Assembly: GCF_026151205.1 (NCBI RefSeq)
Contig: NC_087075.1
Span: 16,196,752 to 16,260,751, forward strand
Direction of reading: 5' to 3'
Length of the DNA stretch: 64,000 nt
DNA from: Bolinopsis microptera
Lineage: Eukaryota > Ctenophora > Tentaculata > Lobata > Bolinopsidae
Shown: in pieces, positions 1 through 64,000 of the stretch
Layout of the letters: the number at the start of each line of letters is the position of its first letter
Position numbering within the stretch: position 1 is the stretch's first letter
Program-made: the position numbers and the translations under genes
Notes under the pieces: model-generated
Database searches by the model: none
What the model was told of the DNA's origin: nothing
Seen by the model: only the letters and a program-made list of their open reading frames with translations

Positions 1-775
1 AAAAAGGGCCAAAGCGCGACTTTCCAACTTATTCTCTGAATTTTTCCTTCAAATTTTTTTAAATTGGGCCCCCAAATTTTTTTCCCAATAAATTTTAAAA
101 ACGCCTTTTCCCAAAAGTGGGAAAAACCCCATTTGAGTTATTCCGTTTTTAAAAGGAAAAATTTTTTTAAAAAGATTGATTATTTTAAATTTTTTTGAAA
201 TTTTAAATTTGCAATAAGTCGGAAATTTTGGGTTAAAATTTTTGGCATATTTTAAAGGGAAAATGGGGGGTGGTGCCCCCCGGGGGGAAGGGTTGGGGGG
301 GTTGGGGGCGCCCCCTCAAAAAACTCCTTGGGCCCCGGTTTGGGGGGTCAACGGGTACCGAAATCAAGTTTTTCCAAAAAAAAAACCCATTGGTCCTTTT
401 CCCGAATTCCCCCTTTCCCTTTTTTTGGGCCCAACTTGGGTACATAAAACTCGGCTATCAAAATTAAACTAAAAACACCTCAAAATTCCCTTTGGGGCCT
501 TTAAAAGGGTCTGACAATGTTCTTTTATCGTTTTAAAAAATATTGTTTTTGGGGCGTGCAAAACCCGTAACTTTAAATTTTTGACGCTTTCCGATTTTTT
601 TAAAGCAACATTAGTTTAAAATATAAAAAAACTTTAAAAACCCCCCGAAACCCTTTTTGCTGAATTTAAAAGTGTATTTTTTTTATTGAATGGGAAATCG
701 GGGGTTTTAAGGAATTTTTTCCGGACGGGGACCTCGTTTAGTTTAAATAAGGGACTTTAAATTGGGGAGAAAAAA

Positions 776-3330
776 TTGAAACCCCCAAATGCTCAAGCCG
801 GGGCAAAATTCCCGCTGCGTTTCGACACCTTTTGCATATCCTCCGGATTTGGGGCCCCGGGGGAGCCCCGGCTCCGCGGGTCCCGGAGGGCCCCGGGCTC
901 CGGGGGTGCTTTCCCCAAAAAGTATTTTCAGGGACCCCAGTACATTTTTGGCGGGCCCGACGGGCTTTAAAGTCCGCCGGCTCCCCACGGCGGCTCGGCG
1001 GAAGGGCCCCGCGGGCAAGCCACTACACCCGGTCCGGGCCCCGGACTCCGGGGAGGCCCCTTTGGGGACTCCGCCGGACCCTTTTGGGGGCCCGACTTAA
1101 TCCGCGGCCCTTGGGGGAGTCCGCCACTCCGGGCTCCGCCGGAGTCCGCCGGCCCAACAAGGCCCACTCTCCGACCTCCTTTTTCCGACCCTCCCGGGTA
1201 AATTTTTCACTGACATACAACATAGCATTTGCAATAATTTTGGTCAGATGAAAAGGTCCTAGTGATAAACCTTTAAACCTTTCCCTCATTTTAAAACCCA
1301 TAATGTATATAACGTTTACCCCAAACCCCCACCAAACCCTCCGCACGAAAAATAACAATGTCATTTAATGGAAAGTGCCCCAAAAAAATTTTTTTTCATA
1401 TTATCTCCTTTGGGGAAGCGTTTTTTGTTTTCCCACAATTTTCATGTGGCGTCCCTTTGGGGGATCCCAGCAAGCAAAAAAAACTTCGACCATCACAGGG
1501 AAAAGACGCCCGCCCCACTCTCACCCTTTGAGCTCCCCATCGTCCCCGTTTACGAAGTAAGGCGAAGCCTGAGGTTTCCCCAGTAACATCGGGCCACCGA
1601 TTAAAAATTTAAAAATTTTTTTTAAATAAAGGTCAAATGTAAAACCCAAAAAATTAGTTATTTATGACGACGCAAATTTTTTAGCCCCAGCGCGAGCGCA
1701 TGCCGGGAAAAGGGCCGCTACTTCAAATTTTGATAAATATTTTTCCCTTGGGGGATTGTTCTCTAACAAAAGACCCTCGCTTTCAGTAGCGCGCGAACCG
1801 CCCAAATGACTTGTGGGAAAAAGAGCGCCCGCACGGCGCGAAAGCTCCTGGTTTCTAAAAAGAACCGATGTCCTTGCATTGTAGGGTAAATCCAAAAAAA
1901 AAATAAACACGCCACTCGCACTGGGGGATGTTCGCGGACCTCGGATTTTTTTAAAACGGGGTTTCACCCCCTTAAATTTGCCCCCGACGCCCAAACCCCT
2001 TTTTTTTGGGCCTCGGGGAAAGCCACCCCTCATTAAATTTTGGGGGAAAATTTGCTCGCCAAAATTTTTTGGGCCAGAAATGTCCTACCTGCACTCATTC
2101 CCGCGCGCAACGAGCTCGTTTTTTCGTCGACTGCGACAGCACAAAAAAAAATTGTGTGGCGCTCGATGGGACATTTTTAAAGGGGGGTACCGTATTAAAT
2201 TTTGATCGCTGAATACAACGAGACAACTGCAAGGGGTCATAGTAGGGTTTCATCCTTCAAGGGCCTCGGTTTTCCTACTAACCAGGGGGGTTTTCCCCTC
2301 CGGCGCGCGCGCTACTCAAACGGAGGGGATATTAAGCAAAACCCTCCCCCACAACCAAATTTTTCAAAATCTTGACACTACCGGGCCCTTTTCTGCAATA
2401 TCCTCGCCTGTGCTCCCAAAAATTTACTCCTCAATTTAACAACATCAAATTTTAGTTTTACATTTTAAATTTTTTCAAAAAACTTTAATTTTTTAAACGG
2501 GCGTTACCCAGGGCCTCACTTCGTCCTTTTCTTCGGCACAGCATCGGGCTCGAAAAAAATTTCGGGGCCCGCTCACCGTCCTCCGCCAAACTTTACTTTA
2601 TTATAGTTTTAAAGAACATAAAACCTGGGGCCCCATAACTCGAAAAACGTAGAGAGCGGCGGGGTCTCCCTTAAGGCGACAAAATTTTTCTTGCAAAAAC
2701 CTTCCCCCAAAAAGAAAATATACAAAAATTTTTTTTGGTCCCCGTGAATTTAAGGAAAAGATTTTTCGCCGGGCTTTGGGGGGTTAGGGGGCAAATTTTA
2801 TACATTTAGGGTCCAAAATTTGGGCCCAGAGTTTTACCTAAGGGGGAATTTTTAGGGAAAAGGTTAAGGTTTATTTTACACGATCTTTTTATCTGACCCA
2901 ATTTGCAAAATGCTATTTTAAATTTACGACAAAATTTAGCCAGGGGGAAGACGGGGTCGAAGTCATGGACCTGTTGGATTTCCCCGGGCCCGCCAACTCC
3001 CCGGGCTCCGCCGGGTTCATTCGGGGGAGAGCCGGCCCATCCGCCCAACACTCCCGGGGCCCCCGTCCCCCGGCGGACCGGAGTCCCTAGTGGGGTTTAG
3101 TCCCCGGGGGACAAATCCCCGACCCCCGGGGCCGCTCGGAGCCGCGGGGGCCTTTTAAAATCCCCTCGGATTTCCCCTCGCTCCGCTCGGGGTCCGCCCA
3201 AAAAGTACTCCCATCCAATGTAAATAAATTTTGGGGGAACACCCCCCGGGGTCCCACGGGTCCGCCCGGGGTCCGGGGGCTCCACCGCGACTGGGCTCCC
3301 ACGGGGAAAATGGGCCCACACTTTAATTTT
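776..3330. mobile_element. Noisy fold-back relative of the giant transposon
   Basis: The segment 790-1700 reads like the left end of the giant element (GC-rich GGAGTCCGCC block, then the stretch after it including GTCAGATGAAAAGGTC). The segment 2450-3330 is the same material in reverse complement. The middle (1780-2280) matches the subterminal part of the giant element near 30.84-31.1 kb, including CAGTAGCGCGCGA. No counterpart of the 1261-aa ORF is visible. It therefore looks like an internally deleted, non-autonomous copy of about 2.5 kb. Its exact ends and TSD cannot be read because the consensus is poor. Confidence 0.65.
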
Positions 3331-3339
3331 TTTTAACAA

Positions 3340-4735
3340 TTAACGGAGACTTTAAAAATAAAACAGGGTTTTTCCACTTGGTTTTTTCAATACAATATAA
3401 GGAATACAAAAAACCCAAAAAAAACAACCCAAAAACAACTATAAAAAACAAATAAAAACCCCTGTTGAATGTTCCATGGGTTTTTTCCCCCTTATTTTGT
3501 TTAAAAATAAAGAAGTTTTCACCTAAAAACCCTTTTCGCGAATGGGGATGGTTTAAAAATTTTTGATATTAAGAAACCCAAAAGGTTGAACCCCTGTAAA
3601 CCCATGAATGCCCCTTCTCCCAACCTATGTTAAAAATAATTTGAAAAAAAAAAATTGGCTGCCCGAAGATAACCATCTTTTATTTGATTTTACATTAATT
3701 TAAAACATCACCAAAAAGGTTTTCCTCAGCTTAAATTTTTTTTGTTTTTCGGGATATTTTATTGATCGGGGGAAATACTACTTTTTGTTAATAAAAGTCC
3801 CTTTTTTCAAAACTCCTAGCAACCAACCGGCTTTTATTTATATTCAGCACTTTCGCCGCGGGAAAAAAATGCATTTTTTAAAAAACCACCGGCCCCCTTC
3901 CAAGGGTTTTTCAAAAAACTGTCTTAGCAAATTTTAAATTTCTGGGCCCCCCCAAAACGGTTTCCTCAAAAAATTTTAAAACAGCCCCGTTTCAAACTAG
4001 ACAAAAAATTTAAACTTGGGTGAACGTTTTAAATCTTGAAATTTGCACTTTCCTAAAAATTTCATAATAAAAAAATTTGGGCCACCACCCTTCTTAAAAA
4101 TCAAAATAAGCTTTATTTTTCTATGACATACTATATTTTGAATCCCCCCACAAACAAAAAAATTTAAATTTTGGGAAACCCGACCAAAAATCCCCGGGTT
4201 TCCCCAAATTGGCAAAAATTTTCGGTTTCCCCCCTTTTGGGGGCCCCAAAATCGGGGTTTCCCCAAAACAAATTGCCATCTTTTGATCCCATTTTGTGTA
4301 AAAAATTTTTTGTATTGCCACGACCCAACTTTTTTTTCAAATTTTTAAATTTTTATTGCTTTAAAAAACCCTTTTAAAATTTTCAAATACAACCAAAATT
4401 TAAAAATTAAACCCAAAATCCCGGGGAATTTAGAAAAAATTTTTCCCGGGCGGGAATTTTCCCCACTGAAAATTTCGGGGAAAACCGGGGTTCATACCCC
4501 CCTCGGGTTGACTTCAAATAATTCATGTTTTTTAACATAGTACCCCAGCCCCCTTGCTTAAAAGCTACTTTGTTTAACTTGTTACTATAAAAAATTAAAC
4601 CTACCCTTTTCTTGAAAACACTATGGGTTCTAATTACACACTATGGAACCCTTTACAGAAAATCTTTTCTCCCACTGTTTAAGTTAAAAATAAATGATAT
4701 ACAAAATAACCATTTAAACCCAAACCCAAACAAAG
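3340..4735. other. AT-rich noisy sequence, no gene seen
   Basis: Homopolymer-rich sequence with no coherent reading frame, splice pattern or repeat that I can support. Confidence 0.5.
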
Positions 4736-4739
4736 GTTT

Positions 4740-5095
4740 AAAAATTAGCAAAATGAAACAAAGCAACATGATTTAAATATAACAACATATAACAAAAACA
4801 ATATAAACTATAGCAAAAAGGGAAAATATAGCAACAGAAACTAAGCAAAAGGGTTACTTAGCAACAATAAACTATACAACTTTACTATACAAAAGGGATC
4901 TATAGCAACCCTGTAATTTTTACAGCAAAAGTGGGAACTATACAAAGGGTTTAAATAAACAAATTGGGGATTAAAAGCAAAAATGGGTTTTACCAACGTG
5001 GTAACTATTGCAAAAGGGTTTTAAGCAAAATGGTATCTATAAACAAAAATTTTTTACAGCAACTGGTTTAACCCTTTGAAAAGGGTAACTAGATA
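4740..5095. repeat. Degraded minisatellite (ACTATAGCAAAAGGGTT-like)
   Basis: Short words such as CTATAGCAA, AGCAAAAGGG and GGTTACTTAGCAA recur every 15-20 bases. Single-base errors hide the exact unit. This is probably a tandem array of a roughly 16-bp unit read with low accuracy. Confidence 0.5.
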
Positions 5096-6690
5096 TTGTT
5101 TTCACCCCTTTTCCCCATACCTGGGAAATTTTTGTTAAGTTTCCCATCCTTTTCCCTCAAACCCCCTTCTTTCACATCCTCCCAAAAAGACAAAAACAAT
5201 TTTAAAACACCCCAGGGCAAAACCCCCAAAAAGAATAAAGGGACACCCCCCCCGAATAGGTAACCCGTCCCCACTGGAAAACTTGGGCCGCCGCGGCATC
5301 CTGGGAAAAGTAAACACGTCCCCGTAACAACACCAAATTTACCTAATCCCCTCTGTCCACCAACCCCCTGGGAAAACTCTTGGGTTTTCCCCGTGCCCAG
5401 AAAATGCTTGGTTCCGTTTGCCCCTGCAGGGAGAAAAGCGTTTCCTTTTTGGAGTGTACTATATAACATTTCCTTAATTTTATATGTAGTGCTACAAATA
5501 AAATTAAACCCTTTTTATATGTGGGATTTTACTATGGACTGTGGTTAATGGTAAAACTACCCACAAACAATTATATTCTTGGGGGGTTGGGGGTTTTCCT
5601 CTTTTTCTGGGTGTACTTTAATAAAATGAAATTTTTTTCTAAAACCTTCCCGTCCCCCAAAAAACCCTAAAAAAAGTTATTAAACGTCACAGTAATTTGT
5701 TAAAACAACCGATACTATCTTTTGTTTACTGCGGTCCCAATGTTTTGGTTTAAAAAAGGGGGAAAAATAAAAAACTTTACTTTTTGTTGAATTTTTTTTT
5801 TTTTTTTTGCCAGTAATGGGGGGCGCTCCCCTTGCATTAACCAGGGAAAAATAGGCCATAAAAGACGGGTTTCCGAGGAAAGGTTTTAGAAAACCCTGGT
5901 AACTTTTTTTGTGGGGGGGTCTTACCTCGCATTTCCCATGTTATTTGAGGGAAACAGTGCCCCCCCGCACTTGCCCATCTGTACCAGTTTTTCGCGCAAT
6001 TTTCCTCCCAAAAAAAAAAATATTAACATTTTAAAGATTTTATAAAATTTTTTAATGGCCGATTTGCACAGCACACGGCTAGCCAACTAGTCTAACCAGT
6101 CGATAAACACATATATGTAGGGTAACCTGTTCTAAATCAAGGGAGAAAACACCTATCGTATAAAACTAATTTGGCTTATTTTTCATTCATCAGCACATTT
6201 TAAAATGATCCTGGACTTTAAAAAGAACAGAATAAAAAAAACCGATATGATCTAAAAATAGGGTTATTGTAATATAAATTTATTTTATCTTTTTCCGCAA
6301 AAGGGGAACCTTTTAAACAAACATGAGAAAAGAATTTGGAACTCAAAGTTGTCATTTTATTCTTTCATGAAAAATCCGCATAAAAAAATTTACAAGAATC
6401 TATAGGGAAACTGCAAAAAAGCTTTTCCACAGCTAAAATCGATTAAAAGATCAGACCCAAATTCACAATTTCCCCCAACCCCAATTTTTTCTGCCTTACA
6501 AAACTGAATAAAAAACCTTTTTTAAAATTTCGAAATAATAAACATTGATTCAGTATAATTCAACTAAAAAGATAAAAGCAAAAGTTATTGCGATTTTAAA
6601 TAAAAAGGCCAAGGGGGAGCCTTTCCATTACGTAAAACTTGGGGACTTACTTATTTTTAATTTTTAACTTATTACTCCTTTATGAAAAAA
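5096..6690. other. Noisy sequence, nothing supported
   Basis: No gene, RNA or repeat could be supported here. A 126-codon minus-strand reading frame at 5089-5469 is compositional (runs of G and C) and lies in error-rich consensus. Confidence 0.5.
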
Positions 6691-9600
6691 GCAAACAAGT
6701 TTAATTTAAAAAGGGGGAAAAAATGGCTTCCGTTGGTTTTAATGTTCACAAGGTTTTCCAAAAGGAATATTAGTTAACCCCTACGAACATAATTGACTTG
6801 TTGCCCAATTTTTATCTCAACAAAACCCCACTTTTTTCCAAATTTTTTCCACCTTTTTACCCCCTTCTTGGGTTTTCCAAAAATTTTTTAAAATGAAAGT
6901 CGTAAAACTGCAAATTAAAATGAAAAGGGTTTTTTTTTATCAAGGGGAAAACTTTTTTATGAAAAAATTTTTGACATTTGACAATTTCCCAAAAGGATAA
7001 TTACCAAATTTGGTTTAAACACCAAAAAAAAGGAAAAATTTTTTTTTGGGTCAAAAAAATGGGAAAACGTTTAAAAACGGGGAAAAAAGAAGGGGTTTTT
7101 AAAACTTCAAAAATTGTTTTACATTAAAAATTTTTTTTCGAGACTTGGAAAAAAGTTTGAAAATTTTTTAAAAAAATTTTTTTTTCCCCCAAAAGTGAAC
7201 GTTTTCATGAAACTGGGTAAAATGCTTTTAAAAAAATTTTTTAAAATTTTTTGATTGGGGAATACTAAAATCACCCTATTTGAAGTTGGGGTTCGTAAAA
7301 CCCCACAATTTGAAATTTTTTGTAATTAGGGAAAACTTAGCCCGGGAAAGGGCGGGAACCCAAAAAGGGTTAACCCACAATATTAAGTTTCATAACTAAA
7401 TTTCAATACACTTTTTTCAAATTCCCCCTTAAAGGGAAAAAGCACAAAAGGACCATTTTTAAATCGAAACCCATTTTACCCCCTGTTTTATCATTTTTTT
7501 TGATTTCAATGTCAAAACCTCTGTACCGGAATCTTTGCCAAACCCCTTTACCGGGGATCTAATGTACCCACCTCTTTTTTACCTCTATAATTTTAAACCC
7601 CGTTTTAAAAAATGGCATTTCTACAGGGGTTTTTTAACTGTGCACTTTTTTTCACCTCGCAAAACCCGGGTTTATAGGGGGTTGGAAAAAAGGTTAATAC
7701 CTTTTTATCACCACTGTGCTTTTTTGTTTTGAAAGCCTTTCCCTTTTTTGCTAGCCCAAAAAAATCCCAAAAAACCCCCCTATCTCATTGCCAGGGGCCG
7801 GGGTAGACTGAAATAGGAAACGAGGTTGCCCAGAAATAATTAAATTTTGAGTAAATGGAACTGGGTGCTACTTTGGGTGTACAAACGTAGCTACACGAGG
7901 TTTTCAGGATTGGTTATTTTAAAAGGCCAAAGGGGGGCCGGAATAAAGTTAATTTTAAAAATTTCATTGAGGCAGTGTAAAACCCCGGTTTTAATCAGGC
8001 TAGAACTAAAAGTGCAATACTGCCCAAAGAACAGTCAAGGGTACATCCCGCAACAGTAAAACCCGAAGAAGGAGATAAGATTGTGACTGCAAGAGGAAGG
8101 AGGGAACCTGATTGTGTTTGGGTTAAAGAAGAGGGAGGAAAAGGTTCCTGCCTGGTAACTGCATTTTGGAAAAAGGGGGATGAGAAACCTTTTTTTCCAC
8201 GAAAGGGGGGTTGAAAGCAACCTTTTCACTCCGCCTATTTAAAAACACCGTCCCCGAGCTTTAAAAGCCTTTCTCAAAACATGAAAACAAAGACGACCCA
8301 CCCCTTTTTTGATCCAACAAACCCTTTAATAAATCGACTTTAAACCCCAAGAATTACTTCATTTTCTTTTAAAGGGGACAACCCTTCCGTACCGGGTTTA
8401 TTGATCAAAGTGTTTTCTTTAATTCCCCTTCTTTTTAGAGCTTTAGGTTTTGATCAAAACCCTTTCCAAATCCTCTTCACGGGAAACTATCCCCAAAAGA
8501 TTTACACGTTTTTGGTCTCCCCAAAACCCCCAAAATTTTCCCCGTTTTTTACATGGGTACGGGGCGGGTACCTCCATTTTTGCACCCACCCAATTTCCCC
8601 ATTAAATCTAATCAAACTTCCCCCGTTTTTTCTGGTTCAGACGGGTTTACTTTCACGGTTTTTTTTTTGCAACTCCCCGCAAATTTCTGTTCCCTGACTA
8701 CACCGTGGTTTTAAAGGGCCCCCCCAATCTTAAGTAACTTTTTTGTTCCCACCCCTTTTCCCTTAAAATAAACCCAAATCCAATGAAACCCCGTAGCAAA
8801 TTTTGCTACATCCATTGCCCCACCACCCTCTACCACCATTTTTTTCCAAAATTTTAGCTATTTTTACAACCCTCGAGCTATCTCCAGCTCTAACCCACCC
8901 GGCAAAGAGAAGGGGGTTTTTTGAGGGATCTGGAAAAGAAAAAAGTGCGCATGCGCATTCCCAAAACAAAAAAGGGGCCCCATGGGTATGAAAATTATTA
9001 AAACCCCTCTTCCTATTTCCCCCCCATTTTAACCCGGGCCTCTTGCGAGAGTGACAAAAAATGCACATTTAAAAAAAATCCCTGGGGAAAAACGCTTTTT
9101 TTGCTTTAAATTGGGGCAAAAAATAGAGGAAAAAGAGTCCGTCATTCAAAACCCTTTGAGATTGGGGAAGGGTTTTTATCATTGAAATTTTAATAAAATG
9201 ATAGTACAGCAAAAATCGGTTTTGATCTAAAAAATCCTTTTAAGCTGTTTCCTTTTTGTGGAAATTTAAAAACTGTATTGTAATTAAATTTTGAAACTCA
9301 AAAATTTTTTGGGGGTTAAACCCTTTTTTTGGTTCCCCCCTTTCCCAAGCTATTCCCCAATTCTAAAAAAATTTAAATTTGTCGAATTTCTACTCCAACC
9401 AAATAAATTTATGATTTTATATTCCCCAATCTAAAAATCTTCGGGTTTTTTGCCAAAAAATTTATCCACGTTTCAAACAATTCATCACTTTTGGCGGAAA
9501 AAATTTTAAAATTTTCAAACTTTTTTTCAATCTTTGAAAAAAATTTTTAAATGAACAATTTTTTTGGGTTTTTTTTAAAAAAATACATTTTTCCGTGTTT

Positions 9601-9960
9601 CAAACATTTTTAAACATTTTTACCAATAAAAAATTTTTTACTTTTTTTGGTGATTAACTAATTGGGAAATTATCCAATTAGCTGATTGTCAAATGTCAAA
9701 ATTTTTCATACAAAGTTTTCTCCTTGATAATTAAACATTCTAGGTAATTTGCGCCTTCTACGACGTTCACAACTAAAGATATTGGCAAACCAGAAAGGTG
9801 GTACAAAGGTGGTAAAAAGTGGTAAAAGTGGTGTTTTCTGTTGAGATAAAAAATTGGCAACAAGTCTAATTATGTTCGTAGGGGGTCCTAACTACCATAT
9901 TCCGTTGAGAAATCCTTGTGAACATTCAAATCCAACAACCCTTAAAATCGACCAATTTTC
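6690..9960. mobile_element. Fold-back element with ~0.4-0.5 kb inverted repeats (noisy)
   Basis: The sequence from about 6738 (AATGTTCACAAGG, then CTACGAACATAATTGACTTG, then TTGACATTTGACAATTTCCC) returns in reverse complement at about 9535-9935. The arms remain alignable to about 7190 and 9500. The core (7.2-9.5 kb) is AT-rich and unreadable as coding sequence at this accuracy. The element ends about 50-75 bp before the tRNA-Gly. Termini and TSD are uncertain: the arms can be followed weakly out to about 6690 and 9960. Confidence 0.65.
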
Positions 9961-10010
9961 CCCTTTACATATTGTAATAATTGAAAATATTTTCACAAGA
10001 TGTTGCATAC

Positions 10011-10082
10011 ACGTCGGGGGTTGAGTGGTACAATTCTCGCCTGCACGCGGGGGGCCCGGGGTTCGATTTCCCGGCCGACGCA
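10011..10082 (+). tRNA. tRNA-Gly (GCC), with indels
   Basis: The sequence fits eukaryotic tRNA-Gly(GCC). The 5' acceptor strand ACGTCGG pairs with CCGACGC apart from the first position. The D-arm region is GAGTGGTACAATTCTCGCC, and the T arm carries GGTTCGATTTCC between CCCGG and CCGG. The anticodon loop reads CTGCAC, one C short of the expected CTGCCAC. There is an extra G before GTTCGA and an extra T after it. All three departures are single-base homopolymer changes, so I read this as an intact gene with consensus errors, although a decayed tRNA is possible. Internal A and B boxes are recognisable. Confidence 0.8.
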
Positions 10083-11400
10083 GTATTTTTACTGCAAATT
10101 TTTAAACATTTGTTATCACTTAATTGTTATGCAAATGGTTACCAGAGGGTTACGATCTGTACCCCTGCTTCTCAGCCCTAAATTTGCCTTGATTAATAGT
10201 TTAAGAGTAGAAGAGGTCGTATCAGAATTTTTATTCAACTTATATAATCCGACAACGACCTTATTCTAGTTCTACTTCTAAGATTTAAGCCTAAGAAATG
10301 TCGAGGACCTCTTTAAACTTAGATATTTTGCTTTAAAAAGGAACAATTGCCAAGTGATGAGCACTTAAAGTATAAAACTGTGCATGTGAACAACTCTTTT
10401 GTTTATAAATATTTTTGGCAGCTATTAAGGGAAATTAAATACTAAACTCTTGCACGTGAAAACAGTCTTTAACTTTCGTTTTAAAATAACCTCCAACTAA
10501 AAGTAATAGAGGTAAGGTAAAACTTTCTTCTATAGTTTTAATCGGGTCAGCACAATTCGGAATATTGATTATTAGTATGACGTAGAAATGGGCGATCATC
10601 TATTTACCTTTCCCCATAAACATTTTCATTTGCGGAATTTATTCAGAAAAAAACCGGAAATTTTCTTGAAAGTCACAAACCTCGGTCAGTAAGTTAAAAC
10701 CTGTGCCCCGTTTGAGCATCCTTCTCCGAACCCTGCTACATCACGGTGAACGTAACAAAACTCTGACTGCTTCTCCATGGCATCAACCCGCTGTTTTTAC
10801 TTTTTGGAGTGGGTTACTTAGTTTGCTATCACTTTTGGTATTACATTCGCTTTCGTTTTTCACTTTTACTCTAACATATTTGTATGATGGAATAATTTAA
10901 GGCTTCTTAGAAAATATGCTTTTCGAATTAAATTTGGGTGGGTAATCGATCATATAAAAAGTAAAAATGGAGCCGGGAATATCTTTTAAAAAAACCCCTC
11001 TGCACAAAATTAAAAAGTGAAATACACGCTTTAACTCCTGAAAAAGTATATTATCTCATTTCTGCAGGTATTAAGGCACAGCTCTATTATAGAGCCACTA
11101 ACTCACTAGGGTATAAGTTATAACCTCACTAATTATATTGACTTGTTTGAGCTCCACCTAAACCTCTTAACCCATCCTACTATAATTAGGCATCGAAGTC
11201 GTCCCATTTAACACGATCCTTCTGGGCGGCGCTCAGTCTGCCGAATCTTTATTATGTTTATGAACATTATAGGTGAACACGGTCTCTAGGTAAACACGAT
11301 CCCCAAAATTCCCTCCCCCTGTTTGCTTCTAGTCAAGGAACAGGGTCCCCCATACCCTCCCCCTGTTAATTTCTAGTCAAGGCAGGCCCCCAACGCTGCA
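10083..11400. other. Transition zone, no gene seen
   Basis: Accuracy improves across this stretch. Reading frames of 60-90 codons are present but have no recognisable motif. Part of the dispersed GGGCGGCGCTCAG motif occurs at 11223-11300. Confidence 0.5.
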
Positions 11401-11500
11401 NNNNNNNNNNNNNNNNNNNNNNNNNNNNNNNNNNNNNNNNNNNNNNNNNNNNNNNNNNNNNNNNNNNNNNNNNNNNNNNNNNNNNNNNNNNNNNNNNNNN
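11401..11500. other. Assembly gap of 100 N
   Basis: Exactly 100 unknown bases, the usual placeholder for a scaffold join of unknown size. Confidence 0.99.
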
Positions 11501-12330
11501 TGGGTTTCATTAACAAATGGTATTGGTTCCTTCTTCACAAGATTACATCTATTGTATAAATCCTGGGTCTTTATTTGACCTATACTTTGATCTTGATTTG
11601 TCCGTGTCCCTTTAGTCTATGAACTGGGCAATTTTAAATGTGAGTCTCACATTGAGTAGAACTTATATCACCTATCGTGTCAGTTATTATTAATTTGGAA
11701 TATTGAAGTTGTACTTGTAGAATTTAGATGTACTTTGTACTATAAGTATATTTTAATCTTATTTCATCATTTTTGAAATAGAATGAGGATTTAAATTTTA
11801 ATCGTCTTCAAGTTTTTAAACGTTAAATTTTCCTTTTTCTCCAGCCCACTGAATTTCTTAGAACTTTAGAAGTAGCGCGCGTTACCTAGCTTGTTATTGC
11901 TATTGCTAATCTACTGACCCGGCTAGGCGGCTAATCTACTGACCCGGCGCGCTGTAAATTGTTCTGTTCAACATTTTAAAGTATCATCCGACTTAACGGG
12001 TGATACTCGTATAATATCTGTTCCATCCAACTCGGCGCGCGTCCTGGTAGGTTGTAAACCTACAACATCCGACAAGTCAATGTAGATTGTTATAGTTGAA
12101 GCTTATCGGTTAGTTGCTATCAGTATCACTTGTCAAAAAGTATATCATATATGCTCCCCCCCTCCCCCCGTATTTCTCCGTGAAAAGCACAATAGCGTGA
12201 GTAGCTTTTTGTCGAGGTGCCTCGAAGTCAAAAGTGATCTTAAAAACAAAGTTAAACGATTCCCCGTTAAATTTTTGTCGTAAAACATCAACTTAGTGCA
12301 GTGCAGAATCAAACAAGTTAAAGACATATT
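11501..12330. other. Intergenic sequence
   Basis: No gene recognised. A phrase, CTAATCTACTGACCCGGC, is repeated in tandem at 11908-11949. The block at about 12000-12080 (GATACTCGTATAATATCTG to AACCTACAACATCC) resembles 33070-33140, just outside the right end of the giant transposon. Confidence 0.5.
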
Positions 12331-12334
12331 TCAG

Positions 12335-12700
12335 GTAACACGACTCCTGTCCGACAGCGACATCTGTCCGACACTCCGACAGCGACATCTGTCCGACTTA
12401 GGGTACCAGAAAAAAACGACATCTGTCCGAAATTGTGAACTGATTTCAATACGACACATTTCCAATTAGAGACATGATCTGAACTGTTACTTGCTAAGTT
12501 GTATACGTAACATTTCCGATTTGAGATATGATCTGAGCCATAGTGATAGTTTACTATGGTCCGAAATTCGGACACATCGCCAAAAACGACTCCTAGCTAT
12601 CCGACAGCGACATCTGTCCGAAATCCCTAATAGTAATTCGGCTGTCGCCGTCGGACAGATGTCGCTGTCGGACAGATGTCGCTCAATCGGGGCTGATAGA
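12335..12700. repeat. Inverted cluster of a 19-bp repeat
   Basis: Copies of GACAGCGACATCTGTCCGA or part of it lie at 12355-12372, 12380-12398, 12418-12430 and 12603-12621. The reverse complement (TCGGACAGATGTCGCTGTC) follows in tandem at 12651-12682. The unit is itself partly palindromic. The layout suggests a small fold-back element or a cluster of binding sites. No TSD was identified. Confidence 0.6.
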
Positions 12701-12867
12701 TCCGTCGTTAATTTTAGTTGAGATTACTTCTTTAGCTCGGAACAGGTACTGAAAGATAAAATTAGTTGAGTAATTATGTTTAAATAATAATAAAAAGTGG
12801 AACTAGCCGCTCTCGTGCCGAAACAAACGACAAAAAACGTGTGAGGATCGGTTTAATCCTTTACCCT

Positions 12868-12942
12868 TGTACATTGTACATTGTACATTGTACATTGTAC
12901 ATTGTACATTGTACATTGTACATTGTACATTGTACATTGTAC
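12868..12942. repeat. Heptanucleotide microsatellite (TGTACAT)n
   Basis: About ten uninterrupted copies of the 7-bp unit GTACATT. Confidence 0.95.
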
Positions 12943-14118
12943 AACAGACCCTGCAGGTGGCGAACAGTTCACCCTGTTAAACTCTGATTAAGTTGTCCAT
13001 CATTTATATTTAATTATCAAACCAGTCCCACGCTGCTTTTCAAAATAATATTTCGTTTGAAGTTACCATGGCGAAAGTAAACTAAACAAAATTTTGAAAA
13101 TATCTTATCTCATAAATATACGCAACGGTAATGCTAATGGCATATCATGCGTCTCTGAACTCATCTGATTTTCTGTATATAATAGGTATGGTATTTCTAT
13201 TGATGCTCATAAGGGCATATATGCGTATCCGCTCTATTGAATTAGCGATCCATAAATCATGATCCCAGAGATAAATGGGCGGGAGCCAAGGCAACCAAAC
13301 AAAAATATTCCCCTCGTTTTGGGATTGCACCATGACAACAAACAAGCAGCTTTGCAGCGGACCAACTACATAAGTGATGGATGTTGCTAGGGAATCTCAT
13401 TCGACTTTTATTATTAATGGCAGTTGGGACTCTCAGGAAATCCACTGCTATACTAAACTGCTGTATTACTAGTGTGTAGGCTTGGTTTTAGTAAATCAGT
13501 ATTTATTTTGAGAGGATCTATAATACTATTCAACGTAAAGTTGAATAAGCTTCTTGGAGGAGTGCATTTGATCGGTTAATTTTTGCTAGGTTTTAATCGT
13601 AGTTATTTTCCAAAAAACTCAAGCAGTACAGCAAGCTATCCGAAAATTTAACTCAAATCAGTCATGTTGTCATGGTGATGGTGCAATCTCAAATCAGTCC
13701 ATTGTTTTTGTAGTATTAAATCATGTTTACACTTATATTATATTTACTGGGCGGCGCTCAGCCTGTCATTCCGCCGAATCTTTATTGAACATAATTGATA
13801 ATAGCCTAGGATCCCCAGGTAAATATTTTATATTATTACAGAGATTGCAAGACTTGTGTCCAAATTTGAATTTTCATTTTATAAATGAGCAGATTGGTTT
13901 CGATCGGTTTAAAGATGCTTGGCTGTAGGTCTTAAATTTTAGTTTTTCGAACCACCCCTCCTTTAAGTAGACTTACGTTATATTTTTACGGTCCCATACG
14001 CGAATTTAATAGTTTTCCTACTAATTGCTATTATATTCTTAGTTAAATACTATTCAGTATAACTATAACTTGAATACGATCTGATTCACACTCATTTGAA
14101 TTAACCCACACTTCCGTT
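12943..14118. other. Intergenic sequence upstream of tetraspan gene A
   Basis: No gene recognised. It holds one copy of the dispersed palindrome motif at 13745-13822. Minus-strand reading frames at 13145-13445 are short and have no support. Confidence 0.5.
13745..13822 (+). repeat. Dispersed ~80-bp palindrome motif, copy 1
   Basis: The 5' block is TACTGGGCGGCGCTCAGCCT followed by GTCATTCCGCCGAATC. An AT-rich spacer follows, then a 3' block GCCTAGGATCCCCAGGTAA. Related copies are at 11223-11300 (degraded), 16631-16660 (reverse, 5' block only), 30759-30831, 50817-50894 and 63421-63499. GGCGG in the 5' part can pair with CCGCC, and the 3' block is a near-perfect inverted repeat. It could be a short SINE, a MITE end or a structured RNA gene; I cannot tell which. 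Confidence 0.7.
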
Positions 14119-14126
14119 CTTCAAGA

Positions 14127-14199
14127 CAAGGTTGTTAAATACGTCAAATTTTCGTGAAATAATACGTATTCGTATTCCAATACGTATTTAACAACCTTG
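14127..14199. mobile_element. 73-bp hAT-like MITE upstream of tetraspan gene A
   Basis: Terminal inverted repeats CAAGGTTGTTAAATACGT and its complement bound the element. An exact 8-bp TSD, CTTCAAGA, lies at 14119-14126 and 14200-14207. The paralogous gene B has the undisrupted site (TTTTTCAAGACGAATCA, about 17164-17180), so the insertion postdates the A/B duplication. The 8-bp duplication and CA start fit the hAT superfamily. It ends 24 bp before the start codon, in the presumed 5' UTR or core promoter. Confidence 0.9.
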
Positions 14200-14223
14200 C
14201 TTCAAGACGAACCACAACCAACA

Positions 14224-15412
14224 ATGGCTGACATGTTGAGAATATTTGGCTGGCTGATGGCCGGGGGTGGAGCTCTAGCGCATCTCATTATTATTTGTCT
14301 TGGTTTCTCCACGGACTGGGGGCTTATCATGGTGAGTGGGACTTTTTCTATCTAACTTTTAGTAAAAAGAGTAAAAGTTTTATAAAATCCAGGGTTTGAA
14401 GCCACAGCTAATTTGTTGTTATAGCTTTCGCCGGAGAACTAATGGAAATTACATTGAACATACGGCATGCCAAATAATAGAGTAATAGCTCTGTCCTAGT
14501 TTTAAAACTAATCAGATATGTCTTTACCAGTAAGGAATTAATTTACATTTAAAGTAAATTTTTCAGATTTTGATGGCGATGCTATCAGGTGGCCTTTGCT
14601 GGATCATACGATCGGTAGAACTTCTGAACAACCATGGTTAGTACACTGTGATTCGATACTAAAACATAACTTTTACTGGTTAATCGGTCCGCATTTTCTT
14701 CGCACGATTTTCAGAATATTCCGACTTGTTTATCTTATTATAATGTTTTTTGGCAAAACGTTAGTTGATAAGCAAGTTAAGACATAATCGTAAGAACATG
14801 TATCACTGTCACTGTTAAATACTGACGAGTACAATTTCAGGGACAATCAACATGAGCTTCTTCAGTGACAGTGAGTAATATATCAATTCAACAATCATCC
14901 TAACTGGATGTCCTGTTTCAGTTTAAAGATTTGCCTTCTCTTTACAACACTTTCTTGATTTGTCTTATTGGGATGTCTTTTGATTTGCACCAACAAAATA
15001 ATGATATAACAGAAATTAGAAATCTAATCTAAAAATACGTTTACTTTCAGAGAGACAATTGGTCGCCATTGTTATCATGCTCACCGGAGGAGGAGGATGT
15101 GAGTTTATTCAAGCTAGTTTTTTATTACAAATGGAAAATGGCGAATATTTTAACTCCCTAAGTGGAATTCACAACCCCTTATAAACTACCAAACCCATTA
15201 CAAACTCCCCCACAGTTTTGTTCGGAGTATGTGGTCTAGCCCGGTATATCCAGCTCGTGGAACTTGTCATCACTTTATCTGGGGGGGACATAGGGTGGCT
15301 GAACTCAGCCTTCGGAGGACAATTTATATGTGCTATCATCGGGGTGGCAGCTACAGGTATCAATAGTCTCATCGCTATTGTGCAGATGAAGAAGAGTGAG
15401 CAGGTCGAGTAG
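14224..15412 (+). CDS. Tetraspan membrane protein A (unrecognised family)
   Basis: Five exons join into a 150-aa protein: 14224-14331, 14567-14636, 14841-14870, 15051-15098 and 15216-15412, all bounded by GT-AG. Intron phases are 0, 1, 1, 1. The start is the ATG opening MADMLRIFGWLMAGGG; the matching point in paralogue B supports this exon. Four hydrophobic segments are visible: about residues 10-29, 35-52, 72-95 and 118-142. The TM1-TM2 and TM2-TM3 links are short, and a larger loop (LVITLSGGDIGWLNSAFGG) joins TM3 to TM4. The C-terminus is short and basic/acidic (QMKKSEQVE). This topology is like MARVEL or other four-TM proteins, but no claudin W-GLW-C-C signature is present and I do not recognise the family. 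Gene B, 1.8 kb downstream, is a tandem duplicate whose introns are also similar. Function is unknown. Confidence 0.85.
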
Positions 15413-15535
15413 GGACCTTATTTGGTCATGTTACCATGGTTACACACGGGACATTGTTAAGTTGTTACTTTTTATAAGATTGTGCACCTCTGGTCAGTAA
15501 ATCCAGAGAAATGTGTTCGTTAGAAATTATTGTTT

Positions 15536-15541
15536 AATAAA
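15536..15541 (+). terminator. Polyadenylation signal AATAAA of gene A
   Basis: AATAAA lies 124 bp after the stop codon of gene A, in a 3' region also partly conserved behind gene B. A second AATAAA-like site is at about 15637. Confidence 0.6.
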
Positions 15542-15565
15542 CAGATGCGCGAGAAATGTTTTTAG

Positions 15566-15720
15566 TTGCAGTTTAAACTTTAAGATTTATGTTTCTTGTA
15601 CAGCATTGTAGATTTGGTTTAGTTTTTATTTGAATGTAAATAAATCTTGCAGTTTAAGATTTATGTTTCTTGTACAGTATGTAGATTTGGTTTAGTTTTT
15701 ATTTGAATGTAAATATGAAA
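15566..15720. repeat. ~79-bp tandem duplication in the 3' region of gene A
   Basis: Two adjacent copies contain AAGATTTATGTTTCTTGTAC and GATTTGGTTTAGTTTTTATT. Gene B has a single, diverged copy at about 18567-18629. Confidence 0.8.
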
Positions 15721-15837
15721 TGTAAGTTTTGCTATTTTAGCGCGAGTTTATAATTTGATAGATAACAATGTATTATACATATCGCATAATGCATATACAT
15801 ACATATAATAATAATATATTTTACAATTTTTCGATAA

Positions 15838-15990
15838 CCCAATGCTGAATTGATTTGAAACTTTTACAAAATAATACAGAAATATACAACATGGAAACTG
15901 AAATAAAATCAAATGGCGAGAATGTTAAGGCCGGTAAAATGCTCGGACTGGTTAGGGCAGGCACAAGTAAAGCAGAATTCAATTACACAA
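15838..15990. repeat. Left copy of a duplicated intergenic block (other copy 19433-19590)
   Basis: The stretch containing AATACAGAAATATACAACAT and AATAAAATCAAATGGCGAGA recurs at 19433-19590 behind gene B. The tandem duplication that produced A and B therefore extended well past the 3' UTR. A 62-codon frame starting at 15855 is not preserved in the second copy. Confidence 0.75.
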
Positions 15991-16301
15991 TAATCACCAT
16001 CAAAGACATGGCGTCCAACTTCTGCGATGGGCCGTGGAACTAGACCAGTTCGCTCAAAAACACTGCGACTTTCTGGGTCTAAACTCGTTGTTTCAGCATA
16101 AGAAGGGCAGTGTTAACGGAGACAATTTGTTCTGTGTGTTGGGTTTGAAACCGGAGGGAACTGGAAGCAGGGTTGGGAACTCGTGGTATAACGAAATTGA
16201 TAAAAAAGGGAGAACCCTGGAACATTTTACTGTTATTATTATTATTATATTTTTCGTTTGGAAAATTGAAAATATAATAATCTGAATTTGAATCTACCAT
16301 C

Positions 16302-16448
16302 ATGTCTGGACCATTAAGTTCTAAAAATGATCATCATAAAGATCCTGCCATATGGGCATCTGATATGGCTCATCTATCCACATCAAGAAAGACGGCGGAT
16401 CGGCAGATAATTTGTAAGGAAATTTTGTGTCAAAGAGAAAATTTTTAG
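16302..16448 (+). CDS. Possible small ORF, 48 aa, function unknown
   Basis: An ATG in context ACCATCATG opens a hydrophilic 48-residue frame that includes DPAIWASDMAHLSTSRKTAD. It could be a short peptide, a first exon, or chance. No partner exon or homologous copy was found, and I do not recognise it. Confidence 0.2.
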   Translation: MSGPLSSKNDHHKDPAIWASDMAHLSTSRKTADRQIICKEILCQRENF

Positions 16449-16630
16449 ATGACTTGTAAATTTTTATTTTTTAAAGCATAAAATAATTACTATCTGCGAG
16501 GAAATTTAAAAGTTTTTGAATGTGGGCAGCTCATCTAATAAATCCAGGTTGTCTCGAAAAACACAGAGACGCTCGGCTGCCGTGATGACGATTCCTAACA
16601 TAATCCATATCATAAACATGAAGATATAGC

Positions 16631-16660
16631 GGAGTGACAGAGCTGAGCGCCGCCCAGTAA
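16631..16660 (-). repeat. Dispersed palindrome motif, partial reverse copy
   Basis: On the minus strand it reads TTACTGGGCGGCGCTCAGCT followed by CTGTCACTCCGC, the 5' block only. The palindromic 3' block is absent. Confidence 0.55.
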
Positions 16661-17182
16661 ATTCCAAATTAATAGATGTGGATACTGGTGGGGAGGTCAT
16701 AATTAATATGGGATTTGATTATCATATTTTGTGAAAATCGATTTTATTTCTATGCAATCTTATGCTCATTGCTAACAGTAACACAAGTTTGAAGCTGACA
16801 CAGATCTGTGCATAATCAGTAATAGTAATACTAACTCGAAATAAAGTGCAAAATATTTGCATGTCTGCCATACATAATGCGATCCGTCATCCGCGCATGA
16901 TGGAAATTAACGATTTTCTTGACCAGTTTACAGTTTCGCGCCGCGCACCAACAACAACTCAATCCAGAATATTGTGTAAAAACTCTTCAAAAATAACTTG
17001 CAAAGGAAGCAACTAAGCGACATTTGTGCCGATGCTGTACGTGCGCCGATGCAAGCTGCCATAAACAAAAACACCTCGTTCACTTGACATACGTTGCATG
17101 CCACTTTTCACTTACTCTTGACCTTGTACTTGAATCTTTTGTGCCTATTGATCGTCATTTCTGTTTTTCAAGACGAATCATA

Positions 17183-18472
17183 ATGTCGATCAGTATCAGA
17201 ATATGTGGACAGGGGTTTTTTCTCCATGATAAGTTGAGAAAATTGGGCTGGCTGATGGCCGGGGATGGGGCTGTATCGTATTTCGCTAATATCTCTATCG
17301 GTTTCACTACCGCGGACTTGGCACCTATTATGGTGAGTGGGATTTTTGGCTCGTATAAAATTCTTTTGAAGACACAGCTTATCTTTTTGTTATATCTTTC
17401 AGCTGAGTACTAATGGAAATGACATTGACCATACGGCATGTCAAATGATAGCTCTGCCCTTGCTTTTAAAACTAATTAGCTGAGTTTTTCCCATCTAGTC
17501 ATTAATTTAGATTTAAAGTAAATTTTTCAGATGTTGATGGCGGCGCTGTCATGTGCACTTTGCTTTATCATACGATCGTTAGAACTTCTTCATAAACATG
17601 GTTAGTTAACTGTGATTCGATAATAAAACATAATTTATTCTAACTAACTAATTAACTTTTATATAGTTAATTGGTCTGCATTTTCTTCACATGATTTTCA
17701 GAATACTCCAAATTTTGGACCTTAAGTTCTTATACAAGAAAAGCAGTCTAAACCAGTAAGAATGATGGTATAATTTAGTCCAATTAATGTTCGTTCAAAT
17801 AAGGTCCGATAAGGTATGTAACACGTAATAAATACTTTGTACTGACGAGTACGATTTCAGGGAAGATCAAGTTCAGCCTTTTTAGTGACAGTGAGTAAGA
17901 TATCAATTCAACAATCATCCTAACTGGATGTCCTGTTCGAAGATTTGCCTTCTCTTCATAACACTTTCTTGATTTGTCTTATTGGGATGTCTTTTGATTT
18001 GTAACGAGAAAAAATAATTTAACATAAATTAGAAATCTAATCTAAAAATACGTTTACTTTCAGAGAGACAATTAGTCGCCATTGTTATCTTTCTCACCGG
18101 AGGTGGAGGATGTGAGTTTATTTATGCTATTTTGTCATTACAAAGGGAGAATTTTATTCCACAGACCTTTTGGGTCTGTATATTCATTCGTTTATTGTCT
18201 CTACTCAGAGGCCGGAATTCACAGCCTCTTATAAACAATAAACCCCCACAATTTCAGTTGTGTTCGGAGTATGTGGTCTAGTCCGGTACATCATTGTCCT
18301 TGAACCAATCTTCGCTAATCCATATTTATTTACTTTGTGGCAAAAAACAGATTCCGCACAACAATTCTATTGGGCTATCAACGGGGTGATAGCTACAGCT
18401 ATCAATACTGTCGTCGCTATTGTGCAGATCAAGAGGAGTGGCCAGGTACAGGTCGAGCAAGGACATGGTTAA
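17183..18472 (+). CDS. Tetraspan membrane protein B (paralogue of A)
   Basis: Five exons join into 170 aa: 17183-17332, 17531-17600, 17861-17890, 18064-18111 and 18258-18472. Intron phases are identical to gene A, and exons 2, 3 and 4 have the same lengths (70, 30 and 48 nt). The start codon was chosen because the upstream context (CAAGACGAATCATAATG) matches gene A. This gives a longer N-terminus than A (about 20 residues before LGWLMAGDGA). The open frame also continues upstream to 17024, so the start is less certain than the exons. Four hydrophobic segments fall as in A. The TM3-TM4 loop is longer (NPYLFTLWQKTDSAQQF), and the tail is QIKRSGQVQVEQGHG. Intron 3 is strongly similar to that of A, which indicates a recent tandem duplication. 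Function is unknown. Confidence 0.8.
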
Positions 18473-18859
18473 ATTGTTACTTTTTATAAGATTGTGCACT
18501 TCTGATCAGTAAATCCAGAGAAATGTAATGTTTTCGTTAGAAACTTTGCGTTAGAAATGATTTTTGTAGCAGTTTAAGTGTCTAGTACAGTATTTTAGTT
18601 TTGGTTTAGATTTTTATTTGAATGTAAATGTTTGCTATTTTAGCGCGAGTTTATAATTTGATAGATAACAATGTATTATATTATGTATAATAACAAACTG
18701 TATACACCATTTAAATATTCAAAACCCCACGAAGGAAATAAGACATCCTAATATGGTGATCACTATCAGTGCAGACCAAACAGCAAAATAGTTAAGATTT
18801 ATTCCTCCAAGCAACTCTGATTTGCTAATATCTTTAGCTTATTAAGCTCTTTCAAAGGG

Positions 18860-19380
18860 TTAAGTTTTAAACCTCTACGGGTCAAATCATTCACAATAAT
18901 CTTGGAGCGAGAAAAACATGGGTGAATTCTGTTTTATCTGTATTGATGAACATGTTGAACTCCTTGACGACTTCCTTGGCTATTGAGTATTGGGAGGATA
19001 GCTTCTAGCGATTCTTTCTCTACATTCATGAAATTACGGTCGTCAGAGTACGCTTACTCAAGTGGCATTCCTCCTTTGGATATAGGAGGGATGGGTATGT
19101 GTGGGGGAGACTCTACTAATCTCTGGCGAAATTCAATAAGAGCTCCTGCTAAGACAAGAGTGAAGAGCTTACCAGAAAGGCTATCACCCTGAAATGACCG
19201 GAGAAGGCTCTAAAACACTGCAGATAGTTATCCTTCCACTCTAACCTTGGGCATAGAGTTGGCTAAGAGGAGTCTTACCAGCCTGACATCGTCGTCTGTG
19301 GATCCAGCTTTGACAAGAAGATCTAAAATAGTCTGGTGTTTGATTGTATCGAACGCTCGAGAGTCGAGACATGTCTAATA
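18860..19380 (-). pseudogene. Non-LTR reverse transcriptase fragment, broken
   Basis: Read on the minus strand in pieces, this gives reverse-transcriptase palm motifs in order: SRAFDTIKHQTILDLL near 19365-19315, then QGDSLSGKLFTLVLAGAL near 19190-19140, then YSDDRNF at about 19030-19050 (the YxDD active-site box), then KEFNMFINTDKTEF further on. In-frame TAA codons lie between the first two motifs and just before YSDD, and there is at least one frameshift after it. It looks like a dead LINE copy inserted in the 3' flank of tetraspan gene B. The endonuclease and the ends are not visible. Confidence 0.8.
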
Positions 19381-19432
19381 GCTAATTAATAGATGGGTTG
19401 GGTATAGACATTGTCAATACCCAACCCATCTT

Positions 19433-19590
19433 GTTACAATCTTTCGATAAAGTCAACCGATGCTGATTTGATACTTTCAACAAATAATACAGAAATATAC
19501 AACATGGAAACTTTAATAAAATCAAATGGCGAGAAAGAATGTTTAGGCTGGGAAAATGCTCGGACTGATTGGGGAAGGCACAAGTAAACA
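19433..19590. repeat. Right copy of the duplicated intergenic block
   Basis: Counterpart of 15838-15990. Small indels destroy the reading frame seen in the left copy. Confidence 0.75.
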
Positions 19591-20138
19591 GGATTTGACT
19601 GTACTATATGATTGGGAAACCAGTTATATCCATGTTAGAGCAGACGTGCTCTGGACTTTTACTCTGGCCCCCAAGATCTTGTTACAATTTGTAAAATACC
19701 TTAGTTTGTATATTTATGGCGGGTAATACTAATATTATGGTGGGTAAAAATAATGGCGGGTAAAAATATGGCGGATTTTCCGAAAATTATTATGCCTTGT
19801 ACCCTGTCAGAACTCCAAAAATTTACTCGGCGGGTTTTATTATTGCGGGTAAAAATAAAAATATGTTGTAATTTCCGAAAAACCGATGAGCATCATTTAT
19901 TATTCCACATTTTATTGCTCCTTTGCTTTATTATATTTCTAGAAAGCCCGTGGTAACAGGGAGGAAGCTAGTAGTATTCTTTGAAATAAAATTGTAATCA
20001 CATACACATACAGAAATATTCATCCAACTGAAAATACAGCCGATTTAAATGTAAAACAATTTAAACACAAAGTAATTATCACAAAACTGATCAAAATGAC
20101 GTTAATTGCACGTGCGCGTTTCAACACCGTTACCATGG
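19591..20138. other. Intergenic sequence
   Basis: No gene. Phrases of the type ATGGCGGGTAAAAATA recur four or five times at 19716-19855 as an irregular short repeat. Confidence 0.5.
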
Positions 20139-20141
20139 TTA

Positions 20142-20657
20142 GGGGTCGTTCACATATTACGTAATCAGCCGAGGGGGGGGGGGGTTTCAAATGCTTACGG
20201 TTGATTACGGGGGGGGGGGGGGGGTTTTAGTCGTTGATTACGTAATCAAAATTTAAATTTTTTACCGATTTTCGAAATGCAATTTTCGTTTAGTAAGTGC
20301 TTTGCGATTATTTCATTCATTAATCCGTTGTGATAGCTTTTAATAAATAAATGGCTTAATATGAACATGTAATAGATCTATTACATGTTCATGTTAAGCC
20401 ATTACATGTTATCTATAGTAATAAAATTGAATTAGTAATAAAAATTAAATCAGTAATAAAATTAAATCAACGACAAAATTACATTGTAGGAGGGGGGTTG
20501 GGTCTTGATTACAAGGGGGGGGGGGGGGGGGGGGGGTGGGTCAAACCTTGATTACGTAATATAGGGGGGGGGGGTTCGGTCTTGATTACGGTTGATTACG
20601 GCGGGGGGGGGGGTAAAAATTGCCAAAATATTGATTACGTAATATGTGAACGACCCC
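20142..20657. mobile_element. PIF/Harbinger-like MITE
   Basis: Inverted ends GGGGTCGTTCACATATTACG and its complement, continuing to TAAT, bound 516 bp. TTA is duplicated at 20139-20141 and 20658-20660. A 3-bp TTA target duplication with GGGG-starting TIRs fits PIF/Harbinger. The interior has four poly-G tracts, each beside GTTGATTACG or GATTACGTAAT copies. Near the centre is a long palindrome (20351-20402) whose arms include ATGGCTTAATATGAACATGT. There is no ORF, so it is non-autonomous. Confidence 0.9.
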
Positions 20658-20660
20658 TTA

Positions 20661-21751
20661 CTTTGCAACTTTCTGTTTCTCATCTGAATTGCAAACAAAT
20701 CTTTAAGTTCATCTGCATGGCCTAGAAACTTTTCTCATATACATCTGATGACCCACCATAATATTTGATAACAATGATTATAAATTATTAATTACCTTAA
20801 ACTGTCTGAATCTTGAGCCATAATGAACGAGGGAAAGTCTGACATAAATCTTCAACTTTACCAAAAATTGAAGAGTTATCTTGGAAAGCAACGAGCAGAT
20901 TTCCTCCAAATTTCACTGCGCAGCCTTATTTGTCTATCTACTAAAGTACTCAAAATTTCAAGGATTCACGTCAATAACTTTGGTTGTATCCAGCAAAAAT
21001 AAACCCCTTTATTATTTTCCTTCATAAAATGAATTAGCAAATGATCATTTGTCCTGTCCCTTTACGAAAACAAGGCCCTTGTAGAATAGAATTACGCAGT
21101 AAATCAGACTTATGAGCTTTAAAACAATTGATGAAATTATTCAAGGTATGTATACATATAAATTCCTTCACGAGATCGGTTAGTTGTTCGGTACGAGAGT
21201 GTATTGTGTGATGTAATGTATATTGTATGTGGTGCTGAAACTAGTATTATCTGTAATAAATATACGTATAGTAACTCTGGGGCGTAAATTTGAAACGTAA
21301 ACTTGGGGCGTAAACTTTATTTTTCTTTTTTCAACTATTGAAATGGCAGTAACAATGCTGTACACATCAACTCTTTCCATTCTTACCATAAACTCATAAG
21401 TCATATCAGGGATTTTCAACCAGAAATAAACACCATGTTTTAGAGACATGCAAGTAGAAAATGAAATCAGAAATAAACTTAGATCGTAAATGATCATAGC
21501 TATTATAGACGGTCGTTAATTCAACACGAAATGGAATCTTCGTTTTAACTAGAAGGTACTTTCGGTCACGCTGAAGACGACTAACACATTTTTAAAAAAA
21601 CTCGTGCTATTATTACCACAAACTCTCGTATCACTTACATCTTTCAAGACTTCCCGTGTCTTGTTTTAGATTTTAGTCAGCATTTCATGTAAAACTTTTA
21701 AACTTGTAACTTGTAAACTTGTAAACTTGTAAACTTGTAAACTTTTAACCA
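20661..21751. other. Intergenic sequence left of the giant transposon
   Basis: No supported gene. A minus-strand frame of 105 codons at 21180-21497 has no recognisable features. TTGTAAAC is repeated in tandem at 21703-21742, immediately outside the transposon. Confidence 0.5.
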
Positions 21752-21759
21752 CATTTTGT
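21752..21759. repeat. Left 8-bp target-site duplication CATTTTGT
   Basis: An identical octamer occurs at 33024-33031, immediately outside the other end of the giant element. Confidence 0.9.
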
Positions 21760-22676
21760 GGCACTATCCGTCGCGGAGTAGAGTCCGCGGCGGAGCCGCC
21801 GGACTCCGAGCGGACTCCGAGCGGACTCCGAGCGGACTCCGAGCGGACTCCGGCGGTGCTCCGCCAAAATGTATTTACACTGGACTCGAGTACATTTTGG
21901 CGGACTCCGAGCGGAGCCGAGCGGACTTTAAAGTCCGCCGCGGACTCCGAGCGGCTCCGCGGCGGCTCGGCGGAGTGTCCGCCGCGGACTAAGCCACTAG
22001 GCGGACTCCGGTCCGCCGCGGACTCCGGCGGAGTGCTTGGCGGACTCCGCCGGACCTCTCCGCCAGACTTGAATCCGGCGGAGTCCGGCGGAGCTTGGAC
22101 TCCGCTCGGAGTCCGCCGGACTCCAACAGAGTCCACTGACTTCCGACCTCCGACTTCCGACCCTCGGCTAAATTTGTCACGTGACATACAACATAGCCAA
22201 TAGCATTTTGCGATATTGTGGTCAGATGAAAAGGTCGCTAGTGATAAACCTTAACCATTACCCTCACAATGTCAATAGTGTACAACTCTAGTCCTAACTT
22301 TGACCCTATAATGTATAAACGTTGACCCTAACCCTCCACCAAACCGCCAGCAGCGAAATATCAATGTCATTGACTGGTCACGTGACCAAAACAATTTTTG
22401 TCATATTATCTCATATAGGGAAGCGTTTTTAGTTTTACACTACACGTTGCATGTGGCGTCATTCGGCCGGATCCCAGCAAGCAAAAATACGTCGACCATC
22501 ACAGGACGACGCCAGCACTCTCTACGCTCGTCGAGCTCCGATCGTCCTGTGACGAAGTAAGGACGAAGCGAAGCCTGAGGTCCTCAGGTAACATCGACCA
22601 CCGATTGAAAATTCAGAGATTTTTTGACATAAAGGTCAAATGTAAAACTAAAATCTTGATGTTAATTGATTGACGA
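21760..22676 (+). repeat. Left TIR of the giant transposon
   Basis: The outer part (21760-22135) is very GC-rich and built from the 11-bp unit CGGACTCCGAG and variants such as GGCGGAGTCCG, in both orientations. The inner part is ordinary sequence and carries CACGTGAC E-boxes and the palindrome GCCTGAGGTCCTCAGGTAA (about 22575-22593). It matches the right TIR base for base over long stretches, with few differences. The left copy retains the site into which the 590-bp element inserted in the right copy (about 22247-22253, CTTAACC). Confidence 0.92.
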
Positions 22677-23160
22677 CGTTGGACGTGACGTCAATTTTTG
22701 AGCACAGCGCGAGCGCATGCGGAAAAGGACCGCGTAGCTAGTCAAGATCCCAGGAAAAGTTACCGGCCAGCGGGCGCGCCACCAATATGATAGTTTCGAT
22801 ACAGCTGAAGACACCGCGCGTGTCTGTCAAGTAATTAGCCATTACAATTCATGTTTAGATTGCGCGCGCATAGGAATTCTGTCAAGAATAGTTAAATTTG
22901 ACCACAAAATGCCATAAATATATTCACAATGATTGGATAATGATGGTAAAAATTTAATCTTTAAAAGAATTTTTGAATTTTTAGTTTTCGTTCAACAAAA
23001 CCGATTTTACAGTTCAAAAGCAGAATTTTCAACTTTTTAATAACAATCCCTTCACGCCGCGCCGATATGTGTTTCTGTACTAATTTGCGCTCTTATTTCG
23101 CGTTGGATACTTTTACCTATAGATATGTCATTCTATAATTAGGATTGTTTCTGGGGCTCG
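22677..23160. other. 5' region of the transposon gene
   Basis: Unique subterminal sequence between the TIR and the ORF. GAGCACAGCGCGAGCGCATGC at about 22699 has a noisy counterpart at about 1683, so it belongs to the element family. No ORF of note is present. Confidence 0.6.
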
Positions 23161-23165
23161 CTTGC

Positions 23166-23177
23166 AATATATATATT
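23166..23177 (+). promoter_or_regulatory. TATA-like box of the 1261-aa gene
   Basis: AATATATATATT lies about 75 bp before the start codon, at a plausible distance for a short 5' UTR. Called by position and composition only. Confidence 0.4.
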
Positions 23178-23248
23178 CAACATTTTCTTTCCTATTTCCG
23201 TACATTTTGTATTTTCCTCGTTCGTGGTAATTAGTTTTTATTAGCACA

Positions 23249-26200
23249 ATGAGCAAACGATCACGTACCGAAATAGAAGTTCAATTTCTTAGCGACTGTG
23301 TATACTCTGCGTTAGTCAAATCTGGATACTCAAAGCTTCCTTTCTGTAAGTACATTTTGGCACATTTTGTATTGTCAGAATTTGACGGACGCGTAGAAGA
23401 CCATGTGAATCAATTTCCCCATTATTTTGGTTACGTTCGTAATTACTTGGATTCGCGAAATTTTCGTCGAATTATTGGTCAAGCCAAGTGTATCGCCGAT
23501 AATAAAGAGGTTTTAGATTCTCTTAAGCAGACTTATAGGAGTGATCAAATTCGCATTTCACATGAAAACAGTAGGCCACAAGTAGAAGGCGTCCCTTGTA
23601 GTGTTTGTTTTAATTTGTCAAACAATGACGGAGGTGATAATTTGAAAAGTAGATGCAACAAAATTTTATCCGGATTTGCTAATAACGAGTTAGGTCGTGG
23701 AAAGAGTTTTAAGGAAATCCATGAATGCATTTGCAGGACTTCCTACGAAATTCTTTCTAGCTACGATAAAAGTGTCGAAAATTTCGAAATATCTTTGAGC
23801 GAATTAAAAGTGGAATTTGAGCGGTACAAATCGGAACTAACCATCAATGTTGCAAAATTCAATGATCATTTAACCGAGGCTAGTGCGCTTATCCACTATG
23901 GCAGTGGTCTTTCAGGAAGTCAGGTCGAGAATTTAGACCGTACTATATTTTGCACTGAATTTTCTAAAACAGACATCGAGCAACATCTGTCTAATCTACC
24001 AGATTATCGCCACATTAAGTCATCCGATCCAAATATTGAGCTTGGGGACCTGTTTAATGAATACTGTTCGCACGTCCTTACGTACCATTTCGAACCAAGT
24101 TTCTTTAAACTGGGTACAAAATATAGTTTAACTGGCCCTAAAGGAGGGAAAAGATTGTCCGATTATGCACAATCTGTCTGCTTAAATTACCTTTTACTTC
24201 CGAGAAATCATGGTATTTACAGTGAGTTAAGACCCATACTTGCTGTCCACAGTAATGCTCGGACACGCTACAAGCCCCACCCTCTAGTTGACGATCTTTA
24301 TATCCCAAGAATTCCTCCAGCTAGTGTCGCTGATGAAAAAGTTGAAATACTAAGAGAACTCCAATCAATTTTGCTGGGGACTCCCCAGATACCACTTTTG
24401 TATGAAGGTTGGGATTTGGTTAAATCATGTCCTAAACAGGTAGCAGCTAACTCACGATTAGTTGACCTTATGTCAATTAGAGAACATTCCCTAAGTTTCC
24501 AGTCTGGTAATAATTTCTTGAAGGCCAAACCAAAAGAGCATTACCAAAATTTGTCGATTGACGAGGTGAAATGCACCTTAAAGAGTTATAGTTTGATTTG
24601 TGAGAGCGACTTCCAAAAATACGACGAAAGTTTTCTTAGAAAAAAACTTGAAGAAGCTGAGTCTACAAGGAGCTTTGCAATGTGGTATGATCACGCCGTT
24701 ATTTTAAACAGAAGTTACATCCTTTTTGTCGTTTGGCCTTTATACAGCAAGTCCCTTTACCAATCAAATGATCTATGTGAAGGGGATTTACAAAAAGCTG
24801 TCGAGCAAATTTACATCCATTACATAGCTATGTCTCCTTCGACAACCAAAAGCGAAGAGGCATTACAAGAATTTAGAACTAACCAGTTAGCTGCCTTTAA
24901 AGTTACAATTAAAACAAACTGCGGAATCGAATTCACGGACAGATTAAAATTTGTGAATGGCGATGCGCCTGTAAGGAGTGTTGAGAATGGTTCAAACAAG
25001 AGTGGACCGTATCGTAATCCTACCTTATTAGAATGCTTCCCTATAGATCATTATGAATATTACGAAATTGTAAAATTTGAACACATGACATTCGACAAAA
25101 CTACAAAACATGCTAATAAAGGTGGGTTCTTCGAAAATCCTGAAAATCGCGGAAAATCGCTACAAGATTTAAAAGATAAACCCGCCTCAGCATTAGAACT
25201 AATGAAAATAAGATGGCCACATAAGCGTCTTGATAATATGAATAGCGAACAGATAAAAGAGTTTTTGAAAAATGACTTAGGGGGTATAAGGCGACCCCCT
25301 ATTCTATTCATGGCTACTCCTGATAAATCACCTGAAGAAATTGGTCTTGAAGGGGCTGAACTTTTGGGAAATGAATGTCTTCATGGTCTCAGAGGCGAAA
25401 CCCTCAAATCATTCAAACACATTCCAGGACCTCAAGGTGACGGACCATTAAAATTAGTACATGAGATTATATCCAATTGTTGTAATTTTGATTACGGATC
25501 AAAACACGAAAAATCTGGCGAGTCAGTTTTTAAGAATTTAATTGAAATTGTCCAGAAACTAGAAATGAAATTATTTCCAGACGGGTTGTCCTGTAATATT
25601 TGCGGGGATATTTTTACTTTGTCAATTGTGACCAAATGTCCTAAATGCCTTTATTATACTTACTTCAGAGCACTTCTAGAAATTCATATATTTGGATACA
25701 AAGATGAGTCTAAACGGTCAGGTGCCTCCACATTGCTGCTTCATAATATAATTTTTGTATGGTTTAAAACTTTGAAAGAAATACAGATTACGATACCTAC
25801 TGCTCTTAAAGTTATTAATTCTATTTACTTCCTCGGCATAGTTTACTACATGGGTCCAACATTCGAACTTACTAACTTTTTGTCAGTGCATGCCGGACGC
25901 ATGGAAGATATTTTTCGGCAACTGAAGGTCTCTGCTCACAGTTTTACCAATCGAAAACACTTTCAAGAGAGTTTCCTGCTTAATGTCCTAAAACGTCAAG
26001 AAATCTCCAGATACTTTAAAACTGCAAACAATTTCAAAACTTATCGTAGCACAGTTTCTTCTGCCATCACTGCATTTCATCAAAGAAGTCCTATTCCTGA
26101 CATTGTTTTTACCAAAGAATTTATAACGTCCAACATCCAAGACTTTGCAGGACACGTTTATCGCATTTCAAATTTTGTCGTTTCCAATACTAATGAACGA

Positions 26201-27034
26201 TATATGAGTTTGTCCTCGGAAAACGACCTTAAATTCTTTTCCTCTAGAGAATGTCGCTCAGAAAACTGTCTGTCATCATGCCCACCATGTTTATCAAAGT
26301 TATTTCCTGATTTCCCAATCCACAATATATTGACATCAACGATTGAGATAATTCTAAATACCAAAGCTGCTATCTATCAGAAATTTGCTTGCAACATTTT
26401 TGTCAATGGTGGGGTAGATTTCTCCAATTTGCGTAAACTATTAGGTCAGGGCCCACTATTAACACCTGATATCATAACGTCAAGCGAAATAATAGAAAAT
26501 ATTAACATTGATAGGGAAAATCCTAGCAGACAAAAGCTGCCAGCAAACTTTTCGTCAATGTTGAAATTATTGATTGAAATGTTTCCCTCTGATCCTGAAA
26601 AATACGATAAGCTTAAACACAGCAACATGGCTAAATGTATTTCCAAAATTCTTAACGCAGTCCCAGATGAAATTATTCACTTAGACAGTAGTAGTCGCAG
26701 ATTAGCCTTGGCATCATCTAGTTGTATTAAGGATCCAAAAGACAGTAATAATAATAGACAGCATAATGAATTAGCATACTATACAAGTAGGATTACGGAC
26801 TCAATTGAACTCATAAGCACCAAATTGTTATCTTACCAAAAAGACATCGACAAACTATCAGGTGCCGTAGATAAATTAATTACTAATAGGCAATCAACCG
26901 ATTCCATTGAGGACAATCAGTTTGTCAAGAAACTTAGAGAAAAACAAAAATTAAAGCTCATAGCTCTCGAAGTCTTGAACAAGCTCACCTATGAAATTAA
27001 TACTCACAATTATTTTATGTACAGATCACTATAA
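23249..27034 (+). CDS. 1261-aa protein of the giant transposon, candidate transposase
   Basis: A single uninterrupted exon begins at an ATG in context GCACAATGAGC and ends TAA. The N-terminus is basic (MSKRSRTE). Cysteine clusters occur at residues 117/120 (CSVC), 782-800 (CxxC-x11-CxxC, CNIC...CPKC, a zinc-ribbon pattern) and 1002-1014 (CRSENCLSSCPPC). Charged, coiled-coil-like sequence occupies about 1175-1250. Conserved-looking blocks are MWYDHAV with D481/H482, RPPILFMATP near 685, NECLHGL with E709 and H712, and GRMEDIFRQLK with E886. From memory these blocks resemble a multicopy family of large uncharacterised proteins in cnidarians and sponges that carry a W-DH block and an EPLHD-like block. 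The TIR and TSD context makes a transposase role likely, with D481 and E886 as candidate catalytic acids, but this is inference. No helicase, polymerase or integrase motif was recognised. Most codons end in A or T, unlike the GC-rich TIRs. Confidence 0.9.
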   Translation: MSKRSRTEIEVQFLSDCVYSALVKSGYSKLPFCKYILAHFVLSEFDGRVEDHVNQFPHYFGYVRNYLDSRNFRRIIGQAKCIADNKEVLDSLKQTYRSDQIRISHENSRPQVEGVPCSVCFNLSNNDGGDNLKSRCNKILSGFANNELGRGKSFKEIHECICRTSYEILSSYDKSVENFEISLSELKVEFERYKSELTINVAKFNDHLTEASALIHYGSGLSGSQVENLDRTIFCTEFSKTDIEQHLSNLPDYRHIKSSDPNIELGDLFNEYCSHVLTYHFEPSFFKLGTKYSLTGPKGGKRLSDYAQSVCLNYLLLPRNHGIYSELRPILAVHSNARTRYKPHPLVDDLYIPRIPPASVADEKVEILRELQSILLGTPQIPLLYEGWDLVKSCPKQVAANSRLVDLMSIREHSLSFQSGNNFLKAKPKEHYQNLSIDEVKCTLKSYSLICESDFQKYDESFLRKKLEEAESTRSFAMWYDHAVILNRSYILFVVWPLYSKSLYQSNDLCEGDLQKAVEQIYIHYIAMSPSTTKSEEALQEFRTNQLAAFKVTIKTNCGIEFTDRLKFVNGDAPVRSVENGSNKSGPYRNPTLLECFPIDHYEYYEIVKFEHMTFDKTTKHANKGGFFENPENRGKSLQDLKDKPASALELMKIRWPHKRLDNMNSEQIKEFLKNDLGGIRRPPILFMATPDKSPEEIGLEGAELLGNECLHGLRGETLKSFKHIPGPQGDGPLKLVHEIISNCCNFDYGSKHEKSGESVFKNLIEIVQKLEMKLFPDGLSCNICGDIFTLSIVTKCPKCLYYTYFRALLEIHIFGYKDESKRSGASTLLLHNIIFVWFKTLKEIQITIPTALKVINSIYFLGIVYYMGPTFELTNFLSVHAGRMEDIFRQLKVSAHSFTNRKHFQESFLLNVLKRQEISRYFKTANNFKTYRSTVSSAITAFHQRSPIPDIVFTKEFITSNIQDFAGHVYRISNFVVSNTNERYMSLSSENDLKFFSSRECRSENCLSSCPPCLSKLFPDFPIHNILTSTIEIILNTKAAIYQKFACNIFVNGGVDFSNLRKLLGQGPLLTPDIITSSEIIENINIDRENPSRQKLPANFSSMLKLLIEMFPSDPEKYDKLKHSNMAKCISKILNAVPDEIIHLDSSSRRLALASSSCIKDPKDSNNNRQHNELAYYTSRITDSIELISTKLLSYQKDIDKLSGAVDKLITNRQSTDSIEDNQFVKKLREKQKLKLIALEVLNKLTYEINTHNYFMYRSL

Positions 27035-28500
27035 ATATTAGAGCAAGCAAGTCCTTGTAACCTATTTTGTATCATTCAGTATGATTTATTTTGTGTCGAT
27101 TTCAAGTATTATTTATTTTGTGTCAATTGTTCGGTGTAAGTATTAAATAAGTCAGATTGATTCTATTGCAGTTATTTTATGTATCGTGACAAATTTATTT
27201 TATGATTGATTTATTCCAAGTTAAGTCATTGCATTTATATTATTTTTATTACATATTTTTATCTTGACTAAATTCAACAAAATTCAACGAAAATTTGTCG
27301 AGCAAAACATGTTTACATGTTTTTGAATCCAAAAAGAGTAGTTGCGAAAATTATTTGTTTATTATATACATTTTTAACATTATTTTTGAGAGAAAGATTG
27401 AGAAATTGACTGTTGTGTGAGGAGCCATGAAGTACTCATTGAGTTAAGATCCCCTATTCGATCCTGCTAGTTGTGTGGTTGAAAAACACTGCATTAGGCT
27501 AGATTGTGGATCATAGTGTTGAGCTGGCTCAATGACTGCCTTGGAATTCACACCAGGAAGGAAATGAGCTACCAAATTTAGTTATGAAAGATAGGGAAGG
27601 GATTTGATGTAGTAACTTACATTTTTACAAAGTAGTTGGGAAGTAGTTGCTAAATAAATGCAGGGTAAAGTTTAGTTGGTGTAGTAAAAGTATCATGTTA
27701 AGCTTGTTTTCTTCTGGAAAAGGTCAGTGTCTCGTTTTATTATTATTTTATCGTCTGTTATTGTAATTATAAGAATCATAATTTTGTAACGTTTTAAATC
27801 ATTTGTAAAAACATAACAAATATCTGATGCTGCTTTAATAGGTAAGACCTCCTCGTTGGTAAGCAGTGGGTGATGCAGATTTTGTTGGCTATGATTAACC
27901 GTTTGTGGGATAATGGCAGGGAGTTTATCCTTATTTTCACGTTTCACAGTAATCGAATTAACATTTTGCTCTTAGAACATTCGCTCGAGAAATATATTCC
28001 CTGCCATTGCTCATTTAATGCTGTAAAACATCATCTACAAGCTTGATGTTTTACAGTATGTTATTTTTCCAGCTACAATTTTTGTATTAGCAGACTATAC
28101 CTTATTTTATTTTAAAATATTTTAACTGTATTTTAAGTGTGAGTGCAGAATTGAACTGTGTTGATATGTTCCTACAAGATTACAACTGGTTGTACTGTAA
28201 GTCTTCTGAGTACCAGCTCAGTACCCCTCACCTTCCTGGTTATATCGTAGAGAAAATCTGACTTTGCCACAACTACGTTCATATTTTGTACAATACAAGG
28301 TGATTTTCATTCAGTTTTAAGTCTGTTTAGTAACATTTTAACGTGAATATGACATCACCTGACTATCAGCTCTGTTCTATGCTCATTGAGAACGTTCAAA
28401 TCAAATTACAACAAAATTGTCATTTTTTCCGATTCTTGGAATATAGTTTAATATTTCATATCCCTTTTTGAATGGTGATTATGTTATTTAAAATAATCTT
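27035..28500. other. 3' region of the transposon gene
   Basis: AT-rich, with repeats of TATTTATTTTGTGTC at 27080-27125. No clear AATAAA follows the stop; AATAAG lies at about 27145. An exon-like piece at 28152-28200 (after GTGAGTGCAG and before GTAAGTC) is open in one frame but too short to support. No other gene was seen. Confidence 0.5.
28021..28056. other. Perfect 13-bp hairpin
   Basis: CTGTAAAACATCA and its exact complement TGATGTTTTACAG are separated by 10 bases. It does not match the histone 3' stem-loop. It may be an RNA hairpin near the 3' end of the element's transcript, or chance. Confidence 0.6.
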
Positions 28501-28513
28501 ATCTTAACTTCAG

Positions 28514-28617
28514 ACAGTGTTTCGGAGGGTGACAGTTCCTTCGCTTAAGTACACCAAGACTTCTTTTGAGATGAGGATAAGAATTAGGACCGGTGTCCAG
28601 CTTTCCCTGTACGAAAG
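28514..28617 (+). CDS. Exon-like segment, copy 1 of a tandem pair (unrecognised)
   Basis: Flanked by TTAACTTCAG and GTAAGT, and open in one frame: TVFRRVTVPSLKYTKTSFEM and on. It is 256 bp before a second copy at 28770. Over the shared VTVPSLKYTKTSFEMRIRI stretch, all five nucleotide differences fall at synonymous third positions, which suggests selection on a protein. No start codon or partner exons were identified. It lies inside the giant transposon, so it may be an exon of a second element gene or captured host sequence. Confidence 0.35.
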
Positions 28618-28769
28618 GTAAGTTATGTCTATCTCTGAGAGCACGTTTCCTTGATGTGTGTAGTGGATTTTTGTTCCGGGGTAGGTGAGACATGTTTTGG
28701 TGGTTTAATAGTTAGCACCTGTCCCAAATGGTGATTATGTTATTTATAATAATGTTATCTTAACTTCAG

Positions 28770-28934
28770 ACAGAAATTCGAAGGGTGACAGTTCCATCTC
28801 TTAAATACACCAAAACTTCATTTGAGATGAGGATAAGAATTTCATTTTGGACCGGTGTCCGATGGAAGGGAAGTTATGTTTCTCTGTCAGCTTGCCAAAT
28901 GTTTTCTATCCTTCACTGCAATCGTCAAAAACAC
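28770..28934 (+). CDS. Exon-like segment, copy 2 of a tandem pair (unrecognised)
   Basis: 165 nt, exactly 55 codons, open throughout, between TTAACTTCAG and GTAAGT. It begins TEIRRVTVPSLKYTKTSFEM and ends FSILHCNRQKH. Relative to copy 1 it has a 6-base in-frame insertion (ISFW against I-R) and a different end. Selection is indicated by the synonymous differences described for copy 1. I do not recognise the protein family. Confidence 0.35.
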
Positions 28935-29397
28935 GTAAGTATTAATATGATCTTAAATTAAGAATTCTATAACAGACGCGCGCGGCCCTGAATCTTACAG
29001 TGCCTCTATGTCAAGGTGACACCCTTTTCCAGCCATTCCATATAAAAAGAGATAGCTTAATTCACATTCTTCTACTGTTCTAGCAAGTTTTTGACTACTT
29101 ATGATGTATAAAGCAAATAGTGTCAGTTAAGTAAAACAGAAAGCGCGCGCACATACGCGCATATTTTCTTTTTGATTGTATTGTCGATATTATGTATTAT
29201 TTATGTCTACCCAAATTTTTTCAGGGAGTCTACTTAAAGATCATGAACATTTTCAACATTCGTCTGAAGGAACTGTAGCGTAAATATATCTGCAAAGACA
29301 GAACATTCTAACTTACTCACCGGATTGGATCGAGCTGTTTTGAAATGTGAAACAAATGAGTAACCTATAAATATTTGTTTTATTAGAATTGGTTTAA

Positions 29398-29680
29398 CCC
29401 CCCAGTTCCATGGCCAGATATTATGCCAAATTATTAGACGGAGGTCCATTTCCCGTAGATCATCTCCGGAGATGATTCTCCGGCTCCGTCAACTGTATTA
29501 GACGGAGATTAAGCTCTGAGCTCTCCGGGAATTTCTCGGAGATTAATTCATACATAATCATACAGAATCAACAAAATTACCGTAGATGGTCTCCGGTCAT
29601 GGAACTGCAAACCGGAGAAATATCAGTAGACGATCTCCGTCTAATAATTTGGCATAATATCCGGCCGTGGAACTGGGGTG
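29398..29680. mobile_element. 283-bp MITE with ~50-bp TIRs and TAA duplication
   Basis: The left end CCCCCCAGTTCCATGGCCAG and the right end (complement of CACCCCAGTTCCACGGCCGG) continue into a shared GATATTATGCCAAATTATTA GACGGAG stretch. TAA flanks both sides (29395-29397, 29681-29683). The interior repeats GTAGATNNTCTCCGG motifs in both orientations. A 3-bp TAA target fits PIF/Harbinger-type insertion. It is nested in the giant transposon. Confidence 0.85.
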
Positions 29681-29699
29681 TAAGGAATTGCTTTCTTAT

Positions 29700-30090
29700 G
29701 ATTTAAATTATTTATAGCGTTGTAGGGCCCTGAAAGTAGATGTTTGGGGCCGTTCACATTACGTAATCGGAGCCCACTCGGAGAGAGAGGCGGTGTTTAT
29801 ATGATAACGTTTGTGTAATTTTAACACAATAACTAACTTGTAACTGTAAAACTGGTTATATAGGGAGTAAGGGAGCTAAAATAGGCTGAAAAGTGATGTC
29901 TTAACATATGATCGGAACGACTCTCAGCTGTTTTATTGTAATTGGTGCATCTTGCTCTTATTATTTAAATTTTAGCGTTGTCATGTAGGCCCTGAAAGCA
30001 GATGTTTGGGGCCTCGGGCCATTTACATTACGTAATCATTGCGAAGAGAGAGGCGGTCTTCATATGATGTTTGTTTGTGTAATTTTACGA
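29700..30090. repeat. Diverged tandem duplication (~255-bp period)
   Basis: Both copies carry TTTATAGCGTTG or a variant, then AGGCCCTGAAAG(C/T)AGATGTTTGGGGCC, then TTACATTACGTAATC, then GAGAGAGGCGGT. The CACATTACGTAAT part resembles the end of the Harbinger-like MITE at 20142. Confidence 0.7.
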
Positions 30091-30758
30091 GCCAGATGTT
30101 TTGTGTTTGAGTCAAAAGTTCTAAATATTCTGTTACTGCAGTGCACAGCAAGTTCATCGAGTGTAGTATGAACTTTCAGCACATAAGATAAGAACTACTG
30201 AGCAGCTGGATAGTTACTCATTCAGATGTGAAATCATTGTACATTTGTTTAATCGAAAGACGCTTTCAATTTTGTTCAAAACAGTGTTCACTTCAATTAA
30301 AATTAATGGGATCCACTTGATTATCCCAAAGCAACAAAATGGACAGAAAAGACTATAACAGTTTTGGAAACTACTTCGTAATAAGTGCTGCAGGCGATCG
30401 GCAAAATACGTACTCTTATCACTTATCTTCACGCGCATTTCCAAATATGGTCATGCATGATGACGTCACACGCATAACAACGGGTTTATTTTGCAAAGTT
30501 ATTTTTCTAGCTTGTTGCGCGCAGCATCAAAAACAGTTTTTCTGTAATAACTTTTTAAAATGAGAAGCCCCAATTTTCCTCCTGGGGAGGTAACGTTATT
30601 TTTACAAGACGAACATTTTGCAAAAAACCGGAAGTCTCTATCTTTTTTACTTCCGAAGTTAGGCCCCTAACGGTTAGGTTTCCTGGGATGTTGATAAATA
30701 TTCGGCTTGTGGCGCGATGTGTTGCTCTAAGTCTAACTATAGCCCTCTCGCTTGCAGT

Positions 30759-30831
30759 TACTGGGCCGCGCTCAGCCTGTCATTCTGCCTAATCTCTATT
30801 AACAACATTAAAGCCTGGGGTCCTCAGGTAA
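30759..30831 (+). repeat. Dispersed palindrome motif, copy inside the giant transposon
   Basis: TACTGGGCCGCGCTCAGCCT ... GCCTGGGGTCCTCAGGTAA. The 3' block differs at one position from a palindrome in both TIRs (GCCTGAGGTCCTCAGGTAA). Confidence 0.75.
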
Positions 30832-30835
30832 GCTT

Positions 30836-31497
30836 GCAGTAGCGCGCGACCGCCGGAGGCGGAAATGACCTGGTTAGCTAGGTAAACGCGATGTGCCTTG
30901 TAGGATGAAATCCTACTAGCTGACGCCACTCACAGCTGTGCTGCTCGCTGTACGTCAGCGATCGAAATTTATACGCGTATCCCCCGTTAAGATGTGCCAC
31001 CCGACGTGCCACACAATTTTTCTCGTTGCTCGTCGCACGTCGACGAACAACGAAGCTCGTTGCGACGCGCAATGAGCTGCCAGGCTAGGACATCGTCCTG
31101 GTCCAACAAATTTTGGCGAGCGATTTTCTCCAAAAATTTAATGAGGGCGCCGACTTCCACTCTGGCTAGGTTTCTTTTTACCCAGCGCGCGTTCCTTAAT
31201 GGGATGAGGTAAAATTAGGTAAAAAGAATCCACTGACTTGGCCAGAGTGCTTTCATAAAACTCTATTACTAGCTTGGCGTTGTAGGATTATATACTTTAA
31301 TTTCGGATCGAGTGAAGCGAGTGATACACATTACTTTGATTAAACTCATGCTGATCACAATACAGTACAGGGAAATGGGTAACACGGCTTGCAGTCGCAG
31401 CTGCGGCTCCTCGCTGGCGGTAATATTTCAATGAACAAGAATTAAGAAAGAGAGAATTTAAGAAAAAGAGAATTTTATTTGCCAAAGAAATTGACGC
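30836..31497. other. Right subterminal region of the giant transposon
   Basis: It contains CAGTAGCGCGCGACCGCCGG, a palindrome-rich stretch at 31015-31075 (CGTTGCTCGTCGCACG and CGTGCGACG-like arms), and CTGGCTAGGTTTCTTTTTAC. Parts recur in the noisy element at 1780-2260, so this is element sequence rather than host DNA. No gene. Confidence 0.65.
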
Positions 31498-33023
31498 CGT
31501 CAATCAATCAACATCAAGATTTTAGTTTTACATTTGACCTTTATGTCAAAAAATCTTTGAATTTTCAATCGGTGGTCGATGTTACCTGAGGACCTCAGGC
31601 TTCGTCCTTACTTCGTCACAGGACGATCGGAGCTCGAAGAGCGTAGAGAGTGCTGGCTGGCGTCGTCCTGTGATGGTCGACGTATTTTTGCTTGCTGGGA
31701 TCCGGCCGAATGACGCCACATGCAACGTGTAGGGTAAAACTAAAAACGCTTCCCTATATGAGATAATATGACAAAAATTGTTTTGGTCACGTGACCAGTC
31801 AATGACATTGATATTTCGCTGCGGACGGTTTGGTGGAGGGTTAGGGTCAACGTTTATACATTATAGGGTCAAAGTTAGGACTAGAGTTGTACACTATTGA
31901 CATTGTGAGGGTAATGGTTAAGTAGGTAGTGCGCCATCGACAGTGAGCCGCGCGTGCCGACTGTAGGATGGTTTTTTAGCGCTAATTTCGGCCAGCACAA
32001 TTTTCTTCAAACAAATAAATATTGAGTATCCTTCCCGACCTCCAATTGCAACAAAAATTGGTAAGCTTACTCATAGACTTACAAGGAAAGTGTCCGAAAA
32101 ATTTAAAGCATATCCAATTAACAGACATTATGCTAAAAGCAGCGTATTTTGCCCCATTTTGATCACTATATCAACTGCGATATCCACCAAATTTTTCGGA
32201 CAGTTGTAAAAGCCCTATTGGAAGGTCGTCGCCAATTTTCAGAATGATCTCATTTAAGGAACTGAAGATAAATCCGAATAATACGACAAAAATGGTCAAA
32301 TTTGGACGAATTTGGTCAAATTACGCGACTTTTACAGCTACTTTTGCTCCAAAAGCCGCGCACCATCAAATATGGCACTTAGGCGAAATTCACTGATCTT
32401 TCCAAAAAGGTATGACAAATTTGGTATTGTGAAAATTCTCACAGTCTCTAGAAAACACTGGTACAAAATTTTTTAAAATCCGAGCAAGTTTATTTTTATC
32501 GTGCACCTCCTAGGTTAAGGTTTATCACTAGCGACCTTTTCATCTGACCACAATATTGCAAAATGCTATGTTGTATGTCACGTGACAAATTTAGCCGAGG
32601 GTTGGAAGTCGGATTTCGGAAGTCAGTGGACTCTGTTGGAGTCCGGCGGACTCCGAGCGGAGTCCGCCGAGCTGGCGGAGTCCGCCAAGCTCCGCCGGAC
32701 TCCGCCGGATTCAAGTCTGGCGGAGAGGTCCGGCGGAGTCCGCCAAGCACTCCGCCGGAGTCCGCGGCGGACCGGAGTCCGCCTAGTGGCTTAGTCCGCG
32801 GCGGACACTCCGCCGAGCCGCCGCGGAGCCGCTCGGAGTCCGCGGCGGACTTTAAAGTCCGCTCGGAGTCCGCTCGGCTCCGCTCGGAGTCCGCCAAAAT
32901 GTACTCGAGTCCAGTGTAAATACATTTTGGCGGAGCACCGCCGGAGTCCGCTCGGAGTCCGCTCGGAGTCCGCTCGGAGTCCGGCGGCTCCGCCGCGGAC
33001 TCTACTCCGCGACGGATAGTGCC
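31498..33023 (-). repeat. Right TIR of the giant transposon (interrupted)
   Basis: Reverse complement of the left TIR, split by the nested insertion at 31923-32512. The GC-rich 11-mer block occupies 32630-33010. Its terminus GCGACGGATAGTGCC is the exact complement of the left terminus. Confidence 0.92.
31923..32512. mobile_element. 590-bp nested transposon with 7-bp TSD
   Basis: It interrupts the right TIR. GGTTAAG is present at 31916-31922 and again at 32513-32519, and the left TIR has the uninterrupted site. Imperfect short TIRs are TAGGTAGTGCGC and, reading inward from the other end, TAGGAGGTGCAC. There is no ORF. The superfamily is uncertain from the 7-bp duplication. Confidence 0.9.
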
Positions 33024-33031
33024 CATTTTGT
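33024..33031. repeat. Right 8-bp target-site duplication CATTTTGT
   Basis: Identical to 21752-21759 and directly adjacent to the terminal base of the transposon. Confidence 0.9.
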
Positions 33032-35935
33032 CTCCATAGATCGTATACATTTCATAACCCACTGCATCCATTTACAGATGATACCCGTAAATATCTGTTT
33101 CAACACAGCTCGGTGCGATATAAACCTACATCCAACACTAAACAAAATGTATAATTATCCTCATGTTATGTTGAATATCTTGACCACAACTCGTTCGAGA
33201 CGTTGAAGAGTCATTAGGCAGTCTCGCCACTGCTTCATATTTCTCATGGGGTCAAGTTATGTGTTGTTATATGTATGTAAACCCCATTGTTAGTGTGGAA
33301 TTGTTTGAATTTGTAGACGCGCGGAGTAAATATTTTTACATTCCTCGTTTCGTAAAACATTAATATAGGGAGAGTGACAGTCAACATGAAATTGCTTAAA
33401 TCTTAAATAGCAAAAATCTTGATAATGTTTAAATATATAGGTCCCAAAAATGATCTCTGGAGATAATTAACAGTTCGAAATCGATATGTCAGATTGTCAG
33501 AATAGTTGTATTAAGCATCAATTAAATAAATTAAATTAAACAGCAACAGAGTGAGTTGATAATGCTGTTCTGGGATTAACATATTCCAATCAGTACACAT
33601 TTACCAATAGTTTTTATATCTTCATACATCAGTGATGTTGTAGGTTTACTACCTACTGATGTGGACTTTGGCGAAGTATATTTTTGACACGTGACAGTTC
33701 GGACGCAACATTTTAGGTGCGGTAATATTTTGCAAATAGTGCGAATCTGCATCTGTCTAAACTCTAAATGTTTTTATGTGCGGCAAATTTTGAGACAAAA
33801 ACACCGCAATTGAGCTCAGAGCTGACCAATTCGTCAAATTTGCAAACTTTAGGCACTCTCAGGTTTGATTATTCAACAGCGTAGCTGAAATTGTTCAGGA
33901 AGAAGGGTCGGTTTTTGGTCAAATTTTAGTGTTTTTTGCCGGGGGCCGGGATCAGGTACTAAGTTCTGTAAATCTGTACGTGACGTCGACTAAGTGTAAT
34001 TTTGGAATTTTTCAAAAGACCCACCCATCCCCTGGCCTTTGCACTTGCAGTACCAACTTTTTTTCAGATAATAATTCAGACACCCACCCCCTTAAGAGAA
34101 ATTACGGTACTAACTGTGTCTTGGTATATAAAATAAGATACCCCCTAAGTACCATGTACTAACTGTTTTTCTGGGAAATGAGCAGCAGACCCACCACTTA
34201 GTACAAAAGTACTAACTGTGTTTTGAAAGAAAATATGACCCACCACCCCAACGTCACGTCCAGTACTAAGTGCATGATCCCCCTGTAAAGTCGAACTTAA
34301 GGGTTTTTTACAATACGTGTTGAACTAGGGGTACCTTTCTGAAAATTTTAGATTTATAATTTTAGATTTAAGATTTTATTTAATTTAATATATTAATATT
34401 TAATTTAATTCTAGAATTACCATCACAGAAGGTTTTACATTTAGATGGATAAATGGGGCTAGTTGACGAGCATAATTTATGCAGAGTATTCAATAGTGTG
34501 TAGAAGCTAAAACTAAGTCCGGAAAACTGTAATATTTTCTAACTATAAATATAATTACATTATTATATAAGATCATTCGGCCTCTTTACCCTCTTTTGTT
34601 TCTTCATAAAATATCGATAATATTAAAAGTTGCTGCATTAATTACGGTGGATCTTGTCATCTGATTTGTAAAAGTAATCCTTATTTCCGATGTTACGTCA
34701 TGAAAATCGTTTGACCCTAACCATAGTAATTGTAGGCATTTCGATCTTATCTCATTATAAACAACGGTACCAATTACACAAATATAATGGAACAAATATC
34801 AGCTGATGGTGCGAAAAATTGCGGTCAATAGTGCGATTCCGTATCCACCGCACATGTTTAATGTTGCTCAACAATATAGTCTATTTTGTATAGCCTTCAT
34901 GTCTTAGAGGTCAAATTCCACTCGTTATTTAGAAAACAAGCTTTGGAAAACATATCATTTACATTTTCTTCGCTGACAAGTCTGTCTAGAACAATTTAAA
35001 AATTCCTCGCCAAGTTCTTTAGTATTTTAACATTTATCATAATTCAATCACTTTCAACATAACCTTCGTTTAGAATGAGGTTAACTTGGTTAGCAGTTCC
35101 AACTACAGTTGAAGTAGATACCAGATAAGATGTGGGATGCTGATAGCCAGGTTTGCTTGCTCGCCGTGGTGCATTTAGAAAACTAAAAATTCTTAAGAAT
35201 TTCTTCAAGATCTTAATTTTGTGACCCATCGGCATCTATTTATGACTTAACCTATCATGATTATGTAATTGGTTTTTGGAGAAAATTCTCAATTTGTCGA
35301 CATATTCAAATTTTGAGTGTAAGACGCACAGATCTTTTTATGGAAAATACCCTAACCATAGATCTATTTAATTTCATTATTATGGAATGCTGGAATGCTA
35401 GATTTCTGCAGGAAACGTACAAAATACCGCCTGATCATTGGGCCTACGCCGTACTTTACTCTTGTCTCTTTTCCATAAACCCGTCCCCAAACTCTTTTGA
35501 TTTTTCCTAGTTTGATTTTTCGCATGTTGTTGGTTGGTTTAACGACCCTAAGATAATGATATTTCATATTACTCTAGAGTCTAGTCTCTAATATGTTTAT
35601 GTTTTTTACATGAGTTCCGATGATTATCTAAGTCGAGTTGAGCTGCTTGTTAAAAATACTTTCGTGATAGCCACAATTTAGTTTGTTTACCAACGAAAAC
35701 GGATTAAGTATATTAGTGCACGTGACAGCGGACCAGCGGTAAGGAAATCAGCTGACACGTGTCAACACATGCACATTGCACATGTCAATTAGTTCCACCT
35801 CCGCACTACACCCAATAAAGTTACTTTCACATTTTGATTTAATAAAGGTGGTCGACCATCATGCGGGGCATCAGTCATCCAACTTTGGAAGACGCATTAA
35901 CGATATTAACCCCAAAATCAATGTAGAAACATAAG
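33032..35935. other. Intergenic sequence between the giant transposon and gene C
   Basis: No gene recognised. At about 33945-34290 the ends GGGATCAGGTACTAAG...GTACGTGACGT and ACGTCACGTCCAGTACTTAG-like...GATCCCCC mirror each other, with GTACTAACTGTGT repeated inside. This may be a degenerate fold-back element. Confidence 0.45.
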
Positions 35936-37263
35936 ATGGCTGAAAGAAGCGTGCCCGGATTGATTTTATCAGTGGTTGCGACTATCCTTCTCCTTATCCC
36001 GCTATGTCTGTGGAATGTTAAAGAATCTGTCGTCCTTGTGAGTTATTTAAAAAAGCAAAATCAGATTGAGTTTTGAAATTCCTCCATGTCACATAGTACT
36101 AAACCATTTTTTGATACCTTAAGAAGAGCGTGTTCATTGTTAAAAGATAATGAAATTCCTAAGGTCCTTATAGCATTCCTGGCTGTTGGACTGTGTTCTA
36201 TCATTAGACTACTCGTCGTACTCAACGCAAATGGCAAGTACTCTTTTATAACATCATGTATAAGATAGATTTAGACATGTCTTTCTATATTTAAAGTATA
36301 GCTTTACATACTAATTACGAACTGTTAACCTAATAAATTAACAACTTTTAACTTAATAAATTGACAATGCTTATTTCCTGTCAGGCACGGAGATAGGAGT
36401 CATCAATGACAGTGAGAACTTTCATAATATTATAATGATTAGAACTAAAATATAGCTCAGCCAGGAGTGGAATCGTTCTATTCATACTAATTCCAATAGA
36501 CTACAGCTCACGTTGTTCAAATATACGATGAATGAAAATAAATTAATAAATTATTGTTGTTAATAATAATACATATTTGTTACATGTTTGTTATTTCAGA
36601 TAAGAAGATGGTTAACATGCTCGTCGTTGCAATCGCGGCAATTTCTGGTAAGTTTACCTGACTTAACAGTGTAAAAGTTTAGGGCAGAAATAAAAAGAAT
36701 GAACAAGGATTGAAGTTTAACCAACTACTTGATCAACTACTTGATCAGACCGATTCACCGATACATGTGCATACGTCATCTGGGAGCCGCCAGTTGAGCA
36801 ATTGCTCTCTGACTCGTGGGTTGAAAACATCGTGTACAGCACTTCGTGAGTAGTACAGTACTTCACAACGATAATCCGCCTCCCCAACCAAATATCTTAG
36901 AATTGAAAATTGGTATGTACCTATACAGCTATACGGACACCACACACCTTCTGTTTTCTTTTTCACAATTTCTAATTATCGGTATTTAGTAATATACAGT
37001 ATTCACTAAATACTAATAAAAAATTACTAATTATTAATTACTGATTACTAATTACTAATTACTAATTTCTGCTAATTTCAGGTTTGTGTGCCTTTATTGC
37101 CTTCATCTGGTTGACTGTTGATATAGCGGAATACAATAGCAGCCCATACTCTAGTTTCTTTAGCTACAATGCGACATTCTATTTCGGATACGGGTGTGTA
37201 GTTGCCTCTGTTGTTGCAAGCATTGGTAACATTGGGCTAGGATTTCTTGATACGCGTGTGTAG
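35936..37263 (+). CDS. Tetraspan membrane protein C (diverged paralogue)
   Basis: Five exons give 142 aa: 35936-36037, 36164-36233, 36385-36411, 36600-36647 and 37082-37263. Phases are 0, 1, 1, 1. Exon 2 (70 nt) and exon 4 (48 nt) match A, B and D exactly; exon 3 is one codon shorter (27 nt). Intron 2 has a GC donor (AATG|GCAAGT), a known minor class. The protein starts MAERSVPGLILSVVATILLL and has four hydrophobic segments. The TM3-TM4 loop AEYNSSPYSSFFSYNATFYF contains two N-glycosylation sequons (NSS, NAT), which suggests this loop is extracellular or lumenal. The tail is GLGFLDTRV; its TAG lies at the start of the second copy of a 62-bp tandem repeat that begins within the last exon. Function is unknown. 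Confidence 0.8.
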
Positions 37264-37446
37264 TTGCTTCTGTTGTTGCAAGCATTGGTAACATTGGGCT
37301 AGGATTTCTTGATACGCGTGTGTAGTTGCTTCTGTTGTTGCAAGCATTGGTAACATTGGGCTAGGATTTCTTGATACGCGTGTGTAGTTGCTTCTGTTGT
37401 TGCAAGCATTGGTAACATTGGGCTAGGATTTCTTGATACGCGTGAA
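37195..37446. repeat. 62-bp tandem repeat, 4 copies, beginning in the last exon of gene C
   Basis: The unit contains TAGTTGCTTCTGTTGTTGCA and ends GATACGCGTGTG; stops recur at 37261, 37323 and 37385. Copy 1 encodes the TM4 end of protein C. Because 62 is not a multiple of 3, the second copy is read out of frame and supplies the stop codon. Confidence 0.95.
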
Positions 37447-37474
37447 TAGTACAATGCTTCCTGCGATTCCTGGA

Positions 37475-37710
37475 ACACGTGCTGAAACACGTGCTGAAAC
37501 ACGTGCTGGAACACGTGCTGGAACACGTGCTGGAACACGTGCTGGAACACGTGCTGGAACACGTGCTGGAACACGTGCTGGAACACGTGCTGGAACGCGT
37601 GCTGGAACACGTGCTGGAACACGTGCTGGAACACGTGCTGGAACACGTGCTGGAACACGTGCTGCAACACGTGCTGGAACACGTGCTGGAACACGTGCTG
37701 AAACACGTGT
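37475..37710. repeat. 12-bp minisatellite (ACACGTGCTGGA)n
   Basis: About 18-19 copies, with GAA, GCA and GCG variants at the ends. Open frames on both strands here are by-products of a unit divisible by 3. Confidence 0.95.
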
Positions 37711-38473
37711 TGTGGAATCCTGTAATATGCTCAATTTAACTTGTAATAATAGCATGGACAAACTCTTTACTTTTAGTTAGGATAGGATGACTATTAGGTT
37801 TATAATTATATTACTATCGTATTTAAATAACATAGTGGGGTAGTCAGACATACTATGTTACATAGTGAAACATCACGTGGGGTTCTGTTTATATGTTGGG
37901 TAATAACAATAGAATTTATAAACAGTATGTTTTTTGTAGGTTTCGAATTTTTATGCTTTACTGAGTTTGTGTTGCAAAAGAATAATACATTTTGAATATA
38001 TCTTGAATTTCTTAAATACATCTCTGTCGTGAATTTATAAATATTTGATTAAATATTGTGTGTTTATGTTTAGTATTAGTAGAAGTATATTTACTGTTTA
38101 GTTGTATGAGTGACATTATGTCGAAATTAGTTCTTTTAAAATCAGAAGGCTGTTTTTGTAATTTTATGTAATCGAATTGAAATGATAGACTCGGAAATTG
38201 AGTAGAGCGATGTTGATGTTTAAGCTCAAGGTATCAAAGTTGTGCGGTCACTTTCGAATTATGCAAATAAAGTGTATACCTGGGATAAAATCTAATATGT
38301 AATGTATTTCAGATTCATTAATTAGAGTCACACCAACTATTTTCTCTCGGATATAATAAACTAAACGCTCCATCTTAAAACAATCCTGAACAAGCCCTGT
38401 AGGGAGGACAAGATTTTACGCTCGTTGTGTACTTGTGTAGTTTCTTTTATCGGCCGGCAGGCGCGGGCACGCT
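37711..38473. other. Intergenic sequence
   Basis: AT-rich, with no gene seen. Confidence 0.5.
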
Positions 38474-38481
38474 TTAGGAAC

Positions 38482-38630
38482 CAGGGACAAAAGAAAATCG
38501 CGATCATTTTGCCCAAAAATCTCGATACCGCGATTTTTAACAGACTAAACATAAGACTATACATAAAATTTGTCGCAAATAATAGGAAAAATCGAAATTC
38601 CGCACATGCTGCGATTTCCTTTTGTCTCTG
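38482..38630. mobile_element. 149-bp hAT-type MITE
   Basis: Ends CAGGGACAAAAGAAAATCGCG-like and CAGAGACAAAAGGAAATCGC (complement) are flanked by an exact 8-bp TSD, TTAGGAAC, at 38474-38481 and 38631-38638. Its ends match those of the 2-kb hAT-like element at 40052, so both probably use the same transposase. No coding capacity. Confidence 0.92.
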
Positions 38631-38638
38631 TTAGGAAC

Positions 38639-40043
38639 CCGTGTTTCTCTAAAGTGGTGTCGAATGCTTTACTGACCAAAAGGCCGTTATAAAACATTCG
38701 ACCCAACCAAAAAAGTTTCAAAAGCACGCTTTATGAACGATAGTAGATTTTGGCAAAATAGCGAAAATAGTACTCCAACAGTTCAAGCGTTTCAGTTAAA
38801 ACTTAAAATTGTATATAGATGGCATTCGTATGTTTCGTATGTTTCGTCGCCAGTTTATACTCAAGTTTCAATACCGTTGGCAAGGGTGAAACACAATTTT
38901 CCTTCAGTAATAGCGCCAAGAAGAGAGCTCGTAGAACACGTGACCACATCAGCCGCCCACTCATGTCACGTGATCTGTATGATATAGTAATACCAACCAG
39001 TTTCAGGGTTATCCGGTTTCAGGGTCGTTACTCAGACGAAGGACAAAACGTGGCCATCTGTTACAATCCTAGCAACGTAGACACGTGGTATCCTAGTAAC
39101 GTGGTAAATACAAACAATAAGTTAGAAACGTAACTTTACACATAAAGTTCATTATCTATATTTCAGATGATCTAACTACATAATATAATGAAGTAGGTAA
39201 ATGTAATCCTCATCCAAAAACAGTAAAGTGCAAAAAATACAAACCAACTTGCAACTGTTAATTTTATAGATACCTATAATAGAGTTAGTGTCACGTGATA
39301 CAAACCAAAATATACCACGTGGTCCCCCGTGAAGATCACGTGACCTGCACCTGGAACTGTTCTTATACACTCAAACTGTCCGACTGAGCAATATGATCAC
39401 TCAATATTTCAGGTTTTAATTTAGATCTCGCCAGTCGCCACATCTATTGGTTCCAGTAGTTCTTTGATTTGATAATGGAATTTTCAAATGTTCGATTCAT
39501 GTCTACAATGTTATAAGCAGACGTGGGTTGGTTCATTTAATAAATCGCTCAGAAAACTCACTAGCAGCCTCACGAAAATGTCTCACTTACTTTTATACGG
39601 AACTTTGTTCGTTGCGATTACATTATTTAACGATATTTTAATGTTTTTACTTTTACCAGTTACTACCGCCCTTTTTCATGGTCTCAATTATTTACACGCG
39701 CTTAAGTTGTTAGGTTTAATTGGTCATTCCTAATAATTGATAAGATCTATTATCTCCCCTACTGTTATGTGTCGACGAAGCTATTAAGGGTCCTGACCCA
39801 GTAATATTTCAACACCGTTGAGAAGTTGGGTCATGACTCAAATGAGGGAATTAACTTGTAATTTAAGAATTTAATGATCTAATAGTCTGCTGAACAGTCG
39901 AATATGTTTGATCGTCGTTTTTATTTATTATTCACTTTGCTAAATCCATACCTCGTTGAATTAATATGTACATCTCCTGATAAAACCGAAAAACAACTTA
40001 AGAGAAAAAATCAACCCCAAATAGTGGAAAGGTCAAGTACCGA
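38639..40043. other. Intergenic sequence with CACGTG palindromes
   Basis: TCACGTGA or CACGTG occurs at 38937, 38967, 39291, 39318 and 39347, the last three forming an inverted arrangement. An open frame at 38819-39133 (104 codons) has no recognisable features. No supported gene. Confidence 0.45.
39578..39733 (+). CDS. Possible 51-aa hydrophobic ORF
   Basis: ATG at 39578 opens MSHLLLYGTLFVAITLFNDI and continues with a second hydrophobic run. It lies between tetraspan genes C and D, but it shows neither their exon structure nor their sequence. It may be chance in AT-rich DNA. Confidence 0.2.
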   Translation: MSHLLLYGTLFVAITLFNDILMFLLLPVTTALFHGLNYLHALKLLGLIGHS

Positions 40044-40212
40044 GTAGTGACCAGGGACAAAAGGATTTCGCGGCATGTACGAAACCGCGAAATTTCCCTT
40101 TCTCCGCGACAAATCGCGATTTTTTACGTTTTCCGCGACAGACCGCGAAATCTCCCATTCTCCGCGACAAATCGCGATTTTTTCAGTTTTTCGCGAAAAA
40201 TCGCGCATTTTC

Positions 40213-40335
40213 CTTTAAATCTGAAGACCAAATTTGTGCATTATCTTTTAAATCTGGGGACCAAATTTGCGCATTTTCCTTAAAATCTGAGGACCAAGTT
40301 TGCGTATTTTCCATAAAATCTGCGGGCCAAATGTC
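40213..40335. repeat. ~35-bp tandem repeat, about 3.5 copies
   Basis: The unit is of the form TTTTCCTTAAAATCTGAGGA followed by CCAAATTTGCGCA. Inside the hAT-like element. Confidence 0.8.
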
Positions 40336-40402
40336 ACGTTTTCTACAAGTATATGAAACCAATCACATTTTCAGCCTTCCGTGAGTTCTGATTGTAGGTA
40401 CA

Positions 40403-41015
40403 TTCTCGATACATATAACATACCTCTGAAAGTGAAGGCGGAGCTCCCGCTTCCGAGCTCATATTGCGAAAGGCCAGGGAGGCCTGTCTTCCGAGATCGC
40501 ATTACAAGGGGAGCCCTCGAGTCCAATATCGTGTATCGAAGGGTATGTGTGACCTTTGAAAAACGAAAAAAATTTTTCGGCTCATAATGATCAGGGTAGC
40601 ATGAAACATGAACAAAAGTAGTTTCCAGAAAAACTTTGAAAAAATTTTGACTTAGAAAATTTTCGGTCCGAGTCATTCTCGATACATACATCTGAAGGCG
40701 GATCTCCCGCTTCCGAGCTCATATTGCGAAGGGGAGGCCTGCCTTCTGAGATCGCATTACAAGGGGAGCCCTCGAGTCCAATATCGTGTATCGAAGGGTA
40801 TGTGTGACTTTTGAAAACCGAAAAAATATTTTTGGGTCATAATGATCAGGGTAGCATGAAACATGAACAAAAGTAGTTTCCAGAAAAACTTTGAAAAAAT
40901 TTTGACTTAGAAAATTTTCTGTCCGAGTCATTCTCGATACGTACATCTGAAGGCGGAGCTCCCGCTTCCGAGCTCGTATTAATGCGAAGGGGAGGTCTGA
41001 CTTCCGAGATCGTAT
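40403..41015. repeat. ~265-bp tandem repeat, about 2.4 copies
   Basis: Copies begin ATTCTCGATAC at about 40402, 40676 and 40930. They carry GGCGGAGCTCCCGCTTCCGA, GGGAGCCCTCGAGTCCAATA and GTAGCATGAAACATGAACAA. The unit length drifts between 254 and 274 bp. Reverse-strand frames here repeat the same peptide and are not genes. Confidence 0.9.
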
Positions 41016-41024
41016 ATGGAAGTT

Positions 41025-41222
41025 GACCAGTAGACATATAAAACTTGACCAGACGACATAAAGTTGACCAGTAGACATATAAAACTTGACCAGACGACAT
41101 AAAGTTGACCAAACGACATATAAAACTTGACCAAACGACATAAAGTTGACCAGACGACATAAAGTTGACCAGTAGACATAAAAAACTTGACCAAACGACA
41201 TAAAGTTGACCAGAAGACATAC
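41025..41222. repeat. 18-19-bp tandem repeat (GTTGACCAGACGACATAAA)
   Basis: About ten copies alternating CAGTAGACATATAAAACTTGAC-like and CAGACGACATAAAGTTGAC-like variants. Confidence 0.9.
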
Positions 41223-41248
41223 AATGGATTAGGAAATCGAACAGTAGG

Positions 41249-41811
41249 TTAAATCAGTGTTGTTATTGAATCGTCACTTGTCAGATATTTCGTCATCGAT
41301 AACGTCATCGTTATTTGCTTGGTATTGTAAGTGACGTGCAGCCGATGTCTTTTCTTATGTTTCTCTAGACTGTTAGGGCTTCTGTCCGGATGGTTGTGGG
41401 GCCGTTGAAACTTAGAAGAAGACTTCTGTTCTTGTCTGTGGTAATGGTGGCAGGACAATTTCCATTCCTCGCGTGGTATTGGTTACATCTGTAACTGATG
41501 TTGTTTTTCAGCTCCGATCGTTGCTGAAACAGGTTGTCTTCGTGAACAACCATGGGCTTACCACGGGATGTGGTTAAAACTTCAAGAAGGTTCGTGCAAG
41601 GGACTGGGGAAAGGATGTCGTCAAGGTTTATATAAACTTCGAGGGGTAGAGGTTCGATGCTAGGTAGGGATAGAGGAATAGGATTGAGAAGGTCGTAGTA
41701 TTCCATTGCTATCGTTGTGAATTGCAGATGGTCGAATGATGATGTCTCCTGTCGTCTGTTGAAAGTTATATAGTATTGATAACGAGATTCGTCATACAGT
41801 ACGTATGACAT
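41249..41811 (-). pseudogene. FLYWCH-type zinc-finger protein fragment, frameshifted
   Basis: The minus-strand frame from 41811 (148 codons) ends in a FLYWCH-like domain: TTSRGKPMVVHEDNLF (about residues 80-95), then YRCNQYHARNGNCPA with C109 and C119. The two zinc-binding histidines follow only in another frame (FQRPHNHPDRSPNSLEK, about 41365-41420), so a frameshift lies around 41410-41430. The full C...C...H-x-H set exists but not in one frame. FLYWCH modules bind DNA and occur in MULE-related transposases and host regulators. Here the gene sits inside a hAT-like element, which suggests capture. The first 75 residues (acidic, proline-rich) are not recognised. A sequencing indel could explain the break. 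Confidence 0.7.
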
Positions 41812-42089
41812 CCTGTATCACATCATATGATGATATCACATCCTCATGGGACATGAGCCGATCAAATAGAATAGTCAAAGAATATGTGAACTCTAACTAA
41901 GCACTGTAAATACATTATTTTTTGCCGCGAATTCGCCGCGATTTTTCGATTTGTTGCCGCGAATATGCCGCGATTTTCGGAATTCCCGCCGCGAAATAGC
42001 CGCGAATTAGCCTAGTTTGGCTTGTCGCGGTGCCGCGATTTTTGGCCAAAATTACCGCGAAATCCTTTTGTCCCTGGTAGTGACTAGTG

Positions 42090-44269
42090 ATGGAAATTTC
42101 TAAGAACATATTGGGATTTATTGCTGCGGCGGTAGCCACTTTCCTTCTTTTCCTCTGTGTGTGCATAATCGGCGTTCATAGTGCTACACCCTTTACTGTC
42201 ATGGTAAGAAATTACAAATTATTTTATAAATTTAACTCGTTGGGTAATGAAGAAAGTTTTAGTTAAAAACCAGACATTAGCAGAAATAACTAAAATTGAT
42301 GATTTATTAATTAAAGGATATGGTTACCATGGTTACCATGGTTACCATGGTAACCAAATATTTGCTAATAACCATGGTAACCAAATACTTGCTCGTAACC
42401 ATGGTAACCAAATACTTGCTCATAACATGGTAACCAAATACTTGCTCGTAACCATGGTAACCAAATACTTGCTCGTAACCATGGTAACCAAATACGTGCT
42501 CATAACATGGTAACCAAATACTTTCTCCTAACCATGGTAACCAAATACTTGCTCGTAACCATGGTAACCACACACTTGCTCAGATCTTGTTGGGTTTCCT
42601 GGCCGGGGGGTTGTGCTCGTTCATGAGATTGGTTGATGTGGTCAGCTCTACTGGTAAGTCTTATTTTACTGAATTTATACACTTTTTTTACATCGAGCAG
42701 TTATATAATGTTATATAAAGTAAGGAATGAATTCAAATCATCCCCTTAAATAACTTAAAACGACTAAGTAATTCCCGACTATAAATTTACCCTCACTAGC
42801 ATGTTGCACATAACTAGCATGTTGCACATATTATGTATGGTACAGTAAAACACCAATTTGTCGGAAACCGATTTACCGCGAATCCCGATTTAACACGGAT
42901 GTTTCCTTTTCCCCAAACTCCGCTGTAAATCGGGATTTTACTGTACATATTTTTTCAGGTATGATGACGCTAGGCTTTCTCAAAGATAGTAAGTTAAGAT
43001 AAGCCTACATTTATAGTATCTACGCTATATTTGTTTATTAGTAGAGATTTTTTTTTTTTAGATTTGAAAAATTTTCAAAACGGTATATACAAATCAACAG
43101 GATTATAAAACATAAAAATAAAAACCGCTTTGTCGGCAAATGCCAGGGCCCTAACAATCCACTCAAAAAAATTCAAAACAGGACCCAGAAGCTTGTAAGC
43201 CACTGGTCAAAAAAAAAGTGAAATCTAATTAAATAAAGATTTTGTTCAAAAATCAAATAAAATCAAAATTACGCGACCAAAATTCAAAAACTCTCATAAA
43301 TGTGAAAATCTTAGTATCAATCAATATCCATGATCAGAATAAATGAGGAAAAACGCGAAAATCACATACATTACTGTATTACAACAGATGTCAAAAATTG
43401 TTATTAACAGAGATCCAATGTGTCCATAATAAAATAATAAAGTTCAACTAGCTTCCCAATCAAAAGGTAGTCAAGACAGGGTAACTAGAGTAGTAGGCAG
43501 TAACTTAGTAGTAATAGCAGAGTAGGGATAAATTTGCTATCAGTGAGAAAGATGAGGGAATAGTCAGCATCAGGATGCAGAGAGTTTTCCCGTATGTGTC
43601 CATGCTTTAGTTGTAGTGTCAAAGTTGTGACTTCCAGTAAGATCAGGTAATCTGGTGATCTTAAACCCGAAAAAGTATATAAACACAAACATTGAATGTC
43701 ATTCATAATCATTTTGATTCACAATATTTTCGATTTTGACATAATTCAATTTACTCACCTATAATAATTTTCAGACAAGAAGCTATTTGTCTTATTGATT
43801 GTCGGCGCCGGACTTATCTCGGGTTAGTAAGACAGATTTAAAATATATAAACTTTGACGGGTAGTCTATTTCTGAGATTGTTAGTCTATCGTATTTCTGG
43901 GGACGAAATGACAGTCTCCACTCACTGTTTACTCCCATTTACTCCCCAACAATCTATCATGATCCACTTAAGAGAGCAAAAAGGAACAATTTCCACAATA
44001 TAAACATTGTAAATCTAACTATTATTCATCTTTTCAGGCGGATTCACTTTAATCGCATTCATCTGGTGGACTTCAGAAGGAGTGAAATTGAATAAATACT
44101 TGAATGATAATGAAGAATACTTGCCTGAAGACATAAACATAAAGAACCTTTATTTTTCCGGTAAACTCTTTTTCCCTACGTGTGTGTTATTCTCTCTGGA
44201 ATCGCTGGTCTTGCTAATGTTCTCTTGGGATTCCTTCAATTCCGCAACCCAAGTGTACCAGCAAGTTAG
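42090..44269 (+). CDS. Tetraspan membrane protein D, apparent frameshift in last exon
   Basis: Exons are 42090-42203, 42584-42653, 42959-42988, 43775-43822 and 44038-44269, with phases 0, 1, 1, 1 and the family lengths 70, 30 and 48 for exons 2-4. The protein starts MEISKNILGFIAAAVATFLL. TM3 runs from KKLFVLLIVGAGLISGGFTL into IAFIWW. After a long acidic loop the annotated frame continues to 44348, but its sequence there is not family-like. A different frame from about 44178 gives VCVILSGIAGLANVLLGFLQ and ends at TAG 44267-44269. This matches TM4 of gene C (GCVVASVVASIGNIGLGFLD). One base appears to be missing in the CTTTTTCCC tract (44168-44176), from a sequencing error or a recent mutation. 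Expected length is about 164 aa. The ATG is 5 bp after the TSD of a hAT-like element, so its promoter was displaced or replaced. Function is unknown. Confidence 0.75.
42310..42580. repeat. 27-bp minisatellite in intron 1 of gene D
   Basis: About nine copies of CATGGTAACCAAATACTTGC plus TCGTAAC. The array ends directly at the splice acceptor (CACACTTGCTCAG), so the repeat supplies the acceptor tract of exon 2. A related unit recurs at 44275-44325, behind the stop codon of gene D. Confidence 0.9.
42843..42943. mobile_element. 101-bp pogo/Tc1-mariner-like MITE in intron 2 of gene D
   Basis: Ends CAGTAAAACACC and CAGTAAAATCCCGATTTACA (complement) are flanked by TA on both sides (42841-42842, 42944-42945). 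CAGTAAAA plus CGATTTA is typical of pogo/Tigger-type ends. It lies about 15 bp before the first base of exon 3, next to the polypyrimidine tract. Confidence 0.85.
42989..43774. other. Intron 3 of gene D
   Basis: 786 bp, longer than the corresponding introns in A (180 bp) and B (173 bp). No repeat with clear ends was identified. An open minus-strand frame at 43485-43712 is unsupported. Confidence 0.6.
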
Positions 44270-44522
44270 AAAGGACATGGTAACCAGGGTGGTCAAACAC
44301 TTGCTCATAACCATGGTGACAAAATGCTCAAGTGCACCAGCGAGTTAGTTAAGCAGTGCTACTGCCGAACATTTGTTTGTGTTCAATTTTCATTACTTTA
44401 TTACAGCGATTAAGTAGATTAAGTTTATTTCAGTAAATTAAGTTCATAACAGTATATTATATTCATATAAAATTCATATCATTATCAGTAGAATCAGTTT
44501 AAAGATTTATTTCATATGTATT

Positions 44523-44750
44523 ATATGGCTCTTACTAAATCGCTCGCCCAAACCATGCCAACAATTTCAACTTTTGCGCCAATGCCATAAGAGACACTGC
44601 TGCTTTCTTCCTCCGAGAAGCAAAGTGTAAAGACGTAATTAGGATAGAACCAGCACTCCTGACAGTCAGACCAATTTTGCAATTTATCCAATGCGAAAAT
44701 TACCAGTAAAATGAAAAAAGTTTGGGCGAGCGATTTAGTGAGCGCGGATA
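44523..44750. mobile_element. ~228-bp MITE with ACTAAATCGCTCGCCCAAAC ends
   Basis: ACTAAATCGCTCGCCCAAAC near 44534 is mirrored by its exact complement near 44725-44745. Outer bases also partly match. No TSD could be assigned, so the ends are approximate. Confidence 0.7.
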
Positions 44751-45990
44751 ATCATAGAGAATGTGTAGTATAGGCTTACCTTCCATATTAATATAAAGTT
44801 GGTTTCATTCAAAAATATTAATATTTTACCAATTTATGGGCAAAAATCGATCAAATTTGGTGCGTATGCCCAAATATGGGCATATGGTTTTTGGCTCATA
44901 ACTCAGTCATTTTTTTGTTTTTGCTTTGTCCAATCTTGATAAAAATTCATATACGAGTTCAAAATCAAGGGACTACTAGCCGGTCACCGGTCCTAGTTTG
45001 TTGCTATCTCGAAATCAAGTTTCACAAAAAAATCAGGGTGAACCCCCCCCCCCCCCCCCCCTTAACAAAAGCATATGCTGAAACCTTAACCCTAACGAGA
45101 AATTAGACCAATTTCCTTATACGGTCATATCACGTGATCGAGACAGTTTTCGTCAATATTTCGTCAGGGAGCATTTTAACCATATTATATATGTTATGGG
45201 GGGTGATCCGGAATCAGCGTCCGAAAAATACATTTTAGAACAATCTCGAAGATCGACTGTAGAGTGATTTAGCACGCTCGCTGTCGAACGGCGCCACACA
45301 TTACACAGGGTACTGAAGTCAATCCCGATCAAAATATTTAGGGGGGGGGGATACGTATTACGTTGACCTTTATAGCTCAGTCACTGATTGCCCGATTGAG
45401 ATAATTCTTTTTGGCATGGCTTACTATCAGTATAACCAATTATTCGAGGAATATATTAAATCAAAGAATATTCACATTTTTTTTCGAATGAAGGTTCGTT
45501 ATCGTACCGTGGTCAACGGCCAAGTTTTCAGGAGCCAGTTTGGGACACACTTTTAAAATAAAGCGATCTACTATTACCAAAGATATATGAGTCAGTTTGT
45601 TAATAATAATACGAATTAGGTTCGTTTTTTGAACAAAATAATAGTTACGATATTTTGGAAAATTTAAATAGTAGGCAAAAAGTTTCATTAACAATAAGAA
45701 AATTAATCAAAACAGAAATCAAAATTATTGGCTGCATTGGGAATTTATAACGGATTGAAATGTACGTAAAATTTACGTTTATGCGCTGATGTAATAGACG
45801 GATGTATTATTAGTCAATCGACATAAAGTAACGGACGGCCTCAGGGCAGTCACAAAACCGAACATGGAGCAAACCTATATTGCAATTCAAAAAATAATAC
45901 AACATAATAATTAATATACGCAATATATCTCAAAACACTGAAAGCAACCCTTACACGGCTGTTCTTGACTCGTGATCACCATTGTAACAC
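44751..45990. other. Intergenic sequence
   Basis: No gene recognised. A 20-base poly-C tract lies at 45043-45062. GTAGAGTGATTTAGCACGCTCG at 45258-45279 recurs at 48552-48573. Confidence 0.5.
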
Positions 45991-46222
45991 TACTAGTTAC
46001 TAAGTTACCATAGTAACAATACTAGCTACCATAGTAACACTACTAGTTACCATAGTAACACTACTAGTTACCATAGTAACACTAATAGTTACCATTGTAA
46101 CACTACTAGTTACCATAGTAACACTACTAGTTACCATAGTAACACTACTAGTTACCATAGTAACACTACTAGTTACCATAGTAACACTACTAGTTACCAT
46201 AGTAACACTACTAGTTACCATT
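45990..46222. repeat. 20-bp minisatellite (ACTACTAGTTACCATAGTAAC)
   Basis: About 11 copies. The last one overlaps the 3' end of the GPCR remnant on the minus strand and supplies its stop codon. Confidence 0.95.
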
Positions 46223-46790
46223 AATTTTAAATATCACACTCATATAGTCAGATCTCCCTACTGTCCTCATGGTGGCCCCTCTTTTAGAATCGGTTATTGC
46301 TACGGTTTTCTTGCTGCCAGTTAGTCTCAGTGTTCTAATTATCTTACTTTGGATGTTTTTAAGCTGTCTCTTGAAGCCGGCGGACCGGGAAAAGTGGACC
46401 ATGGGAAGAAAGGTAGAGTTTATAAAAGTACAGTAATCTACCACGAGGAAGATCCAGAGGTTGTTGTTACCTTTAGCCATGTCGTAGATACCCGGCACTA
46501 TGAAACAAATGAAACTCGGCGTATAGGTGATGATAAAAAAACGCTATCACCGTCACCATGGTGATGATGGCATGACGCTCAGCTTGACGTTTCTTCTTGC
46601 CTACTTTTTTGGTGTTTTGGCCCGAATCCAGACTGTCGTCCATGTCGTTGCCGATTGTTTTCTCCTCGTCTCTGATGGTAACTGAGAGGTCTCCTGCTGC
46701 AGAGTTGTCATCTGGTGAAGGGTGGAAGTGGCGGACCCCTCCTCTTTTTACACTTGATTTCCTGCCGGAGATTGGGTTAGTTACTATGGT
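46211..46790 (-). pseudogene. Class A GPCR-like C-terminal fragment (TM6-TM7-tail)
   Basis: On the minus strand a charged third intracellular loop (DEEKTIGNDMDDSLDSGQNT, then KKKRQAERH) leads into a TM6-like segment, IITMVTVIAFF. A frame change at a 7-base homopolymer (46535-46541) is followed by IITYTPSFICFIVPG, an extracellular turn, and a TM7-like segment, CTFINSTFLPMVHFSRSAGF (a variant of NPxxY), then a basic helix-8/tail. TM1-TM5 were not found upstream (above 46790), where short tandem repeats break the frame. It could be a pseudogene, or the last exon of a real gene with one consensus error. Ligand is unknown. Confidence 0.65.
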
Positions 46791-47000
46791 AACTGAGGGT
46801 TAGTTACTATGGTTACTATGGTTACTATAGAAGTGGCGGACCCCCCTCTTTTTACACTTGATTTCCTGCCGGAGATTGGTTTAGTTACTATGGTTACTGA
46901 GGGTTAGTTACTATGGTTACTGAGGGTTAGTTACTATGGTTACTATGGTTACTATGGAAGTGGCGGACCCCCCCCTCTTTTTACACTTGATTTCCTGCAG
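46725..47000. repeat. Three ~90-100-bp repeats with embedded GTTACTATGG units
   Basis: AAGTGGCGGACCCC...TTTTTACACTTGATTTCCTG occurs at 46727, 46830 and 46959. Between them are runs of GGTTAGTTACTATGGTTACT. The first copy overlaps the loop-coding end of the GPCR remnant. Confidence 0.85.
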
Positions 47001-47117
47001 GAGGTTGGATTCGTTATATTTTATTCTCTACTGTTTTTATCGTTACTTTAAGGCTATCAGTGTATTGCTGATAATTTGATATTTCCTGATAATTTGGTTG
47101 TAAGACTCAGACTCTGT

Positions 47118-47240
47118 AGGATCGCCTTAATGTGTAAAAATCAGCTGCCTTAATGTGTAAAAATCAGCAGCCTTAATGTGTAAAAATCAGCAGCCTTAAT
47201 GTGTAAAAATCAACAGCCTTAATGTGTAAAAATCAGCCGC
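47118..47240. repeat. 24-bp tandem repeat, 5 copies
   Basis: Unit GCCTTAATGTGTAAAAATCA plus GCAG. Confidence 0.95.
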
Positions 47241-47273
47241 TGTTGTTGTGATAACCATTATAAAGTCAGCTTA

Positions 47274-48074
47274 CCTTACTCGGGATAATTACGACGGGTT
47301 TATTAACGACCGGTTAAAATATGGTTCGGGAAAAATATGGCGAAATTGCTCAAAACCCACCACATTTTCCCGGTCGCCATTTTACCGGTGTCCAACCTTT
47401 CAATTTTAGATTCAAAAATTTTGTCTCAGATGTAAATTTCCTTATTAGAGATAAGCAAGTTTAGAAATTTTCGCATTGCTAAAACTTGTGAAACAAGTCG
47501 AATTATCAATAATTGTTGAAAGTAGACAGAAATAATGACTCGTGGTTAATCAAACTAGATGGAAAATAATTTTTAACATTTGAAGCGTAACAACCAGATC
47601 GATATTAAGATAAAGGGAGAGCTGTTTAGTCTTCCAATAAGTTGTAATCATCTTCGTTATCTTCATCTGGATCATCCCTTTCATCAGTTTTAATTAATTA
47701 AAGTTTTAATTTAACTGTTACTTTTACTTTGAGTCCTATTTCATTATGTAGAGATAGTCAATACCTAAGAAATTAAAAATTGGCCTATTTAAATCAAATT
47801 TGACAATAAGGATATATGACAAGAATTGGGCAAAAAGGTGAATTTTTTGCAATTTTAGCCAAATGAAGTCGAAAAACCTACAACAAGTGTCCCAATAGTC
47901 TTCTTTAGTGAATATAAGACAACGATTAAAATATGAGCACCCATACCCCTTGGGAACCCTAAAAGCTGAGTAGGCGGGTTTATTAACGACCGGTGAAAAG
48001 GTGGTTCGGGAAAAATATGGCGAAATTACCCTAAACCCACCACTTTATCCCGGTCATAATAATCCCGAGTAAGG
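47274..48074. mobile_element. 801-bp TA-flanked transposon, non-autonomous
   Basis: Ends CCTTACTCGGGATAATTACG and CCTTACTCGGGATTATTATG (complement) are flanked by TA (47272-47273, 48075-48076). A ~90-bp internal block (CGGGTTTATTAACGACCGGT...GGTTCGGGAAAAATATGGCG) is directly repeated near each end (47300-47390, 47975-48055). No ORF. TA target sites suggest Tc1/mariner-type mobilisation. Confidence 0.8.
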
Positions 48075-48630
48075 TAGTTAAAAATATCAACGACTATTTC
48101 ATTGAAAATTGATTGTTTCATTGACTTCTCAAGGTTTAAATAAATTTGTTGATCGACATTCTCTCGATCTGATAAACGGAAAAGAAGTAAAGTGTTTACT
48201 CAGTTGTGCTAAGAGTTGAAAATGTTGTTGGTGTCTCACTGATTTACTGATACTATTGACGATCAAACAGTGTTAATGAACAAAGGTTCAATTCTATATG
48301 ATTACGAAAAAATGTGTATTGACTTGTTAATTTAAATCAAAAGTAAGGAGTAAAACTGTGCTAGATGTGGGGTAGAGTTCACATGTTCTGTAAATCATAG
48401 CTGGTGGATCATATCACTAATTAAACGTCACATCACTAATTATACGTCATATGATCTGACCCCTAATAATAGGGGGGCCTGGAAGTCGTGCAGAAACCAA
48501 CATCGATCCCAGTTGGTTTCAGCTGTCGGAGGCCCTTTTGGAAAAATCGAACGTAGAGTGATTTAGCACGCTCGATAAGTTACATTTTGATACAAGCTAG
48601 TTAAGACTAAGTAAGGTATCTTGATGCAAT

Positions 48631-48688
48631 CCTGTTTGATCCTGTTTGATCCTGTTTGATCCTGTTTGATCCTGTTTGATCCTGTTTA
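48631..48688. repeat. 10-bp tandem repeat (CCTGTTTGAT), about 6 copies
   Basis: Uninterrupted copies, the last one diverged. Confidence 0.95.
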
Positions 48689-49210
48689 TGGTGGTTCAAA
48701 ATATAGAAAACGGAGTTCTCTGGGGTTTAGTGTATACTAAGTCAAGCTCTGGTCACGTAACACGAACGGTAGGGCGTACCGAAAAGATAGAAAGGAAACA
48801 AGTATATTAAAAGGAGAAACTAATTAAATATAAATGTAATACAAAGTGAACAACAAACGAGAAATACTTCTTAGTCCGCTCCAAACAGTTTGGCGTGAAT
48901 ATAGACGGGTGAATATAGATCTCGATAGGATCTATCACGGGGTCTATCACAATTTAGGGCAGCTCAAGAAGAAGTCACAACTTCACTCCTGTCCCTCGGG
49001 CATATTCTCAAACAAAACTGTCACGCAATAATGCGTGACGGAACAACGCATCTGCTTGTCCCACGTGACTAGCAGTCTCGCCAATGAACACTCTGCTAGT
49101 TAGTCACTCTGCAGTCGCAAGAACCAACCACAGGCCACTCTGCCAGTTAAGTGCAAACATGAGCGGACAACTCTTATCTGAATAAAGATAAGCTCGCTTA
49201 AACCGATATT

Positions 49211-49570
49211 TACAACAAACGCGTGTAAAATAGAGATAAGCTAAATCAAACTTTACTCGCGGAAATCCTTATCATTAAATTCAACTAGCCTAATTCCAAA
49301 ATTACTAATATAAATCCTAAATTAAATGAAATAAGAACACGTACCTGACTAATACAAGATGCGCTGATTTACACATTTAAACTTGGAGAAATCTGCTGAT
49401 TCTCCCTTTCAACAAAAAACCCTATCACGCTTATTGAGGTAAAATACATTTTCCATTTTGCCCCTATATATGAGTACAACGTCCAAATGGGGCTCTGAGA
49501 GTAATAGTACTTTAGTCAAATAATATATTTTTTCAAAGCATCCACTAGTCAAAATTTAATTTTAATTTTT
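49211..49570 (+). repeat. Duplicated segment, left copy part 1
   Basis: Starts TACAACAAACGCGTGTAAAA. Matches 62769-63140 with a few substitutions and small indels, including an extra GCTTTATT in the right copy. Confidence 0.95.
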
Positions 49571-50535
49571 TTCCCTGCTCTTGCCGAAGGCAAAAATATC
49601 GTAGGGAATAAGTAATCGGGTTTGGATATATGAGGTGGCCCGACGGTCCTACGATGATGACAAAAGTCTGCTCCTTCGCAATATAGACCACTCCCCTATA
49701 ATTATGTGTATAAAAGGAGTCTATTTTGCGCGCGCGACGCCAGTTATGTGTTAATTAATTACAGCCATAGCATTAGCAACAAAATTTTGGTGCTTGACGA
49801 CTGTTACACAGGTTTCCATCGGGTTACAATTCACTCTAATTCATTAATATAGCATATTAGTCATCTGAGCGGATCAATCATCAACATAAATGTTATTTTG
49901 GTGAAACAAGCTTAATATATTACCGAGTGATAATATTCAGCAAGTCAAAACAAATTAAATTATGATATCAGCTGATAAACTCGTGGCTGATTATTTAACA
50001 GTTGATTGACACTTAATGGTAAAAAGCGAAAACATATAGTTGAGAAAAGATGTTACTTTACATTTACATTCAAGAAGCAACTAAGATCAAGATTGTGGTA
50101 TGCTTTTAAAGAATCCTATATCAAATCAAAGGCTCGATAATCGATGGTGCTGTAGATGTGTCGAGTATTCGAGTAAGCATCAAAATGTATTAGTTTATGT
50201 TAGATAATAATTAAGATGATACAGACTATTTTATAACAGTCATTAAAGTTGGCATACGATGCAATAATATGACGTGACATGATTGATGATACGCATCGTT
50301 AACACGTAACAAAATTGCGCAAAATATGAAATGATCTACAACCAAACCACATACAGATCGACGGCGACACCTCAGATGCGCGCAGAATTTTTCAAGTTCT
50401 GCACGCCTAATATAATATACACGATTATCACGTTCGCAAAACACAACTCTGGGATAACAATAAAGTAGAACAATTACATTGTAGGCAGTAGGGAAATTTG
50501 ATCGTGCGTGGTGTTACCGCGGCGAAATTCTTGTT

Positions 50536-51395
50536 AAAGTTATATGATTGTCATGCGATATTAAACTTACAGCTGCTCGCAATGCACTATGAAATTATTA
50601 AATATGCTCGCTATACACTTTTAGATACCGCATGTATTTGTACATATTAGCTCATAATTCCAAATACCAATAACGAATAAAGTATAGGCAAGAGGTCCAA
50701 AACCAATTCAAGCATGACACCAGACTAAGACCAACATTGAACACATTGTCATGGAAGTCTGCAAGCTTATTATCGTGTGATTCCACTTTGATCCGTTATT
50801 ATGCAATCACCTTCTTACTAGACGGCGCTCAGCCTGTCATTCCGCCGAATATATACTAAAACTATTAACATGATAGCCTGGGGTCCCCAGGTAATCACCT
50901 TCAGGCGGTGTCGATGGATCATGCGAAAAGCGTTATTGTGTGAATGCCCTTACCATAATTACACCGAACTGAATGACAGGTATCACTCCACCACATCTCT
51001 AAACATTCAGCAGTTACAAATAATAACGAACAAACTAACAAACAAGACATAACTCTGCAACACGGTGGTTTATACAATGAGCGGCATACTGATGGAGGAG
51101 GGCCTCTTGTTCTACAACTATAATAACAAGTGTATTAATTAATGAAGCTGTATCGAGTATCTGTAACGTCGTCCGGCATGTTATCAAGGTTTATGGGAAG
51201 TCTAGCTTCCCTCATTCTAATTTGTATCACGTATTAAATGTAAAAGAGTTTCACCTCGCTTCCAGCATCGTGTCACTTATACGTATATAAAACTCATTGC
51301 TCCGAATGATTTGTCAAGTTTTTGCTTTGTCACTAAAAATCCTTAGATTGTCAATGTATAATACGATATAAGCAGCTCAACTACCCACAAATTTC
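50536..51395 (+). repeat. Duplicated segment, left copy part 2
   Basis: Starts AAAGTTATATGATTGTCATG. Matches 63141-64000 almost base for base. The right copy runs past the end of the window. Confidence 0.95.
50817..50894 (+). repeat. Dispersed palindrome motif, copy in the left duplicate
   Basis: GGCGCTCAGCCTGTCATTCC ... GCCTGGGGTCCCCAGGTAA. The 3' block is a perfect inverted repeat CCTGGGG-T-CCCCAGG. Confidence 0.75.
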
Positions 51396-51885
51396 AGGGC
51401 TCAATTCTGGGCTGCTACTCACCAGCTAGATAAATGTTGAGTACTGATTCTTTTACGTGTAGGTAGGTAATATAATACCGCCGTGATCTAATGAAATGTC
51501 ACGTTACCTTACCTGCTGACATTAAACTCGGTATTCTGAGCTCTCGGACGGGTCACGTTAAGTGCACGTGACGCATTTAATCATGTTCCTGTACTCTGGA
51601 ATGCCTGTAATCTACATCCGAATAATTTGGTTCGTCGGCTCGTTGTGACTTGTGACTCATTTCTAATTCTTGATTTCGTGTCTTTGTAAGCTTACACTAA
51701 ACCTGGCCTGTTTTATTAGCTTGTTTAAATCGACGCATCTTTGTTGACGAGACACTTATACTTCTTGGCAGGTACGTGGAAGATTTATAGTAAAGAGGAT
51801 TTCTTAAGTTATAAAAATCAGATAAATTCAGCTTAACCCAGCTAAACTTAGCCCAATTCTTATCATGAAATAGTGTAAGAAGCTC

Positions 51886-52618
51886 CCTCTTCCCTCTTCC
51901 CTCTTCCCTCTTCCCTCTTCCCTCTTCCCTCTTCCCTCTTCCCTCTTCCCTCTTCCCTCTTCCCTCTTCCCTCTTCCCTCTTCCCTCTTCCCTCTTCCCT
52001 CTTCCCTCTTCCCTCTTCCCTCTTCCCTCTTCCCTCTTCCCTCTTCCCTCTTCCCTCTTCCCTCTTCCCTCTTCCCTCTTCCCTCTTCCCTCTTCCCTCT
52101 TCCCTCTTCCCTCTTCCCTCTTCCCTCTTCCCTCTTCCCTCTTCCCTCTTCCCTCTTCCCTCTTCCCTCTTCCCTCTTCCCTCTTCCCTCTTCCCTCTTC
52201 CCTCTTCCCTCTTCCCTCTTCCCTCTTCCCTCTTCCCTCTTCCCTCTTCCCTCTTCCCTCTTCCCTCTTCCCTCTTCCCTCTTCCCTCTTCCCTCTTCCC
52301 TCTTCCCTCTTCCCTCTTCCCTCTTCCCTCTTCCCTCTTCCCTCTTCCCTCTTCCCTCTTCCCTCTTCCCTCTTCCCTCTTCCCTCTTCCCTCTTCCCTC
52401 TTCCCTCTTCCCTCTTCCCTCTTCCCTCTTCCCTCTTCCCTCTTCCCTCTTCCCTCTTCCCTCTTCCCTCTTCCCTCTTCCCTCTTCCCTCTCCCATCTT
52501 CCATCTCCATCTCCCTCTCTCCCTCTTCCCTCTTCCCTCTTCCCTCTCCCATCTTCCATCTCCATCTCCCTCTCTCCCTCCCCCTCTCTCTCTCTCTCCC
52601 TCTCTCCCTCTCTCCCTT
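51886..52618. repeat. Heptamer satellite (CCCTCTT)n with a degenerate pyrimidine tail
   Basis: About 87 nearly perfect 7-bp copies to 52490, followed by CCCATCTTCCATCTCCATCT-type variants and CTCTCTCCC runs. Long glutamate/arginine-rich frames on the minus strand are artefacts of the repeat. Confidence 0.98.
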
Positions 52619-53244
52619 TAGCAGGATTACTTCTTTTGACTTAACACGCTCAGCAAGAATGAATAATTCTTCGCGCGTTACGTAGTTTATATAGGTGCAG
52701 CGGAAAATGGAGGTTTTTACACCAGTGCAAGCTCCAGTGTAGTGTAATATGTATGTACTACGGCTTTAAGTACGTCATTTTATAGTGATAAGATACAGAA
52801 ACTCACGCGGAGTATTCAAATTTCAGTGATAAGAAGTACAGGATAAAAACAAATTATTCCAGCAACTACTTTCTAACTGGTATCAATCTTGTGAAGACTC
52901 TCTCCTACACCCAAGTTATCAGGTTTGTAAACGTTTTATAGAATTTAGAAGACAAAATCTTCCTTCTCAAATTATTTGTCGTAGATAACATTCATTTTTT
53001 TGCCCTAATCGCTCCTTGTGCCTTACTCTGCTTAGTGCTGTATTCGACCTTGGCTAACTGTGAGAAATTTCCGGGCATTGACTGTTTATTAGTGTATTGG
53101 TAGGCAGTATTGCTACTGTTAGTTCAATTGCTTTGAAAGGACTGACATTTTTTCAATTCCTAGAATTGCAGGATTTTTCGAGAATTGTAGCATATACAAT
53201 GACCTTTTTTCATGTCCATATGGGATTGTTCCTTAATTCCTTAT
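52619..53244. other. Unique spacer between two arrays
   Basis: No gene seen. Confidence 0.5.
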
Positions 53245-55200
53245 TACACACCCTCCTAGCTTCCCCTTAGATGTGACAATAAGTTACCCGGCACACCCTC
53301 CTAGCCTCCCCCTAGATGTGACAATAAGTTGCCCGGAACACCCCCCTAGCCTCCCCCTAGATGTGACAATAAGTTACCCGGCACACCCTCCTAGCCTCCC
53401 CCTAGATGTGACAATAAGTTGCCCGGAACACCCTCCTAGCCTCCCCTAGATGTGACAATAAGTTGCCCGGTACACCCCCCCTAGCCTCCCCCTAGATGTG
53501 ACAATAAGTTGCCCGGCACACCCCTCTAGCCTCCCCCTAGATGTGACAATAAGTTACCCGGCACACCCTCCTAGCCTCCCCTAGATGTGACAATAAGTTA
53601 CCCGGTACACCCTCCTAGCCTCCCCCTAGATGTGACAATAAGTTACCCGGCACACCCTCCTAGCCTCCCCCTAGATGTGACAATAATTTACCCGGCACAC
53701 CCTCCTAGCCTCCCCCTAGATGTGACAATAAGTTACCCGGCACACCCTCCCAGCCTCCCCCTAGATGTGACAATAAGTTACCTAGCACACCCTCCTAGCC
53801 TCCCCCTAGATGTGACAATAAGTTACCCGGCACACCCTCCTAGCCTCCCCCTAGATGTGACAATAAGTTACCCGGAACACCCTCCTAGCCTCCCCCTAGA
53901 TGTGACAATAAGTTACCCAGCACACCCTCCTAGCCTCCCCTAGATGTGACAATAAGTTACCCGGTACACCCTCCTAGCCTCCCCCTAGATGTGACAATAA
54001 GTTACCCGGCACACCCTCCTAGCCTCCCCCTAGATGTGACAATAAGTTACCCAGCACACCCTCCTAGCCTCCCCCTAGATGTGACAATAAGTTACCCGGC
54101 ACACCCTCCTAGCCTCCCCCTAGATGTGACAATAAGTTACCCGGCACACCCTCCTAGCCTCCCCCTAGATGTGACAATAAGTTGCCCGGAACACCCCCCT
54201 AGCCTCCCCCTAGATGTGACAATAAGTTACCCGGCACACCCTCCTAGCCTCCCCCTAGATGTGACAATAAGTTGCCCGGAACACCCTCCTAGCCTCCCCC
54301 TAGATGTGACAATAAGTTGCCCGGTACACCCCCCCTAGCCTCCCCCTAGATGTGACAATAAGTTGCCCGGCACACCCCTCTAGCCTCCCCCTAGATGTGA
54401 CAATAAGTTACCCGGCACACCCTCCTAGCCTCCCCTAGATGTGACAATAAGTTACCCGGTACACCCTCCTAGCCTCCCCCTAGATGTGACAATAAGTTAC
54501 CCGGCACACCCTCCTAGCCTCCCCCTAGATGTGACAATAATTTACCCGGCACACCCTCCTAGCCTCCCCCTAGATGTGACAATAAGTTACCCGGCACACC
54601 CTCCCAGCCTCCCCCTAGATGTGACAATAAGTTACCTAGCACACCCTCCTAGCCTCCCCCTAGATGTGACAATAAGTTACCCGGCACACCCTCCTAGCCT
54701 CCCCCTAGATGTGACAATAAGTTACCGGAACACCCTCCTAGCCTCCCCCTAGATGTGACAATAAGTTACCCAGCACACCCTCCTAGCCTCCCCTAGATGT
54801 GACAATAAGTTACCCGGTACACCCTCCTAGCCTCCCCCTAGATGTGACAATAAGTTACCCGGCACACCCTCCTAGCCTCCCCCTAGATGTGACAATAAGT
54901 TACCCAGCACACCCTCCTAGCCTCCCCCTAGATGTGACAATAAGTTACCCGGCACACCCTCCTAGCCTCCCCCTAGATGTGACAATAAGTTACCCGGCAC
55001 ACACTCCTAGCCTCCCCCTAGATGTGACAATAAGTTAACAGGCACACCCTCCTAGCCTCCCCCTAGATGTGACAATAAGTTACCCGGTACACCCTCCTAG
55101 CCTCCCCCTAGATGTGACAATAAGTTGCCCGCCCCACCCCCTACCCCCCCCTAAGTGACAATAAGTTCCCGCCCCCCCCCCTACCCCCCCCCCCTAAGTG
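53245..55200. repeat. 45-bp minisatellite with higher-order structure
   Basis: The unit is CCTCCCCCTAGATGTGACAA plus TAAGTTACCCGGCACACCCT plus CCTAG, about 43 copies. Variant order repeats: the run of variants starting at 53587 is found again at 54441, and that at 53946 again at 54799, a shift of ~854 bp or 19 units. Open plus-strand frames (TISYPAHPPSLPLDV repeats) are by-products of a unit divisible by 3. Confidence 0.97.
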
Positions 55201-57890
55201 CCCAAAATTTCCCCCGGGGAAAAACCCCTCCAAAAACCCCCCCCCCCCCAAGTAAACAATAAGTTAAAAACACCCCCCCTCTAAACCCCCCCCCAAATTT
55301 AACCTTTAAATTTTACCCCCACCTCCCCCCCCCCTTTTTTCCCCCTAGATGGCCCAAATTTACCCCCCCCCCCCCCTTTTAACCCCCCCCCAATTGAAAA
55401 TTTAAATTCCCCTTCCCCCCCCCCAAAAAGGCCCCCCCCAAGATGGGGAACAATAAGTTTCCCCCGACACCCCTTCCCTACCTCCCCCCTAAAATTCCCC
55501 CCCAATAAATTCCGGGGCCACACTGCCCAAAGCCCCCCAATTTTAAAAAATTTTTTCCCCCATTAAAAACCTCCCCCTAATTAAACAAAAGTTTCCCCCC
55601 CCTCCTAAAGCCTCCCCCCCCCCAAATTTGAAATTTTAAGTTCCCCCTCTTCTCCCTCCTAGCCTCCCCCTTTTAGGGGCCCAAAAAATTTAAACCCCCC
55701 CAAACCCCCCCCCTCCCAAACCCTCCCCCTAAATGGAAAAATAATTAAACCGGCCCCCCCCTCCTAGCCCCCCCCCCAAGATGTGACAATAATTTCCCCC
55801 CGACAAAACACCCCCCCCTTCCCTCCCCCTTAATGTGAAAATAAGTTCCCGGGAACCCCCCCCTAGCCCTCCCCCTAAAAAATTGTGAAAAAAAAAAGTT
55901 ACCCGAAACACCCTCCACCCTTTCCCCTAGATTGCAAAAATTTTCCCGGTACACCCCTCCTACCTTTCCCCCCCCCCTTTCCCATTAAGTTTTCCCAGCC
56001 CACCCCCTAGCCCCCCCCCTTTTTTTCCCCCCCAAAAATTTCCCAAAAAGGGCCCCCTTCCACCTCCCCCTAATTGAAAATAATTTCCCCAACAAAAACC
56101 CCACCACCCCCCCAATAGCCTTTTCCCACAAACCCCCCCCTTAGCCTCCCCCTAATTGTGCCCTATTTTTTAAACCCGCCCAACCCTCCCTGCCCCCCCC
56201 CCCCCTAATTGACAATAATTAAAACCCGGGCCACCCCCTCCTAGCCCCCCCCCAAATTTGGACAAAAAATTAACCCCGGGAACCCCCCCCTAGGTCCCCC
56301 CAAAGTGCCCCAATTTTAAGTTTCCCTTTTTTTCTCCCCCCTTTTAGCCCCCCCCCCAAAATGTGACAATAAGTTCCCCCGGCAACACCCTTCCTTTAAA
56401 AGCCTCCCCCCTTTCCTTTTTTTCCCCCCCCCCCTTTTTCCTCCCCCAGATGTGACAATAATTCCCGGGCACCCCCCTACCCTCCCCCAATTTTTGTTAA
56501 ACAATAAGTTACCCCACACCCTCCTAGTTTCCCCTTCTTTAGTTAAACCCCACCCCCCCCTACCCTTTCCCCCTAGAGGTGACAATAATTCCCCCACACC
56601 CCCCCCCTCCTGGGCCCCCCCCTAGTTTGGGGACAAAAATTTTCCCGGAAAAACCACCCTCCTACCCCCCCTCCCCCCTAAATGTGACAATAATTCCCCG
56701 GCCAAAAACCCCCCTAGCCCCCCTAATGTTAAAACAATAATTACCCGGCAAAACCCCCCTTCCCAAACCTTTCCCCCAAAGGGGGAAACAATAATTTATT
56801 CCAACACCTTTCCTCCCCCCCTAGTTTAAGACAATAATTTTCCCCGGCACACCCCCCTGGGGCCCCCCTTTGCCCAAAAAGGGTTTCCCAGAATCCTTTC
56901 CCTTTCCCCCTAGATTGACAATAATTTTGGCCCCCTCACCCCCTCCTTTTAAAGCCCCCCCCCCTAGATTTGACAAAAAGTTCCCCGGGCAAAACCCCCC
57001 CTTTAAACCCCTCCCCCTAGATGGGGCCCAATAATTTTCCCCCGGCCACCCCCCCTCCCCCCTCCCCCCTAGTTTAAACAATAATTCCCCGGCAAAACCC
57101 CCAGCCCCCCCCTTATGGACAATAATTTAAACCCCCCCCCCCCTACCCCCCCCCCCTTTTAGCCTCCCCCCCTAGATGGAAAATAAGTTCCCCGGGCACA
57201 AACCCTCCACCTCCCCCTAGAGTGACAAAAATTTACCCCCCAAAAACACCCCCCTACCCCCCCCCCCCTGGATGTGACAATAATTCCCCCGGCAAAAACC
57301 CCCCTAGCCCCCCCTAAAAGGCCTTTTTTTCCCCCCCCCCCCTTTTGCCCCCCCAAGCCCCTTTTTCCCAAAGTACCCCCTTCCCCCACCCCCTTTTGCC
57401 CTCCCCCCCTAATGTGACAAAAAGGGTTACCCACAAAAACCCTCCAACCCTCCCCCCCAGGGATGTACAAAAATTTTTACCCGGCACCCCCTCCTAAGCC
57501 CCCCCCCTAAAATTTTTGAAAAATATTCCAACCCCCCCCACCCCTTTTTCCCCGGGCCTTTTCCCCCAGATGTGACAATAAGTTCCCCCCGGCCCCCCCC
57601 CCTTTCCCCCTCCCCCTAGAATAAATTCCCCAAAATAAGTTTCCCGGCCCCCAACCCCAAAAACCCCTCCCCCTAGATTGCAATAACCCCCGGGCCCACA
57701 CCCCCCCCTACCCTTCCCCCTTTCCTAAGTTTCCCCGCCCCCCCCCCCCCCCCCCCTAGATTTTGCCAATAAGTTCCCGGCAAAAACCCTCCAACCTTTT
57801 CCCCTAGTTTTCCAAAAAGTTCCCCTTTCCCCCCCCCTAGCCCCCCCCCTAGATTGACAAAATTTTACCCGGCACACCCTCCAAACCCCA
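55201..57890. repeat. Same 45-bp minisatellite, low-accuracy consensus
   Basis: GTGACAATAAGTT, CCTCCCCCTAG and CCCGGCACACC remain recognisable throughout, between inflated C, T and A runs. Frames here are meaningless. Confidence 0.85.
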
Positions 57891-58555
57891 ACCCCCTTAT
57901 ACCGGGGGCCGTTTTAAACCCAAATAAAGCTTTTAAAAAAAAGGGTTAGAATGTGGTTTTAAAGCAAATATAAAATTTATATTTTAAAACAGGGGGTGGG
58001 GTTTAAAGGGATAATGAAAAAACCTCCCAGGGGGTTTAAAATTTAAGGTTAAAAGGGAATTTCCCCTCCGCTTTTTTAACGGGCGGGGCAAAAACCTTAA
58101 ACCAAATCGGGAAAAATTTGGTTCTTGTAAGGGGGGAAAATTGAAAGTTTACCCCCGCATTCCTCGTAAAGTGATAATACTTTGTATTAAATACTGTTTT
58201 ACAGCTTATCACAAAAAGAAAACTATAACCGTCCCTAAAAAAGAACATTTTAGAACTTTTATATTTCTTTTAAAATTTTTCATTAGTCGTTTTCTTTTGC
58301 GTTTTCATGGGGCAACCTGCCTTTTGTTCGCCCAGGGGGGAATTTCTGATACGTTTTTTAAATTTCATGTGTGGATTTTTCAGAAGATAAAAGGGCCACA
58401 CCACAAAAAGAAAAACAAAAGGAGATACAGCTTGCAGTTTGCGCCTGTATAATTTCTGACCCTGTGGTGCTTTTTTCCTGCAAAAAGGGATTTGGGGGTT
58501 TTTCATTAAAAAAACCAAAGCCCCGGGAGCACTCTAGTCTCAGAAAATAACCCAC
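57891..58555. other. Noisy spacer between arrays
   Basis: Low-accuracy AT-rich sequence. Overlapping 60-100-codon frames exist on both strands, but none shows a recognisable motif. Confidence 0.5.
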
Positions 58556-61500
58556 ACTCAGCTTAGGGATAATGTTCCTCGCCCTAGCTTACGGGGGTTC
58601 CCCTACCCTTTCGGGTTTACCTAGTTTACGGGTTACCTAGCTTACGGGTTCCCTATTTCCCCCTGGTTACCTACCCTTTACGGGTTACCTACTTACGGGT
58701 TTTCCCTTTAGTTTACATTACCTATTTACATTTGGTTACCGGGGCTTACTGGTTACCCTTAGCTTACAGTTAAAAACTTACGGGGTTACCCCAAAAAGCT
58801 TAAAACGGGGTTACCCCTAGCTTACGGTTTACCTACTTACAAATTTTACCTTAGGCTTCCCCTGGGTTATTGGGGCTTACTATTTTCCCTTTTTAACTTA
58901 CTGGTTTTACCTGGGGGCTTCTGGTTAACCTATTTAAATGGTTACCTGTTACGGGTTAACCTACTTACGGTTACCTAGTTTAAACGGGTTTCCCAAAGTT
59001 TTAAGGGTTTTACCTACTTACTGGTTACCTACTTACTCTTTTACCTAGTTTACGGGGTTACCTAGCTTACTGTTACCTAGCTTACTGTTACCTAGCTTAC
59101 TGTTACCTAGCTTACTGGTAACCTAGCTTACTGGTAACCTAACGTACTAGGTTACTAGCTTTACTGGTTACCTAGCTTACGGTTAGCTAGCTTACTGGTT
59201 ACCTAGCTTACTGTTACCTAGCTTACTGGTTATCTAGCTTACTGGTAACCTAGGCTTACTGTTACCTAGCTTACTGGGTACCTAGCTTACTGGTTACCTA
59301 GCTTACTGGTTACCAAACTTCCCGGGTTTTACCTAGCTTATTTGGTTACCTACTTCCCTGTTCCCCTAGTTTAACGGGTTTACCAAAGCTTACTATTAAA
59401 ACCTACTTATTTTTTACCAAGTTTACTGGTTACCTAGCAAAAAGGGTTTACCTAGTTTTCCTGGTTACCTATTTAAACCGGGTTAACCTAACAAACTGGT
59501 TACCAACCCTTACGGGGTTTTACCTACCTTACGGGTTTTACCTAGCTTACGGGTTACCAAATTTACGGGTTACCAAAAGGCTTATTTGGTTACCTAGTTT
59601 TAACTGGTTACCTACTTACGGGTTCCCCTAGCCCCCCGGTTCCTACCCTTACGGGTTTTAACTAGCTTACTGGTTACCCTATTTACGGGTTACCTAGCTC
59701 CCGGGTTACCTAGTTAAACGGGTTTTTACCTACTTACTGGTTACCTACTTACTTTTTTCCCTTTAGCTTACGGGAAACCAAGCTTCCCGGTTTAAACCTA
59801 GCTTAGGGTATACCTAGCTTACGGGTTTAAACCTACTTACGGGTTCCCTTTAGCTTACGGGTTTACCTAATTACTATTTACCTAGCTTCCCCGGGGTTAC
59901 CTAGCTTACGGGGTTAGCTACCCTTACGGGTTACCTACTTACGGTTACCTAGCTTCCCGGTTCCCTAGCTTACTGGTTACCCAGCTTACGGTTACAGCTT
60001 ACGGGGTTACCTAGCTTACGGGGTTAAACCTAGCTTACGGGTTTTCCCAATATTACTGGGTTATTTTATTTTTAAAAGGGTTTACCTAGCTTACGGGTTA
60101 CCTAGCTTATTTTTTTTACCCTACTTACTTTTTTACCTACTTACTTTTTAAACCTAACTTACGGGGTTTACCTTTCTTACTGGTTTTACCCATTATTTGT
60201 TCCCCTAGCTTCGGGTTTTACCTAGCTTACTGGTTCCCTATTTACGGGTTTACCTACTTACGGGTTACCTAACTTACTGGAAAACCTACTTACGGGTTTT
60301 AACCTAGCTTACGGGTTCCCTATTTCCCGGGTTACCTATTTTACTTTTTTTTAACCCCCTTTAGCTACTGGTTACCAAATTACTGGTTACTTAGCTTAAA
60401 GGGGTTACCTAGTTTACGGGTTTCCCAATGTTTACGGGTTTTACCTAGCTTAATGGTTACCTATTTTACGGGTTTACCTACAAACGGGGTAACCAAACTT
60501 ACGGTTTTAACCCCTTACGGGTTTACTTAGCTTACTGGTTACCAAGCTTACTATTTACCTGGGTACGGTTACTTAGCTTACGGGTTACCTCCTTCCCTGG
60601 TTCCCAGCTTCCCTGGTTACCTACTTCCCGGGTTTTACCCTACTTACGGGTTTTACCGGGTTTACGGTTACCACTTCCCTGGTTACCTTTTTTTACTGGT
60701 TACCTAGTTTTAGGGGGTTTTCCCTAGTTTTACGGGTTTACCTACTTACTGTTATTTAAAGCAAAAAGGGTTTCCCCCTAGCTTACGGGTTTTACATAGT
60801 TTACGGGTTACCTACTTAATGGTTTACCTAGTTTACTGGTTACCTATTTTCCTGGTAACCTAGCTTACGGGGTTAAAAAAAAAAAAACCTAGCAAAAGGG
60901 TTACCTAGCTTACTGTTACCTAGCTTACTGGTAACCTAGCTTTACTGGTAACCTGCTTACTGTTACTTAGCTTTACTGTTAGCCTACTTACTAGTTACCT
61001 AGCTTACTGGTTACTTAGCTTACTGGTTACCTAGCTTACTAGTTACCTAGCGTACTGGTTACTTAGCTTACTGGTTACCTAGCTACTGGTTACCCTAGCT
61101 TACTGGTTACCTAGCTTATGGTTACCTAGCTTACTGGTTACCTAGCTTACTGGTTACATAGCTTACTGGTTACTTAGCTTACTGGTTACCTAGCTTACTG
61201 GTTACCTAGCTTAAATGGTTACCTAGCTTACTGGTTACCTAGCTTACTGGTTACCTAGCTTACTGGTTACCTAGCTTACTGGTTACCTAGCTTACTGGTT
61301 ACCTAGCTTACTGGTTACCTTGCTTACTGTTACCTAGCTTACTGGTTACCTAGCTTACTGGTTACCTAGCTTACTGGTTACCTAACTTACTGGTTACCTA
61401 GCTTACTGGTTACCTAGCTTACTGGTTACCTAGCTTACTGGTTACCTAGCTTACTGGTTACCTAACTTACTGGTTACCTAGCTTACTGGTTACCTAGCTT

Positions 61501-62607
61501 ACTGGTTAGCTAGCTTACTGGTTACCTAGCTTACTGGTTACCTAGCTTACTGGTTACATAGCTTACTGGTTACTTAGCTTACTGGTTACCTAGCTTACTG
61601 GTTACCTAGCTTACTGGTTACCTAGCTTACCTGGTTACCTAGCTTACTGGTTACTTGCTTACTGTTACCTAACTTCTGTTGTTACCTATCTTTACTGGTT
61701 ACCTATCTTACTGTTACCTAGCTTACTGGTTACCTAGCTTACTGGTTACCTAGCTTACTGGTTACCTAGCTTACTGGTTACCTAGCTTACTGGTAACCTA
61801 GCTTACTGGTTACCTAGCTTACTGGTTACCTAGCTTATTGGTTACCTAGCTTACTGGTTACCTAGCTTACTGGTTACCTAGCTTACTGGTTACCTAGCTT
61901 ACTGGTTACCTAGCTTACTGGTTTACCTAGCTTACTGGTTACCTAGCTTACTGGTTACCTAGCTTACTGGGTACCTAGCTTACTGGTTACCTAGCTTACT
62001 GGTTACCTAACTGTACCTGTTACCTCGCTTACTGGTTACCTAGCTTTACTGGTTACCTAGTTTACTGGTTACCTAGCTTACTGTTACCTAGCTTACTGTT
62101 ACCTAGCTTACTGGTTACTTAGCTTACTGGTTACCTAGCTTAAGGGTTACCTAGCTTACTGGTTACCTAGCTTAATGGTTACCTAGCTTACTGGTTACCT
62201 AGCTTACTGGTAACCTAGCTTACTGGTTACCCTAGCTTACTGGTTACCTAGCTACTGGTTACCTAGCTTACTGGTTACCTAGCTTACTGGTAACCTAGCT
62301 TACTGGTTACCTAGCTTACTGGTTACCTAGCTTACTGGTAACCTAGCTTACTGGTTACCTAGCTTACTGGTTACCTAGCTTACTGGTTACCTAGCTTACT
62401 GGTAACCTAGCTTACTGGTTACCTAGCTTACTGGTTACCTAGCTTACTGGTTACCTAGCTTACTGGTAACCTAGCTTACTGGTTACCTAGCTTACTGGTT
62501 ACCTAGCTTACTAGTTACCTAGCTTACTGGTTACTTAGCTTATTGGTGACCTAGCTTACTGGTGACCTAGCTTACTGGTTACCTAGCTTACTGGTTACCT
62601 AGCTTAC
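58556..62607. repeat. 16-bp satellite (TTACCTAGCTTACTGG)n
   Basis: About 250 copies. To about 60.9 kb the consensus is noisy; beyond that the unit is regular, with variants such as GGTAACCTAGC and GGTTACTTAGC. Between 62160 and 62520 the GGTAACC variant recurs about every fourth unit (62209, 62287, 62335, 62400, 62465), a ~64-bp higher-order period. Confidence 0.97.
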
Positions 62608-62768
62608 TCTGACTCTTGCTCAGTGTTCCGTCAGAGAGATACGTCCATAGTTTACCGGGACGTTTCTGGAATCGGTGGTTAGTTGCCTCAAGGTTTCCCT
62701 CCAACAAAAGTATCCCTGAGAAGCGATCCGTTTCTGTTGGATACTCGATGCCAGTACCAACCTGACGC
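62608..62768. other. Unique junction sequence
   Basis: About 160 bp from CTGACTCTTGCTCAGTG to CTGACGCG, found nowhere else in the window. It links the satellite to the right duplicate. Confidence 0.6.
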
Positions 62769-64000
62769 GTACAACAAACGCGTGTAAAATAGAGATAAGC
62801 TAAATCAAACTTTACCCGCGGAAATCCTTATCATTAAATTCAACTAGCCTAATTCCAAATACTAATATAAATCCTAAATTAAATGAAATAAGAACACGTA
62901 CCTGACTAATACAAGATGCGCTGATTCACACATTTAAACTTGAAGAAATCTGCTGATTCTCCCTTTCAACAAAAAACCCTATCACGCTTATTGCTTTATT
63001 GAGGTAAAATACATTTTCCATTTTTGCCCCTATATATAAGTACAACGTCCAAATGGGACTCTGGGAGTAATAGTACTTTAGTCAAATATATAATATATTT
63101 TTTCAAAGCATTCACTAGTCAAAATTTAATTTTAATTTTTAAAGTTATATGATTGTCATGCGATATTAAACTTACAGCTGCTCGCAATGCACTATGAAAT
63201 TATTAAATATGCTCGCTATACACTTTTAGATACCGCATGTATTTGTACATATTAGCTCATAATTCCAAATACCAATAACGAATAAAGTATAGGCAAGAGG
63301 TCCAAAACCAATTCAAGCATGACACCAGACTGAGACCAACATTGAACACATTGTCATGGAAGTCTGCAAGCTTATTATCGTGTGATTCCACTTTGATCCG
63401 TTATTATGCAATCACCTTCTTACTAGACTGCGCTCAGCCTGTCATTCCGCCGAATATATACTAATACTATTAACATGATAGCCTGGGGTCCCCAGGTAAT
63501 CACCTTCAGGCGGTGTCGATGGATCATGCGAAAAGCGTTATTGTGTGAATGCCCTTACCATAATTACACCGAACTGAATGACAGGTATCACTCCACCACA
63601 TCTCTAAACATTCAGCAGTTACAAATAATAACGAACAAACTAACAAACAAGACATAACTCTGCAACACGGTGGTTTATACAATGAGCGGCATACTGATGG
63701 AGGAGGGCCTCTGGTTCTACAACTGTAATAACAAGTGTATTAATTAATGAAGCTGTATCGAGTATCTGTAACGTCGTCCGGCATGTTATCAAGGTTTATG
63801 GGAAGTCTAGCTTCCCTCATTCTAATTTGTATCACGTATTAAATGTAAAAGAGTTTCACCTTGCTTCCAGTATCGTGTCACTTATACGTATATAAAACTC
63901 ATTGCTCCGAATGATTTGTCAAGTTTTTGCTTTGTCACTAAAAATCCTTAGATTGTCAATGTATAATACGATATAAGCAGCTCAACTACCCACAAATTTC
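62769..64000 (+). repeat. Duplicated segment, right copy (runs off the window)
   Basis: 62769-63140 matches 49211-49570, and 63141-64000 matches 50536-51395. The 965 bp between those two left segments is absent. Divergence is a few percent at most by eye (for example CTCTTGTTC against CTCTGGTTC, and CCTCGC against CCTTGC). Confidence 0.95.
63421..63499 (+). repeat. Dispersed palindrome motif, copy in the right duplicate
   Basis: Same as 50817-50894 with small differences (GACTGCGCTC for GACGGCGCTC). Confidence 0.75.

Follow-up and report, generated by a model that had tools for sequence, protein, structure and literature searches.

A probable nest of three transposons, one of which encodes a predicted DDE transposase related to the CMCT/RAG1 assemblage

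The locus considered here lies in a stretch of 64,000 nucleotides, which we call the window and in which no Rfam family was found at gathering score. Between positions 21760 and 33023 it contains long GC-rich terminal inverted repeats (TIRs), a large open reading frame, and several pairs of inverted ends, each pair flanked by a target-site duplication (TSD) of its own length. Its features are as follows:

21752..21759, no strand: left copy of the 8-bp TSD (CATTTTGT), from flank comparison
21760..22748, + strand: left part of the host element, with a long GC-rich TIR (about 0.92-0.99 kb) and CGGACTCCGAG-type repeats
22747..22748, no strand: left copy of the 2-bp TSD (AT) of the nested 7.9-kb element
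22749..30687, + strand: nested element of 7,939 bp, 5'-CCCAGGAAA..TTTCCTGGG-3', encoding the transposase; the stretch common to the copies on contigs C7 and C11, its termini repeated genome-wide
23249..27034, + strand: transposase ORF of 1261 aa; predicted RNase H DDE fold with D481, D572 and E886, helical insertion at about 573-878, CxxC..CxxC at 782-800
30688..30689, no strand: right copy of the 2-bp TSD (AT) of the nested 7.9-kb element
30688..33023, + strand: right part of the host element (centre and right GC-rich TIR), split by a 590-bp MITE
31916..31922, no strand: left copy of the 7-bp TSD (GGTTAAG) of the MITE
31923..32512, no strand: nested MITE of 590 bp, ends TAGGTAGTGC / TAGGAGGTGC, absent from most aligned host copies
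32513..32519, no strand: right copy of the 7-bp TSD (GGTTAAG) of the MITE
33024..33031, no strand: right copy of the 8-bp TSD (CATTTTGT), from flank comparison

We understand this arrangement, with a probability of roughly 0.9, as a nest of three transposons: a non-autonomous host of 2.73 kb, an autonomous element of 7.9 kb whose 1261-aa DDE transposase is a divergent offshoot of the CMCT/RAG1 assemblage, and a MITE of 590 bp. A preliminary description of the same DNA had taken the whole for one complete transposon of 11.3 kb. Its inverted termini and 8-bp flanks are where it had placed them, at 21760 and 33023; the single element is what has to be given up.

The outer element belongs to a numerous family. 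Its exact inverted termini, GGCACTATCCGTCGCGGAGT, stand at 21760 and 33023 with CATTTTGT outside each, and the arms, of about 0.92 kb or more, are near-identical except for scattered mismatches and short indels, in agreement with the GC-rich TIRs of about 0.92 kb first reported. The outer 400 bp or so of these arms contain 59-75% GC, as against 39.5% for the window, and the 11-bp repeats announced in the preliminary description are indeed seen, in the outer part of the arms, as runs of the CGGACTCCGAG-type motif. The end sequence of this GC-rich family is GGCACTATCC. When the genome was searched with the host terminus (265 Mb, 232 contigs), as the preliminary description had advised, 124 forward and 117 reverse places were found at up to two mismatches, 241 ends in total, the reversed control giving none. 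The 8-bp flanks were then tabulated for 22 end pairs, namely that of the window and 21 further adjacent pairs hand-picked from the first 100 listed places: 16 are identical, one shows a one-base difference and five are unmatched, while among 462 combinations of non-partner flanks none is exact and two are one base apart. These counts speak for a genuine 8-bp TSD and for a numerous family.

The host copies are in general short. Among 19 others whose sizes were compared, 17 measure 1.7-5.8 kb, seven of them 2.6-2.9 kb, and none of the 19 is matched by the 1261-aa protein in tblastn (E <= 1e-3). As most of these 19 combine shared ends of about 0.98 kb with a short centre, we take them as non-autonomous. 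The host element of the window, once its two inserts and their duplications are subtracted, comes to about 2.73 kb, inside the commonest size class seen; most aligned host copies pass from element position 10163 to 10754, without the MITE. Two long copies on contig C1 were considered as the autonomous partner of the family and rejected: that of 17.9 kb contains two long ORFs of reverse-transcriptase type (a reading made by eye), and the 1341-aa ORF of that of 25.3 kb sits in yet another nested element, because the flanks upstream of the copies of this ORF on C12 and C13 match continuously only from position 1385. No transposase-like ORF was recognised in the long host copies L033 and L045-L047. 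Another enzyme, acting with an 8-bp stagger, would have to move the GC-rich family. One may speculate that the repeated motifs of its TIRs are arrays of binding sites.

The limits of the inner element are set by its other copies. A tblastn search of the genome with the protein listed 26 matches, of which three cover the full length without interruption, with an identity that rounds to 100%: C7:16756050-16759832, C11:12729909-12733691 and the copy of the window. The flanks of the first two match element positions 990/994-1540 and 5231/5240-8929 and leave the GC-rich TIRs unaligned; a 134-bp match of 73% in the C11 flank is the single exception outside those limits. Three host copies that lack the insert (L032, L043, L049) run straight through the insertion site, position 989 joining 8928 directly in all three, so that the pre-insertion state is seen directly. 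The ends CCCAGGAAA..TTTCCTGGG are flanked by AT/AT in the window and by GA/GA in C11; the C7 copy has an altered left end. Taken together, the limits of the copies, the inverted ends and the empty sites define the transposase element as positions 22749-30687 of the window, 7,939 bp. Its copies remain 99.4% identical over two 3.7-kb alignments (window against C7 and C11), and this near-identity indicates recent movement.

We can now weigh the reading in which the transposase travels as a unit with the GC-rich TIRs and the 8-bp TSD, in one autonomous element of 11.3 kb, the short copies being its deletion derivatives. Matching termini and a TSD do surround the ORF, and the non-autonomous copies have both ends in common, as that reading would have it. 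Against it, both other intact transposase copies lack the GC-rich TIRs, the junction has inverted ends and a 2-bp TSD of its own, the same junction ends recur elsewhere in the genome, and the insert-free junction of the three host copies is an empty site; we accordingly give it next to no credence. Copies ending elsewhere, which the preliminary description had itself named as what would undo its proposal, were found for the protein-coding part, and the protein is that of a nested element of 7.9 kb, whose TIRs are short and whose TSD measures 2 bp.

The ends of the nested element are themselves widespread. At up to two mismatches the left end occurs at 332 places and the right end at 63, controls giving 2 and 0, controls included. 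Both ends were read in ten non-autonomous copies or arrays, and the 2-bp flanks match in eight of these, where about one in 16 would match by chance. The right end scored was GTTCCTGGG at the expected distance, or the outermost one for L079 and for the C7 array; the count leaves aside L078 (no right end found, left flank as in L076), L088 (interior of an array) and the C7 copy, whose left end is altered. In the two non-matching copies, L080 and L082, the left flank looks like array spacer, and they may be array remnants. A copy on C9, probably an internally deleted transposase copy, has flanks TT..TT when read by eye. Many of the left ends are arranged in tandem arrays with a period of about 703 bp, 22 of them consecutive at C7:11710316-11725107. 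The sequence read at the two ends of this C7 array shows that it is bounded by one 2-bp duplication (AG), an indication that arrays are formed or moved as units. Shorter elements that share the ends of the 7.9-kb element, tandem arrays included, are probably mobilised by its transposase as well.

The ORF is a single uninterrupted one, as first described, open from 23249 to 27034. No Pfam or NCBIfam model matches its 1261-aa product at cut-off. Its full-length relatives comprise ten proteins of 45-87% identity, and a search from P0010 added eight more distant ones together with P0020; among the relatives that were scanned, the one Pfam match is an AlkB-like domain of P0011, a fused protein. Sequence searches of solved structures with the protein, with alignments A3 and A4 and with P0112 gave nothing convincing, and no viral contig was confirmed. 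No row of the 20-row alignment A2, from which P0011 was left out, departs from D572, P574, H712 or E886; 19 rows extend to D481, and each of them has it.

An AlphaFold2 model (mean pLDDT 80.3) places D481 on the strand 473-485, ends the strand 561-570 just before D572 and sets E886 on the helix 879-898, with a helical insertion between. This predicted order of secondary structures is that of the RNase H arrangement of DDE transposases. The RNase H fold for which the preliminary description had proposed to look is consequently there in the structure model, and no Pfam family fits the protein; predicted model and conserved D481, D572 and E886 together provide the DDE/RNase H feature of CMCT transposases. 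In fold comparison both models place RAG1, and most Transib chains among the matches listed, above the P element, and the predicted fold aligns strongly to RAG1/Transib over model residues 202-931. At the level of sequence profiles, neither family gave a significant hhalign match to the one RAG1 sequence used, and the values fall within the range of reversed controls.

The protein had been tentatively compared with KDZ/Zisupton or hAT transposases. Such elements share an 8-bp TSD with the host element alone; the transposase element gives 2-bp TSDs, unfit for hAT, P or Zisupton, and as it also has short TIRs the main ground for that comparison has gone. The KDZ domain PF18758 is not among the Pfam matches of the protein up to E 5, nor among those of the scanned relatives up to E 1, and the hAT dimerisation and BED domains are likewise absent from the matches of the protein up to E 5. 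For want of such matches, and with the weaker structural ranks of these groups, we have set aside the KDZ, hAT and P readings of the protein. That it is nevertheless of hAT, P or KDZ type seems improbable to us: RAG1 and most listed Transib chains outrank the P element in both models, and a sister family carries the C(2)C/H(4)H ligands by which passages of PMC12730594 define CMCT. The fold points to the RAG1/Transib side of that assemblage.

This sister family is a broad one among invertebrates. It comprises 92 proteins including P0020, none with a precomputed Pfam domain, recovered by a search in which scoring was limited to the 7993 candidates with most words in common; its named sources are Nematostella (LOC125563042), Hydractinia (LOC130630393), Actinostola, Paramuricea, Mytilus and Branchiostoma. 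Compared as profiles, the P0020 family and the window family match with probability 100 and E 6e-63 over 714 columns; they share the D, D, H and E positions and the predicted fold, and differ in that their identity is only about 18-21%, that P0020 has 856 aa and that its family has kept the four zinc ligands. In the 20 members of alignment A3, out of the 92, D87, D184, C202, C205, H446, H451 and E470 are invariant, so that the C(2)C/H(4)H ligands are kept in 20 of 20. The spacing is 18 from D to C and 19 from H to E, close to the 19 and 20 of RAG1 (mouse chain numbering).

The zinc-binding region counts as an integral part of RAG1. Passages of PMC12730594 define CMCT transposases by a C(2)C and an H(3-4)H that lie between the second D and the E, with TSDs of 2-5 bp and, in most cases, CA..TG termini. 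The ligands were counted in the 19 window-family rows of A2, since A4 covers only 11 of the 20 proteins P0001-P0020. In none of these rows do the 40 residues that follow the second D contain a C(2)C, and none has an H(3-4)H in the corresponding position; P0017 shows an unrelated one five residues before the E. C782, C785, C797 and C800, on short strands of the model, are present in 19 of 19 rows. This CxxC..CxxC looks like a zinc ribbon, as far as a predicted model can tell, and would then bind metal. As to the other features, the TSD is of 2 bp in the window, in C11, in the C9 copy and in eight of ten non-autonomous copies, and CA..TG termini were not found, the window element ending in CCCAGG..CCTGGG; the paper gives such termini 'in most cases', so that they are not strictly defining.

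How then should the family be placed? To the RAG1 core and Transib it is linked by its predicted fold, its DDE triad and a conserved LH motif in the insertion (H712, facing RAG1 H795 by eye). It departs from them in its 2-bp TSD, in having CxxC..CxxC at 782-800 and no C(2)C/H(4)H, and in the lack of sequence-profile significance. The TSD of Transib and RAG1 is 5 bp. With EnSpm/CACTA, Mirage, Chapaev, Plavaka and ESTA, all of them CMCT, the window element shares a short 2-bp TSD, but its ends are CCCAGG..CCTGGG instead of CA..TG, the zinc ligands are absent and the protein has no Pfam tnp2 match. Since the strict CMCT features are not all present, we call the window family a divergent offshoot of the CMCT/RAG1 assemblage, in which C(2)C/H(4)H was lost and another invariant pair, CxxC..CxxC, is found, and do not file it as a member.

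Many CACTA-like elements of animals are in Repbase, and it is a possibility of some substance, short of an even chance, that the window family is already catalogued there, as EnSpm/CACTA or another CMC lineage. The 2-bp TSD and the CMCT-like motifs of the sister family would agree with this, as would the frequency of relatives in cnidarian, mollusc and amphioxus data. The absence of any Pfam or NCBIfam model for the protein, and of any Pfam model for the scanned relatives beyond the P0011 domain, argues the other way; so do the termini, different from the CA..TG that passages of PMC12730594 give for most CMCT, and the names of the relatives, where a source gives any, which are hypothetical, predicted, unnamed or uncharacterized, save for one Branchiostoma record called AP-5 complex subunit zeta-1. 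A bolder reading of the family, somewhat less likely than an even bet, is that it represents an undescribed animal lineage with a RAG1-like fold, which has dispensed with the C(2)C/H(4)H zinc site common to RAG1 and the other CMCT transposases and apparently replaced it by CxxC..CxxC in the insertion domain, and which mobilises single elements as well as whole tandem arrays with a period of about 703 bp, bounded by one 2-bp duplication. With its unnamed invertebrate sister family it would form a new clade in the assemblage that gave rise to RAG1.

A history of the locus can be proposed along these lines. The non-autonomous 2.73-kb element, with GC-rich TIRs of about 0.95 kb, entered first, with the 8-bp TSD CATTTTGT; the autonomous 7.9-kb element CCCAGGAAA..TTTCCTGGG later entered this host with the 2-bp TSD AT, and the 590-bp MITE entered the right TIR of the host with a 7-bp TSD. 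The nesting, its boundaries and TSDs, the further copies and the conserved motifs are seen in the sequences themselves, and the fold is predicted. The 1261-aa transposase would pair the CCCAGG ends on a RAG1/Transib-like scaffold, D481, D572 and E886 on the RNase H fold would perform the two-metal chemistry of DDE cut-and-paste enzymes, and strand transfer would proceed with a 2-bp stagger, the shorter CCCAGG elements being passengers of the transposase.

Composite loci of this kind are instructive: nested insertions can mimic a new superfamily, and here an 8-bp TSD and giant TIRs would have been ascribed to the wrong enzyme. Passages of PMC12221973 describe a GC-rich motif at ctenophore loop anchors and loops associated with transposable elements; if the host is a ctenophore, a comparison of that motif with the host TIRs would be worthwhile. 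With three intact copies that are nearly identical, the transposase is a plausible candidate for an activity assay. A relative that has the same predicted scaffold without the ligands would offer a natural test of what the zinc site is for, and the P0020 sister family adds candidate relatives for tracing the ancestry of RAG1.

Matches at many-megabase coordinates sit on 13 contigs of the genome searched, which amounts to 265 Mb; this resembles lobate ctenophores with 13 chromosomes. The host element, with its GC-rich terminal inverted repeats, has a mild insertion preference: in 16 exact pairs of target-site duplications, C stands at position 1 in 10/16 and A at position 2 in 10/16, T being favoured thereafter. 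At one locus, L048 (C7:5864410-5869610), the flanks TATTCCTG and CAGGAATT are near reverse complements of one another, as if they had come from inversion or recombination between copies.

A search of the genome for end motifs revealed that non-autonomous CCCAGG..CCTGGG elements, which share the ends of the nested 7.9-kb element, build head-to-tail arrays with a period of ~703 bp, the unit being an element of about 365 bp and a spacer of ~338 bp. Array loci include L071, L072 and L088, and among the arrays are:

C7:11710316-11725107, 22 consecutive left ends, one matching 2-bp duplication at the outer ends
C2:3357221-3363525

An open reading frame of 1341 aa, distinct from the window transposase and without a Pfam match at the cut-off, is present at three sites:

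C1:8335652-8339674 (L093:1993-6015)
C12:1707240-1711262
C13:1589551-1593573

The element that holds it begins TAGGGGGTGCACAATA, and the ends of the window's 590-bp MITE, TAGGAGGTGCAC, are similar to this start; the MITE may be a passenger of that element. Elsewhere in the window, the ORF list contains long tandem repeats of GRGKREE and PPSLPLDVTISYPAH types that resemble coding sequence and stay open in several reading frames:

51697-52765
53575-54338

Among proteins related to the window transposase, the predicted protein P0011 joins the transposase N-terminal part to an AlkB-like 2OG-Fe(II) oxygenase domain (PF13532); it is probably a gene-model fusion, the alternative being that it arose by capture. 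Finally, tblastn of the genome retrieved a further open frame:

C12:5052250-5055570, 1365 aa, 31% identity to the window transposase

This frame, equal in length to the database protein P0019 (1365 aa), is a distant, second lineage of the window transposase family within the same genome.
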